From NCBI RefSeq assembly GCF_026210795.1, contig NC_089434.1, forward strand, positions 4,526,001 through 4,590,000: DNA of 64,000 bases, in the 5' to 3' direction. Each line of letters starts with the position of its first letter. Position 1 is the first letter of the stretch. The notes below the pieces were generated by a model. That model was not told the DNA's origin. It made no database searches and was given only the letters and a program-made list of their open reading frames with translations. Below are positions 1 to 64,000 of the stretch, piece by piece. The position numbers were made by a program, and so were the translations under genes. The DNA is from Rhizophagus irregularis. Taxonomy: Eukaryota; Glomeromycota; Glomeromycetes; Glomerales; Glomeraceae.

Positions 1-69
1 AATATTTAGTTCATATTTTTTCTTTTTTTTTGATGTTAATATTTGCTTCTAAAAATCCTATGTATATTC

Positions 70-515
70 ATCGAAGTCAGACTTTACTCATATTGATCTA
101 ATGATAAATTTATTCCAAAAAAAAATAAAAAAATACAAGTAAAATTAAAAAAAAAAATCATTTATCGTCATGAGAAAAAAAAGATGAAGAAAATCGGAGA
201 GGAAAGAAAACAGAAAATTTAATTAAAAGAAAATTTAATGTAGGTGAGCGGAACGCGCCGCAAAAATATAGTGCCTTTAAAATGCACGCAGAAGCCTTTT
301 CGTATTCCTCGTGATATTTCGAATCCATAAGACTACAGTATTGTAAAAGGCAAAACCCCAAAGTGTGTTGAAAGAATTTCTGAATATTCTAACAAAAGAA
401 AAAGAAGCCATTGATCTTTTAGTAAATAATTTTTTATCAAATTACCATGAAAGACGACATTTCAAAAGAAAAAGAAGTCATTGATAGTAAATAATTTTTT
501 ATCACAAATTACCTT
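70..515. repeat. Dispersed repeat, copy 1, with internal duplication
   Basis: Two blocks of this stretch recur at 50565-50905 in the same orientation: one around the run GACTTTACTCATAT near 80, and one at 373-515. Inside the second block a unit of about 50 bp is present twice (about 394-448 and 465-515). It contains GAAAAAGAAGTCATTGAT followed by AGTAAATAATTTTTTATCA. A third partial copy lies at 1206-1256. No protein family is recognised. A short reading frame on the minus strand (158-361) has no visible support as a gene. Confidence 0.6.
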
Positions 516-544
516 GAAGGATCATAAGATTTTTATAGGCGCGA

Positions 545-790
545 GTTCCGCCCGCCAACATTAGATCTTTTTTTAATTGTGCCTTCCGGTTTCTTTCTTC
601 TCCGATTTCCTTCGTCTTCCTTCTCCCGATTACTACGCGGTGAATGCGATGCCTCGTTCATTCAAGGACTAACATTTGATTCTTTGCCGGATGATGCATT
701 TATTACAATAAAGCAATCTAAAACGATTCATAATATCGCATTGTTCGTTTAATTTAATTATGATTTAAATAATCGTTTTTTTCCAAGTAT
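545..790 (+). pseudogene. Short coding-like remnant, unknown family
   Basis: One frame stays open for about 80 codons and has a higher GC content than its surroundings. It includes the peptide LRGECDASFIQGLTFDSLPD and continues into FITIKQSKTIHNIALF. There is no clear start codon or terminator and I recognise no family. The composition contrast with flanking AT-rich DNA suggests an exon remnant, but this is an inference. Confidence 0.25.
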
Positions 791-1208
791 AGGTTCCGAA
801 GTAATAAATATGATGATGTTCCAATTATTCGACCAACAATTAATGACAACATCGGTAATAAGCTTAGCAATTGGTACGATGTTTACGTGATCTTGAATTT
901 CACGAAATAAGGCATGAAACATGTGCATTACACTCTTGTTCCTATCAGTAATGTCACAGCTTTATTAAAATTGTTATTGCGTCTCGACCAAGTTCAGAAA
1001 AGGTAATTGAATGATCCTTTTCCAAAGAGATATTATAGTATTCATCACTAACATTATTCCCATTCCCATTTCGAATAGACAAGTTTCGTAATTTACTCTC
1101 AAAGGTTGACATAATAACTTTCGATTCAGTTTCATTGGTTAGTCTGTTGTCACAAAACTCTTTGATTACGATAGATTTTGTACATTCGATTAATTTACGA
1201 CATTTCAA
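790..1208 (-). pseudogene. Decayed coding remnant, unknown family
   Basis: On the minus strand an 84-codon frame (954-1208) reads STFESKLRNLSIRNGNGNN and YYNISLEKDHSITFSELGRD. It appears to continue, after a frame change near 955, with LIGTRV and FMPYFVKFKI down to about 790. The residue use looks protein-like and polar. No domain is recognised. It starts inside a copy of the dispersed repeat that also occurs at 465-515, so it may be part of that repeat. Confidence 0.25.
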
Positions 1209-1464
1209 AAGAAAAGGAAGTCATTGATGGTAAATAATTTTTTATCATAAATTACCTTAGGAGTATACAATTTAATGACGCATTTGTAGCAACAGATTCT
1301 GTAAAGTGATAAAAAGAATTATCTTTGGTATATCAACAGAAATACATGATTGCTGTTACATTTAGATGCATTCTAGAGGGACGACCAAGACCTCTATTTA
1401 TATACAAAATTGCAACGGAGTACATGCATTGTGGCTCAGCAAAAATCTTTCGATGATTAGCGTA

Positions 1465-1630
1465 TGGTGATTTACTGAATTAGGACCGTGTTTCATGTTT
1501 TCGTGTTTTGTTGTGAAGAATTTTAGATTGTTTTGTTGTGAACGATTTACTGAATTAGGATCGTGTTTCGTATTAAGTGAATCAAAAAATTCTTCGCAAC
1601 AAAACACGATCCTAATTCAGTAAATCACCA
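1465..1630. mobile_element. Small inverted-repeat element with TA target duplication
   Basis: The left end reads TGGTGATTTACTGAATTAGG and the right end is its reverse complement, ending in CTAATTCAGTAAATCACCA. The arms extend about 45 bp inward with few mismatches. TA flanks both sides (1463-1464 and 1631-1632), the signature of Tc1/mariner-type insertion. A third copy of the GATTTACTGAATTAGGA block lies inside, near 1547, so the element has an internal partial duplication. There is no room for a transposase, so it is non-autonomous. Confidence 0.75.
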
Positions 1631-1632
1631 TA

Positions 1633-3170
1633 AATACTTTGTAACACATGTAATAACAAATTGCGCGACGTGAGGCGTATGCAACTTTTTTAATTAAAAA
1701 AAACGTAGTACTAAACGTAAAAAATAATATTAATAAAAAAATTCAATCATAAATTAATAATTATGATCTGGATAGAACAGGATAGAACCGTTATCCGGAT
1801 ATCGTAATTGTTGCGCCACTACTATAATGGTGCAATCATCCGGATATCCGAGAAAATAAAATTATCCGATTGAAAATTTCCAGCCTTTTTTTTTTATTTC
1901 TTGTTGATATTCACGCATTGACATTATCCATATGGTCGGCTTTTTATTTTTCTCAGAAGCAAAAAAGCCTCTAATAAGGTAAATTCAAGAATTCTTATTG
2001 TGAACCAATTTTTCTCCCCAATTTTACTTCGCAATCTCTTTGTATTACAGTATAGATTAAAGAATAAAGTAAATAATTGAGAAATCTAGACCTAATCAAA
2101 CCAGTTTCAGCCATAAATCAATAAATAAACTGGTTGAGAACAATCAAAGCCATAAGGGGATGCTGTGTAATAAGCGACGCGTCCCGTAATTGATTCTTAT
2201 GAGTTGATTTTTATGATTTTTATGAGTTGATTCTTCTAAGTTGAACCTGAGTCGAAATAGAATATTCACGGGATGAACCAATGAAAAAAATGGAACAATT
2301 TTTTTTGAAAGACTGATGATATACAGTAAATATTTACTAAAAATAGATAAAAAATTTCTTATCACGCTATCAAAATTAAACTTAAAAATTTTATGCCTTT
2401 GGGTTATAACTAATTATCCAAGATTTTACACAAATAAAAAAATAGACAAATAATCATGTAATCATCATCAATTAAATTCTTTATATGTTTATTCATTGTT
2501 ACTGAATTCAGTTTTTTGTACAATAATTGACAATAAATCGTACAACGACAAATGAACGGTCGATTAACCGATTAACTACGATTTATTTTATTTAACTAAT
2601 AATATTATTTTACAAAGAAGAATTTTTGATGGCATAAAGTATTGAATTTTATAATATACGAATAATACGATCAATATAAGGAAATTTTGGCACGATTTAT
2701 TAAAAGTAAATTGACCGATATTAATCAATAATTTCTTATTTATAAAGTAAACGTATAATATTAAATAATTTAGATTAGAATCGTGTAATTATATGGGAGG
2801 AATGTGTGTGTGCAAGTGTTGTTTGAGATTCATTTTTAAATAATTTTTAATTTGAAGTATTTTTAATGGAGTTTTACTACGGGTCTATTTATAATGTAGC
2901 CAAATCGGTGCCTATACATGTTTAGAAGTTTAATACTAAACCTTGAGAGGAAAAACAAATAAACCGATGTATATTTCTGTGATTTGACGAGTTTAAATTA
3001 AGCTTTTTATAAATTCCTGTTTATAGTGATATATATAAAAATAACCATACCTGGAAACAATTCCTTATACTACTGCGATTTTTTTTTTCTCGTTTAATTT
3101 AAATTATATAATAAGTTTAAAATAAGATTCCATAAAATAGAATGAAATATAAAAAAAAAACTTTTCTATT
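1633..3170. other. AT-rich spacer
   Basis: No gene is visible. At 1790-1852 two copies of ATCCGGATATC-like sequence face each other around a short spacer, a small palindromic patch that may be a transposon end. The remainder is AT-rich with short homopolymers. Confidence 0.5.
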
Positions 3171-3179
3171 ATCAAAACA

Positions 3180-3901
3180 TTGGATGGGTCACTTGTATAC
3201 CTGATGGCTGATTATACTGCATTCATACAAGTTATTATACAATCTCAATTTGTTTTCTTGGACTTGAAAAATTACTTTATGGTGATTATCGCCAGCAGTG
3301 TATTTCAATTTTTAACCGTCATTACGCTGAATTTGCTGACCCAATATATTTATTATGCTTTTTTTTACATCCGTATTATACTGGTAAGTTTTGATCATAA
3401 AGAAAAAATATATATATATATTTTAGACACGCATCTTATCTGTAATTTTTATAATAACAGTAATTAAGAATACAATAAGTTTTTTTTTTAAAAAAAAAAC
3501 AAAGTATATTATAACACAATTTGTATTTAATAATGAATTACATAATTATATTATTTCGAATTATGTATTTTCTAATGATTATAGTAATAGATAAAATAGT
3601 AACGTAATATGAATTATTTCATATGATTTATTATTTTAGAAATTTGCAGGGCACGAGTACTTTTTTAAGAGATTTATTAGCAGATGAAATTTGGGAAAAA
3701 AAAGCTGAACGTAAAGAATTATTAATGAAACAATATCGTAAACGAGAAAAACCTTTTGATATCAAAATAGGTGATACTGAAACTCCATATACTTGGTGGT
3801 TTCAATTGAAGATAACTTTCCTAAAGAATGAAAATTACCTAGTAGTTCAATTAGCACTTTTAAAAACTCTTTTCCATCACACCTCATGCAGCTGGATGTG
3901 A
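3180..3901 (+). CDS. Possible two-exon membrane protein fragment, unknown family
   Basis: The first exon-like block (about 3180-3383) encodes hydrophobic segments such as FMVIIASSVFQFLTVITLNL and ends at a good donor, CTG|GTAAGT. A second block reads, in phase if the acceptor TTTGCAG|GGC at 3649 is used, GTSTFLRDLLADEIWEKKAE followed by a lysine-rich stretch and GDTETPYTWWFQ. That phase match across a 266-bp intron is the main reason to call a gene. The product would have one or two membrane segments and a charged tail. I recognise no family, the true start is uncertain and the 3' end is unresolved, so it may be a gene remnant. Confidence 0.35.
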
Positions 3902-3904
3902 GCG

Positions 3905-6560
3905 AGTATTATCAAGTCTTGGTTGTGGAAGGATTGAATTGGGCCTTTAAATATAATATAGTATACATTATACAGTATACTACATTTATTTCTCCCTGAT
4001 GAATCATTTGTCCTAAATTACTGATTCAAATTATTATTTAGCAAATTTTGTGATGAATTATGAAAGAAATTTCTGAATTGAAAAAAAGATCACATAAATA
4101 AGATCCGAAAAGAAATTTTAAAACAACATACCTATGTTGATTGTTAAAGTGAAATTTATGGCCAAGCGAAAAAGAAAACCAATAACATCTTTAACACTCC
4201 TTATACCTTTGTGACCTGCACATATTAAATATACGAAGGTCATCGAGGTGAATAAAAAAAAAAATTTCCAAAAAATCACGGTGAGATGTTTTGATTGTAT
4301 ACCCAATCTGTATATCGCGTTAATCTAATGTGCGAATGGTATCAATGATCAGCAAAAAAAAAATCTAACAGCTAATGTGAGTTATCATTTAAGATTTTCA
4401 ATGAGAATTTTCGTTCGTTGACCCAACAACTAACTCAATTGGCAATTCATGAGCACACCCAATTAATCATAATTTTACAAGATCAAATCATTCTTAATAC
4501 AAATTTAACTTGACAGTTTAATATTCTCTCAACTTCTTATGATGTACAGTATAAATCTTTCCAGGAGGTGATCGGTTTGGTGGAGTATAACTAACTAACT
4601 CTTGGACGAGATGGAAATGATACAAATTTTATTTAAAATTCAGTCTTCAACGTCTCGAAAATTTTGGAAAGCGCTTGATGGTGCTTGATTCATCGCGAGA
4701 GTTCTGGCGGTTAGATAATGAAATAACTTCATACCGTTACAAATATCACCTTTCAGCTCATTAATTTCCCTATAAAAATTTTTTAGAAAATTGAAAAATC
4801 ACTGGCTCACGGATTTCTTTAATTATGAGAACGTTTCACGTTGTATTTTGATTCTCATTTCAATCAATTTTGAAACGTATCATTAAATATTACAGTGATA
4901 TTATTCTTTTTCCTAGCTTACTGATAGCATGAAAGAGAGCATGCGTGTGCTCTGTCATTAACCATTCGACACGAACATGAGAACCTTGAGGGACAGAATA
5001 CCCAGGAGGATAGGTGGCTGAAGTTTAATTTACTGCATAAAGATTGAGGCACCCGAGAAGAGTTTGAAGACCAAAAAATCATATATTTATACTTCTAGAT
5101 TTGTCAATTCACTTTTTTTTATCACTTGGATCGTTAAATTTTTAATAACAGCAATAAATACAACTGAAGGATGTTACTTTATCATGAGCAAAAACGGAAC
5201 TTTATTAAATAAATTTTACATTTATTGAGTTGTATTATCGGAACGACAAAAAAAGGGATTAACTACCACTATAACGATAAAGCTAAACTTAAAAAAAAAA
5301 AGGAAAATTTGTAAAGTAAAAAGAGTTGTAATCATCCAACAAAGTGATCCAATAAAATTATAATTGATATACATCTTTAATCTATTCATCGTACGGGATT
5401 TATAAATTTGTTATAATCTTTCTATTTATTCTTGACGTGTTTCTTTCTTGTGTTAGTTTTGTTGCTTTCTTCATGATGGAGAAACAAGAATTATTGATGT
5501 CATCCATCAAGTATTGCTGATTACAGTAATACAATTTATTATTTCATTTAATAGTTCACATGATTTTTCTTAAATGTTGTCGTTGTTCTATTTACAATGT
5601 CAAAATAAGCATGACTTATTAAACTGATCACAATATGGTTCCACCTTTTGCATGTTAAACGTAGAAGAATTCCTACATAATAATAACTGATATATAAAAT
5701 GATAGACTATGCCAAAATAATCAGGTATAAATTATTATTTATCAAGTTTCGGAATATAAAGTGTTATCGCCAATCGCCAATCGATCAAGAAAAATTTATG
5801 GTTATTGATAAATTTTTTTTTTCACCTCTGAATATAAAGAGAATATAATATATATTAATAAAAATATTTTAAATATTTCTAATCAATACTCATACTTTTA
5901 ATACTTACGCCCACTCTACTAAGGTAAAGGTCGTCGATAGGAGAGTATTGTGAACTTCTGATAAAATTGAGAAGATGCGGTCAGTCTTTATCAATAATAC
6001 TGTGAAAATCCTATCTATGCAAAATTCTTAGAAGTCTTACATTCTCAGAAAAAAATCCATACTTTTGAACAGCAAGTATGAAGTGGAAAGGGCCATTATC
6101 CGTCGTGGCTTTAAGTAAAATTTTATCCATTTCAGTAAGTGGTGTTTGCTATTTTGCTGTAAGAACGAAGATCGTGGCCAATTTCAAACTTCAAAGTATT
6201 CTGAAATAAGACTTTTATTGTTAACATTCTAGTTTGAACGAAATTGAAATTTAATTGGAATTAATGATTTCGTTTGTCTATTATTTATAAATTCGGAAAA
6301 AAATATCGAAAATAAAATACAATGAATGATAAATAAGTAAATTTAATACTATCTAGTATTAAAAAAAAAAATTTGAAAAAATGCTCTATTAATTTAAATA
6401 AATTTCAATACCGAATATAATAATAATTGGCGACGAGTATAATTTTGTGAGTTGTAACGAAAGAAATGAAAGGACTTAAATTTAAATTTTTAAATTAAGA
6501 AATTCAACTTTAGCTCATAGTTTAAATATAAATCTAATGATCTAGTGATCGGTTGATCGA
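3905..6560. other. AT-rich spacer with one exon-like patch
   Basis: Mostly featureless AT-rich DNA. On the minus strand around 6035-6130 there is an exon-like patch reading MDKILLKATTDNGPFHFILA, ending before a GTAAGA donor. No neighbouring exon could be joined to it. Nothing else is supported. Confidence 0.4.
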
Positions 6561-9290
6561 CACTCCCATGTCGCGTAAAGTTCAAAACTTCTCGAACTTT
6601 GTCGTTAAACATTCAAAGTTTCAAACCACTTGCCTCTAATTTTCGATCGCCAACCATCTTTTGAGCTTGTAAGAAGACGACATTGAGCGAATGCGTTTGT
6701 CTCGTCTTCGGAACAACCAGCCGTAATTCCAGACAGAACGTAAGTGGACGCAGAAACGGCAAAGGACAAAGACGTCGCCTACTGAGAAAGAGACGAAGTT
6801 ACGCTCATGATCAAGAAAAACAATATATTTATCATCAGCAGAATCATAATCTACTCCTTTAACACCTCGACATCATTATTCTTTGCTAAATAATAGTAAT
6901 GCATCGATGCCAGATCTTTCAAAAAAATTATCACCACAAAATCACGGCAATATTAACAATTCGCTTAAGAAAATTAGAGGTAAAATTGACAAAGATTATT
7001 CACCTGAATATTTAGTGAATTAACACAACAATAATGTTTCTTTGATTCACAGTTTTACGCTTGATCTCTACCGAGAAATTTATTAGATCTTTTAACACGC
7101 GTTATTTACTTTTCAATTCAATTTTTATTGAATGCACTCTTGACCGCGACTGGAAACTAACCTACAAATCGCCAACTCGTTTTACGAGATGGCCAATATT
7201 ATTATCAACCATAACAAGTATGAAATACTAGCGAATAATACCAAATTATGTAACACCGACATCGACATTAAAATCACACACAACAAATCCATCAACATAC
7301 GTACTTCTTCACGTTCTTTCTCTCCCTTTGGATCTCCGATTCTTTGGTGCCAATCTTTTAGATATTCTAAATTAAAAGATCCTAGCATTTGAGTTCTATA
7401 TTCAAGATACTACCAGACCCGTTTTTAGGAATGACTAATACTTTTCTACAAGCATGACCCAAATGAATTTCTGGGAATGCCCCATGTGTCTTAATTCACA
7501 TGTCCTGGCAAATAATGATTCGGTTCAAGGCCTCGACAATAAATACTAGCTTCATAGCTTCCCTCTTCTGGTAGAACTGTCGATTCTAGTTCAGTATAAG
7601 GAGATTCTCAACGCAGGGATGTCTTTTCAGTACATCCTTTCTGCAACCCAACTAAAGTCTTTCGCTTGCCTTTTCGAAAATACAAGATCAGATATGTGTC
7701 AGGATATTATTTTTCAGAATATGTTATAATTGGTATAGTTTGAAAGATATTTAATCGTCAGAGAGAAAAATTTTCAACACTATTGCTATATATCGCTTTA
7801 CGATTATGAGAGATTCATGATATGGCGGATGTTAGACAGCAGCGTATGAAAATCCGCTAATATATCACTACAATGACTGTTGTTAAAGCAGTGCTGGCAA
7901 ATACACAAAGAAAACCTGTCTTCTGATGATATTATTGATGCAAACCCCTCATTAGATTGTATTAATTTAGGAAATAATACTTCAAATATCTGTTAGAGAA
8001 AATGGAAGGGAAAATGGAATTTCTCACGGTTTTAGTTACAACATAGATTTGATCGAAATGATGTTCTAAACCACAAACACACAGTGACACAGCTCAGGGA
8101 TACACTTTAGTTGTATGATTCTAAGTTGCTGTTGCGCATTCAACTTCTAACCAAGATTAGATATGGCTTTGTCCTTAAGAAACCATCGACGGTCTAATTT
8201 CTAATGAATATAAGAGGGAACTCTTCTTAATTACAAGATTGCTCGCATTCACTGCGCTCGAAAGGTTACCAGATGAGCATGTGCTACTCGGCACTCCACA
8301 TTTTGGTGTGATGATATCTCCGAGTGGCGTAAAAATATTTCAATTAAACTGATAATCTCATTACAATTTCGCGTAAGGGCAAAAGGTATTATTATCCGAA
8401 GCTAGAGTTTTGTATCGCTATGTTGTACTGTTTATGATTTGTTGAGAATTGCTCAACTACCTTATTTTATTAATACAAAGGAAAAAAAAAATAAATAGAG
8501 GGGCAAAAGAAATATGGCAATATTTTTAGAGATTACACTACTGAAATTCAGAAGTTAAAAACGTGGATTAAAAGCCATTGGAAAAATTTTTATTCACAGA
8601 AAACGCGTTGATCTTTGTTTTAGATTGCATACGATAAGCATTAATTTTGAGGAGCAATAGAGGAAGAAAGAAGAGGAGATTAAAAATCAATTGAAAGAGG
8701 CGAAAAATTAATCAATAAGCGGGGGTCTTTACGTTTGATAAATCGGCCAAAAACGCAATCATATAGGAGTTTAATAGGAATATGAATTAGATATTGAACA
8801 TATGAAAACCCGATGGAATCTAGGGCCCATCATTTAGAAACAGACACAAAAGAGAATAACTTATCAAGCAAAGAATCAGAGCCACAGGAGAATTTCGAAT
8901 CGATGAGAAAGATAGATTTTAATGCTATAAAGATTTGTTGTATTATTTATGGATTACTTTAACTAAGCGTCAACAAGACAGAACGAAAGTATGTAATCCG
9001 AATGAACCAAGTGACAAGACCAATAAGTCGACTAGCAAATTGTCACCCATCAAGTCAAAAGTCAAACAAACAAAAGAAACAGAAATTTCAAGAAACACCG
9101 GACGAAGGGTATCTCAAAAATTTTTAATATTCGTGTCCGCAGATTTTCCAGGACAACTATGTTCATTAGTAGTAATTGTTTTAACTTCTAAATTGCCTTT
9201 TAAATTTATTATAGAAATTGCTTCACAACTTGAACTACATCATCTATCATTTGGGTCAAATACTGAATTTCAATTATAGGAACAAATACT
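6560..9290 (+). pseudogene. Decayed coding region, several frames, unknown family
   Basis: A series of plus-strand fragments with protein-like composition is separated by stops and frame changes. Near 6870 it reads LLNNSNASMPDLSKKLSPQN. Near 7470 it reads FWECPMCLNSHVLANNDSV, with a CxxC pair. Near 7600 it reads VQYKEILNAGMSFQYILSAT. Near 8250 it reads LAFTALERLPDEHVLLGTPH. Near 8660 there is a charged stretch EEEIKNQLKEAKN, and near 8960 a Lys/Thr-rich stretch. These may be one long dead gene or several. No domain could be named. The region is richer in GC than the DNA on either side. Confidence 0.3.
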
Positions 9291-10445
9291 TTAAAGAATG
9301 ACCAATGCATATTTATTTTTTTATACTCAATCTTTGAACAAGTTTGCTTCAGAGTAGGAAGCAAGAACATACTAAGAAAGCAACAAGAAGTGCTGTGACA
9401 GGTGCTTATCTCTTAACATGCACAATATCAATTCAATACTCTAGCGCCAATTATAGATTGTAAATGATGATGTAGCTTTTTTCATCAAATTTAAAAATGT
9501 TTAAATCATTAGGAGATACAGCCAGGTATTTGAAAGGTTCCTATATTTTATCTTTTAGAATAGATAATTATTTATTATTTAAATAGATATATTAAGTAAA
9601 ATTGTACGAATTCATATAAACGATCTTTAATTAATGTCATGATCGGGAAATTTTTTGGGGGATGAAAAGGTGACATGATAAATATCCGGGGTTGTCGATG
9701 TGGTTAAATTAGGTTAATTATTTTAAAAATTTTTGAATTTTTAAAATATCTTGAGATCTAGTGATCATAGAAAGATGAAATTATATTTGTTAGATTCCTC
9801 TTATTAAGGCGCATTTAATGGTAATAAAATAATAACTCTAAAATTGATAAATAAAAGGTTATATTAATATATAAAATTTTAGATTTTATAAGTTATCCTA
9901 TCACATAATATTTGTAGAAGGACAATTTTATTCTATCAGATTCTTCTCATTAAGACGCATCAAATGGTGGTAATTTTATATTTCTAGGGTTAATAGATAA
10001 AAAAATATTTCAATTTAAAAAATTTAGCTACTATTTGTTATAATTTGTCGATCATTTACTTTTAAAAAACCCCATTAATCAAATTGAACTTTTTTTTTCG
10101 ATTTTTACTTAGAAAATACTAAAGAATTTATTACAAAAATATTGGTTTATGTAATAAAATATTTTAAGGTATTTAAAAGTTTCTTTAATTAAAAAACAAA
10201 ATTGTAGGCAAATTTGGCTGCAAAACAGTTTAAGGGATAGTAACAACCGATAATTATCTTATAGTTACTTTGCAAAAAATTTGCCAACTTATCGTCAATA
10301 AATAGTTTCGAAATAAGTAATAAAAGTATTAATAAATTAGTGGCTAAAGTAGGAGATTAGGCGAAAAAATTAAAGATGTTTTGTCGAATTATTAGATATT
10401 ATTCAACGAAGCTTATTATTTATTTATTTGATAGATAAATCAGAT
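9290..10445. other. AT-rich spacer
   Basis: No gene or structured element is seen. A degenerate direct repeat occurs at about 9770-9835 and 9895-9965, both around ATTTTATTAGATTC-like and GACGCAT/GGCGCAT blocks. Confidence 0.4.
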
Positions 10446-10450
10446 TTTAT

Positions 10451-11009
10451 TTAATTATTGTAATAATTGTAATAGCAATTTTCATTGTAATAATACATTG
10501 TAATCGAAATGACTGATAAAAACGCAAATAATAAAACAGTATTATAATAAAATTCGCTATATTTAATAAAAACGTTATATCCAACCCAATTTTTATAATT
10601 ATTAGCGAAGTTTCGGTCATTTCTAGATGGCACTACTAAATTTTTAGTCATTAATGTTGTTAGATTTGCTAAATTTGATGGCGTAATCTGTTGCCCATTT
10701 GCGAGTGACGTTTGCATTGATGAATGAATATATATCATTAGCAAATTGAAGAACATTTGGATTTGCACATAGCCAAATGGTAAGCTGAAAGATCGTATCC
10801 ATGTTATTAAAACATAGTGGAAGTGTAGGCGAAGCAAATGCATTAATCAAATGTAAAGAAGCTAATATATTTAAATCTCTTGATCCTGGACGTGAAGGAG
10901 CTGATGTACTATCAAGATCATCCGTATTTCTATGGACTTCTATAATTAATACTATCTGAAAGACGAAAGCATATCTATATAGGGTATATTCATCGTACTT
11001 TATCGGCAA
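10451..11009 (-). CDS. Hypothetical protein remnant with a C-terminal membrane segment
   Basis: Two overlapping minus-strand frames look like halves of one coding region. The upstream frame (10644-11009) reads DLNILASLHLINAFASPTLP and FNNMDTIFQLTIWLCANP. The downstream frame (to 10451) reads SLANGQQITPSNLANLTTLM, then RNDRNFANNYKNWVGYN and a hydrophobic tail with VLLFAFLSVISITMYYY. A frame change in the overlap near 10690-10720 would join them. An acceptor-like TTTCAG precedes the upstream part. No family is recognised. It lies just downstream of the phosphatase gene on the same strand but is not in frame with it. Confidence 0.3.
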
Positions 11010-11049
11010 AGTGTAAAATTTATTGAATATTAAAGAGAAAGAAAGTCAT

Positions 11050-12119
11050 TTAAACTCTCTTTAGTTTTCTTCTTTTAATGATCCTGCTGTTATCATCGTT
11101 ATCATCAGCGTTTATAACAACTTCATACTCGGTATACTTTCTTTTGTTTCCGGTATTGCCATTGATCTAGTATTTATTTTTACATATATTATTTAAAGAT
11201 TATTTAAAGATTATAATAACAAATCATAATAAATTTATTTACTTACTGGAATCCCTTGAGCTTTTAACAATTCTATTTCATATTTAGTTAATTGAAGACA
11301 GAACCCTGAGTTGGGTTCTATTATCGATCTTCTTTTTTTTAAATGATTAAAAGCGTCAAGATAAGTGAGCCCTTGCTTCAATAGATAAGCCAAAACCAAG
11401 GTAGCTGAGCGGGATACACCCGCCCAACAGTGAATTAGGACACGTCCACCTTCTTGATTTGCTTCATGTATAAAAGCATTTGAAACCTATAAATTTTATA
11501 AAAATTAATTATTATTTTCATCCAAACAAGAATATTCATATAATTATTAAAAATTATAAAGTATACTTACTTCAAAAAACTTCGATATTTTTCCTTTTGG
11601 ATCGTCTGAAACGTACAGCCTTAGGTATTTAGGTTTCCAATCGGGGTACCTAATTAAAAAAAAAATTTAATAAAAAAAAAAGATAAAATAAAAATAAATA
11701 TTATTTAATCACTTACTTTTGTGAAATGCAATAAGTTATCCGCGATGGCCCAAAAAAATTTATACAAGGGGAGATATTGACGATATGTGAAATTTTATTC
11801 TCGGCTAACAACCTACTATTTGCAGCAGTTACTGCATCCGATATGTATAAGAAATCTTCAATTATTTCTGTAGGTTTATCAGCCTTATTGGCTAGTTCAA
11901 TGGCAACTACCGACAAGCTTGTCTCCTAAAAGAATTTATTTATTTAAATATTTATTTAAATCCAAATTTGTGTTTGAGTTATATACATACCCGAGTAGAG
12001 GTCTTAAAGTGTGGCACTTTTACACCTCCAACGAATTGATCTTGATATAACATCGCTCTATCTTTAATAGGTAAGATAGATAATCGGATGTCACCAACAG
12101 TGATAAATTGTGTATTCAT
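11050..12119 (-). CDS. Dual-specificity protein phosphatase, five exons, 257 aa
   Basis: The gene encodes a cysteine-dependent phosphatase acting on phosphotyrosine and phosphoserine/threonine, probably in a signalling pathway. Exons are 11991-12119, 11717-11925, 11571-11649, 11247-11486 and 11050-11166; all introns are GT-AG and the frame is continuous from ATG to TAA. The catalytic signature HCWAGVSRSA lies at about residues 158-167, with nucleophile Cys159 and Arg165. The general acid is probably Asp128 or Asp129 in VSDDPKG. The substrate-fold part ILHIVNIS-like (here KISHIVNISP) precedes it. After the catalytic domain a last exon adds an acidic linker and a basic KRRKLKR near the end, which resembles a nuclear localisation signal. 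Family members are usually 180-350 aa, so the length is normal. The specific substrate cannot be read from the sequence. Confidence 0.9.
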
Positions 12120-12502
12120 ACTAAAAAAATAACGATGATAACAATTAATATACTAAATTATTTATTTAGTCACTTCACACAAAATAAAATATTGCTAAAA
12201 ACAAGGCTTTTTACTTTGTTATTGTCAAAAAACTGATAAAAAAAACCGAAAAAATTATGCTAAAGAAAAAAAAAGAATTTATCAGTATTATTATTTATAA
12301 TATAAATATAAGGAAATGAAGAGTATAATGAGCGATAACATCAATTCTACATACATGGTAAAGAAAGAAGTGTAAACCTCTGTAACGGACTAACGGTTCA
12401 GTTAACGGTTTTTTGTTTTGTTTTATAGATTATTTTGGTCAGCCGGCTGAACTAAAAAGGAAATGATCAACCAACAGTTTATTTTGACAGTTTTGACAAT
12501 TT

Positions 12503-12567
12503 GTCCAATCAGAAATGACGCGACAGTGACGCACCGTGAAAGATGAAATCCTCACGTGATTTTTCAA
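12503..12567 (-). promoter_or_regulatory. CCAAT plus CACGTGA module upstream of the phosphatase gene
   Basis: The plus strand carries CCAATCAGAAATGAC, then 27 bp, then AATCCTCACGTGATTT and TCAATT. Both blocks recur nearly unchanged, on the other strand, at 27823-27871. Read toward the phosphatase ATG (about 385 bp away) the order is CACGTGA first, then the inverted CCAAT box. CACGTG is the typical site of bHLH factors such as Cbf1, and CCAAT of the Hap/NF-Y complex; that is family knowledge. Function here is inferred. Confidence 0.55.
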
Positions 12568-12749
12568 TTTATACTCTCCGCTGGGGGGTTGGATTAACTC
12601 GCATCCGTTTAGTTTAGTCTCGTTTTTGTAATTCGTGCTTCTAGCATTTGCTGTAATACCGGTTCTTGTCTATATTATAAAAATAAAGAGTGTGGTACGC
12701 ATTTAATTATATGAAAAAAAAATTGTTACACCGAATTTTACTAACGTGC

Positions 12750-13985
12750 ACCTCCAATGCATTAGTCTGATCATCCGAAATCTTCGAAATCGATAATAGA
12801 GTCATCCTGATCATCGGGTAATTCGATGTTGGGATTTTTGGAGAAATAGTCAATAATAGTCTGAATTTGACTATCGAATAATTCTGAATAGAATTCGCAG
12901 TATATGTTGTGATATACTTGATTTTATCAAATCCTATTTTCTCAAATAATTTGCATATATCTCTTGCTCTCTGAGTTTGTTTTAATAAAGTGTTACGTTT
13001 AGTACCAGGAGGAAGGAGTTTAATAAGATTGTCATAAATCATACCTTTTGCTTTTTTCTCGCCAACTTTATACTCGGTCGTAAACTCTGCGGTCTTTTTA
13101 TCGAATTCCACAATATAGGAGCACCAACACAATATTTCTTTTTGATTAGCTTGGAATTTCTTCATCTTTCGCATCCCATGCTTCTTGTATTAAGCACGCT
13201 AAATTTTGTAATATATTTGAGGGATTACCTGTATCAGATTTTCATGACGGGCCGTCATGGAAATTTCAACCATGTGATTTTTCTCAGGTGTCGAAGTGGC
13301 CGTGAAATCGGATACATCCTGTACAATATTCTCCGCTTCCCTCTTCTTATGTGATTGGGATTTTTCAACTTAAGAAGACGCTTCGCATAAGTCCTGGGAA
13401 GATAGTTCACGTCGGTGTTTCTTTTCCTCAGACGACTTGGTATTTATGTCATTGGGTGCAGAGTCATCTTCAGGCGTCGCATCCAACTTCTCTTCTTTAA
13501 CAGGTTGCCCATCCGCGTCCAGACTGATGTTGTTGGATTGATCCTCGTCGTGCATAGTGTTCTCAGATTTTTTAGACGCCTCCTTTGCATCCCGTTCACT
13601 TCGCTTTTTCTGTCTTATCTCTTCACTAATGCTTTTCGTATGTTCCTCGATCAAGAAAATAACTGTATCTCCCACTTGCGGTTGCTCATCCACTGACGGA
13701 GAAGCCTGCTCATCCACCGAAAAGCTCTGTACCACCTTCGCGAGTCTATTCTCAAGTTCCGTATTTTTTAGTTCTTGTTCCTTCCTGAAATTCGCTACCT
13801 CGCGTTTAAGATCAAAATTCTCCGTAAAGAGGTCAGCATTCTTCTTTTTAAGCTTGTCAATCTTTCCTCATACAAAGAAGCGCTTATACTCCATTCTTCG
13901 CGCTCAACCTTTATGCTCGGCAATCTTTGCCTCCAGCTCAACGTTACGTTGTCTCAAAACTTCAAGCTCAGATGAGTAGGTAATG
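12750..13985 (-). pseudogene. Coiled-coil, acidic-linker protein of an expanded family, broken
   Basis: Reading from 13985 downward: an N-terminal coiled coil (SSELEVLRQRNVELEAKIAE), then SVDEQASPSVDEQPQVGDT, an acidic linker with DEDQSNNISLDADGQPVKEE, and the motif EKKHRRELSSQDLCEASS. The C-terminal part (12707-13174) reads EILCWCSYIVEFDKKTAEFT, NLIKLLPPGTKRNTLLKQTQ and DICKLFEKIGFDKIKYIT. Stops and frame changes lie near 13900, 13750, 13370-13180 and 12880, so it cannot be translated as one protein. From memory this layout matches a large lineage-specific family of Rhizophagus with unknown function, often found with mobile DNA. No enzyme activity can be assigned. Confidence 0.6.
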
Positions 13986-14084
13986 TTGGTAAAAAATATT
14001 CTATCTTTTTGATATCGTAACACTATACAATATATCAAATTATTTGATGCAAAGAAATTATGGGAATAACAACTCTACAATAAT

Positions 14085-14515
14085 ATATTTATTAGCAACT
14101 TTTTGAAGATGCGAGAGTTTGTGTTAATCTTTCAATCTTGTAACTAGTTCGGGCTTCGTTTCTATGCTTAACTTTAATTTTGAGGTTTTTGATTGTTTTC
14201 TCAACCATTTGATGTTCCCTTTCAGAAAGGCCCTACGTAGATCGTCAGGAGATCTAAGTTCCAATATTTTTCAAAATTTGGACAAGTGGACCACCTTTAT
14301 AGAAAGCGGTTGCACTTAACTCAATGTTTATCATCATTTTGTCCCTAGTGAGACGGGCAGATTGATATACTCTTGCCATACTTCGGCTCCTCCGGAAATA
14401 GAACGGGCTTTTTCCAGGATAGCAGGTGAGTTCGAAGAATTTGTAATCAAGAAGAATGAAACTCTTATATTCATCGGAGAATAAGACATCAAGGAAAAAG
14501 CCGTAACCCATCCTG
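14085..14515 (-). pseudogene. Argonaute fragment (linker to start of PAZ), copy A
   Basis: On the minus strand the frame gives CYPGKSPFYFRRSRS, TRDKMMINIELSATAFYKGG and LVQILKN, and after a frame break the nucleotide equivalent of RSPDDLRR...ENNQKPQN. The same order appears in copy B at 39.9-40.2 kb (DLSAIAFYQGG, then SPDELRRGLSERDHQMVEKT). This is the stretch of Argonaute proteins between the N-terminal domain and PAZ, which binds the 3' end of guide RNAs. The MID and PIWI domains are missing and several stops occur, so it is a dead fragment. The identification rests on similarity to copy B and on family memory. Confidence 0.6.
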
Positions 14516-14519
14516 ATAT

Positions 14520-15320
14520 CGGCTGATAACTATTAGTTCAATTTTCTGCTTAGAAGTTGCAGCTGAATGTGCAACGGCATTTTATGCTCTCTGAACACAT
14601 ACAACTAAAAGTGTTTAAGAATAAGATCATCAACTCATCACACATTGTTTGGTGATTATTATGATCACATGCAGTATCGAAGCTGGTATCTATGCAAATC
14701 TAGATGACGATATGTTGTAACCAAAGCCATTAGAAAAGTCGTTTTTTGAGATATATCCTTCTTTAATAGACATTGAAGTATTATCTCCTAAATTAACATA
14801 TTATATCATAAGTCTAGAGCAATAGCAATAGTGTCAAAAGATTTCCCTCTGCAAGCTTATTGGCCAAAAATTCACACATCATATTTAAAAATTCTATTGT
14901 GCTACATTATGCAACATTTTGATATAATTGCTTATAAACTGAGATCGATTCTCTTCGAACTTCACCAATGATGATACCGACTTTGGTCCAACGTTAAGGT
15001 GAGTAGTTTGATCAGATTTTTTTTGAAAAACTTCCACTGGTACTTAGTCCAGAAAAACTACAAGCGAGAAGAAAGCTTGATTGCAGAAAGGAACGTATTG
15101 AACAAAGAATTTCTGCATTGGGAATTTGAATTATAATCAGCGGCTCTATCAGAAGATACATTAGATATAGCCATGTGGTAAGAAGGTTTTCTTTTCAATT
15201 TGATAAATATATATCGACGTAGGTGGAATTAATGTATATAATTTGAAAATTTTTGATTAAAAATCTTATAAATTTTTCACATTAATAATAACAAATACAC
15301 TATATTCTTGTTAAAACAGG
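14520..15320. other. Spacer with weak coding-like traces
   Basis: No gene is supported. Around 15030-15130 the plus strand reads LVLSPEKLQARRKLDCRKER before stops, which may be a degraded exon. Confidence 0.35.
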
Positions 15321-15640
15321 GGATTCATTTTGGTCTGGCATAATCAGTTTACGGATCCGATTATCGATTGTCATCTCAGAACAGATATTTGTCATCATCG
15401 AGGTCTGCCTAAGTCACCCTTTCTAGAATTTTGGAAATTAAGGTGTGATTTGAACCTTGTTAAGATTTCTTTTAGCAATTCTTCTCCACTAGGTAATGTA
15501 GGACCCCAAATCTTGTTGTAGTTAAGTCTTTAACTATTAAATCAAAAGATCCAAAGAAGGAGTGTGATTTTGCCAAGCTCCTTTATGAATTTCCAGGCAA
15601 TATAAATCTCTTAGGATCCAAAGACGAATATTAAATGGGA
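15320..15640 (+). pseudogene. Coding-like fragment, unknown family
   Basis: A plus-strand frame reads VWHNQFTDPIIDCHLRTDIC and KSPFLEFWKLRCDLNLVKIS. After a frame change it continues VVKSLTIKSKDPKKECDFAK and LLYEFPGNINLLGSKDEY. The composition is protein-like and an AG acceptor (AAAACAG) precedes it at about 15319. No family is recognised. Confidence 0.3.
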
Positions 15641-18600
15641 ATCTATTGTTCTATAAACCATTTTATAAAATCAATAAAAATTGAATTAAAAAAGTAAGTG
15701 ACCAGTAGTTACGTACCAGTAAAACGGTAAAAATGTAAATCAAATAGTTGTTATTCCATGATCACTAATATTCATGTGGGTTATCTTGAATTCGTTCAAC
15801 TGAGCAAGCGGCTGCGAACAACTGGATCCTCGCTTCTAAAAATAGATTTCACAAATTAAACCGTCCCAACCAGTCCCAATATGATCACGTGAAACAACAC
15901 TGATCTCTAAGCCACCGATCAAAATAATATATTTGATAATTTATAAATTTTTTTCTTTAATTTTCCTTTTTTACTTTAATTCTCTATGCAATATACAGTA
16001 TATTAGCACAAAGACTTTTACTGTAATAAATTTATTGTTTTAACTTAGACGTCGCGCTTTAGATTTTAGAATACAGATCACACAATTTTCTAGAATTACG
16101 CTGTAAATACTAATAAAATGTGTTTCTTAACCTATTAAGAGACGATGAAATGAAATTTTAAGGTAGATATAATGTTTAAAAATTTTTTATTATATAGAAT
16201 TTTCCTTCTTTTATACTAAAATAATCAAAATTTTAAAAATTTATTGCCTCTATGAAATTAGTTTAGAATGTTCAATAATAAGTTTATTTTTACTTAATAA
16301 ATTTTCAGGGTTTTTATTCAGTGCAAATATTATATAATATTTATGTTTAACTATACGATTCAAATATTGCATAGAATTATGTTGAACGTTACTGAAAAGG
16401 ATTATAATAACATTGATTTTAAGAGGATTTCATGTTAAAAAAAAGAGGTAAAATACTTTATATTTTGAGAATCTTTAACTGTTAAGCAAATAGTATTTCT
16501 TTTTTATTTTATTCAATCTAATTTTTCCTCAAATCTTTGATGATAATGATATTATAGCGATCACGATCGAAGTTTTTGTTACAAAGCTGGTTAGTTTCAG
16601 AATATGCCTGATTCTTTATACGCAATTAATTAATGATTGCAATTTAATTAATATATATATATATATATATATTGAATAGTAGATTCCATGACTTAGGCTA
16701 TTGTGTCTATGTCGTTAACCTTACGTGAATTGTCTATCATTTGATTAGCTAGTGATATCATATTTTAATCCTAATAAAGTGGCCTTTATATTCGTTAAGT
16801 TTTCCATATAATTTTGAATGTTTGATTCGTAGCAAAAGATTTGATGAGAGTTTTAAGTAATTGTTATTGACTGTATATATTACAATATCAGCAAAATTGG
16901 TGAAAATAATTTAAATAAAATTTTTTAAACAAGATAATATTCATTATAATATTCATCATAAAATTTTCCTTGTTCTCAATTTCGCGTCATCATTATAGTG
17001 ATTCATTTCCAAAGTACAAAGATCGAATTCATTATACATAATACACAAATTATTTCGTGATAGTGGTGTTATGAGCGAATGAACGTAAAAAAAAAACCAA
17101 AAAAAAAAATAGGGAAAGGCCACCAGCCAATATTACATCATTATAAACCAATTTTTATTTATTTACAATTTGCATTAAATATTTAGACGTTTTATTGTTT
17201 TTAGAGTGATTACATGAGTTACATAAATAAATTTCATGTTTTCGAACCATATGATCCCAAAATTGGATCTAAACGGATCATAATCCAATATTTTTTATTT
17301 GTCTTATCCTTTCAGGGCGAATAATTACATATAAGATCCTAAAAATGATAAATATTTGAATTATAAAATAAAGAACAAAATTCAGTTTATTCTTTGAATG
17401 AAATCTGTAAAGATGAAAGCTACTTTTTTGCATTAATTACTATCAAAAATATATGAATAATTAATTAATTGGGTGCGCAATTCGAATTTTCGATCCAATC
17501 CATATTTAAATTATTTGAGTTGGATTTAACAGTTGTGAATATGAACAATCCTATTTAGATACCAATCCATGTCCATTGTAGATGGTGTAGTACAGTATAA
17601 GTTATGCTGGTCACTGGATTAATTGATCAAATCAATTTTGTAATCCGTTGGATCAGGCGTTATACAATTTTGTAAACGCACCCCGCATCTTTTTTTTTAC
17701 GTCATCTTGGATACTGATTCTTGTATTTTTATCAAATTGGATCATCTTTAATATCGCTTTTTTTCCTCCAATAATTGATAAGCTTTATTGACTTAAAACA
17801 ACTCACGCTACAGTTATATTAGCGGATCATCCTCTTATATTCATTTTGAAACTGTAATTTCACGTAAATCAACGTTAAATGCGAAAGTCTGACGAAGCAG
17901 TAATTTGTCGAAAGACAATTCTATGCAATATGAAAATTTGTGGTCACGCGATGTTTCTGTCCACTCACGTGATCGTCAACCAATGAATCGCAAGTATTAA
18001 TTTTACCCCGTTGGTTTGATTTATCGAAAATTAATTTATACGTTAGAGCTTCTTGGGGGATTGAATAGCGAATCTAAAATTATGAATTATTCTTCCCATC
18101 TAAAAAATCATAATAACATGTTTTTGTCATCTTAATTTTTTAAAATTTAAACAAAAAAATTTTTAGTGATACGATGATTTTAAATGATTTTTCTAGATTA
18201 TTCAAATAGTGTCATTGTAATTCTAAAAGAAGTTATATTATGATAGAAACTCATTGCGAAATTGTAATTCTAAAAGAAGTTATATTATTAGAAACTATAA
18301 ACTAAATATAACCTAGATCTTGTGTACATATCAGTATATCAAGCATAATGATTAGTCGAATTTTTGCATTACGTTACTTACGTTATTGATATCGTATCAC
18401 TGCATAATTAACAATTACTTTTAGAATTACATTTCTTTTTATGTTAAATGTTAAAAATTAACTTTTTCACTTTTGTTAAAACCTTTTCGGTTAAATTAAT
18501 TCCGTCAAAAAATATGTACTATCCACTCCTCCTTTTTCTTATAAAGATAAGTTAATTGCGCAGAAAAATGAATGTCGTACAAAAGGTCAACTAATTTTTT

Positions 18601-18880
18601 TGATGTTGCTCTTGAAAGAAATATTGCAATTTTGCAATTGTGGCTTTATTTCTTGTTAAATGTGGCAAAATTCCCGATATCGAAACGATTATAAAAAGCA
18701 ATTACCGCATCTTCTGTAGAGACTTCATTAATATAAAAACTGTAAAATTATATGATAGATACATTTTTTTTTTTCATATGGTTTGTACTTTTTGAAATTA
18801 ATAGAATTCGACAAATATTTGATAACGAATAATGACACAAGAAAAAAACAAACAAGGGATATTTTTTATCCCTATCTTTA
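15640..18880. other. Long AT-rich spacer
   Basis: No gene is seen. An (AT)n microsatellite lies at about 16648-16672. A near-perfect 26-bp direct repeat (ATTGTAATTCTAAAAGAAGTTATATTA) occurs around 18213 and 18259. At 17963-18000 CACGTGATCGTCAACCAATG resembles the promoter modules at 12.5, 27.8 and 58.0 kb, but the only coding signal downstream is an isolated exon-like block at 18893. Confidence 0.45.
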
Positions 18881-18892
18881 TTCCTTTTACAG

Positions 18893-19008
18893 AATTTCAT
18901 TAAACTGAAAAAGTTCCATTTTATTGTTTATCGATCGGATGTTACGTGTCCCGATTTGTATCCACAATTAGGATTTTATCAATCTATTTGCCATAAATGT
19001 AAAACAAG
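18893..19008 (+). other. Isolated exon-like block, cysteine-containing
   Basis: The block is bounded by an acceptor (TTTTACAG) and a donor (AAG|GTGAGA) and is open in one frame. It encodes NFIKLKKFHFIVYRS, then DVTCPDLYPQLGFYQSICHK and CKTR. The spacing C-x2-C in ICHKC could bind a metal. No neighbouring exon could be joined. It could be an exon of an undetected gene starting near the CACGTGA site at 17.96 kb, or a relic. Confidence 0.3.
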
Positions 19009-19009
19009 G

Positions 19010-20580
19010 TGAGAAAATCATATTTTAAAATTTCGTAATATTTTTTTAAAAAATATTTTTGAGCTTTTAATTCTTTTTATTTATTTTTTTTTTTGTGTAC
19101 CGAAAAAATATATATAAGAAATTGCAAGAATATTTACATTATAACTTTCGATAAATAGTGCATATTGCTCCTTTAAACATTTTCTACATACAATTTGAGT
19201 ATTTCTTTTTAATAAATAAAAATATACTTTACATTGAACTTTTTATTGTAAAAAATATGTAATTGCCAAAATGGGAAACAATAACAAATTTCAAATTCGT
19301 TACTGATTTACTGTAATACTTGGATCGGGTACAAACCAAATATTACACCAATTATTTTCCCTATTCGTGAAAAAGGCTTATCTGTGTGAAAATTTCAATA
19401 AATGATTACTGATTAAGTTTCATTGATGTAACAAATATTATTAAAGTATAATCCTAAACTGGAAGAAATATTTCACATCACGATGGCTTTGATAAATCTT
19501 CGGCATTACAAACCAAACCATATATGGCAATCTATTGTGACACATCGATAGAATCGATAGACGATCACTAAAGTTGAAGCGTTCTTTATAATAAAATTTT
19601 CATGACTCATTTGATTAAAATTTTATCATTGAACGTGTTCACATGGAAGAACATATTCCAACTGTAATATATTATTTATTTTTATAAATTAATTTGAACA
19701 AATTACGACGCGGTAATAATTGAATTCACATTATTTTAGATAGATTAAATAATTTAAATTCAACATTTCAACTGGTAGAATAAAGATAATTATTGTTACT
19801 AATAAGGTTACAATATTTACTTGATAGATGAAACGCCTATTTGCATAAAGTTCGCGGAGGTTCACGGTTATAACAATATTAATTTTGTGTGAAGAAATTC
19901 GTTGTAGAAATTCGTAAAATCTTTCTTTGTTGACTCATGTCACAACTAAACATAAATAGTTTATTTATTATTCTTTTTACGGAATTTCAATGTCTAGAAC
20001 AAATTTATGATTAATAATAAAGTTATTGTTAATTGGTCATGTATTTTTAGTAATAATATTTTTGTCCATTCAAAGATTACAAATATTGTTATTCGTGAAT
20101 GTGAATACCAAATATTTTTCTTATAAAAAAGCTCTGAAATTTCCTCTAGATTTTTTCTTTATTTTTTACAAAAAAAAAAAAATAATATCACACAATAACT
20201 TTCTCACATAACTCCATTATATATTATCAAATATCAAATATTATCTCAATTATACAAATAATATCAATATCATATCTTATTTACTATATATCTTATTTCG
20301 CCTCATCCATCGTCGCCACTATTTACATATTTTAAATTTTATACGTTTTACTATTAGTTCTTTATATTTTTTTATTATTTTATTTTCTTTTATCTTTTAT
20401 TTCTTTTAATTATTTATTTTATATTACTATTTATAGTTTAATGAATATATTATCTCTTTAATATTTTACACGTTCTTTTAATTCTTTATATTTCTACTTT
20501 TATTTTCTTTATATTTTTCTTTCCTTATATATATATTTTTTTCTTTATTTTTTTACTTTTATTTATTTTATATTTTATAT
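19010..20580. other. AT-rich spacer, very pyrimidine-rich at the end
   Basis: No gene is seen. From about 20260 to 20580 the plus strand is almost only T, A and C, with TATTTT/CTTTAT-like runs. Confidence 0.4.
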
Positions 20581-20659
20581 TATATTTATTGGCGTGATGG
20601 AGCCTCCAGGTGGATTAGTTATAGGAAATAAATTAATTCTAAAATCGTATCACGCGTGG

Positions 20660-20990
20660 AAGAACCGTTTTGGACAGGTTATGGGCTCAAAACCTGTCCA
20701 AACAAATACTTTATTTCCTGTCATCACATCAGGAAAAATACTTTCCTGCAGGAAAAAAGTACATTATTTCCTACACACATCAGGAAAAATACTTTTCTTG
20801 AAGACTGAATTCACATCAGGAAAAATACTTTCCTCGAAGACCATACATCAGGAAAAATACTTTATATTCGTTTCCTGAATTCCTGATTGTAATCACCAAG
20901 AACAACTTCGTTTGTATGAAAAGTATTATGGAGAAGAGGAAAAATTCCACGTCGTTTCCCACTAATACATCAAGAAAAATACCACGTCGT
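20660..20990. repeat. Interspersed short repeat ACATCAGGAAAAATAC with a hairpin at its head
   Basis: The block CATCAGGAAAAATACTTT starts near 20728, 20771, 20814 and 20849, with a diverged copy CATCAAGAAAAATACC near 20968. Spacing is about 43, 43 and 35 bp. Between copies are related runs such as TTTCCTGCAGGAAAA. Just upstream, TGGACAGGTT and AACCTGTCCA form a 10-bp perfect inverted repeat with a 10-bp loop (about 20672-20701). The stretch is open in one frame (20594-20878) but the translation only reflects the repeat. Confidence 0.65.
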
Positions 20991-22440
20991 TTTACAAAAA
21001 CAAGAATTTTCTTATTTTCTTATTATATTATTAATTATTTTTCATTTCATGTATTCATTTTTTTTTTTTTAAATAAAAATAAATTAATTTTGTAATATAA
21101 ATAAACATTTTTAACCTTACAATTTTCTGTATTAAAAATTAAACGTGTCTATAGATTATTTGTCATACTGTACTAATTGACGTGATTACTCATTCTCTAT
21201 CAAAATTTCTTTTTCCGTGGCATTTGATTATTGTCATCACTATATGAAACATATATTAAAAACTTTAACTATTAAATATTATATGCGTACTACTCGCATC
21301 ACAAATGTCCATTTATTGATAATGGATCACTCCTGTACCAAATTTACTATATGATTTGATACATATTTTCAGAAGATTAAAATCAAAATTCAAGCTCAAA
21401 TTTTGCCACATGTATTTATATTTATAATTATATTATATACAAACATTACAATATTTAGATTATAATTGTTATTCATCAATAATATGTTTATTCCACTTGT
21501 CACGTTTTTGGCAGACTGGTTCGCCAGAACATTTTGCTTTTATTTTCTGGCACAATGTTGCACAAGTTGCACGCTATCGTTACCCTTTACCTGGCATATG
21601 AGTAATATTAAAAAAAATGTAAAAATGTTTAAAAAATAAACTGAGCGTTTATGATTTTTTTTCTTCTAACTGCTAAATTGCAATATTTTATATTTCGCGT
21701 TCATTATGTTTCATTTAATGTTAAATTTGATATATTCTATGGTTCAAGACGTAAACAATCGACGAAAAATAGATACTACATACAAATTTGAAAAAAATTC
21801 AATCGGAAAAAATGTTTTTTCCCAAGTTGTGCATCTTATGAATTCCAAAATCTAATAATTCACTCAGGTAATTAAGGTAATATTTTTTATTTAGTGCTTA
21901 GAAAATAAGATCGGGCCGCAGCTTTGACAAATAAGATTTCAGCTGATCAAAATTAATTTGTAACCAGGGATCTATCATATCGATGTAAAATTTTGATCAT
22001 AATTTGTTCGATCATTCAAATGAAGTATCAGGTATGGTAATATCTTTGGAAACGTGGAATTTAAAGTGCTTAAAGTTTTACAAATTTTGATTCTATTTTT
22101 GACGAAATTTATTTAGGTCAGAAACTTAATTTGTTTTATTAAGATCAAATCGGGGAATTTATATATTAAGATTTATTGATTATGTACGGTATAACGTAAT
22201 AAATTAAATAAATTTGTAAGATGATTTTTCATAGAGAAATGCAGTTACATCAATATATCCCAGTGTGTTTAAAAATACGGAATTTCAAAAAAAAAAACGA
22301 GTTAAATTAAAAATTTTGTAAAACCTTTCAGCAATACCAAAATTTGAGAAATGACTGGTTCTTTACTTTTATAGTTAAATCATAACTAAGTCATCTGAGA
22401 ATCCTAAATAATCTATGTTGAAAATTTTCGATCATAAAAA
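20990..22440. other. AT-rich spacer
   Basis: No gene, RNA gene or structured repeat is seen. Confidence 0.4.
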
Positions 22441-22694
22441 TACCATTTGGCAAAAACGTAGTTACAAGTAATTGAAGATCAGGAAAAGAAGCTTTATCCA
22501 AACAGCTTTCCCAATATTCTCACTCTCTCAGTCTACATCACTTCTACCAAAATCATTATTTAGGTCCAATGATTGTAGCTACACTGAACTTGTAAGAAAT
22601 CTTGGATCTATGAGCGTAGCATATGATACCAATATAAATTTTTTTAACTTGGCAGCCTTCTCTGCTACCACGTCACTTAATAGTGGGTATAGTT

Positions 22695-22870
22695 CTTCCT
22701 CCTCCTCCTCGTCATTATTATTGTCACCATCGCCACCATCATTATCATTATCATCACCATCATCACTATCATCACCATCATCATTATTATCCCCATCATA
22801 ATTATCATTATCGTTATTATTATCACCAATCACCATCATCATAATTATAATTACCACCATTATTTTCATC
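22695..22870. repeat. Trinucleotide microsatellite (TCA/TTA type)
   Basis: A run of about 175 bp is built of CAT, TAT and CAC triplets, beginning with CTCCTCCTCCTC. On the minus strand it reads as Asp/Asn/Glu repeats. A shorter form is present in the second copy of the segmental duplication near 23470-23535. Confidence 0.85.
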
Positions 22871-22934
22871 AAAATATAAACACAAGAACTGCAGGATCCC
22901 AACTTATGGCATAAAAAACAAGTAATATTATCTG

Positions 22935-23282
22935 GCAAATCTTGGTTAGTTCGAAGAGGTATATTGTCCTCAACTTTCTGATTAAAGGGATGTTCAAATT
23001 TGAGAAGAAATTCTTAGCATTTGGGTAATAACATATTTCTCTAGTAGTATGAAAAGAAAATTGTTTTAAAGTAATAGGATTCTTCCATAAAATTGGTGCC
23101 GTCGTTTCACACCAAGTTCTATTAACTAAAAGACATAAATGAAGAGATTTGCTAATTCTTTTAATATAAAGAAAATTATGTCTCTGTTGAGTTTTGCCAT
23201 TTTTTAAAGAAATTATTACGTCTATCAAAAAGTATATTTTTTTTATTTTATTTTTGTACACAGGAGACACCAGATTTTTCAA
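22935..23282 (-). pseudogene. F-box-like protein remnant
   Basis: On the minus strand, ISKSLHLCLLVNRTWCETTA followed by PILWKNP matches the part of F-box proteins just after the F-box helix, where Glomeromycotina members typically read CLLVNxxWC...PILWxNP. F-box proteins link substrates to SCF ubiquitin ligases through Skp1. The start of the F-box is distorted and the downstream leucine-rich part is missing. It lies inside the first copy of a tandem duplication, and the second copy has lost most of it. Confidence 0.5.
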
Positions 23283-23779
23283 TTATTAAACTTTCAATAC
23301 CACTTGGCAAAAAACGTAGTTACAAGGAATTGAAGATCCGGAAAAGAAGCTTTATCCAAACATCTTTCCCAATCTAGGATTAATAAATGTGACACATGAT
23401 ACCAACATAAATTTTTTTTAACTTGGCAGCCTTCTTTGCTACCACGTCATTTAATATTTGGTATAGTTCTTCCTCCTCCTCCTCGTCATTATTATTGTCG
23501 CCATCACTACCATATCATCACCATCATCACTGACAATTTCGGTGAAACATTTTCCATATTAAAATAAGTTTCTTTAGCGTGTTTTGATTTTTGTGAAGGT
23601 TGAATAGGAGAAACGTAATGTTTAGACTTAGTGAAGCCTTTTTTTACTTGACTAGTAGTACGAAAAGAAAATTGTTTTACATTATTATATCTATCAAAAA
23701 TTAATTTATAAATTTCTTTTTCTAGTATTTTTTTTATTTTTTTTGTACACAGAATCCTCTTCAATGATTAAAAGGTTTA

Positions 23780-24140
23780 CCCATATCATTAACCAACATG
23801 TATTCGGTCTTCTGGATCATTAGGTTAAAAATGGGTGATAGTATTATAGAGATTTTTACGTATTTCTTGTTTAAAAGTTTAAAGGAAATATTTCCACAAG
23901 ATAGACATCGCTATCCGGCACCAGAATATCTACCAGAACAGTTGTTTATATTTGATAATGTTTTTTATTTTGAATAAAGAATAAAGTTGTAAAGAACATA
24001 TAAAAACGCTGGAATATTACTAAAACATGAAAAAAAAAAACCTAAATTTCGATATGAAAATACCTATATTTCTTGAAATTTAGGTCTTTTTTCTGTTACA
24101 TGGTATCAATTTTGGAGATAAAAAATTATACTGTATAGAT
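23780..24140. other. Spacer with a fold-back
   Basis: No gene is seen. At 24029-24093 AAAAACCTAAATTTC and GAAATTTAGGTCTTTTTT form a 13-bp inverted repeat with a loop of about 30 bp. Confidence 0.45.
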
Positions 24141-24142
24141 TT

Positions 24143-24900
24143 TTGTCAACTATACAACATTGGAGGTATTCTAAGATTCAATTACTCACAATCATGTGTT
24201 TTTATTCATTAATAGTGATTAATATATATCAAGTATTGACCAACCCGCATAAACAATTAAAACCTTTTTTTCCTAAAGCGAAGCTACTCCTCTCGTTCTT
24301 AAAGATAGTTGAATTCATACAGTCAACACTATAAATGTACCACTTATAAGTGCACACTTTAGTTCAGTCCCAAATTTATATGACCTCTAATTATTTACTC
24401 TCTATCCTTTGTAATTTGCACGCTTTTTTCTGGTCCCGGGGGTGCATTTATAGAGTTGACTGTACTTCGCTTTTCAATAGGATATCTGCTACAATAGAAA
24501 AACCCGTTGTTAATAAAAAATAACGTTGAAGGAACCATGGAACAAAGTACAAGTAGCTTTAATGTAATAAAAGAGGAGGTCGAGATATCGGTACATTCAT
24601 TCCAGAAGATAACGATATAACAAATAAAGCAACGCTTCATTCCCCGAAATGTTCATCGACCTATCGTAACTTTACCTTTTTTGTTCTTCAAATAAAGATT
24701 GATTATGTTAAGTATCAGTTAATTTATACTGTTTTTAATATTGTCTTTAAAAGACATGACAAGAGTTATGTGAGACATTAGCTTATTTTAGAGCGTATCA
24801 GAGTGGGTATACCATAAAGATACGCGTACTTTGTTGATGGGTTTGGAGCAAAGAGAGATGTCTGTAACGGGCGCGTAGGGCGCGTAATAATATGATCACA
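24143..24900 (+). repeat. Dispersed repeat, left copy of an inverted pair
   Basis: This block is repeated in inverted orientation at 36807-37440. Matching blocks in order include CACAATCATGTG, GACTGTACTTCGCTTTTCAA, GAGGAGGTCGAGATATCGGT, CCAGAAGATAACG, AAAGCAACGCTTCATTC and GGGTTTGGAGCAAAGAGAGA. The match is about 650-750 bp with small indels. Both copies carry a TIR of the CAGTC type at the same place. The repeat has no recognised coding domain. The two copies face each other about 12 kb apart, bracketing the tyrosine recombinase and helicase remnants. Confidence 0.75.
24320..24462. mobile_element. Small CAGTC-type inverted-repeat element, TA-flanked
   Basis: Left end CAGTCAACACTATAAATG, right end the inverse of CAGTCAACTCTATAAATGCA, flanked by TA at 24318-24319 and 24463-24464. 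Length is 143 bp. Ends of this type with TA duplications are typical of pogo/Tigger-like Tc1/mariner elements. The same end occurs at 37240, 40905-40953 and 54676-55103. Confidence 0.7.
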
Positions 24901-27300
24901 GGGATTCAGACGAGAACTCGTTGATTAGAATGCTCCGAAGCTTCTACTTCACAAGAAACTTCTGCTTCAAAATTTACTTTATATCGCTCTCAATTATTAC
25001 GGCTTAATCGAAAAAAAAAACACCAAATTTAAAAATGAATCAATGTTAATGACTAAGGAAAGAACACAAGCGCTCTAATACAACAAGTTTTACTTTATGA
25101 TTTTCTTCACAAAGATGTTGTTCCTCAATTATTGAACCATCTATAGAACAAACTCCAATAATCCCTATCAACACTTTAAACCAAACATCCGTACGTAAAA
25201 CATGCAGGAAATAGTCCATTATATAGGGAACTTTCCAAAGTTCCAAAACTAGCAGAACTTCTCAAACATTTACGAGAAACGGCGATGAGATGAAAGTAAA
25301 TGGTGATGAACTCCTAGGCATTCGAGAAAAACTACAGAAATAATACCAAAAGCAATAACCGAAAAGCTCTAAAAACAAAGATTGGTGATGATGGTGATTT
25401 TGAGAAGAATAATCAAAGTCACTTTACCTCCCAAGAAAACGAAACGTGAACAAAAATAGTATTATATAATCTTCTAATAATTGTGCGATTAAATCTTCTC
25501 GATGACGAAAATATTACTTCTAATTAAGTTCAAGATAAATCGGTGGGGATCAGTACTATTTCGATAAAAGTTGAAGAAATTAATCGAAAGAAATATCTTA
25601 AAATGCAAAAATGTGCTTTCAATCGAATCTTTTACGCAACCTCCTTCACCACAGTCATCGACTAATAGCAAAATGAACTTGAACATGTCAAGATTCCTTC
25701 CACTGAATCAAAATATAGAATGAGAATTTGCGATATTTGCGATGCACCACCAGAAATATTAGAAATCAATCATTCGGAAACTAAAAATGATTTGCAGAAT
25801 AGATCCAGTATTTCTAATGTCGATGTTTCAACAGAAAATAATTTGAGTTTTCATAAAACTATTTCCGGTTATGGCGGATATAGAAAAAGTTCTTATCAAG
25901 AGAAAGTTTCCAAATGATCTCCCATGTCTACACACCACCTGAAGAAAATCCAAAAGATTTATTGCGAAGAAATGATTCATCAATGTCATTCTCAACATCA
26001 TCACCATTTGATGATGGTTCGTCCAGCACAGACAGAATTGTGCCGATCAAACTAAAACAAACACCATCTAAAAAAAAAAGCAAAGAAATCAAAAGCTAAA
26101 CGAAAACATCAAACAAATTCAAAAAATTCAGAGCCACGAAAGATCTTGTTATAATTCCTATAGTTGTCATGCCAACTCTCTTCTATGAAATTCTCTGATT
26201 TTGATAAATAATATTGCACAGTTAAATCTTGATTTGGATATACTTGAACGAGCGCTATTGTAAGAAATGTAGAGGTGATTTGGTTGAGGCAAGAACGAGA
26301 AACGCGCATGAAACTGAAGACTTTCTGCTGGCGATCTATCTATGGAATTAAAAGATATTAGGCGCCGTGTTACTTTATAAATTTTTAAAATTTTAAAACT
26401 TCGTATGTTGTGATCAAACAGGATTCAAGACCAAGGAAAACGGAATAATTTTCTTCATGTTAATACAAAAAAATCTCAATCCAAGATTTCTAAATCCAAA
26501 GCTTCTATTACTGCAGTCGCTTGTTGCTCAATTATGTACAGAAATATGGCAATCAAAATCTCGATATGAAAAGCAAGTGGGATAGGAAAGGGGTCAAATA
26601 TAAGAGTAAAGAATGGATAGCTGCAATGTTAATTGTGGAATCTTGGAATCGGAAAGACATCATTTGTTCATCTTGTTAAAACTTATTGTTTAAAAGTATA
26701 AAAAGGAAACCAATTCTCCTCTGGAAATAGATCCATTAGGAGATTTTGGTTTTCTTTTAGTCTATTCTAATTGTAGTTTATTGTAGTGGGAGAGCGGTAC
26801 TTCTTTAACAATTGCAAGTACTCAAGGATGCAAAATGGTTCTTAATTCCGGTGGCATGACATTCGAAATAAAAAAAAGTGGAGTCCGTTGTCAAAGTAGC
26901 AACAAAAAAATACATTGATTATGGTTTTTTCAGCCACTCAATGATAAAGCTGGAAAGAAATACTTATCTTAATGGGTAAAATTAATGATATACTTTACTG
27001 GTGGTAGAGTAGTATCGCCGAACTAATTAAATTGATCAAGAAAACAAGTATCTTCACTCAATGCTCAAAAACTCAAATCGTCAAGGCTCAATAATTATGA
27101 CAATTGTAACGAGAGAGAATTTCCAACAGATGTGGACGAATTTATTCGAGAAGATAATACCGATTTTTAACTTGTTATCCGCATGGAAAGTTTACCATGA
27201 TAGTATTGATATGATGAAACAAAGTCATTAAATAAAAAGATACTTTAAAGAACATGCATCTCTAAAAGCATGAGTAAACATAAAGGAATTGATAATTAAT
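24900..27300 (+). pseudogene. Decayed coding region, unknown family
   Basis: Plus-strand fragments look protein-like but are broken by many stops. Near 25230 it reads FQSSKTSRTSQTFTRNGDEM and KVNGDELLGIREKL. At 25720-26099 it reads CDICDAPPEILEINHSETKN, with a CxxC pair, then GYGGYRKSSYQEKVSK. A Ser-rich stretch follows (DDGSSSTDRIVPIKLKQTPS). Near 26575 it reads WDRKGVKYKSKEWIAAMLIV. No domain was recognised and the fragments may come from more than one source. Confidence 0.3.
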
Positions 27301-27800
27301 CGTTATAACTTGTCTTATACAACAGGGTATGGTCATAGCTGGTGCTGGTGCTCTTAATGCATAATTTGGTGTAAAGAAGTTTGGTATTTGATGCCTTAAC
27401 TAAGACTTTACGAAAAAAACATTTACACTAAGAAACTGGCAAAGAATTATCGTAAACCAATGAAACTTGTCTTTATAAACTCTTAATTTGTGACACGAAA
27501 TATGATATAATGATATAAATGATATAAGCATTGTAAAAAAAAAAGTTTATAAAATTAAAAGTGATGTATTTAAAGTTTACAAATAGTAACATCATCAATC
27601 AAATATATGAATGATATGTGAATGGTATGTTTGGATACCAAATTGTAGCGGATGATTCTATTACAATAACTTATTGAGATAAGGAAATATTGCTGGAATA
27701 ATACCCATAATGGCAAGTATAATGCCATCTAATCTTGCAAGTGATTACAGAGAATTTCGCTTTGTCTATTCTAATATAATTTTGAATTCCGGCCCCAACG
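27300..27800. other. AT-rich spacer
   Basis: No gene is seen. Its 3' part (about 27570-27700) resembles 37850-37970: both contain AATGGTATGT, TTCTATTACAATAACTTA and TTGAGATAA blocks in the same order. The shorter AACTTA/TGAGATAAAGAAATATTTC form also appears near 44360. Confidence 0.5.
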
Positions 27801-27822
27801 TAGCGACTAGCGAAGCGAGGAA

Positions 27823-27871
27823 TTGACAAATCACGTGAGGATTCGTTGTCACGTGAGTCATTTCTGATTGG
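27823..27871 (+). promoter_or_regulatory. Double CACGTGA plus inverted CCAAT module
   Basis: The plus strand reads AATTGACAAATCACGTGAGG, ATTCGTTGTCACGTGAGTCA and TTTCTGATTGG. Its reverse complement shares CCAATCAGAAATGAC and AATCCTCACGTGATTT with 12503-12567. Here the module contains two CACGTGA sites. A TATA-like TTTATAAAAT follows at 27917, and the first in-frame ATG of the 42-bp-repeat reading frame is at 28046. The orientation relative to the downstream locus is the same as at the phosphatase gene. Confidence 0.55.
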
Positions 27872-27915
27872 ATAAAACACGTTCGTTTTTTTTTTTTAAT
27901 AACGCAACTTCGCCT

Positions 27916-28465
27916 TTTTATAAAATTTTCTCTTCATTATATACGAATTTTTATATCAAATAATTTTGTCTGTTTAAATATCCATCTGTTGCTTTTTTGT
28001 CTCATCTCAAGATATATCACCTCAAGATATATCATTCCTTATATAATGAAAGTAACAAATCATCAAAAATTTTTGAAAGTTATGAATTGCTTTTTCGTCT
28101 CATCTCAAAACATATCATCGCGAGATATAAAGCATATCGTTTCATCTCAAAACATATCATCGCGAGATATACAGTATATTGTCTCATCTCAAAACATATC
28201 ATCGCGAGATATACAGTTTATTGTCTCATCTCAAAACATATCATCGCGAGATATACAGTTTATTGTCTCATCTCAAAACATATCATCGCGAGATATACAG
28301 TATATATTACATCTCAAAATATATTTAAGATACATCATCTCAAGATATATCACCTCAAGATATATCATTCCTTTATATAAAATTTTCTCTTCATTATATA
28401 CGAATTTTTATATCAAATAATTTTGTCTGTTTATTATCCATCTGTTGCTTTTTTGTCTCATCTCA
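27916..28465. repeat. Direct repeat flanking the 42-bp array
   Basis: About 90 bp upstream of the array (27916-28010), containing TATAAAATTTTCTCTTCATT and ATCTGTTGCTTTTTTGTCTC, is repeated almost exactly downstream at 28375-28462. The array therefore sits between two direct copies of its own leader. Confidence 0.75.
27989..28420 (+). repeat. 42-bp tandem array, open in two frames
   Basis: The block CATCTCAAAACATATCATCG begins at 28101, 28143, 28185, 28227 and 28269, a period of exactly 42 bp, followed by a diverged unit at 28310. Because 42 is a multiple of three, one frame gives a 14-residue repeat containing SSQNISSRDIQYIV and another gives LISKHIIARYTVYC; both are open across the array (143 and 127 codons). 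Degenerate CATCTCAAGATATATC units flank it on both sides (28003-28045, 28336-28372, 28455-28520). A promoter-like module and a TATA-like box precede it. Whether it is translated is unknown; it could be a non-coding transcript, a repeat protein or only a minisatellite. Confidence 0.7.
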
Positions 28466-28775
28466 AAATGTATCATCTCAAAATACATCTCTCCAAGATA
28501 TATCAACTCAAGATATATCATTTATTTATGAAGAACTGAAGGGTTAAAACTTTATACTACTTACCTCTTAATTTTCAAGCAATATTAATGATGTATTAAG
28601 TAATATTGGATCAAAGATATCATGTAATTAATAAAATTTTTTATGTTTTTTGTTTTCAAAATTATTTTTTTTTTTGAATTTATTTATTTGACATTAATAA
28701 TAGCTGTAGTAGCGTTGTCACAATTACCCTTAACAACTTTGATTGATTATACTAACAATAACTTAATTTGGTTTA

Positions 28776-28852
28776 TAGCTGTCGCTCCTTAAGCTGTCGC
28801 TCTTTAAGCTGTCACTCTTCAAACTGTCGCTCATAAGCTGTCGTTTATCAAA
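28776..28852. repeat. Short tandem repeat AGCTGTCGCTCTTTA
   Basis: Five imperfect units of about 14-16 bp: AGCTGTCGCTCC, AGCTGTCGCTCT, AGCTGTCACTCT, AACTGTCGCTCA and AGCTGTCGTTTA. Confidence 0.75.
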
Positions 28853-29400
28853 ATGATAATGTATGCGTATATTGTAAAAAGGTTGGGCATTGGATTAATG
28901 AAGGTAAAAAAAAGGCCCTGTTTTAGCAATATTTTATTTTGTGTGAGGTGATAAATTAGTATATTAATTAGTTGTTATCATCGTTTATTTTTTTAGCATG
29001 TTAAATCTTGAAGCTGAAACTATTACTGTTGAAAATATCGATAATGAAGGAATGTCTTTTCTGTTGATGATGTAGGATATATATATATCCAGAACAAATT
29101 GTTGTAGAATTAACAGTACCTCGATTTAAGACTTCTACTCTATCTACACTTGCCTATCTACACTTGCCTATCTACACTTGCCTATGGATTAGCCCATGAA
29201 GCTGAAAATCCAGCAGAAATGATTAGAAATTTTTTGTACTTTGCTGAAACCTATCCTATCGATTTTGAAAAATGAGTGATCGTAGAAAGACGGTCAATAG
29301 CTCGTTTGGAATCCCCTCGTCGAGACGGTTCGAATGGTACCAAAATCATCTTTCTAACATCGAGTTATTTTTGCCAATTTTGATAGAAGAAATATATTGA
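28850..29400 (+). pseudogene. Decayed coding region with zinc-knuckle-like and unknown segments
   Basis: Near 28855 the plus strand reads NDNVCVYCKKVGHWINEGKK, resembling the C-x2-C-x4-H part of a CCHC zinc knuckle. At 29000-29060 it reads LNLEAETITVENIDNEGMSF. At 29095-29300 it reads QIVVELTVPRFKTSTLSTLA, then AHEAENPAEMIRNFLYFAET and VIVERRSIARLESPRR. Between these a 14-bp tandem repeat (TCTACACTTGCCTA, three units at 29144-29190) shifts the frame. No named family fits the whole. Confidence 0.35.
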
Positions 29401-29554
29401 TTTGGATAAATATCAGGTAAATGCAATTTAACCTTATAATTTATCATAAGTAATATGATCTAAGTATTAAATATATTTAATTACTCATTTAGTATTATGA
29501 TGTTACAATCTCTTCTATTGATTCGGAAGAGATTGATGATAGAATAATCTATAT

Positions 29555-29730
29555 GGATGAAATAGAAAAAAGAAAAGAAGGTATATGGAATATGTGGAGA
29601 ATGTAATGCTGCCGTGATAACGAGATCAAGGCTGATGCTAAAGGAGAGGGTCGGTTAGCTTTGTTCGTAATGGGAAGAATAACAAAAGGGTTCTGATGTA
29701 TATGAATGGTGTTATGTAAATTTTCCTTTG
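29555..29730 (+). pseudogene. Possible remnant of a Rhizophagus-type kinase N-terminal cysteine motif
   Basis: At 29565-29612 the plus strand reads EKRKE, then in the next frame VYGICGECN. Near 29690 it reads GSDVYEWC. From memory, many protein kinases of this lineage begin with a motif close to YGICxECN...YEWC. Here about 80 bp of unrelated sequence lies between the two halves, starting at CTGCCGTGATAACG. A 15-bp direct repeat GAGATCAAGGCTGAT occurs at 29622 and 29790. The call is tentative. Confidence 0.35.
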
Positions 29731-30047
29731 TATTAGTTCTGCATCTATTACAAATAAATTGATAACGTGTTACCACAAATAAAAAAAATGAGATCAAGGC
29801 TGATCCGTGAAATAACTGGTTTACGTCCCGTATACACTTTTTTTTTTTTTGATTAAATTTTTATTTAAACAACGGAAATCTTTATTGATAAAATAAATTA
29901 TACAATATATACAAAAAAGGAGGGCTGGGTGAATAGACCGACAGATACTTAAGTTTTTTTTATCAATTGATCAAAATAAATGTGCATCCAATAAATTTGT
30001 AATAAGTATGAATAAACCATTATGTCATTAGGGCGGCCAATACGTGA

Positions 30048-31093
30048 TCCTATTGTCACTCCATTATTCATTAATTTACAAATGTATTTCATAGATTCGT
30101 AAATTAATATCATAACCTAACTTATCTAGCGTTATCTAAAATTGAAGTTGACACCTGGTTCCTTTTGAGCATTGACTTCATCTACCCTGTTAAAAAGTCT
30201 AGACCAGTTGCCTAATGCTAATATTGTTGCCAAGTCTCCTCCTACGTTACGTTCTGTAAGAAAAAGGCAGACAGTACTCTAATATCTTTTGCAGACGAAT
30301 TCGGAAAAGAAAGCTTTACCACTGATATAATCCAATTAGCGATGGTATCTGTAGCCGCGGGTGTATGTGGTAACTTCGAGATCAGAAATAGTACATGTTT
30401 ATTCTTAGGATCCCTCCAAGTTTGGGTTCTATTTAATAAGCACTGTAACGCATTATATGGAATCTTCTTCATATTGTCCCACATAAAGCTTTTTTGCTGA
30501 AGATTTAGATGTACTCAATGAATGTGATCTAACTATTTTGTATTCCTTCGGATCTCTACATTCTAAAGTGTATCCTGAGCTAGATGACTTAATTGTTGTA
30601 ACATTCACCTTCTTTAAGTCCGAAGGTCTACTTGCTGTAACTAGGGCTAACAGGAAGGCTGTTTGATTATCAGTGTGTCTATTTTCTGCTGCTTTTTGAT
30701 GCCAATAAAAGGATTTTTCTAAATTCTTTTCTGTTCCTTTTCCATTGTAATAACATATAGCCAAATTAAATATTGCATCAGTGGACATTTTGTCGTTAGT
30801 TCCCAATTCTTTAATATAATCAAGTGAAGGTGTTATATCTGTAAGGTCATCAGAGTGAATTGGTGGATTATCGATGTGAATAGATAGCATCGTTTTTTTG
30901 CGACATCCGGGTGTGTTTCGATCGAATACCCGTCTACATGTTCGTGGATTTCGGTACGGTAACCCGCGATTGTGTTATAGGCAAATCCTTCCGATAACAT
31001 ATCCACTAAAAAATGTCTGTAGACTAGGTGACATCGTTTTTGATGAGATCGAATCCAATGCCGATATGAAAAGGTTGATAGTTTTCTAAAAAG
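30048..31093 (-). pseudogene. Tyrosine recombinase of a mobile element, copy 1, with an embedded Sel1 repeat
   Basis: Minus-strand remnant of a phage-integrase-type recombinase, the class used by Crypton and DIRS-like elements. Order from 31093 down: part of the N-terminal DNA-binding domain, then SLDYIKELGTNDKMS, an insert, TAFLLALVTASRPSDLKKV (first catalytic Arg in SRPSDL), ECRDPKEYKIV, YNALQCLLNRTQTWRDPKNK, LPHTPAATDTIANWI and AKDIRVLSAFFLQNV (second Arg). After a frame break it ends GDLATILALGNWS. The tyrosine segment found in copy 2 (VYQRFYR) is deleted. The insert (about 30670-30790) reads DAIFNLAICYYNGKGTEKNL, EKSFYWHQKAAEN, one full Sel1 repeat, absent from copy 2. About 89 bp of the N-terminal domain is also missing. 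Confidence 0.75.
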
Positions 31094-31094
31094 C

Positions 31095-31990
31095 CTCCAT
31101 AATTTTTGTTGGTGACTTTGGGCAGTTACCTCCGGTATGTGGCGCCCATGTATTCTCAGGACTCTCGAAAATCAGATCATTTATCTGAGGATAGTCGTAA
31201 TGCGTATCAAGAAATTTATAAACTTGAGGCTATGCAAAGACAAACAGGTAACTCGGATAAACAACAACAATTCAGAAATCTGTCATATCACTTACGTGAT
31301 GGAAAGTCTACACGATCCGACTGGGAATTATTAATGACGCGAATTCCAGAAAATATTCCTAAATCAGAAAAAAACTTCTTCATGTTCTAACAACATGGGA
31401 AGAAGTGGATAAATAAACTTCGATTATTAAACCAACCGTTGCTAAGATTCATGCGGTACATACGGGTGGATCTGAAGCTTCTAAGGTCGATTCCGAAACT
31501 GCAAAAGGAATTGAAGCTGAAATATTATTATGCAGAATGCTGCTGGTCTTATAAATAAGGTAATGGGACAATAACAGATATTTTATATAAAGAGAAACCC
31601 GAGTACACCTCTTTACCTGCAGTTATTTTAGTATTTGACAGTATAACGGTCCAACTCTTAGGAATATAGAAGGGATTCCGGTTGTACCTATTGTTCCTAT
31701 AAGACGTATGTGGGAAGGTAAAACCGGAAGTTGCTCTCGTTTGCAATTTCCACTTTCTCTTGCGTGGGCCGTCACGGCTCATAAATCGCAAGGTCTGACT
31801 TTACCAAAAGTTCTTGGGAAGAAGAAATTTGCGGTTGGCTTGTCATTTGTAGTGTTCTTTCTCTTGAAGATATTCTTTTCAAATACTTTAGTTTTAACAG
31901 ACTTGAGCGTATAAAAAATTGTAAAAGGTTGAAAGAGCGAATAGCAGAAGAAACTAGATTAAGTGGAATACAACGATTTAAAATTTTCTC
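31095..31990 (+). pseudogene. PIF1-like DNA helicase remnant (possible Helitron origin)
   Basis: The plus strand begins with IFVGDFGQLPPVCG, which contains the GDFxQLPPV motif of PIF1-family helicases. After a frame change it reads YQEIYKLEAMQRQTGNSDKQ, HLRDGKSTRSDWELLMTRIP, and further on TDILYKEKPEYTSLPAVILV. The C-terminal motifs follow: FPLSLAWAVTAHKSQGLTLP and VGLSFV. PIF1 helicases unwind DNA 5' to 3'; cellular copies act in genome maintenance, and Helitrons and other elements carry related ones. Walker A and B are missing, and stops lie near 31390, 31553 and 31665, with a deletion after GLSFV. It starts within a few bases of the end of recombinase copy 1, so one insertion or rearrangement joins the two. 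Confidence 0.75.
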
Positions 31991-32184
31991 TTTAACCAAA
32001 TTTTTATTTTCAGTTTTTATTTTTTTTTCGTTGAAAAAAGATTATCAGAACTGAATATTAGTGTTACAAAAAAAAAAGGTTATACTGTAATTAGCATTTT
32101 TGTTATTAGTGATACTACTTATGCTTATTTAATATGATACATCATTATTTGATATATTATTACCATCACATTCAATTACCTGAA

Positions 32185-32430
32185 ATTTAAATTAACCATC
32201 TTTTTTTCAATCCCCTCCTATTCCTTTCCATAAATTTTCGATCAGATTTGAACTATTGGAAGGCCTTATGGATATTTCTGAATAAGAAGTTTCATTGTTT
32301 CTTTAGATTATACTTAGGGTTATTATTCTAAAAAGATTTTCAACTAAAATTTTATAATAGAAGGTACCATCCATAATACCCGTGAAAAGAAAAAATCCAA
32401 TTGGTCCTTTTGCCAAAAAGTACCTCAAGT
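32185..32430 (-). pseudogene. Tc1/mariner-type transposase fragment
   Basis: On the minus strand RYFLAKGPIGFFLFTG is followed by IMDGTFYYKILVENLF, matching the region before the second catalytic Asp in Tc1-like transposases (GPL...I.G.MD...Y..IL...L). After a frame change NNNPKYNL sits where DNDPKHTS is expected, so that aspartate position appears lost. Further on, PSNSSNLIENLWK corresponds to the WP.NSPDLNPIENLWK block that carries the last acidic residue. Several stops interrupt it. Confidence 0.55.
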
Positions 32431-34630
32431 ATGAACTTTGTAGGTGTTTTACCATAGATTTTTATGGAAACTGGATGCCAACTTTATAAAATACTTTTTA
32501 AGTATTTTATAATATCTGAAAGGTAGTTTTATTGGAAAAAAACAACTTGTTTCCAATTTATATTTTATTATCCATTCCACATAGCATTATCTATGAATTT
32601 CTGTAAAAACTAAAAAGTGGTACAGTTTTTGACATTAAAAACTGTTCTTAAGTAAATATTGAAGTTAAAATAATAATTATTTAAGATTTCTGCAAGTTTA
32701 AAGCATATTAAATATTTGTTTTTTAAAACAAGCTGTTTAAAATGATGTTGTTTTTTAGGAGTTAACTTTTTGGTCTACTAAAAGTCTAAAGAAATACCAT
32801 TTTTGAGTTTTTTTAAGTAATCATAGAATAGAAGTCATTTATGCAAAATCTTAATGTCAAATGCCAAAATTTTATATGAATCTTATTATACTACTCTGTT
32901 ATAATATAAATAATACTTTACATTTACTTAAGAGTTTTTAAATAAGATTAAAATTATATAAATCCAATTAGTAAAAGTGGAATTATTATTTTCCAAAGTT
33001 TTAGTTAATTATTAGTAATTAATTAATATACAAAAATGTTTAAAAAAATATTATATAATTATTATTTAGAATATAGTAAAGAACTTTTTACTACTTTTCT
33101 ACTGTTATAGTATTAGGCAATTAATTGTTAATAACTTATGTAAAATTACTTCCATTTATTTATATCATTTATCAATTTTCTTATTTAATATAATGTATAA
33201 TAGACAAAAAAAAACAATTAGAAAAACAAATATAATAATAAAATCTAAATTTCTTTCACAATATATATCCAATTAATAAAATATTTTATATAATAATGAT
33301 ATTAATATTTATTTGTATAATTGATATGTTTATTTTTATATATGAATTCATATGTGTATTTTATAATTAAAAAATAATACTCTTGAGCTATCTTGTAATA
33401 GTTTTATTATATTATTATGTAATGACCTGTTTACTTTTGCTAGTCTAATTTCTATTTATTATTATATTATATATTATCTATATTATCTCTTACACATACA
33501 TGATCAATCAAAAATCAATTAAACTTAATTGATCATATACAATTGATTTTTTGATTAATCATTAAATTTAAACCATTATTAATAATTGAATTTTATAAAA
33601 ATTTATCATTTTTTACTCATTTCTTATTTTTATTTTTATTTATTTTAAATTAACATTTTTACTATATTTTAAGGTATTTTTTATGCAAAAATTAGAAAAT
33701 AAATTAGTTTTCATATACTAAATTTCCATAATTGACCAATTTGGATAAATTTAAATCAATTACCCTAGCTTTATCTCAAAAAAAAAAAGCACTGGTTAGG
33801 CAGCATTATGCGGAATTATGCACTATTATTATGTGAATAGTATAGTAATAAATAAAATGTGAAAAATAAGATTTTATTTACTCAAAAAAACTAATAAGTC
33901 CTTCAAATAAATATAAACAATGAAAACATTAAGGAATGTAATGGATGTGATGATTTTTACATGAACATACAGTGCTTTTTTTGAAGGTGATACTAGGATA
34001 GATTGATTGAATCAATTAATGATTAATATTAATTAATTCAATTAAAAATCCTCCTCTTAAGTCTTAAATTACTTTATCCAATATTAATCTAAAAATTGCA
34101 TAATTTAGTTTAATAAATTATAACTATGAATAATAATATAGATTAACATTATTATAAATGTATTTTTTTAAATTTAAAAACTTTAAAAATTTGAATTAAT
34201 ACTATTATAAAAAATATAAAAAATGTAATTTTCTTTATAAGTATTACTTACACTTATGAAAATTAATATAGTACAAGTTAAAGCATAATTTTTCTAAATA
34301 TATGCAATTAGAAAAAATCCTATTAATTTTATATCCATATTTAAACTTTAAATTTGAACAATTTTTTGATATTACTTTAATTAAATTTAAATTTTTGGCC
34401 TGATAATCTTGAAATTCTAGTGAACACATATATCAATTCTATAATGTTTTCAAGAGATTGTAGGTTTAAAAAAAAACAATCCCACACTTGGTAATTTATA
34501 GAATTCTTTATCAGTATTCAAATGAAAATGGTTTATATTTTTACAATTTTTAAAATTAAATTGTAAATTTGGTTTCTAATAAATTTTTTTTTTGAATAGA
34601 ATCTTCTTCAATAAAAAGTTGCAAGTCCAA
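32430..34630. other. Very AT-rich spacer
   Basis: Nothing is supported. A minus-strand frame at 34244-34429 (LIKVISKNCSNLKFKYGYKI) weakly resembles leucine-rich repeats of F-box proteins in this lineage but is too short to call. Inverted copies of AATTGATCATATACAATTGA occur near 33500-33550. Confidence 0.4.
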
Positions 34631-35625
34631 CATCCTATTGTCCCTAATTTACAAATGTATTTCATAGATTCGTACATTTGTTAAAATTAATATCATAACC
34701 TAACTGATCTAACGTTATCTAAAATCAAAGTTGACACCTGGCTCCTTTCGAGCATTGACTTTATACTCCGATAAAAACGTTGGTATACGGAGTTTCTAGA
34801 CCAGTTGTCTAATACTAATATTGTTGCCAAGTCTCCTCCTACGTTCTGTAAAAAAAGCAGACAACACTCAAATAGCTTTTGCAAACGAATTCGGAGAAAA
34901 AGCTTTACCACTGATTTGATCCAATTAGCGATGGTATCTGTAGCCGCGGGTGTATGTGGTAGCTTCGAGATCAGAAACAGTACATGCTTATTCTTAGGAA
35001 CATCTCTCCAAGTTTGGACTCTATTTAATAAGCACTGTAACGCATTATATGGACATAGTAAAGAATCTTCTTCATATCGTCCTACGTAAAGCTTTTTTGC
35101 AATGAACGGGATCTAGCTATTTTCTACATTCTAAAGTGTATCCTGAGCTCTACAGGAAGGCTGTTTGATTATTAGGTTTCTAATGGACATTTCGTCGTTA
35201 GTTCTCAATTCTTTATATAATCAAGTGAAGGTGTTATATCTATAGGGTCATCAGAGTAGAATTGGTGGAGGATTATGATGTGAATAGATAGCATCGTTTT
35301 TGCGACACGGGTGTGTTTCGATCGAATGCCCGTCTACATGTTCATGGGTTTCACTAACTGCGGTACGGTAACCCACGATTGTGTTATAGGCAAATCCTTT
35401 CGATAACATATCCACTAAAAATTCGCATACGTATTTTAAAGCGCAAGTAGTGGGATACAATGATCGTTCAGCATACCAAGATATCCATGTCTGTAGACTA
35501 GATGACATTGTTTTTGATGAGTTCGAATCCAAATGCCTATATGAAAAGGTTGATAGTTTGTTCTGAAAGCCTTTATTTTGGTACCGCGTCTTGAGATAGT
35601 ACACGCGAGAATTTTTCATTTCGGA
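34631..35625 (-). pseudogene. Tyrosine recombinase of a mobile element, copy 2
   Basis: This is a direct repeat of copy 1 (30048-31093) with different lesions. The N-terminal domain is complete: MSSSLQTWISWYAERSLYP, TTCALKYVCEFLVDMLSKGF and AYNTIVGYRTAVSETHEHV, a SAM-like DNA-binding fold in this family. The middle has lost the block with the first catalytic Arg (SRPSDLKKV). The C-terminus keeps FLQNVGGDLATILVLDNWS followed by VYQRFYR, whose Tyr is the expected nucleophile. The nucleotide sequence at the Sel1 position reads directly across (TNDEMSIRNL), with no insert. Each copy keeps a catalytic part that the other has lost. No terminal repeats could be fixed. Confidence 0.75.
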
Positions 35626-35639
35626 TTTTGTAGTGGTGT

Positions 35640-36335
35640 CTCCTCTCTATTCATTAGCTGACTTAATATAATAAATATAAAATAATTTTTGATTCTTTTT
35701 TAACAAAAAAATTTTTTTCAGAAAAAAAAAAAGAAGGTTAAAAATTTTTTTTAAAAAAAGAAACGTACCTACTTATAATTGAATTAGGAATATGGTCTTA
35801 AGCGGTTGGGTGACTTCTCGGCAATAATATCGATGGTGCTACCAACATTTGTAGCATCTTAAACAGTGATATCCTTTCCAATGCAGATCATTATATCTAA
35901 TCGGAGGAGAAGGAATAATACCAAACGGAAGCGGTTTTGATAGAATTTTCTCCGAAATAAACCCAGGAAATAAAAAAAGAAAAAGCCTTGTGGAGATTTC
36001 CCAACTCCTTTCAACAGGGTTTCATATCTGAACAACATTTTAAATTATCTTTATTTAATCATAGAAAATATGGGTGAAAATGTGATTATATATATACCTT
36101 TCAAAAAGATTTGCATGAACTTTTTAAACACATCCATGAATTATAAATTTGAAAATATTTTTTTTTGCATATACTTCAAGTATCGGAGCTTGGACTATCA
36201 TCAGAATTTGGATTATCTAAATCTACTTTATCTGCAGGGTATTCCCACCACTCTTGAGTATCTATCGATTCAAAGCGGAATTTCCAACGAATAAACGGTT
36301 TTGACTAAACTACGCTTCCTAGTTTTGCTTAAGTA
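35640..36335. other. Spacer, one weak coding-like frame
   Basis: A 74-codon plus-strand frame (36070-36294) ends LNLLYLQGIPTTLEYLSIQS, slightly reminiscent of leucine-rich repeats, but it has no other support. Nothing else is seen. Confidence 0.35.
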
Positions 36336-36410
36336 ATAGATTATCAATTAAAGCCTCTTCGTCGGTTAAAGCCTCTTCGTTTCGTTTAAAGCCTCTTCGT
36401 CGTTTAAATT
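36336..36410. repeat. Short tandem repeat TTAAAGCCTCTTCGTCG
   Basis: Three clear units of TTAAAGCCTCTTCGT (starting near 36349, 36366 and 36387) with a fourth partial unit, spaced 17-21 bp. Confidence 0.75.
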
Positions 36411-36806
36411 TTCACCGCCTTCAAGTTTCCCCTGTAATTAGATAATGTTATATTTGAAATCATAATTTCATAATTTTCAAATTGGTAAATAATTATGTGT
36501 TTGGTTAGATTGTGTTAATATGTATTCTTATATAAGATACTTAATAATACTTACCCAAGTACGCAATATCGCGCAGGAACCTTTACCGATAATTATTGTT
36601 ATTGCTGACAGCTGTTATAATTATTCAACAAGGATTGACTGAACTATCAGTAGATCATACTTCATTCTGTTTATAACTCTTTCCGCCTCTAAAAATAAAT
36701 ATTGAATTTCAACCAAAATCAACGATTTATATTATATTCATATCAATAATTTACTTAAACAAATCATAAAATTTAAAAAAAATCTACCCATGTGATATTA
36801 TTATGC

Positions 36807-37440
36807 GCTCGTTGCAGACATCTCTCTTTGCTCCAAACCCATCAACAAGGTACGCGTATACTGCATTATCTTTATGGTATACCCACCCTGATACGCTCTA
36901 AAATAAACTAATGTCTCACTTGTCGTGTCTTTAAAGACTATTAAAAACAGTATAAATTAACTGATACTTAGCATAATCAAATCTTTATTTGAAGAACAAA
37001 AAAAGGTAAAGCTACGATATACCTGTGCTCAAACCTTAGGTCGATGAATATTTACGGGGGAATGAAGCGTTGCTTTATTTGTTACAACGTTATCTTCTGG
37101 AAGGTGAATGTACCGATATCTCGACCTCCTCTTTTACTACATTAAAGCTTCTTGTACCTTGTTTCATGGTTCTTCAGCGTTATTTTTATTAACACCGGAT
37201 TTTTCTATTGTAGCAGATATCCTATTGAAAAGCGAAGTACAGTCAACTCTCTATAAATGCAACCCCCAGCCCCTCGAAATTGTATATGGGTTGGATATGT
37301 ATTAATGAATAATTATTTTTTTTATTTTTATGTCGCAAAGTCGTAGTACAAATTATACAGATATTAATGAATAATGAATAATTATTAAAATCACATGATT
37401 GTGAGTAATTCAAATTATCGAATCTTAGATGTTGATAAAA
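36807..37440 (-). repeat. Dispersed repeat, right copy of an inverted pair
   Basis: Inverted copy of 24143-24900. The outer part carries CACATGATTGTGAGTAATTC (near 37391). A CAGTC-type end starts at 37240 (CAGTCAACTCTCTATAAATG) next to TA, matching the right end of the small element in the other copy; here the opposite end is not recognisable. The inner part ends near GTTTGGAGCAAAGAGAGATG on the minus strand. Confidence 0.75.
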
Positions 37441-39060
37441 TAAAATTAATTAATATTTTAAAATTAATATTTATATTAGTCATCAACATACTAACTTTCA
37501 AAGATATTATTTCTTTTTATCATTTTCTCACCATCCAGTGATCAGATTGAAATAAAAATCATTAGCAAAAACAAATTAAAATGTTCTAAAGACTAATTTA
37601 GTATTAGGATGCTCTACTTTTCAAAAATTTTATTAAATAATATCTTACATGTGATGGATTCAATAGATTTAAAAAGCCCAACTAATTTTATAGTATTTGT
37701 CATATTTCTAGTAAAGGAAAAAGCATTTCATTAAATTAAGGGACCCGTAAAATTAAATGTTCAATCGATTGTAAAAAAAACTTTCTTTTAATGCACAATC
37801 TGGCGACAATGAAATTTATTTTATTTGGCTAATGAAGAAAACATACAAATAGTAACATCATTTACAAGATCTATCAAATATATGAATGGTATGTATGGAT
37901 GCCATATTATAGCGAATGTATTTAAAGATTCTATTACAATAACTTATTGAGATAATGAAATATTTCTGAGATAATAATCATAAATCTTGCGAGATTAAAA
38001 AGTCCGCTAATAAACATTTTTTCATGATCATCCATTTAGATGAACAATGTATGTCGATTAGTTCTTAAGTTTTAAAATGAAATAATATGAATTATATATA
38101 ACTAAAGATCTTAGGTTACATATAATATTATATAAGGAATTATATCTATAACATATCTACCTGGGGGTCCTGGGGGAAGCTCTTATATTAAAGTGATATT
38201 AGGTAATATCTGACAGTACCCTTATTATCTTCTATTCAAATTAATCATTATACGCCAAATTAAACGTGTTAACGATACAGTTATCGGTGTTGCAAGGTAC
38301 CCAAAATAAACAATTACTGTTTGCTTTGACGGTCAAATTTCTCTGGATCAGAATTTATATATATAAAATTTTTTGTAGAAATTGCAGAATAATTATTATA
38401 AAAAACGTTTATTATAATTTATTAATATAAACTTTATACTAAGCAGCATGACATTGGACTTTAAAAACGTATTTTTATTTACTGCTGTTTATATTTATAA
38501 TATTTAATATTAATATTATCAAATTAAGTTTGAAAAAATTTTGTAGTCTACAAAATTCAATGATTTGTGAAAGAGATTTTTTAGAAATCGTTAACTCAAG
38601 AAAAAGGTGTTTATAAGAAGTTAGTTTATGAAATTTATGCGTTAAGATATTCACTTTCATTTAAAGTTGGTCAACGGAACTTCCGAAAGAACCTTCCCCT
38701 TCGTTAACAACCTCCCATCTCGGTCCCTTTGAATTTTTAATGTTTTGCTGCTTATATTCTGTTGCACGTGTACGCAATCTTGTTGTCCAAACATTATGTT
38801 GTTTAGATATAAATGTGTACTTCTTTGATTGCTTCGATATCTTCGACCTCGGCTTCCGTTCCATCCCAACAGCCACAACACTCGAAACATTTTCACTTAT
38901 TACTTATAATTATTATATTACAAGCTGCGATAACAATTGTGAATAAAATTAAATCTAAATTATTACAAAAAATCTCCCAATTTTGGATAATTAATATTTT
39001 TTGCAACATCGTATAATCATATATTATAATATATCCCGCTTCATATAAAATAAATTATAG
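37440..39060. other. AT-rich spacer with weak coding-like patch
   Basis: At 38657-38890 the minus strand has overlapping open frames; one reads CWDGTEAEVEDIEAIKEVHI. They might be an exon remnant. Nothing is firm. Confidence 0.35.
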
Positions 39061-39159
39061 AAACCTATAAATTTTATAAAAATTAATTATTATCATCATC
39101 CAAACAAGAATATTCACATAATTATTAAAAAATTATAAAGTACACTTACATCAAAAAAT

Positions 39160-40620
39160 TTAATACAAAAATACGAATGTTCTTATCTGTCAGATGATCC
39201 GGATATATTTCTTCCCTGTATCTTGACACACGGGTCGCTAGTTCTCTGACAAACGAAGAGACAACATGACCGGATAAAACGTCAGGCCTTAAAAAAAGCC
39301 AAAACACACCAAGAGCCGAGTTGCGAGTTTCTTCTCATGTAAGTTCCACGCGAATGAACTCTTGATAGCGGGTGATAAGGGGGGAAGAACTCTCGCATTC
39401 ACCTGTTTGCGTTATTAAAGATAAAATTATAATCAAAATATAATTCATTCCTATATCGCAATAATACATATTTTAAACCTACCACGGCCATTTGATCACT
39501 CCGGATTGTTGCATAAATTCGTTTTGGTCATTTAGTATTTTGACCCCGGTTCAAACCTTATTGGTACGAAATGAAGACTAACGTCATCATCTCGTCCACC
39601 AGTCTTCCATTCAGTTTCCTCATATATCGTTGATCCTGTTATATACAGGATGTTTTTTTTTTGTTTAGAAAATAAATTCTTATAATTATGTGATATTGCT
39701 AGATGGATCACATAATTTACCGGAATTACGTCGCAAACTTCAAGAGGATGGAAAATGTCCCTTCTTACGACAACGCAAGGAAGGAAGGGATAAATTAAAA
39801 GCTTATTGCGCGCTATTTGGAAATAGGCTCTTACATCGATGGGTATTATCATCTTTTTTAAACATAGTTTGCGATGCGGAAGTTTGTGTTAATCTTTCAA
39901 TATTATAACTAGTTCGGGCTTCGTTTCTATGGTTACCTTTTATTTTGAAGTTTTTGATTGTTTTCTCAACCATTTGATGGTCCCTTTCAGAAAGGCCCCT
40001 ACGTAGTTCGTCAGGAGATCCGAGTCCCAATATTTTGTTACAATTTGTATATGTGGACCACCTTGATAGAAAGCGATTGCACTTAAGTCAATGTTTGGGA
40101 CGGGCGGATTGATAATATCCTCAGCTCTTCCAGTAATAGGACTTGCTTCCTTCTGGGTAAAGAATGATCTACCTACAGTAACATGTGCGGTAGAAACCTT
40201 GTGACCGATTATTACGTCCAGCGCCATTATTACTTATTACATAAATGATTATAATCCATTATGAGATTCATTTTTATTAAAAAGAAAGAAAGGAAAATAA
40301 TAAAAAAACTTACCCGTTCGGCAATTGTTGGTCATGCTGCTTCTTGCTTATAAAAAATTGATTTAGTTCTGCATCACTATGTGCCCAACTCTTTATTTTT
40401 ATCGTAAATTCTTGTGGTGAAGGTCCACTCGTCACGACTTTGTTTTCTAGTTGCACTAAATTTTATTTAATAATATTAATATTCAATACTGACACATTTT
40501 TAACGAAAAATAATTTTTTTTTACTTACTATCGAATATTGGTCTCGCGCATCCAAGGAGTAGTACCATTCTCCCACTATTACTAAACACCAATTTCTCGC
40601 CGCAATAAACTAAACCAAAT
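39160..40620 (-). pseudogene. Argonaute pseudogene, multi-exon, N to start of MID, copy B
   Basis: Argonautes bind small RNAs and silence complementary targets. The minus strand gives an exon (40529 to about 40610) with VFSNSGRMVLLLGCARPIFD, a GTAAGT intron and a second exon (40314-40455) in phase, reading QLENKVVTSGPSPQEFTIKI and KSWAHSDAELNQFF: the N-terminal domain. Then ALDVIIGHKVSTAHVTVGRS and EASPITGRAEDI (linker), DLSAIAFYQGG, SPDELRRGLSERDHQMVEKT, RTSYNIERLTQTSASQTMFK and RLSLPSLR/VVVRRDIFHPLEVCDVIP (PAZ). Near 39330-39360 the nucleotides fit GAWNLHEKKLATR, the start of MID. The PIWI catalytic domain is not found. There are stops and frame changes near 40030, 39840 and 39640 and deletions, including one after EASPITGRAE compared with copy A, so it is a pseudogene. 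Confidence 0.75.
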
Positions 40621-40765
40621 AGAATAGACTAAAGAAAACCGATAGAATAGACTTAAAGAAAACCAAACAGAATAGACTAAAGAAAACCACATAGAATAGA
40701 CTTAAGAAAACCAAATAGTATAAACTAAGGAAATCAAGTAGACTAAGGAAAACAAAAAAGGCATT
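40612..40765. repeat. Tandem repeat AGAATAGACTTAAGAAAACCAA
   Basis: About seven imperfect units of 17-24 bp built on TAGACTAAAGAAAACCAAA, directly upstream of the first recognisable exon of the Argonaute pseudogene. Confidence 0.8.
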
Positions 40766-40904
40766 GAGTCACAAAACAAGTTCTATATTTTCAGGTGTAA
40801 TCGATACATCGTAATGTAACTTAAATCGGTCTTCCTTCACGTGGTCTTCTTACGAATTCTGTAATCTCCATGATGGATAAGAATATAATAATATTTCACT
40901 GTTA

Positions 40905-40953
40905 CAGTCAGACCTCCATAATTGCACATTGTGCATTTATAGAGGTTTGACTG
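40905..40953. mobile_element. 49-bp fold-back made of two CAGTC-type transposon ends
   Basis: Left arm CAGTCAGACCTCCATAATTG and the inverse of the right arm CAGTCAAACCTCTATAAATG meet with almost nothing between them, flanked by TA at 40903-40904 and 40954-40955. It is the shortest possible form of the inverted-repeat family seen at 24320 and 54676. Confidence 0.75.
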
Positions 40954-40959
40954 TATTAA

Positions 40960-43525
40960 GCACGAGTGCTTAATAACAGTGAAAATAGGTATTGTTATAA
41001 AATTTTATTTAGGAGGTATTTTTTTTTTTTTTTTCTGATTCAAGCTTGGGCAAAAATGAACGATTTTTATAATAATTCCATGAGTGATTGATTGTCATAC
41101 ATGAAAGTTGTACAATTATTGTATAAATATATGTTTTCGGGAATAACTCAGTGTGAGTTGATTATATTTTTTTTCGCGTGAAATGTGATTTGTAAATTAA
41201 CGGCTAAATCCTATTGAGCTTAGTTCAAATGCATTCGTAAGCCTCATGAGCAAGCTGTCTGCAAGCACACAAGTGTAAATGAGATTTCAGATAACATATA
41301 ATTTATTGAAAGATTCTTACTTTACATTGAACCATATGATCAAAATCATTTGATCACAAAGGAATTTCCTGATGTATGAATTAAAAAGTATATATTACAA
41401 TCAGACTTAAACGCGCTTTTATTTTGTGCAATACAAACAAAAGTTGTTTAAACTTGTTGAAAAAACTTACATAATTTTACATAAATGAGATTAATGAAAG
41501 ACGCAAACGAAGTAAAAAGATTAAATTAATTATTGGCGTAAAAAAAACTATGCCAATTAAGAAAAGCCCCCATTCTTCATGGGTTTCTTTATTTTTTTAA
41601 ATATATACACATACACTGTAAATAATTTATTGAATATATTATATTAAAATAAATTTACTGTAAACATATTTTACTATAGTATCATTATATAATATGGCAT
41701 TTTTTTTTATAATTTTATTATCTCCCTCTTAAATATATATTTATTTGTATTATTCAAACAGAAAATGCCTCAAAAAAGATAAAAACAACTAAAAGACCAA
41801 GAATCATGAGGAGGATATATAGAAGACATTCTATTAAAAATGCCACCAATAATAGATACACATTGGGTTGCATAATTTATGAATATCTTGTATTACTATA
41901 TGCTATTCATCGAAATCACCTTAACCTTTGTTGTGGTATTGCGTTATTGCGGATCAAAGCCCAACCAGCAGTAATCACTAATATGATATACTATACAAGT
42001 TTTTTTTTCTTATTAAAATTAATATGTATTTCAATTTATAGGTCAAAAAATATATATATATATATATAGTAACGTCATAAAAATAGTTCCGTGTGAAAAT
42101 TTTTTTATGTTTTCCTTATCTCCTGCAGGAGAAAATGTTTCAAAATATAATGTATATACATATACGTTGACGCAGTTGAGCAGCTAACCCATTTTAAAAC
42201 AACCTACGGTACTTTTTTATGCATATTTGTCATGCATATCTTGCATATCGCTATCCCAAATCAGTTTTAGACCTGTTTTTATTATGCTAATAATATGATC
42301 TAAAAAATGATAAATATTTGAAGAAACTATTTTTTTTAAAAAAAATGAAGATATTAGAATAGTTTAAAAGATAATTCAAATTTAAAAAGAACGAAATTTT
42401 CAAGATAAAGGGAAAATAAATGTCAAAAGAAAAAAAAAGATTCTTATATTCGACTAAACCTAAAGTAAAATTTTTAACGTATTGAAAAGTCGGAGTTTGG
42501 GCATATGCATCCGCTAGTTTACAAATCTTATTCGTCAAAGGAATACCAATTTGAGGAAGGCTATGCTTGATTTCGGAGTCTCCGCAATTCTGTGCAGAAT
42601 GTTGAAATTGAAATATTTACAATACAATAAAATTCGTTTATAGAAAATTAAAAATAAATTATCCTAATTCTTGAAAGGTATCATTGATAAAAAAAAATGT
42701 TTTAACCTAAAAAAAGACCTCCAGTGGGAAAAAATTTTTTTTTTATTCCCATTTTTATAAAATCTTTTTCCATCCATTCAAATAAGTATAATCGAGTTTT
42801 ACTACAAGTTATATCGGCATATTTTATATTAGTATAGATATTCTATCATAGTATCACAACACTTGTATAATTCTATTATAACATCATGATCCTTAATATA
42901 CAGCAAAATTTTAAATATCGGTGAAAATACAAAGAAAAGGCGCAGAACAATGATATAATAGAGCTGCAGTGACGCCTTCACGTGATCTAAATTCATGATT
43001 TGTTTTTTGCCTTCATATGTTAATAAGATGCAATTCAAAAAAAATTATTTAATTATTTTGTTTTACATTTTAGTAATTTTTGTTCGGAGAAAAATAAAAA
43101 CTTGATCTATTTCTAATGAACCTAAACTCTCTTATTATCCTATACTCTACACGAATTTTCTCCTTCTGCGATCCCTAAAATAAATTAATTAATAATGTAT
43201 TTATTTGTGTCATTTATCAGCACTCTGTCGCGCACATGATCTGAAATTTTTATGCGTGCGTGAAAGCATAATCTATTTTTCTAATGGGTTAAGGCCCTAT
43301 AAAAAATCTTATTCATTATTTCTGTAAATCTCCGTAAATGTAAATAATTTGATAAATTCTGTGATATAAGGTTATTAATTCTAGAAAATAAGGGATTTAG
43401 GGTAAAGAAATTAGAACATTTAGGAGATTAGGTAAGAAATAAGAATGGTTTGAAATCTTTTCTGCGGACCAAAAATAATATTCTAATTCACGTGACATAT
43501 TTATCTCGGTATATAAAAAAAATTG
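40960..43525. other. AT-rich spacer with one exon-like patch
   Basis: On the minus strand at about 42450-42600 the sequence reads NCGDSEIKHSLPQIGIPLTN and KICKLADAYAQTPTFQYVKN, which looks like coding sequence but is unassigned. A (TA)n run lies at 42046-42068. Nothing else is supported. Confidence 0.4.
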
Positions 43526-43528
43526 GTA

Positions 43529-43664
43529 TCGGGACATTTCACCGAAAGCCATTTCGCCGAAAAATAATCTCTTGCCTGAGTTATTTATAATTCTGCATAA
43601 TGTTGGCCCTATTTTTCGGCGAAACGTCCTTTCGGCGAAATGGCTTTCGGCGAAATGTACCGTA
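43529..43664. mobile_element. Inverted-repeat element with TTTCGCCGAAA subrepeats
   Basis: Left end GGGACATTTCACCGAAAGCC then ATTTCGCCGAAAAAT; right end ATTTTTCGGCGAAACG, TTTCGGCGAAATGGC and TTTCGGCGAAATGTACCG. The arms are about 36-50 bp, with an extra TTTCGGCGAAA unit on the right. GC is clearly above the surroundings. The target duplication is not certain. Similar TTTCGCCGAAAGCC ends are found in many eukaryotic non-autonomous elements. Confidence 0.7.
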
Positions 43665-43669
43665 ACCAA

Positions 43670-45540
43670 AAAAATTTACATACCATCATATACCGAACCT
43701 TTTTTCTTGAACTTTCACCAGCTGAGGTTTGACTGTAAACAGATAATAAATTGATATAAATTAAGATATAAATTTTGACCTTTGGAAAGTGGTCTTCTTT
43801 AGAATAACATAATCTGAAATAATCTTAATTTCAACAAGTTATTTGATTTGCTTTTAATTAAACATTAAATAAATATCAATTCATATTTCATTATTTTATA
43901 TTTGATCATAATTATTTATTTCAAGTATTTTAATTCGTTCATTCAGATTAAATAAATGATACTTAAAGACCATTTTTTATCATGATTTAAGCAGCTACGT
44001 CACAAAATCATGATCATGAATTTATAGATTATTCAACGGGTTAGTGAATTTACCATTGATCGCACTAACAAAAATAAAAATAAAACATCAGAGATTTTAA
44101 AGAAGAGCGTTTAAGATTAAGCCAAGAGGGTAATTACATAACTTATTGTTAAACTTTGTAATTGAATGATTAATGTGTGCATTTAATTTATTTGACCTGA
44201 TCCAGCACGTCGCGAGCTTAGACAATCTAATAGCAATCAAAACATAGTAATCAATTATTAAAAAAAAAAAGATCATAATTTGAGTATATAGCAGAATACT
44301 ATTTATTTTTCTTAATTATCTTAAAAATAAACCTAATTACAATGTTTGAGACTACAAGAGATTCGATTACTATAACTTAATGAGATAAAGAAATATTTCT
44401 GGGTTAATATTCTGTATAATTGATTAAATGGATGATCATCCATTTAGATGAACGCACAATTAGCATTGATGCTTATTCATACGTCATTGGTTCTAAGCTT
44501 TGAAATGAAATAATATGAATTGATGAAAAAAGAAATTCATCCACTCCTACAGTCCTATAACCTATTATTTTGTTTGAGATGAAACTTCCCGAAAGATTCG
44601 CCGATTCATATTAGTGATATTACTGTGAACATAGTTATTTCTCTTGTTTCGTAGATTACGGTAGTAATCTATTTATGAATCATTAAAAGTCTTCCTAATT
44701 TTGGAAGTTTATCGAAGAATTTCATATCATTATGAAAACGATCTTGTTTAATTGCAGACAAAGTAAAACTAAACATCTTTATATAATCTTTATTAGTATA
44801 AAGCTTAAGTATGATTTATCATAAACTTTTAAGTTTCGTCATGTTTATATGATTGATAAATTGTTCGTTGTTTATCAGATACTTTGACGTTGGGATAATG
44901 GTCGAACATACTTTTTAGTTTACTAAGATACTCGTCTAGATTTTTTTTTTTTTCAAATTAAAAGCGGCTTTCAAAAAATAAGTAAATAATTCTGATATTA
45001 TTCAGACAAATAGAATCATGCCTGTTTTTGATATACTGATAATTTTTTAGACTAAGATACAAATAATTACTTTTGATATTTTTTGATGCATTACGTATAT
45101 ATATGAAGCATGATCTTGGACATCTACAGACTGCTTCACAGTTTTCACAAGGACGCAAGAATCCCGAGTTACATACGGCCAATAAATGTGGTTCAATTTT
45201 TTTGATAATAATAATTGTGCAAATTTAAGATCAGACAGTTTTGAATTTACAAAAAAGTCAATATGTAAAATGTATAATTCATGATATATAAAACTAACAA
45301 TGGTTTTCAGTGGTACAAAAGTTTCATGCTTCTACATGTCAATTTCGTTTACAAAGAGAGTGGTCATGTCAACTCATGTAAATTTCATGAAAAATTATTT
45401 TCTAGTTATGTGATACCGTGGTCCCTTGGTAGCATCATGATATGAAGGAATTCCTGGCGCAAAAGATAATCTTCAATTTCACAGTTTCTTGATTCTGTAG
45501 AAGTATGTTAATTGATCTTCTGAAACTGTCGAAACCCGAA
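43670..45540. other. AT-rich spacer
   Basis: No gene is supported. A minus-strand frame at 44958-45182 starts AVCNSGFLRPCENCEAVCRC and has seven cysteines in its first 30 codons but then becomes low-complexity. At 45551-45590 GTCACGTGAATTCC and AATTGGAG resemble the CACGTGA/CCAAT modules seen elsewhere, about 200 bp before the hAT remnant. Confidence 0.4.
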
Positions 45541-45769
45541 ACTTCCAAAACTAAACGTCACGTGAATTCCTTTTAATTGGAGACTAAATTAGGCGATCTT
45601 TCATCTAATCATTCTCATAAATAACCATTTCCCTTTTTTCTTTTAAAAACAATCAATTATTAATTATCATTTTCTTTATTTTCTTTTAACTGTCTACGCA
45701 AAATTTATCTTTTCTAACCCTTCCTCAAATGCTACTCCTTATAATTCCAACAAAAAAAAGAAAAGAAAG

Positions 45770-47090
45770 GTTCTGGTGGTCGCTTTAAGTCTTTGGTATG
45801 AGAGACCATGCTATATAAGGTAGAAAAGTACCAGAAACAACCTGTGTATACTGTGATCTATTTTGGAAAAAGGGTTAACCACAAGAGTTGGAAGCATTTT
45901 TACTAATGATTGTTCTAAAGTATCAGCTGGTACAAGACAATCTTGCAAAAGCCGAAGGAAATATATCTTGATTATCAAAATATTACAAAAGATGATATAA
46001 CCAATCTTCCATCTAAAAAATGAAAACCTAATGATGGTTCAATTCAAACAAAAATAGGAGATTTTCATCATTTCATGTAGTATTAATTCTCTTAGGATAA
46101 AACTCATGAAATTGATCGTGCTTGTGTAAAAGCATTTTTGTATGTGGCATTCCATGGCATGTAATTGAAAATCTTGTTTTATTGAATTTTTGAAGACTCT
46201 ACGCCCAGGATATACTCACCATCAAAAGAATTACTTTCTGGCATCCTTTTATCACAAGAAACTGCAGTTGTAAACACACGAGTTATTAAAGAATTGAAAA
46301 ATACAGCAAATTTAATATAGTGTATGTTATTCTCAACATTAATGTTTAGTGATTTTAGTTAATCTTTATTCTTAAACCTAACAGTCAATTGGAATTTTTT
46401 AATTCATACATCCAACCATAGAGAATATTTGTGGGCGCTAAGGTGTCTATTAAGTTAAAGTCATACTGGCGAATTTTTATTCGAAACAATTGATGAAATA
46501 ATTGATGAAATTGGTCCAGCAAATTTTTCAGTAATTGTAACAGATTCAGGAGCAAGTATTCTACAGAAAATATATAAAATATTCTTTAATATACGTTGTA
46601 TGGCACATGATATTAATTTGATTTCAAAAGATATTTGCTCTACTTCATCTGCAAATCGGATTTTAACAAAGTGTAATACTGCAGTGACATATTTTAAAAA
46701 AAGTCCATCAAAGGTAATTTAATTTTAAAATTTATCATTTATTTATTTTTTGATATTACAATTGGTTTTATTAATTTTTTATTGAAAAATGTTCTGTATT
46801 AAAAGAAGCTAAAGCCTGTGATATTAGTAGAAAAAGTGGATAGATACCAGATTGCATACTATGTATGACTATGTTGATTCAATTATGCGTCATAAAGTAC
46901 CATTAGAAAATGTAAGATTTTGAAATTATTGTCTGAATTCATTTAATTACTGTTTTAACAAATAATTTCTTTTTTTTTTTTGCCTTTTTTTAGTCAAAAT
47001 TGAAACTCTTTCAACAGCAGTATTGTCAGTTCTACGGTCACGTGCGCTTTATTGATGATTTATATGCGTTAGCATTTACATCCTATTAAA
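45770..47090 (+). pseudogene. hAT-type transposase remnant (BED zinc finger, DUF659-like)
   Basis: The plus strand matches, in order: a lysine-rich start, YKVEKYQKQPVYTVIYFGKR (BED-finger region), EIYLDYQNITKDDITNLPSK, IDRACVKAF, IYSPSKELLSGILLSQETAV and VNTRVIKELKNTANL, then WNFLIHTSNHREYLWALRCL, HTGEFLFETIDEIIDEIGPA and NFSVIVTDSGAS, RCMAHDINLISKDICSTSSA and NRILTKCNTAVTYFKKS, and YDYVDSIMRHKVPLEN. This is the DUF659/hAT architecture that cuts and pastes DNA with 8-bp duplications. At least eight stops and frame changes are present and the C-terminal dimerisation domain is missing. The non-LTR remnant begins right where it breaks off. Confidence 0.75.
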
Positions 47091-49065
47091 TATTTATGGT
47101 GGTTATTATCGACCTAAATGTATAATTGGTCAACCCTCAAACAACACAATAGTTATACACGCAGCCATCCATACTAAAAACAAAAACCGATTAAATATTA
47201 TGTATAGAACTATTAAATAACACATTTCACTACGTACTCTGTCGTATAACGCATATAACGACTTCCTTGCACGTTCTTCAATTAATGGTCAAAAAATCAA
47301 TCCAGGAATTTTATATACGGATCTTGAACCTCAATTTAATGATAGTTTATTTTTTCCTTCAAATACGACAAACTCTTTTTTAATTAAAAAAAATTATAAT
47401 TATTCTACTATTTTTCTTCTTTGATCCTTATAAGTTCACAATTAACAGACTTTAATCATTTAGAATTTATACAGATGGTTCGCTCATACGAGATATTAAA
47501 CGACGTTTCCAAAATGAGATTTGGATGATATTTACTACAAACATCGACCTAGATATCAAGTACAGTAGATCAACTGTTCACTGTTCAAGTTCGACAAAAG
47601 CCAAAACAGTTGCTATTTTGACAGCTTTAATTGTCTACCCTATTCATGTAAAGTAGACATTTACACGGACTCAATGTGTGCAATCTCGACTTTCAATTCA
47701 TTAATGTCGCCAAAATTAACACCTTGACGTTTACAAAAAATTAATAATGTTTTATTTTGGCAAGCAATTAAGTATATTATTAAAATGCTTCATCTCGATG
47801 TAACACTACACAAAATCAAACACATTCTAGCAACATATATAATGACAGCCGATGACCTAGCAAAAAGGCCGCGACGATCCTAACTCGTTACAAATCTCGC
47901 TACTTCGGATACCCGATCAACTATGCACAGTCAAGTTCAACGACGAAATTACTATATATCGAGACTTAAGAAAATCTTTAAAGAAGATCATTAATTTCAG
48001 AACTCTGGAACATCATATTTCCCATCTCATCAACTAAACATTTCACCCTTGATTAAATTATAGATTAGGAATACACACAATTATGGATAAAATATAATCC
48101 TTTTGATAGACCCACTAGCCTCAAGTATAGTAAGCTGTAAGCTGGCGTGTTAAGGCTTCTAGTTACAACCTCCCGACTTTAGACATACTGAACCGATATC
48201 TTGAAAGGATTCGATCAATGTTTTTCCTGTCATGATTCACCAGAAACCAATGAACATTTGTGGATTTGCCCAAAAGTTTTAGAAATAATGAAACCCGTCT
48301 TTGATAAACATAAAGAAATCTTTAAGACAACGATTACAGCTAATTCTGACAGTTTGACTGCACTATATGAAGATTGCATAAGTTTTTGTCCAATTTTTAC
48401 CTGGACTAATAACCCTCCGACGACATTGAGTGAAGCTCCGACCCTCCACTGTTTATTACTCAATTTAATCTCAAAGGATATAATATACCCATATAGAGCT
48501 GCAAGTTTAAATAAAGCCTCGATCAAAAAGTTATTATTAAAATTTTTATCAGATCTTCACTAAGATATCTTCAAAACTTTATGGCATGCACGGAAGTACC
48601 GAATGGAAAAAATGGAAACAGGAACACCAAATCACGAAGACAACGTTCACGACTTACTTACCGGAAACGCAAACGTCATCATGAAGACCATTTTTCTGGT
48701 CCATCTAATGAATCAGCTCGCGTCAGCGACTCACATGGTTATATTAATCCGTTCAATGATTCTCGTCGCGCTCTCGACAACTCCATTTTATGGATATACC
48801 TCACTAGTTCAAATTTCCGTCATGGATGTCATCATTAAACATAGACTTATCATCTGTTACTTTTACTCGTTCACACAATAGATTTAATTATAGTTTACTT
48901 TATTTTATATATAGGCTCTTCGGTTTCTTTTTTTAACTCTTTTTATTTTTTTTGATTAGTTCTGGTCTTATTTTTTTGTTCTTAATTTGGGCAGTAGCGT
49001 AGTTCTCCTGTTTCAAATAGCAGTTACCGAAGGGTGAGGTCCTGCTTGGCAGGATGAATATCAAT
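47090..49065 (+). pseudogene. Non-LTR retrotransposon remnant: RNase H and C-terminal cysteine region
   Basis: From about 47095 the plus strand reads YYRPKCIIGQPSNNTIVIHA and ARSSINGQKINPGILYTDLE. An RNase H-like start follows at about 47463 (LYRW/YTDGSLI in neighbouring frames). Degraded sequence leads to ILKGFDQCFSCHDSPETNEH and LWICPKV (48195-48285), a CxxC...H...C motif typical of the tail of LINE-type polyproteins, then TEWKKWKQEHQITKTTF. The reverse transcriptase core is not found. The 3' end is taken near 49065 after GAGGTCCTGCTTGGCAGG, without a clear poly-A tail. Reverse-transcriptase elements copy themselves, and sometimes host mRNAs, into the genome; this matters for the histone deacetylase fragment next door. 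Confidence 0.6.
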
Positions 49066-49184
49066 GATCAATAGCTTATCTTTGTTTTCTTTGTATACAA
49101 AATACTATTAATGTAACTGACTTTGAATAACCACTCTTTAGAAATAAAATAAGTGAATAAAACGTCCTATTAAATAATCAATAG

Positions 49185-49571
49185 AATGGAACCGGAAATA
49201 CAAGCGAAATTGGTTACGGATTAGGCAAATTCTTTTGTCTAAATGTACCTCTCAAAGATGGAATTGATGATAATAGCTATGTTTCATTGTTCAAGGATGT
49301 TATGTTAGATCATTATCAACCAAGTGTTATTGTATTACAATGTGGAGCAGATTCTCTCGGAAAAGATAGATTATGAGGTTTTAATATAAGTATTAAAGCT
49401 CATGGAGAGTGCGTAAGATTTATAAAAAGTTGGCAGATTCCCTTGTTAGTTCTTGGAGGTGGCGGTTATAGAATTCCTAATGTAGCAAGATGTTGGACTT
49501 ATGAAACTGGAATATTACTTGGGTTTCCAAGTGTTGAACTTCTTGATAGGAATTTAGAGATGCTAGTTTAG
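49185..49571 (+). pseudogene. Class I histone deacetylase fragment (RPD3/HOS2 type), with a stop
   Basis: One frame reads [60 protein letters not shown], stop, [39 protein letters not shown] and TYETGILLG. In the family, QCGADSL carries a zinc-binding Asp and LGGGGY the glycine-rich loop near the active site. Class I deacetylases remove acetyl groups from histone tails in nuclear repressor complexes. About 125 of the usual 430-450 residues are present, from the second half of the catalytic domain. The TGA at 49374-49376 stands where LGCF is expected. No intron interrupts the 387 bp, which would fit a retrocopy. The N-terminal zinc ligands and the tail are missing. Confidence 0.85.
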
Positions 49572-49574
49572 AGA

Positions 49575-50420
49575 TAGAAAACCTTTAATGTGGAGATAAT
49601 GAATATTTTGATGGGACAGTGATAATGATAAATGTTGATATGATTTAAAAATATAATTTTTTTTTTTATTACGAGTAACTTTGGAAATAAACGCTTTTCT
49701 CGGTCTCTCTTCTTTTTTAGAATCTTAGTGATTGGTAAGATGTTTATAACACTTTTTATTCATTTTCGTTTCAAAATAAAAATTACACTTGGCTAAAGGA
49801 CAATTATTGGTCAGAATAGGCATATCATTAAGAAATTGGGTTTTAAAGGACGTTGACTAAAATAGACAATTAAAAAATAAAAAAATAAACTTGGATATTT
49901 GAGCCAATTGTTCTAATAAATATACAACTTTATAATATTATCATATCTTTGGTTTCTAATCCTTTCCCGAATTTTTATTGTCTATGTCACCGCCGAACAT
50001 TAAGTAAATTTAATAAAGAATAATTATATCCAAGAAATCAACCTAGGCTTCGTTCATCAGCTCAAATCCTGAGTATGCCTACAACCATAACTATAGCAGC
50101 AAAAAATCAGTACTACTGCGTAACTGCCTTCACTTAAGACGGAATTTGTCCAAATAATCTATAATAAATAATAAAAGATTAAAACTAAGTTTTCACATCA
50201 ATCTCTTCAATCAATATAAATATAATTTGAATGCTAACAAACCTGATAACGCTAACATATTTGAAAAATCATGAACCGCTCACTTGTGTTCTGATCCTAA
50301 TCACTTGTAATTGAGCTTGTAAAGTAAATGTTCATGAAAGAGCAGGATAACGCGGCTTGATTTTCTCAATAATCTTTAACCAAGTGATGAATTCTTTAAC
50401 AGTATGTTATGTAACATCAG
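49575..50420. other. Spacer
   Basis: Around 50000-50130 the plus strand reads LRSSAQILSMPTTITIAAKN, which may be a coding relic. Nothing else is supported. Confidence 0.35.
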
Positions 50421-50424
50421 ATTT

Positions 50425-51005
50425 CTTGCGGCCGTTTTGATGCGCGCAATTTTTCAAAATACGCATCCGTTTCTTGTTCTTCCAAGTAACAAAGAATTTC
50501 CTTTTGGATGCTTCTCTTATTCAGTTAAGAAATTCTTTAGGGTTTCAAATAATTAAAGGTGATGCAGTTGAATCAGACTTTACTCATATAATAATGTAAT
50601 CTAATGATAAATTTATTCCAAAAAAAAGGAGTTTAAAATACCTTTAACTGCGAATAACGGTACATTAAGTTCTTTATATTCGAATTTTGAAAATCTATGC
50701 CTAATTCTTGCCACTCCTCTATTTGATCCATCTCGCCTATATCATTAGACATAGCTTTTTTTAAAGAACTCTTGAATATTCCAACAAAAAGAAAAATAAG
50801 TCATTAATCTTTTAGTAAATTATTTTTTATCAAATTATCATGAAAGACGACATTTCAAAAGAAAAAGAAGTCATTGATAGTAAATAATTTTTATCATAAA
50901 TTACCTTTAAATAATAAGAGAAAAGCATCTAAAAGGAAGATTCATTGTTACTTGGAAGAACAAGAACAAAGATCGCGCATCAAAACGATCGCGACGTGCT
51001 CCTGA
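50425..51005. repeat. Inverted repeat of about 100 bp enclosing dispersed-repeat copy 2
   Basis: GTTTTGATGCGCGCAATTTT and TCTTGTTCTTCCAAGTAACA (50430-50500) recur inverted at 50935-51000 (TTGTTACTTGGAAGAACAAG, GCGCATCAAAACGATCG). Between the arms is the second copy of the repeat found at 70-515, including the AAAAAGAAGTCATTGAT unit twice. Confidence 0.65.
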
Positions 51006-51416
51006 AAATGTTACCGTTGAGTGTAATAAAGTTGATAAAATTATTTCTTCTAAGCGGGCAGTTTTTGTTTCGAGAAAGTTTTGAAGTTTTTTAAAAAAAT
51101 CTTTCAAACTCCAAAAAAAATACAATGTAAGCTTATTTTTAAAAGATCTACATAAGCATTTGAAATCACATGATTTTCATATGATCGGCCCAAATTTGAA
51201 ACAAAATATGGTTGGCCATAATTTGGGCTGACTCCATGCATTGTGATAATGCCAGCCCGAATTATCATAATATGAATCAAATGTAATTTTTTTTAAAAAA
51301 AAATGTATGACTTTTATAAAATGGTATTTACTGAAATCTACTTTTTCTTATGTTTAAGAAATTCCAGTTTTTTATTGGCTGAATTCTGGATATATGATAT
51401 AGAATCAGCTACTTCT

Positions 51417-52650
51417 GGAGGTCGTCTAAAGTGGGGGCAAATCATGTGACTTCAAAAAAAATTGTTTTCATAAAATAAAACTTTTACCATATATTCAACC
51501 ATTCTAAACATGCATTTTAAATGCATTTTTGCCTGCTCTGCAAGTTTACTTAAAGTACAGAGTAGCATAGCAGACATCACTATTTTATCACTGATCATTT
51601 GTCAATCATTTGCTGATCATTTATTCAATTATCACATAATATAATACCATTGCTAAAAAAATTTACATAATAAATATATGCTCAAATTTCACAAATAACT
51701 TAAATTTAGTTTTAATTTATTGTATATTAAATTTCATTAGAAACATTTTAACTTTTATTATTATTTGGCATATATTTATTCATTTTACAAAATTATTCAC
51801 TAAATATGTTACTAATAAAAAACCTGCATTATGAATCAGATCACTGCATTATTTTTTTTATAAATTCTACATAATATAAAGAATATTTGTGCAAAGTTTT
51901 GAGTTTTGCCCATGCATATTCATCTCTACCCATCAAATTTTATCTGATGATCAGCAAAAAATTATGAATTATCACATATGAATAATGTGTTATAAAATAT
52001 TAAAAAATTATGCCAATAATTATATAATTAAAATTATATAATAATTTAATGCTTAGCTTATATTTCCATAATTTTTTTACCACATTATTTTGAAAATATT
52101 TGTGGCTTTTACAATAAATTTTAAAATTGGAATTATGTAATCGGCAAATGATCAGCAAGGTGATATAAGCATGTCCGCCATGCTGTACAGAATAGGAATA
52201 TAGGGTTTTGAATACTGTTTTTGATTTATTTAACTTTTCAATTTTGCTATCCATTTTTGGATATGATCAACAAAGTTTCATTCATTCATATATAAAGTCA
52301 AAAATAATATGCAAAATCCACTTTTTTTCCTTAAGTAAACTTACAAAGCAGATAAAAATATACTTAGGAAAGTGACACATATTACGTCATATTCATTTTA
52401 CTATGAATTTTACCCCCTTTCCTTCTTGTCAGATTTAATAACCAATTAAATTTAATTATACAATTTATATAAATAGAATAAGTGTAATGTCAGATTTTAA
52501 TTATCTATAACCAATTTAATAATTATGTCATATGTGTCACTTCTCTTATATTATGATTTTAAAGTTTCTATTAATCTTTTTTTATAAAAAATTAATCTAA
52601 TTAAAATTACACCAAATCACGTGATTTGCTTCCACTTTAGATGACATCTA
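51417..52650. mobile_element. Non-autonomous element of about 1.2 kb with long inverted arms
   Basis: The left end GTCGTCTAAAGTGGGGGCAA then ATCATGTGAC matches, inverted, the right end GTCATCTAAAGTGGAAGCAA then ATCACGTGAT. Inside, CTGCTCTGCAAGTTTACTTA (51535) matches the inverse of 52325-52350, so the imperfect arms extend at least 130 bp. No transposase is visible; the interior is AT-rich. The target duplication could not be fixed. The element ends about 40 bp before the Harbinger transposon. A CACGTGA site lies in the right arm (52618-52624); the left arm has CATGTGA at the corresponding place. Confidence 0.65.
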
Positions 52651-52901
52651 ATTTAGCATTACCCCAAAAAAAAATACTAATCATGTGACTATAGGCCAGT
52701 TCATAATTGTTCGATCGGCATCTTTGATCAGGTTACACTAAAATTGTGACAAATAAAATTCACCTCAAAAACGATTAACTAGCTGATTTTTTGACCTACC
52801 AAAAACGTAGATCTCTATGATCGAATTGATAAAATAAGGGTAAAGTACGCGTAAAAATGTATACTAGACGTGTTTTTTCTTTCTTATTTCCTCTTTACTA
52901 A

Positions 52902-54526
52902 TGGAATTTCCGAAAGATCCTTTAAACAACCCTCAAGTAAATATTTCATATAAAAATAACAAGTTACTAAGGCCTATTAAACCTAGAAATTTATACCCTT
53001 CACCTTCTACTGGAATTTTTGAATAAAGTAATGTGGATTTATACTAAAATCCCTTACTAACAAGACAAAGTTATGTTGCTCCTAGTTTTTATATACAAAA
53101 TGGAAGCAGTTTTGGCCAAAGCTTTTCTGGGCCTAACTATTTTGAAAGAGAATCTGCAGAGTTACAAAGATATCAAAAAGAAAATGTTGTTGATGATAAA
53201 GTTTCTGATGTAGAAATTAATTATCAACAAAAAAAAGAAAAGATTAATGACGAAAAAGAATTAACAGTGAGTAAAAGTACTTTATTAATTTTTTAGTTGT
53301 AATTTATTTTATTTTAATTAAAATTAATTTAGGATGTTAACTACAAAAAAAAATCTAATAATAATCGTAAATCTGGTAATGAGGGCGAGTCTAATAACAA
53401 TTGGCAAGTCTATGAAGTTAATATTTTACTTCAATACATTGCAGATAATTTTGATGAGTATACAAAAGGTAATAAAACTAAATTGTTTAATGAAATGTCT
53501 GTAAAGGTATTAAAAAATAAAGAGCCTAATACTATTAAAAGCAAGTTAGCAATGATGATCAAATACTATGGTGAGGTTAAAGCTCATAACGAAAAATCTG
53601 GTGTAAAGAGAAAAAACTGGGATTGGTATGAGAAAATGGATGCTATTTTTGGTACTCGTGAAAATATAGCACCTTCTTTTATAGTAAATAGATCTACTGA
53701 TATTGATAGCAAAGAATCTTCAGATATAGTACCTAAAACACCTAAAAGATAAAAAAAAAATAATGTAGATACTATTGCTATGGCTATTTCTACAATGAGT
53801 GAAACTAGAAAAAGAGTATGGGAAAAGAAGCTTGAGTTAGAAAAAGAAAGGATTGAAAAAAATCATACTATTGACCCTATAAAAAGTATTTATATTTAAA
53901 ATATAATTAAAAACTTTTTAAAATATATTTAAAATATACTTAAAATATATTTAATTTAAAAATTGCGAAATACTTATAATATACTTAAAATATATTTAAA
54001 ATTATCTTAAAATATATTTCTAATATATTTAATTTTTGGCTTCCCAAATACTTAAAATATACTTAAATTATATTTAAATTAAAATTTAAGTATATTATAG
54101 ATATATTTTTTATATACTTAAAATATACTTATAATATATTTCATAATATATTTTAAGTATATTTTAAGTATGTAAAAAATATACTTATAATAATCTTATA
54201 ATATACTTAAATTTTAATTTAAATATAATTTAAATATATTTTAAGTGTATGGGCAAAAATTAAATATATTAAACATATATTTTAAGATAATTTTAAGTAT
54301 ATTTTAGATATATTAAAAATATATTATAAGTATTTTGCAATTTTTAAATTAAGTATATTTTAAATATATTTTAAGTATATTTTAAGTATAATACTTTTTA
54401 TAGGGTGAAATGGGTAAATTAGAAGTAGAAAAACAGAAATGGGAATTTGAAAGAGAGAAAATGAAAATGGAGCATGAACTAAAATTGAAAGAGATGGAAT
54501 TTAAACAATCAAACAATACGAACTAA
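52902..54526 (+). pseudogene. Myb/SANT-like accessory protein of the Harbinger transposon, interrupted
   Basis: The frame starts MEFPKDPLNNPQVNISYKNN. A GT-AG intron lies at 53267-53332. The core reads WQVYEVNILLQYIADNFDEY, FNEMSVKVLKNKEPNTIKSK and KRKNWDWYEKMDAIFGT, a trihelix/Myb-SANT-like DNA-binding fold; in PIF/Harbinger systems this partner binds the transposon ends and brings the transposase into the nucleus. The C-terminus is a coiled coil: RVWEKKLELEKERIEKNH, then after the insertion GKLEVEKQKWEFEREK and MEHELKLKEMEFKQSN. In-frame stops occur at 53024, 53045 and 53750. A 531-bp element at 53875-54405 splits the coiled coil; the coding frame on both sides is continuous if the element and one 3-bp duplication are ignored. 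Confidence 0.8.
53875..54405. mobile_element. 531-bp near-palindromic AT-rich element nested in the Myb/SANT gene
   Basis: Ends CCCTATAAAAAGTATT and the inverse, flanked by TGA on both sides (53872-53874 and 54406-54408). Nearly the whole length is one inverted repeat centred near 54140, composed of TTAAAATATACTTAAAATAT-like units, with matching landmarks such as GGCTTCCCAAATACTT on the left and AAGTGTATGGGC on the right. It would form a hairpin of about 250 bp per arm. It has no coding capacity. The 3-bp duplication fits a PIF/Harbinger-type non-autonomous element but the ends do not match the host transposon. Confidence 0.8.
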
Positions 54527-54675
54527 TGAAATAATATTCTCTTATAGGATAATCTTAGTATATTTTTTTTTTCTAATAGCTTTAATATAATTTTCTTTTT
54601 TGTAAATAGTGATAAGTTTATGTAATAATTTTACAATAATAAAGGTTTTATTTTGTAGTGTTCAATATTTGTATA

Positions 54676-55103
54676 CAGTCAGACCTCTATATATCAATAT
54701 CCTATGTACCGATAATTGCCTGTACCGATAAATTTTCTATGTCCCGTTTCACAATTAATAAAAAAATCTCATTGTACCGATATTATATATGGTTTCATGA
54801 TGTAACATATACCAATACTTTTCTTGGCCCCTTTATAATTAATACATAGTAAGATGTACTGATACTTTAGGTTACACTGGTATTAATTCGGGTCAACACT
54901 ATGAATTTAGCCGGAGTTAACATAAAGGTTTCATCCAAATCACATGATATTTTAATATATTAGCTATCCAGAGTTTACATAATGCTGGCAAGAATTGGAT
55001 TTTGGCCCACATTATGATTCACTGATGACGGTTATGTAACGATAATTTGATATACCGATATATTTTCCTAAAACAACAGTATCGGTACATAGAGGTCCGA
55101 CTG
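54676..55103. mobile_element. 428-bp CAGTC-type element nested between the two Harbinger genes
   Basis: Left CAGTCAGACCTCTATATATC, right inverse CAGTCGGACCTCTATGTACC, flanked by TA at 54674-54675 and 55104-55105. Sub-terminal units of ATGTACCGATA type repeat inside both arms. TA duplication and ends agree with pogo/Tigger-like elements; other copies are at 24320, 37240 and 40905. It lies in the non-coding gap and does not itself break a gene. Confidence 0.8.
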
Positions 55104-55156
55104 TATACTGTTTGCATAATATTCATAATAACATTTACAGATGACATTGAATTTTA

Positions 55157-56583
55157 TTAATGATTAATAATTAGATTCATTAATTGCTCTCTTTTTCTTT
55201 CTCCTTCTCTTTTCATTACTATTTCATTTTGATTTATATCTTTATCATTATCACTATCATCATCACCATCTTCATCATCATCATTTTCATATAATTCTTC
55301 TACATTATCATTATTTAGTTCTAAAAAATTATGTAAGATGATTGCACATTCAGTAATTTTTACAACAGTAGAAATATCTCTAACATTTAATTCTTTTAAA
55401 GCAATAAATCTGTTCTTTAATCTTCCAATGCATTTTCAACTACTACTCTATGTAAAGAATGAATTACATTAAATTAAATTTGTGAAGGATTTTGAGAATT
55501 TACAAAAGGTTTAATTAAAAAAGTAGATATAGGATATGCCGAGTTTCCAAGTAAATATTCTTCTCCTTTAATAATTTTAGAAACATTTCGATAAAAGTAT
55601 GAATTTTTATAAATCTTAGCATTATGAACTGAGCCAGGCCATCCAATCTCATAATCTATAAACATATCTCTGTAATCTACAATTCCTTGCAATTGTATAG
55701 AATATCTTTTTTTTCTGTTCCAATATGTTTCAGGTTGCTTTAATGGCGCATTTGCTAATACAATGTGACTACCATCTATTGCACCTATAATATCTTCCAT
55801 TTCACCAATATTTTTAAATCCTTCATGTATATTCTGCTTGGCTTCACCTGTTGGCCATTTAACCAAAGTTTTTTTTAAAAAAAAAATCGCAATTATTACT
55901 CTTTTACAGTATAAATAAACGGTTTCTTCTGCAATTCCAAATCTTGAACATAATTCAAATATATCTTCTTTAGAACTAATTCTTCTCAAAAAAATTGCAA
56001 GTTGTAATTCAATAGGAACTTGTAAATGATTACTATTATTTTGAAAAATTGGATGAGTAATTAATAGGGAAACAAGCTTTTGAAAATTTATAGAGTTCAT
56101 TCTAATGATTTTTTTAAATCTACAGTTTTCATATTTTGGTAAAATATAGTGTTTTGATCCAGATAAAATCTTAAATATTTTAAATGAGATTATTGCCGAA
56201 AAAAGATTGTAAATCTCAGTTCTGAATAGACTATAATTTCGACCAGAATATTTAATATATTATGAATCAAAAAATTGGTAATTCTGATAGTTCCATCCTG
56301 AATTAACCGAAACGGATATCGGATAAAAACCGGATAAAACCGCTTCGGATCCAAACACTAGTAAAATATAATTGTACCAATCTTTTGATTTTGCTACATG
56401 ATAAGATCTTTGCTCTAAATATCTTATTCCAAGTAATGAGATTAGTCCAAGCATTACCAAATCATCCTCTTCTTCTTCACTTGAATCACCTTCTTCCTCA
56501 AATAAATCTTCATTTTCCATATCTTGACAAGCTGTAATAACATAAAAAGATAATAATTCCCTTATTTTCTTGTGTTTAGACAT
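55157..56583 (-). pseudogene. HARBI1-type DDE transposase of the Harbinger transposon, inactivated
   Basis: From ATG at 56583: an acidic N-terminus (EEEGDSSEEEEDD), RYLEQRSYHVAKSKDWYNYI, an inserted 214-bp element, PKYENCRFKKIIRMNSINF, a helix-turn-helix-like part ELQLAIFLRRISSKEDIFEL, then the RNase H-like DDE domain: IGAIDGSH (first Asp kept), GWPGSVHNAKIYKNS and EEYLLGNSAYP. In HARBI1 proteins the second and third positions are normally Asp (VHD, GDS); both are Asn here. A stop at 55474 and a 1-bp loss near 55425 follow, after which VVVENAL (conserved Glu) and an acidic tail can still be read to a stop at 55157. It once cut and pasted the element; now it has at least five independent lesions. 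Confidence 0.9.
56147..56360. mobile_element. 214-bp hAT-type non-autonomous element nested in the transposase gene
   Basis: Ends TAGTGTTTTGATCCAG and inverse TAGTGTTTGGATCCGAAG. The 8-bp sequence GTAAAATA is present on both sides (56139-56146 and 56361-56368), the diagnostic duplication length of hAT transposons. Ignoring the element and one duplication, the transposase frame reads straight through as DWYNYILPKYENCRF. The interior has ATCGGATAAAAACCGGATAA and no gene. Confidence 0.85.
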
Positions 56584-56764
56584 TTTAACTGCTGTAAAAT
56601 TTTAATTATACTTTATAAGAATAAAAGTAATGACTACGCGATAACTTTTGTATTCATAGATTAATCAATATATGCGATCAAGCATTTCAATTATGAACAT
56701 TGATTGTGAAATTTAGTGTAACCCGATCAAAAATGCTGATCGAACAATTATGAACTGGCCTTAT

Positions 56765-58010
56765 GTAAAAAATCATCACATTCGTCACACCCCTCAGCAG
56801 TGTTGTACATTTTTGATATTTGCAACTTTTTTTGGTTGTTCTGAACATGTCTGTGCTTTGTCTGTACTCTTCTGTAACTATTTATTTATGCATAATTAGA
56901 TGCTAAACATTTTTGCTAAGTATTGAACAAGATTATCATAGAAAAATTTTGAGGGTTATCATTTCTTTTTTGTGTAACATGTCCTGAACATTGTCCCATG
57001 ACAATACTGCCTTCAGTGTTTTCATTTATCTGAGAGACAGTTTTTTTCGAATTGGTAAAAACTTATTCGTCACACATTATTTGTTACTGCACTATTCACG
57101 TGACAGTGCATAATTCTACATAATGCTAGCCACCAGTAGAACCCTACTTACTTACAGTATAAGATAGGTCACCCTCAGGCCTAAGGTAAAAATCATATAT
57201 AAAATTCTTTGCAGATCCTACTATAAAAGGAAATTTTATGTTACATTGTTATGATTTTTTTCCTTTTTAGCTAATTAACCAATAGAATTTAAGAAAAAGT
57301 AAGGTAAAAACTATTAGTAAAGGGCCAATTTTTTACGGTGATCTTTATTATAAATAAGCGGAGTTCTCCACCAGTATTTTTTTGGGTAACGTTAGGTAGT
57401 TTTTAGATGACCTCTACTTCTGACACCATATTTAATTATTAATCCATTATTCTCCTGATTTCAGAAATATTTAGTAACTATTATAGTATTTCAATTTAAA
57501 TAGAATAGAATATTCTTATATTACTATTATAATGATAAATTTATTTAGTTGGAATCTATAAGCTATCAATTAATATTTACAAAGGAATTGGTCATTCTAT
57601 AGGATATCTTCTGGCTTCCTTTGGTTTTCAAAGGATATATACTGTAAAGACAAATCTTAAAAAGCTAGATTATAATTTTTTTATTAATAAAAATTAATTT
57701 TAAATTTTTTAAAAAAAAACTAATCATATCGACATTTGCATTTTAATGTTTAAGATAAAAAGCATAGGTATACAGTACTTATTATTTTACGCCAATGCGA
57801 TCGCTAACTACAACTTTCTAAACAATTTTTTTGATGGAATAGAATAAGTGCTTGTAAAAATGCTACCTATAAGAATTATTATGAAATGCCAGTTCTACAT
57901 TTGATTACATAACTCGATTTATGCAGTATTAATTGTGAACTCATATTTATGTAGGTTGTTTCTATTGACTTTTTTTATACTGTATTGATTATTTCATTTG
58001 CCAGGATTTT
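56765..58010. other. Spacer
   Basis: No gene or repeat is clear. It ends in the promoter region of the next gene. Confidence 0.4.
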
Positions 58011-58016
58011 AAATAA

Positions 58017-58082
58017 ATCACGTGATACTTGACCAATTGGAGCATCTGACTATTTATAGAGGCCAATAAAAATAAGATCGGG
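58017..58082 (+). promoter_or_regulatory. CACGTGA, CCAAT and TATA-like promoter
   Basis: ATCACGTGATACTTGACCAA at 58017 is followed by CCAATTGG, TATTTATAGAGG and GGCCAATAAAA within 66 bp. The ATG is at 58103, about 40 bp downstream of the TATA-like box. The order (CACGTGA, then CCAAT, then gene) repeats that at 12.5 and 27.8 kb, though in looser form. Confidence 0.6.
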
Positions 58083-58102
58083 TTTGTGCTTAACCGCGAA
58101 AT

Positions 58103-58783
58103 ATGAATAAGTCCATTATTTCAAAATTTTCCGCTCTTGTCCTAGCAAGACTTTTTAAGCAAACAATCAAAAGAAATTTAACAACTACTCCTCCTCTCCT
58201 TCAAGAAAAGAAAAAGCAATATGGCTATAATTTGGTGAAAAAAATCGAGAGTAAAAGAAAAACTTTTCAAGAGGCAAAAAAGAGAATCTATTATAAGTTT
58301 TTTTGTAAATGTAGAGAAGGGTTCAATTCTTTTCCAGAGTTCTTGGAACATGTAAGAACCTCGCATAAGATCAAAAACTTGGACTTTCAAGAAATCTTGA
58401 CTAAAAAGAATGGAATTGGACGAGGAATTAAATTCTATTGGAGTTTATCTTGTCAGTGCGGTCATAGGTTTTCTTCCTCTTTATGTAATGCTGATTTGAA
58501 AGCAAGAGAGGGACAAATTGAGATACTAAAGAAATATCGCCTTCAATGCTTAAAGTGCAAAGAAGATGCCAAATTTGATGTAGAAGAACTACTAGACGAG
58601 TTTCTAAAAGAAAGATTTAAACAAAAATTAGTTTATAATTTTTATAAGAAAGAATTTGCTGAATTTGAAAATGAAAGAGACAGTGAAAAAATATTAGAAG
58701 GTCATATAGAAACACTTTGTGAAAAATGTAAATTGCTTCGTAGACATTGTGGTAGTGAATCAAGTTATCAAGAACAAATTTAA
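58103..58783 (+). CDS. 226-aa protein with mitochondrial-type leader and 3CxxC-like zinc-binding cysteines
   Basis: A single-exon, intact frame. Residues 1-37 (start MNKSIISKFSALVLARLFKQ) have basic and hydroxylated residues but no acidic ones, and read like a mitochondrial targeting presequence with RNLTTTPP near a possible cleavage site. Residues 66-88 hold FCKCREGF...HVRTSH, a Cys/His cluster. Residues 113-152 hold SCQCGHRF, C128 and LQCLKCKE; residues 201-216 hold H-x4-CEKCKLLRRHC. The order C-x-C, C-x2-C, H...C-x2-C...C resembles the 3CxxC zinc-binding family, whose members bind metal; the first pair is CxC instead of CxxC. The function is unknown. The start is supported by the promoter 20-85 bp upstream and by the leader. 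Confidence 0.75.
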   Translation: MNKSIISKFSALVLARLFKQTIKRNLTTTPPLLQEKKKQYGYNLVKKIESKRKTFQEAKKRIYYKFFCKCREGFNSFPEFLEHVRTSHKIKNLDFQEILTKKNGIGRGIKFYWSLSCQCGHRFSSSLCNADLKAREGQIEILKKYRLQCLKCKEDAKFDVEELLDEFLKERFKQKLVYNFYKKEFAEFENERDSEKILEGHIETLCEKCKLLRRHCGSESSYQEQI

Positions 58784-58789
58784 GTTAGT

Positions 58790-60690
58790 TGAGGTTGTAA
58801 TTTTTAAATTTATCTTATTAAATATTAGATAGCAAGGTCTAAGTTCTTAACTTGGATTTTTTTAATAGTTATATTCTTTAAATTTAGTATTGGCATATAT
58901 TTTATTTTTTTTTTACTTTTTTATGGGAATTTGATGAAATTTGCTGTCAAATGATTAGTGTGAAAATTTTTTTTGTCTCTCGAAGTTGTGCGTACTTGAG
59001 ATACTGCTATAAAAGAAAGATGCGCAGTAAACTCATCAAGAACTATTATGGCGTTTCATAATTAGAGACTCTACTGTGATTGCTGAACTGGAATTTGCAT
59101 GCGTTGATTTTATTTGAAATAGAATTTCTGTTCTAAAGAAGATATGAAAAGTATCGGATTACGTTACGGTTCTGCAGACTGCACTTGAGATTTGCAGTAT
59201 GTGTTAAAATGTATTGTCAATAGAGGTACCGTATATCTTATTATTTTATCATAACAATAAATTAATAGTTGTTACAATAATCTATCTAAAAAATGAAGCT
59301 GATAGTTGAGCAAGATTACTCAAAATAGTCGTCAAGAAAAGCTTGTTGGAATAGAAAATCAATTGAACTCTTTATCGTTAAATAATTCGGAGAAAGAACT
59401 TGCGCGCGTTTTCGCTTTCAAGGTTTCATCAAATAAGAAGAATCAAAAATTGGTTCTGATAGAGGAGTACTTAGAAACTGTTATATTACCGATCATAATT
59501 TGTCATGAACATTTGCGCGCGTTTTCACATTCATGATCAGGTTAAGCTGCATCATATAATATTAATCATAAATCGGTTATTTCTTATCATTGCTCATATT
59601 GACAAGGATTTTTTTATTTGATTTTCTGATAGAGAAGTACAAGTAATGTATTTCGGTACATATTATTTTTTGTCACGAACATTCGATCACTCAATAATTG
59701 CATCGTTCATCAGTTAATCGGCGCAAAATATATTGCGGGGTGTTCGATTTTCTCTATCATTACGGGATGACACCTCGTCGATAACTTTTTAATCATATAT
59801 TTTAAGTTGACAAAACCTCATTGCATAAATCATCCTTTAAGAGTTTAGATAAAACACACAACTACATTACCTCCACTAGTTTAGGTTTTTTCGAAAGATT
59901 TCACCTTTTTGGAGATGACTATTATAGAAAGAAAAAAATGTCTCCTTTTCCTCAGGTTGAACATTGCCGTTGTACAGGTTGAATATCACATACTCTTAAA
60001 AAGTAAAAGTAAATATATTACGTTAGAGCTATTTTGCGTATTCTCTTCAAATTTTAACAAGGCACAGTCGATTCCACGTCTTATTTCTTTCTCTAGTTTT
60101 TCATAGGGTAGTAATTTATTACCCCTTATTACCGGAGTAATACTGGAGTAATGTTATCTGTATTTTCTGATAACACAAAGCTTTCAATACGATCTAATAT
60201 TTCGTTCAAAAGAGACCTGACGTTCATCAGTGACGCGTAAATTTGTGATGATTGGGCACTGAGCTTAAGAAATGATCCAAAAATTGTAAATGATGATCTC
60301 ATGTGATATAAGTGTGACGTTCATGATAAAGAAATTTATTAAATTTACACGATTTAATGCGGACGCTGTTATCAAATTCATAGCACTTTGCCAACTTTTT
60401 GCTTTTACCACAAATTCGGAGAATTGAATTCTTTGAAACAGCTCAATTATAAAAGATTGAAAAAGCCAGTGAAGAAATTAAATAGAACAGTAAGTTGAAG
60501 TAAATCAAATAAAGTTTATGGATTCTAAATATAAAAGCTATTTTAATGGGTTTGATAACAATTTAAGTATTTCATATTAAAAAATTTAACTTACGAAATT
60601 TAAAAAGATTTTTGTATAATAAAATAAAATTTTGAATGTTACAGAAAATTAACCAATCTTATTCACAATTTTATTTTCCCATGAATCATT
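58790..60690. other. AT-rich spacer with one coding-like fragment
   Basis: At 59309-59490 the plus strand reads SKITQNSRQEKLVGIENQLN, SLSLNNSEKELARVFAFKVS and KKNQKLVLIEEYLET, without an ATG; it may be a degraded exon. A related 15-bp block (TTGCGCGCGTTTTCR) is present at 59400 and 59513. Nothing else is supported. Confidence 0.4.
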
Positions 60691-60692
60691 GC

Positions 60693-62283
60693 TTATAAAC
60701 CTCCAAAAAGAAGGTGGAACTTTGCAATTTTCCCAACCATTTTTCTTGCATTTACTAACAATAAAACAAAATCTTTTCGAATTTTTAAAACAGAAGATGC
60801 TCTAAGTATACTGGTAATAACCGATTTTAATTCTTTCAATAACCTTTTTTCTCCCTTCGAGAATTCGTCATCATTGTCGTTATCATCATTGTCGTTGTCA
60901 TCGTCATCGTCATCGTTATCGTCATTATCGTAGTTATTGTTGAATTTATCATGTAGAAGCGCAAGTTGGATAACAGATCGGTATAAACTAATTGATGCCT
61001 TTCCTGACATTTTATCTAACAAACCCCTCAATAAAATTTTTCTGTTTGCTTCTTCTCTATTGTAAGTTACTTCAAAATTCTGGAAATCTTCAATTTCTAC
61101 TATATCAACAACCTTATTATCATTGAAAAAATCTATAATTCTATTAGCCATTTCATCTTGAGATGCATATTTTTTTTTTAGATCTTTTATTTTTATTACT
61201 AATGTTAAAATCAACATTTTTTCTTTTATTGCGTGATTGAATTTTATCATTGGAAGGCAAGCTTAATTTCAATCCTATAACGAAAATATATCAATAATCA
61301 AAAAAATTAGATAAAGTAAAATAAAAATTTCGAAAATGTAATATCTTACTTTCATTTTCAACAATTGAATCTTCATACATCATTGAAATTCCTATATTGG
61401 TAAATAAATTATTAAATTATTAAATATGAATATTATTAGCAAGACTCTGTCTTACTTTCATAGTCAACTGTAAGACTATTTAATTTATCGGAAAGTGCTG
61501 TATCGATAACAAAATAAATGACGATAATAAAATAAATGAAGTAAATAAATTAAATAAGAAATCATTTGCTGAATAAAAATAAATAACTTACACCCATTAT
61601 CTTTAACTAATTTGCTCAACCGATCAACAAGGATTACAAAAAAATAATCTTGTAAAAAAAAAAAAATGGAGAATACTAGATATATAATTTCTTACGTCTA
61701 TTGTCTTTCTCTAAACCTTTTATTTGCTCACGATACACTAAAAAATTATTTAAAAATTATTTAAAATTTAATAAATTAGAAAAAAGGGGATAAGAATTTT
61801 AATTACTTACCAGCATTATCTTCCTTTGATAATTTTAACTCTGTCACGATATCTAATTATTACGAACTGATTAATATCATAAATTAATAGGCCATTAAAG
61901 TATGTTATTTACCAACCATAATAATCGCCACTATTTATTTTATTTAATTGTTCTTGAGTTTCTAAATAATTATAAAATAAGTAAATTCTATAATGATAAT
62001 ATCAAATATAAATCGATTTTAGATTTAAATCTTACACTTTAATTCAGATTCTAAAAGAGAATATCAAAGATTAAAACTTTTTTTTTTTTCCCAAACCAGC
62101 TTCAGATAAAACATTATCTGATTCTATATTATGAATTATTTCCCAGGATGCATTTTCATTCTTAGCAATAACTTGATGGTTAACAATGGATTTAGTTTTA
62201 GAAATAAAAATATAAGAACCATCATTTTTATTATTTAAATAAGAATAAAGTGTCATTAAATTGCATTTTAATGAAGAATCCAT
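60693..62283 (-). CDS. Multi-exon coiled-coil protein built from 14-residue exons, unknown function
   Basis: Proposed exons: 62097-62283 (ATG, KCNLMTLYSYLNNKNDGSYI), 61917-61961, 61811-61852, 61696-61737, 61592-61648, 61456-61497, 61350-61391 and 60693-61274. All introns are GT-AG. Exons 3, 4, 6 and 7 are exactly 42 bp; exons 3-7 all begin and end in phase 1 and encode similar heptad-like units: IVTELKLSKEDNA, VYREQIKGLEKDNR, LVDRLSKLVKDNG, SLSDKLNSLTVDYE and RISMMYEDSIVENE. The last exon has a basic patch (NKRKNV, NKNKRSKKK) that could be a nuclear signal, an Asp/Asn run, and an alpha-helical end (KSVITSILRASSVLKIRKDF). A run of 10 A at about 61168-61177 puts the last exon out of frame; with nine the product would be about 345 aa. 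Introns 1 and 2 have weak donors. No family is recognised. Confidence 0.65.
62038..62052 (-). other. Possible skipped or dead micro-exon
   Basis: Between exons 1 and 2 of the coiled-coil gene, AATCTGAATTAAA(GT) lies between an acceptor (TCTCTTTTAG) and a donor (GTGTAAG or GTAAGA). It would read ESELK but breaks the downstream frame in either form. It may be a relic of another repeat unit. Confidence 0.35.
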
Positions 62284-62289
62284 ATTTGT

Positions 62290-64000
62290 TTTTTAAATTT
62301 TTGTAATAAACTGTTGCTATTTAAATAAGTTTGGCACAGGCACATAATATTCCTGTTACGTGACAGGAAGTATTTTTCTGTTACAAATATGTAATCTAAA
62401 TATCACATATCATCATGATGTTATACAAAATATTTGTTAAGCATTTATCAAATATTTCAATATTTAATCTAAGCGCTTTTTAAACAAATTTCAATGCAGC
62501 TTGTATTTGGTAAACACAAGTATTGGTAATTCAAATGCATTTATAGAGTATTCAAATTTAATACAATATATATGTTTGATTTAAATAATTAAAATGTGTT
62601 TAACTCAAATAATTAAAATGTAATAAATTCAAATAATAAAATATATTTGGTTACAAATAATTGAATATATATGCTTTTCTATTAGTTTATATATATATAT
62701 ATTATATTTTATAATTTATAGTCATTATTTATTACTTACAATTCTTCATAAATAACCTTTATTTTTGGATGTTTTATAGTGCAACAGCCATTTTTATCGT
62801 GGATATTTTTCCAAATTAAGACGTTATTTGGGTTAATAGCCAATAGTTATATATTTATTTCAAGTAATTGATGATTTTCTTTAATCTGTAATACTGAAAA
62901 AGAAAGAGACTTTACATCTAATTATTGCAAATTTACAGTGATTAGTTAATTTTTTTTCTCTATATTCTTTATATATATTTAATAATTAGTATTATTTTAG
63001 TTAATAAATTTACAAGTTGATTTATAATGAAATTGACAGTACTATTACTGTAAATTAACATCATATAACAAAGTTAGCAAAATTTATAAAGGATTTTTAA
63101 ACTATTTTATTAGTATTTATAGTTGCATGAAATTGCTTATTGAAATTTATGATTTTATGTTAAAAATATTTTAACAATCAATTATTACCATTTTAAAGAA
63201 AAAAAAATTATTACCATATATATAATAGAATTTTCATTTCAGTTAATATTTTTAATCAAAATGTTAAACAGTCTAAGAATGCTAAACTAGGACCCCGGAC
63301 AATTATAATAGAAGTCATATCTGTGATACTAATAAAAATTCAAAAAAATATACATAAATTTAGTCATTTTATTATACATTTTTATCCTATAATCTTTATA
63401 TAATACTAAAATATACTTTTTTATCATATGACCTTAATATATATTTATGTTAAAATTTTATTTTTTTTATTTACAGTATATCAATATCATATATGTTAAT
63501 CATCTTTAAAATAGGGTAAATTTAGATATCACCTCTATATAATGTTTAAATCTAGCAGATTAATAAAATACATACTGTTTTATCAGGTAAAATTTATACT
63601 GTATAATAAAATTTTATGATAACTATGTTATTTACAAGATCAAAATCAATATCAATTTTACAACAAAAAACTATAATTATGTCAAAAATCAAAATAAGTT
63701 GCTAAAGGATTAAGAACGAAAGTTATACTATCAAAGAAGTACAAAATTATTACCAAGATATGAAATCCAAGTACTTTCTAAGCTGAAATTTGGATTTTCC
63801 TAAAAAAAAGAAAGAAAGGAACATTAATGACTATTCAAAATAAAAAAAAAATAAAACAAGTAAAAAAAGCTAATTACCAAAGTCTGAGGTCCTATGATTG
63901 CAAAATTCATGCTAAGATCCATAAAAAAAAGTAAATTAATGATGTTTTAAAATCAAACAAATGCTAAAATGAGAGATATTTATTGCAATTTTAAAATCAA
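62290..64000. other. AT-rich spacer to the window end
   Basis: Just upstream of the coiled-coil gene is a near-palindrome, CCTGTTACGTGACAGG (about 62352-62367), which may be regulatory. An imperfect repeat of AAATAATTAAAATGT type lies at 62580-62665, and a (TA)n run at 62690-62702. No gene is seen. Confidence 0.45.

Follow-up and report, generated by a model that had tools for sequence, protein, structure and literature searches.

The window is a 64,000-nucleotide stretch of the Rhizophagus irregularis genome (C6:4526001-4590000 in the 146.7 Mb, 32-contig assembly that was searched). At 52693–56761 it contains a 4069-bp transposon of the PIF/Harbinger superfamily (PHIS), delimited by 53-nt terminal inverted repeats (TIRs) and by relatives sharing the same ends; this element, its flanking duplications and its inserts are given without a strand. 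The left TIR (52693–52745, plus strand) is 92% complementary to the right one (56709–56761, minus strand), and the target-site duplication (TSD) TAT flanks the element at 52690–52692 and 56762–56764. The preliminary description of this DNA had placed a full-length Harbinger transposon here with a TAT duplication and 50-bp terminal repeats; its boundaries and duplication were borne out almost to the base, and the repeats are present with their length refined to 53 bp.

The transposon carries two genes, both broken. The accessory gene (52901–54526, plus strand), which encodes a Myb/SANT-like protein, consists of a first exon at about 52901–53266, an intron at 53267–53332 and a second exon from 53333. 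It is cut by a hairpin element and has a nonsense codon in each exon; the stop in exon 1, the start and the splice sites were read by eye, and the frame of exon 2 was computed. The DDE transposase gene (55157–56583, minus strand) is cut by a 214-bp element and additionally contains one nonsense codon and one frameshift. At 55148/55149 the window copy lacks at least 43 bp found in all five relatives aligned to it, a gap that had been overlooked earlier.

The identity of both proteins was established from a copy with open reading frames at another locus (L001), in agreement with the accessory gene and transposase originally proposed. Its transposase of 402 aa contains a DDE_Tnp_4 domain (PF13359, Pfam E = 5e-28), and exon 2 of its accessory protein contains a Myb/SANT-like domain (PF13837, E = 8e-9, 36.2 bits against a cut-off of 27). 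Pfam returned no HTH family in the L001 transposase at E 1, a threshold that a diverged HTH could escape. Comparison of the host transposase with the IS5-family model gave a weak match (E = 0.004) far below the model's cut-off, and the search against solved structures gave nothing meaningful (best E = 0.33). PIF/Harbinger elements are said to need both proteins, according to the accessible text of PMC2836001; here the DDE transposase and its Myb/SANT DNA-binding partner would presumably have acted jointly on the 53-bp ends.

Relatives with the same ends measure 2928–3350 bp, and two close ones that lack the inserts described below measure 2928–2929 bp. When the left 208 bases of the transposon were used as a query, eight other places matched at least 145 bases at 80% or more; many further places match just the end or a short element. 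For the host insertion itself, no unoccupied target turned up: parts of the left flank (query 1–202 and 153–266) resemble two other repeat families, and none of the matches listed covers this flank whole.

Three elements are nested in the transposon. A 531-bp near-palindromic (hairpin) MITE with ends CCCTATAAAAAGTATT lies at 53875–54405 in the accessory gene, flanked by TGA at 53872–53874 and 54406–54408. A 428-bp pogo-related MITE with ends CAGTCAGACC...GGTCCGACTG lies between the two genes at 54676–55103, flanked by TA at 54674–54675 and 55104–55105. A 214-bp hAT-like MITE with ends TAGTGTTTTGATCC...GGATCCAAACACTA occupies 56147–56360 in the transposase gene, flanked by the 8-bp GTAAAATA at 56139–56146 and 56361–56368. 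Five host copies with both ends (C23, C13, C26, C30 and C20) were aligned to the window, and three fetched copies that are partial matches (L005, L007 and L008) were left out of the count of empty sites. Relative to the window, all five lack exactly 534, 430 and 222 bp, i.e., each element plus one copy of its duplication (531+3, 428+2 and 214+8), so that all three sites are empty in every aligned relative; copies on C1, C25 and C22, whose transposase match is contiguous, add three more without the 214-bp element. The three nested elements had been predicted with these lengths and duplications, and the empty sites confirm them. The accompanying claim that the coding frame is intact on both sides of the inserts holds at the gene joints, where the same protein resumes, but each of the two host genes also has lesions of its own away from the inserts.

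Nested insertions are also present in the relatives. Three of the five aligned copies hold four other inserts, one in C30 (252 bp), two in C26 (233 and 150 bp) and one in C20 (419 bp); all have a repeated target at both sides, as read by eye. Nesting is therefore common in this host family, and the window shows it cleanly without being exceptional: a clear textbook case that adds no new type of element.

For each insert family, 20 copies were taken from the listed matches, and their ends and flanks were compared. Searching the genome in this way returned copies with the same ends and TSD lengths at many loci, and exact duplications flank 19/21, 20/21 and 20/20 end pairs of the hairpin, 428-bp and 214-bp families, respectively, the window included; the earlier proposal that each insert represents a family with its own ends is thus well founded.

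The 428-bp element matches at least 39 other places, in whole or in part, at 79–96%, and an exact TA was found in 19 of the 20 fetched copies as well as in the window. Its likely source of mobility lies in the same genome: a 2254-bp element at locus L101, also flanked by TA, encodes HTH_Tnp_Tc5, CENP-B_N and DDE_1 domains, and its left 131 bp and right 73 bp are 78% and 81% identical to the ends of the 428-bp element. Alignment of the left 150 bp with L101 scored 154; none of 200 shuffles exceeded a score of 51, the highest among them. Because the ends are homologous to those of the L101 element, with a score far above the shuffles, we identify the 428-bp element as a pogo-related MITE. It resembles pogo-type (Tc1/mariner) MITEs in its TA duplication and in sharing ends with a DDE_1/HTH_Tnp_Tc5 element, and it shows no qualitative difference from them, lacking a coding interior and diverging from the L101 ends by about 20%. 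The suggestion that the inserts were driven by transposases elsewhere in the genome is upheld for this element, since the L101 pogo transposon, with its homologous ends and flanking TA, is part of the genome; for the hairpin and hAT-like elements we infer likewise that transposases outside the host moved them.

The 214-bp element matches at least 15 places at 97–99% and at least 24 at 77–78%. Among the 20 copies fetched, one (L067) lacks recognisable ends; the other 19, including five from a sister subfamily (about 78%), all have an exact 8-bp TSD. The element shares with hAT MITEs this 8-bp duplication and short TAGTG...CACTA ends, which we take to be hAT-like. It departs from them in that no hAT coding partner was found: eight loci were read inward from similar ends (two mismatches), and none was recognised by eye among their longest open reading frames. 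Seven of these eight loci proved to be another short MITE family of about 310–320 bp.

The hairpin element matches at least 39 other places in the genome at 92–99%, and its 16-nt end occurs 144 times (69 + 75), the reversed control giving 0. Its folding energy is -158, compared with -53.5 ± 4.1 in 100 shuffles (z = -25). An exact 3-bp TSD was found in 18 of the 20 fetched copies and in the window; the duplicated sequences are diverse (TAA, CAA, TGT, ACG, ATT, GTG and others), and thus there is no TWA preference.

No convincing coding partner of the hairpin was found in 20 unpaired ends read 3 kb inward (among the 100 listed of the 144 ends), nor in three long end pairs that were read. Three loci were rejected as autonomous partners. 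At L073, MULE genes recognised by Pfam lie between hairpin ends, but the MULE has its own inverted repeats of about 1 kb (96%) and a 9-bp TTTAAAATA duplication inside the hairpin copy (by eye), which marks it as a separate insertion. At L084, the end of a MULE-like gene, recognised by eye only, is common to six other copies, and the last 16 nt of the hairpin are absent from all of these. In BLAST, four of the copies (B, E, F and G) give matches that extend into the hairpin arm, but the 50 bp outside the MULE end resemble the arm in only one of the six, weakly (4 of 300 shuffles were as good). At L083, eight other copies of the coding region (95–96%) begin at query 93–113, past most of the arm. 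At a further locus, L074, which spans 9 kb with TAT beside both outer hairpin ends, fragments of another hairpin surround a LINE with endonuclease and reverse transcriptase; this reading comes from a scan of 8 of the 14 open reading frames listed for the locus and covers it up to an outer part of about 2.3 kb. At least one MULE, that of L073 with its 9-bp duplication, has landed in a hairpin copy.

The hairpin family could belong to CMC (CACTA/EnSpm-type), or to some other superfamily that makes 3-bp duplications, with few or no autonomous copies in this genome; we give this reading nearly even odds. The CACTA motif is the typical end of CMC/CACTA elements, and the hairpin ends instead read CCCTA; the search for a coding partner described above, empty in the ends and long pairs read, also speaks against this assignment. 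In its favour are the 3-bp duplications without target preference in 19 of 21 end pairs, the range of 2–4 bp given for CMC duplications in the accessible text of PMC4482050, and the presence of CMC and Plavaka in R. irregularis reported in that of PMC11075540. Duplications of Mutator elements and MULEs measure 8–11 bp. That the hairpin is a MITE derived from a Mutator-like transposon which atypically duplicates 3 bp, as the joining of hairpin ends to MULE-type genes at L073 and L084 might suggest, is extremely improbable: this idea is refuted for L073 by the MULE's own repeats and duplication and very unlikely for L084 given the six copies without the hairpin terminus, and the family itself combines 3-bp TSDs with MULEs that are separate insertions.

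At 65 of 2882 sites the host copy in the window departs from C23 and C13 jointly, and these two copies alone differ at 2 and 9. Outside comparison with C26, C30 and C20 placed 52 of the 65 differences on the window copy and 12 on the C23/C13 side, with one undecided. C>T or G>A changes account for 55 of the 65, and 44 of these 55 were placed on the window copy. Cytosines in CpG changed at 15 of 73 sites and other cytosines at 40 of 738 (Fisher p = 3.4e-5). In unpolarised comparisons with C23/C13, C26 and C30 are biased in the same way, and C20 less strongly, with many reverse differences. Judged from its sequence, the window copy is dead, given the inserts, the nonsense codons and the frameshift, and its C-to-T changes are enriched at CpG. 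Loads of C:G-to-T:A changes per C:G site are 55/811 for the host and 3/50, 13/150 and 2/65 for the inserts, the latter counted against family majority letters. None of the insert loads differs significantly from that of the host (Fisher p = 1.0, 0.39 and 0.43), and the similar loads therefore provide no independent sign that the inserts are younger.

Taken together, these results lead us to interpret the locus, with a probability of roughly 0.93, as a decayed PHIS transposon, once encoding a DDE transposase and a Myb/SANT partner, that was hit by three unrelated non-autonomous elements: a hairpin, a pogo-related and a hAT-like MITE. On this reading the host copy decayed mostly by C-to-T changes, with enrichment at CpG; the hairpin MITE entered the accessory gene with a 3-bp duplication, the pogo-related MITE the space between the two genes with a TA duplication, and the hAT-like MITE the transposase gene with an 8-bp duplication. 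The inserts probably followed the host's arrival at 52693–56761. It is unlikely, by our estimate, that the host carried at least one of them before it transposed to this site and was thus mobilised with passengers. Such a history would accommodate the similar C-to-T loads of inserts and host, and empty sites in other copies would also fit insertion into a donor copy; however, none of the inserts is present in any of the five aligned copies, the 214-bp site is empty in three more, and with the transposase gene already cut the move would have needed the help of another copy. As for the sequence of events put forward at the outset, Harbinger first and then the others, the absence of the inserts from all five copies supports it but is no strict proof of later landing; the mutation loads do not separate the ages, and no order among the three inserts is given.

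The assignment of the host to Harbinger stands at the level of the superfamily, but not with the canonical TWA target. Han et al. 2015 (PMC4482050), in its accessible text, split PHIS groups by target, with TWA for PIF/Harbinger, ANT for Pangu, and CWG and C|TNA|G for Nuwa. Among 29 host-family loci examined, the window included, both ends were found in 15; 13 of these have an exact 3-bp TSD, and in the remaining two the duplications differ by one base. The exact duplications are ATT (4), AAT (4), TAT (2), ACT (2) and AGT (1). ANT thus accounts for 11 of 13 (P = 5.6e-9, given that ANT has a frequency of 0.122 in the window), and two fall outside it, the window's own TAT among them. TWA occurs in 0 of 13, for which the chance is 0.34 under random targets, whereas a TWA-targeting group should be nearly all TWA.

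The host family resembles Pangu (Harbinger2), as characterised in the accessible portion of PMC4482050, in its ANT duplication, ends starting with AG, two open reading frames, length of about 3 kb, and DDE transposase without any other kind of Pfam domain. It differs in its TIRs of 49–53 bp, compared with 11–40 bp starting with AG or GG in Pangu, and in the Myb/SANT domain of its partner protein; no known motif was detected in the second ORF of Pangu, which that text notes without making it a criterion. It also occurs in a glomeromycete, a group outside the Pangu species listed in the same text, and we found no literature on Pangu in Rhizophagus. With PIF/Harbinger proper, as described in that source, it shares the DDE_Tnp_4 transposase, the Myb/SANT partner and TIRs shorter than 60 bp starting with A, and it is set apart by its ANT-type target and perhaps by its transposase, in which Pfam detected no HTH; the Myb/SANT partner is likewise known there from Nuwa. 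The ANT target, AG ends and Myb/SANT domain therefore describe a host with the target of Pangu and a partner of the PIF/Harbinger and Nuwa type. We tentatively hypothesize, at somewhat less than an even chance, that the host represents a PHIS lineage joining a Pangu/IS5-type ANT target with a Myb/SANT partner in a fungal group without listed Pangu elements, and that the 3-bp hairpin family was moved by a transposase yet to be identified.

About two thirds of the transposable elements of R. irregularis were unclassified before the curation described in the accessible text of PMC11075540. These results leave the understanding of transposition itself unchanged; the gain lies in verified element boundaries and empty sites in the R. 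irregularis genome and in three usable MITE family definitions, one of them with a pogo relative. Methylation of transposons would be consistent with the CpG bias in the decay of older copies. The host loci also provide evidence that this Harbinger-type family targets ANT rather than TWA, and if a lineage combining this target with a Myb/SANT partner exists, the Myb partner and the choice of target would evolve independently.

Four further nested mini-elements (252, 233, 150 and 419 bp) were found across the relatives of the PIF/Harbinger host transposon on contigs C26, C30 and C20 (loci L003, L004 and L006), each with its own duplication and at sites differing from those of the window inserts. 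The 419-bp element has TA on either side and is similar in these flanks to a mariner MITE. Just beyond the Harbinger boundary, window 57160-57307 holds an 87% relative of the 233-bp mini-element nested in the C26 copy, and the left flank of the host (52393-52692) consists of two other repeat families, each with many copies, at about 52393-52594 and about 52545-52658.

Short elements of 208-279 bp at nine loci (L009-L012, L121 and L123-L126) have the terminal repeat in common with the host, which makes them MITEs of the Harbinger-type family. In a host copy at G000:C1:2874388-2891866, about 17.5 kb separates the two ends, one of which carries a transposase match of 99%.

In L073, a hairpin MITE, of the family of the 531-bp near-palindromic insert, was the insertion site of a Mutator-like element (about 140-5835) with FAR1 and MULE domains, inverted repeats of about 1 kb (96%) and a 9-bp duplication, TTTAAAATA. 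By eye, MULE-like genes adjoin two more unpaired hairpin ends, in L084 and L086. Between hairpin-family ends in L074 lies a 9-kb stretch (101-9070) with TAT on both sides; it contains a LINE, itself inside fragments of another hairpin, and the remainder amounts to 2.3 kb.

Relative to the near-identical C23 and C13 host copies, used as reference, C-to-T differences were three- to four-fold commoner at CpG in window 52693-56761, L003, L004 and L006, the pattern that methylcytosine deamination would give.
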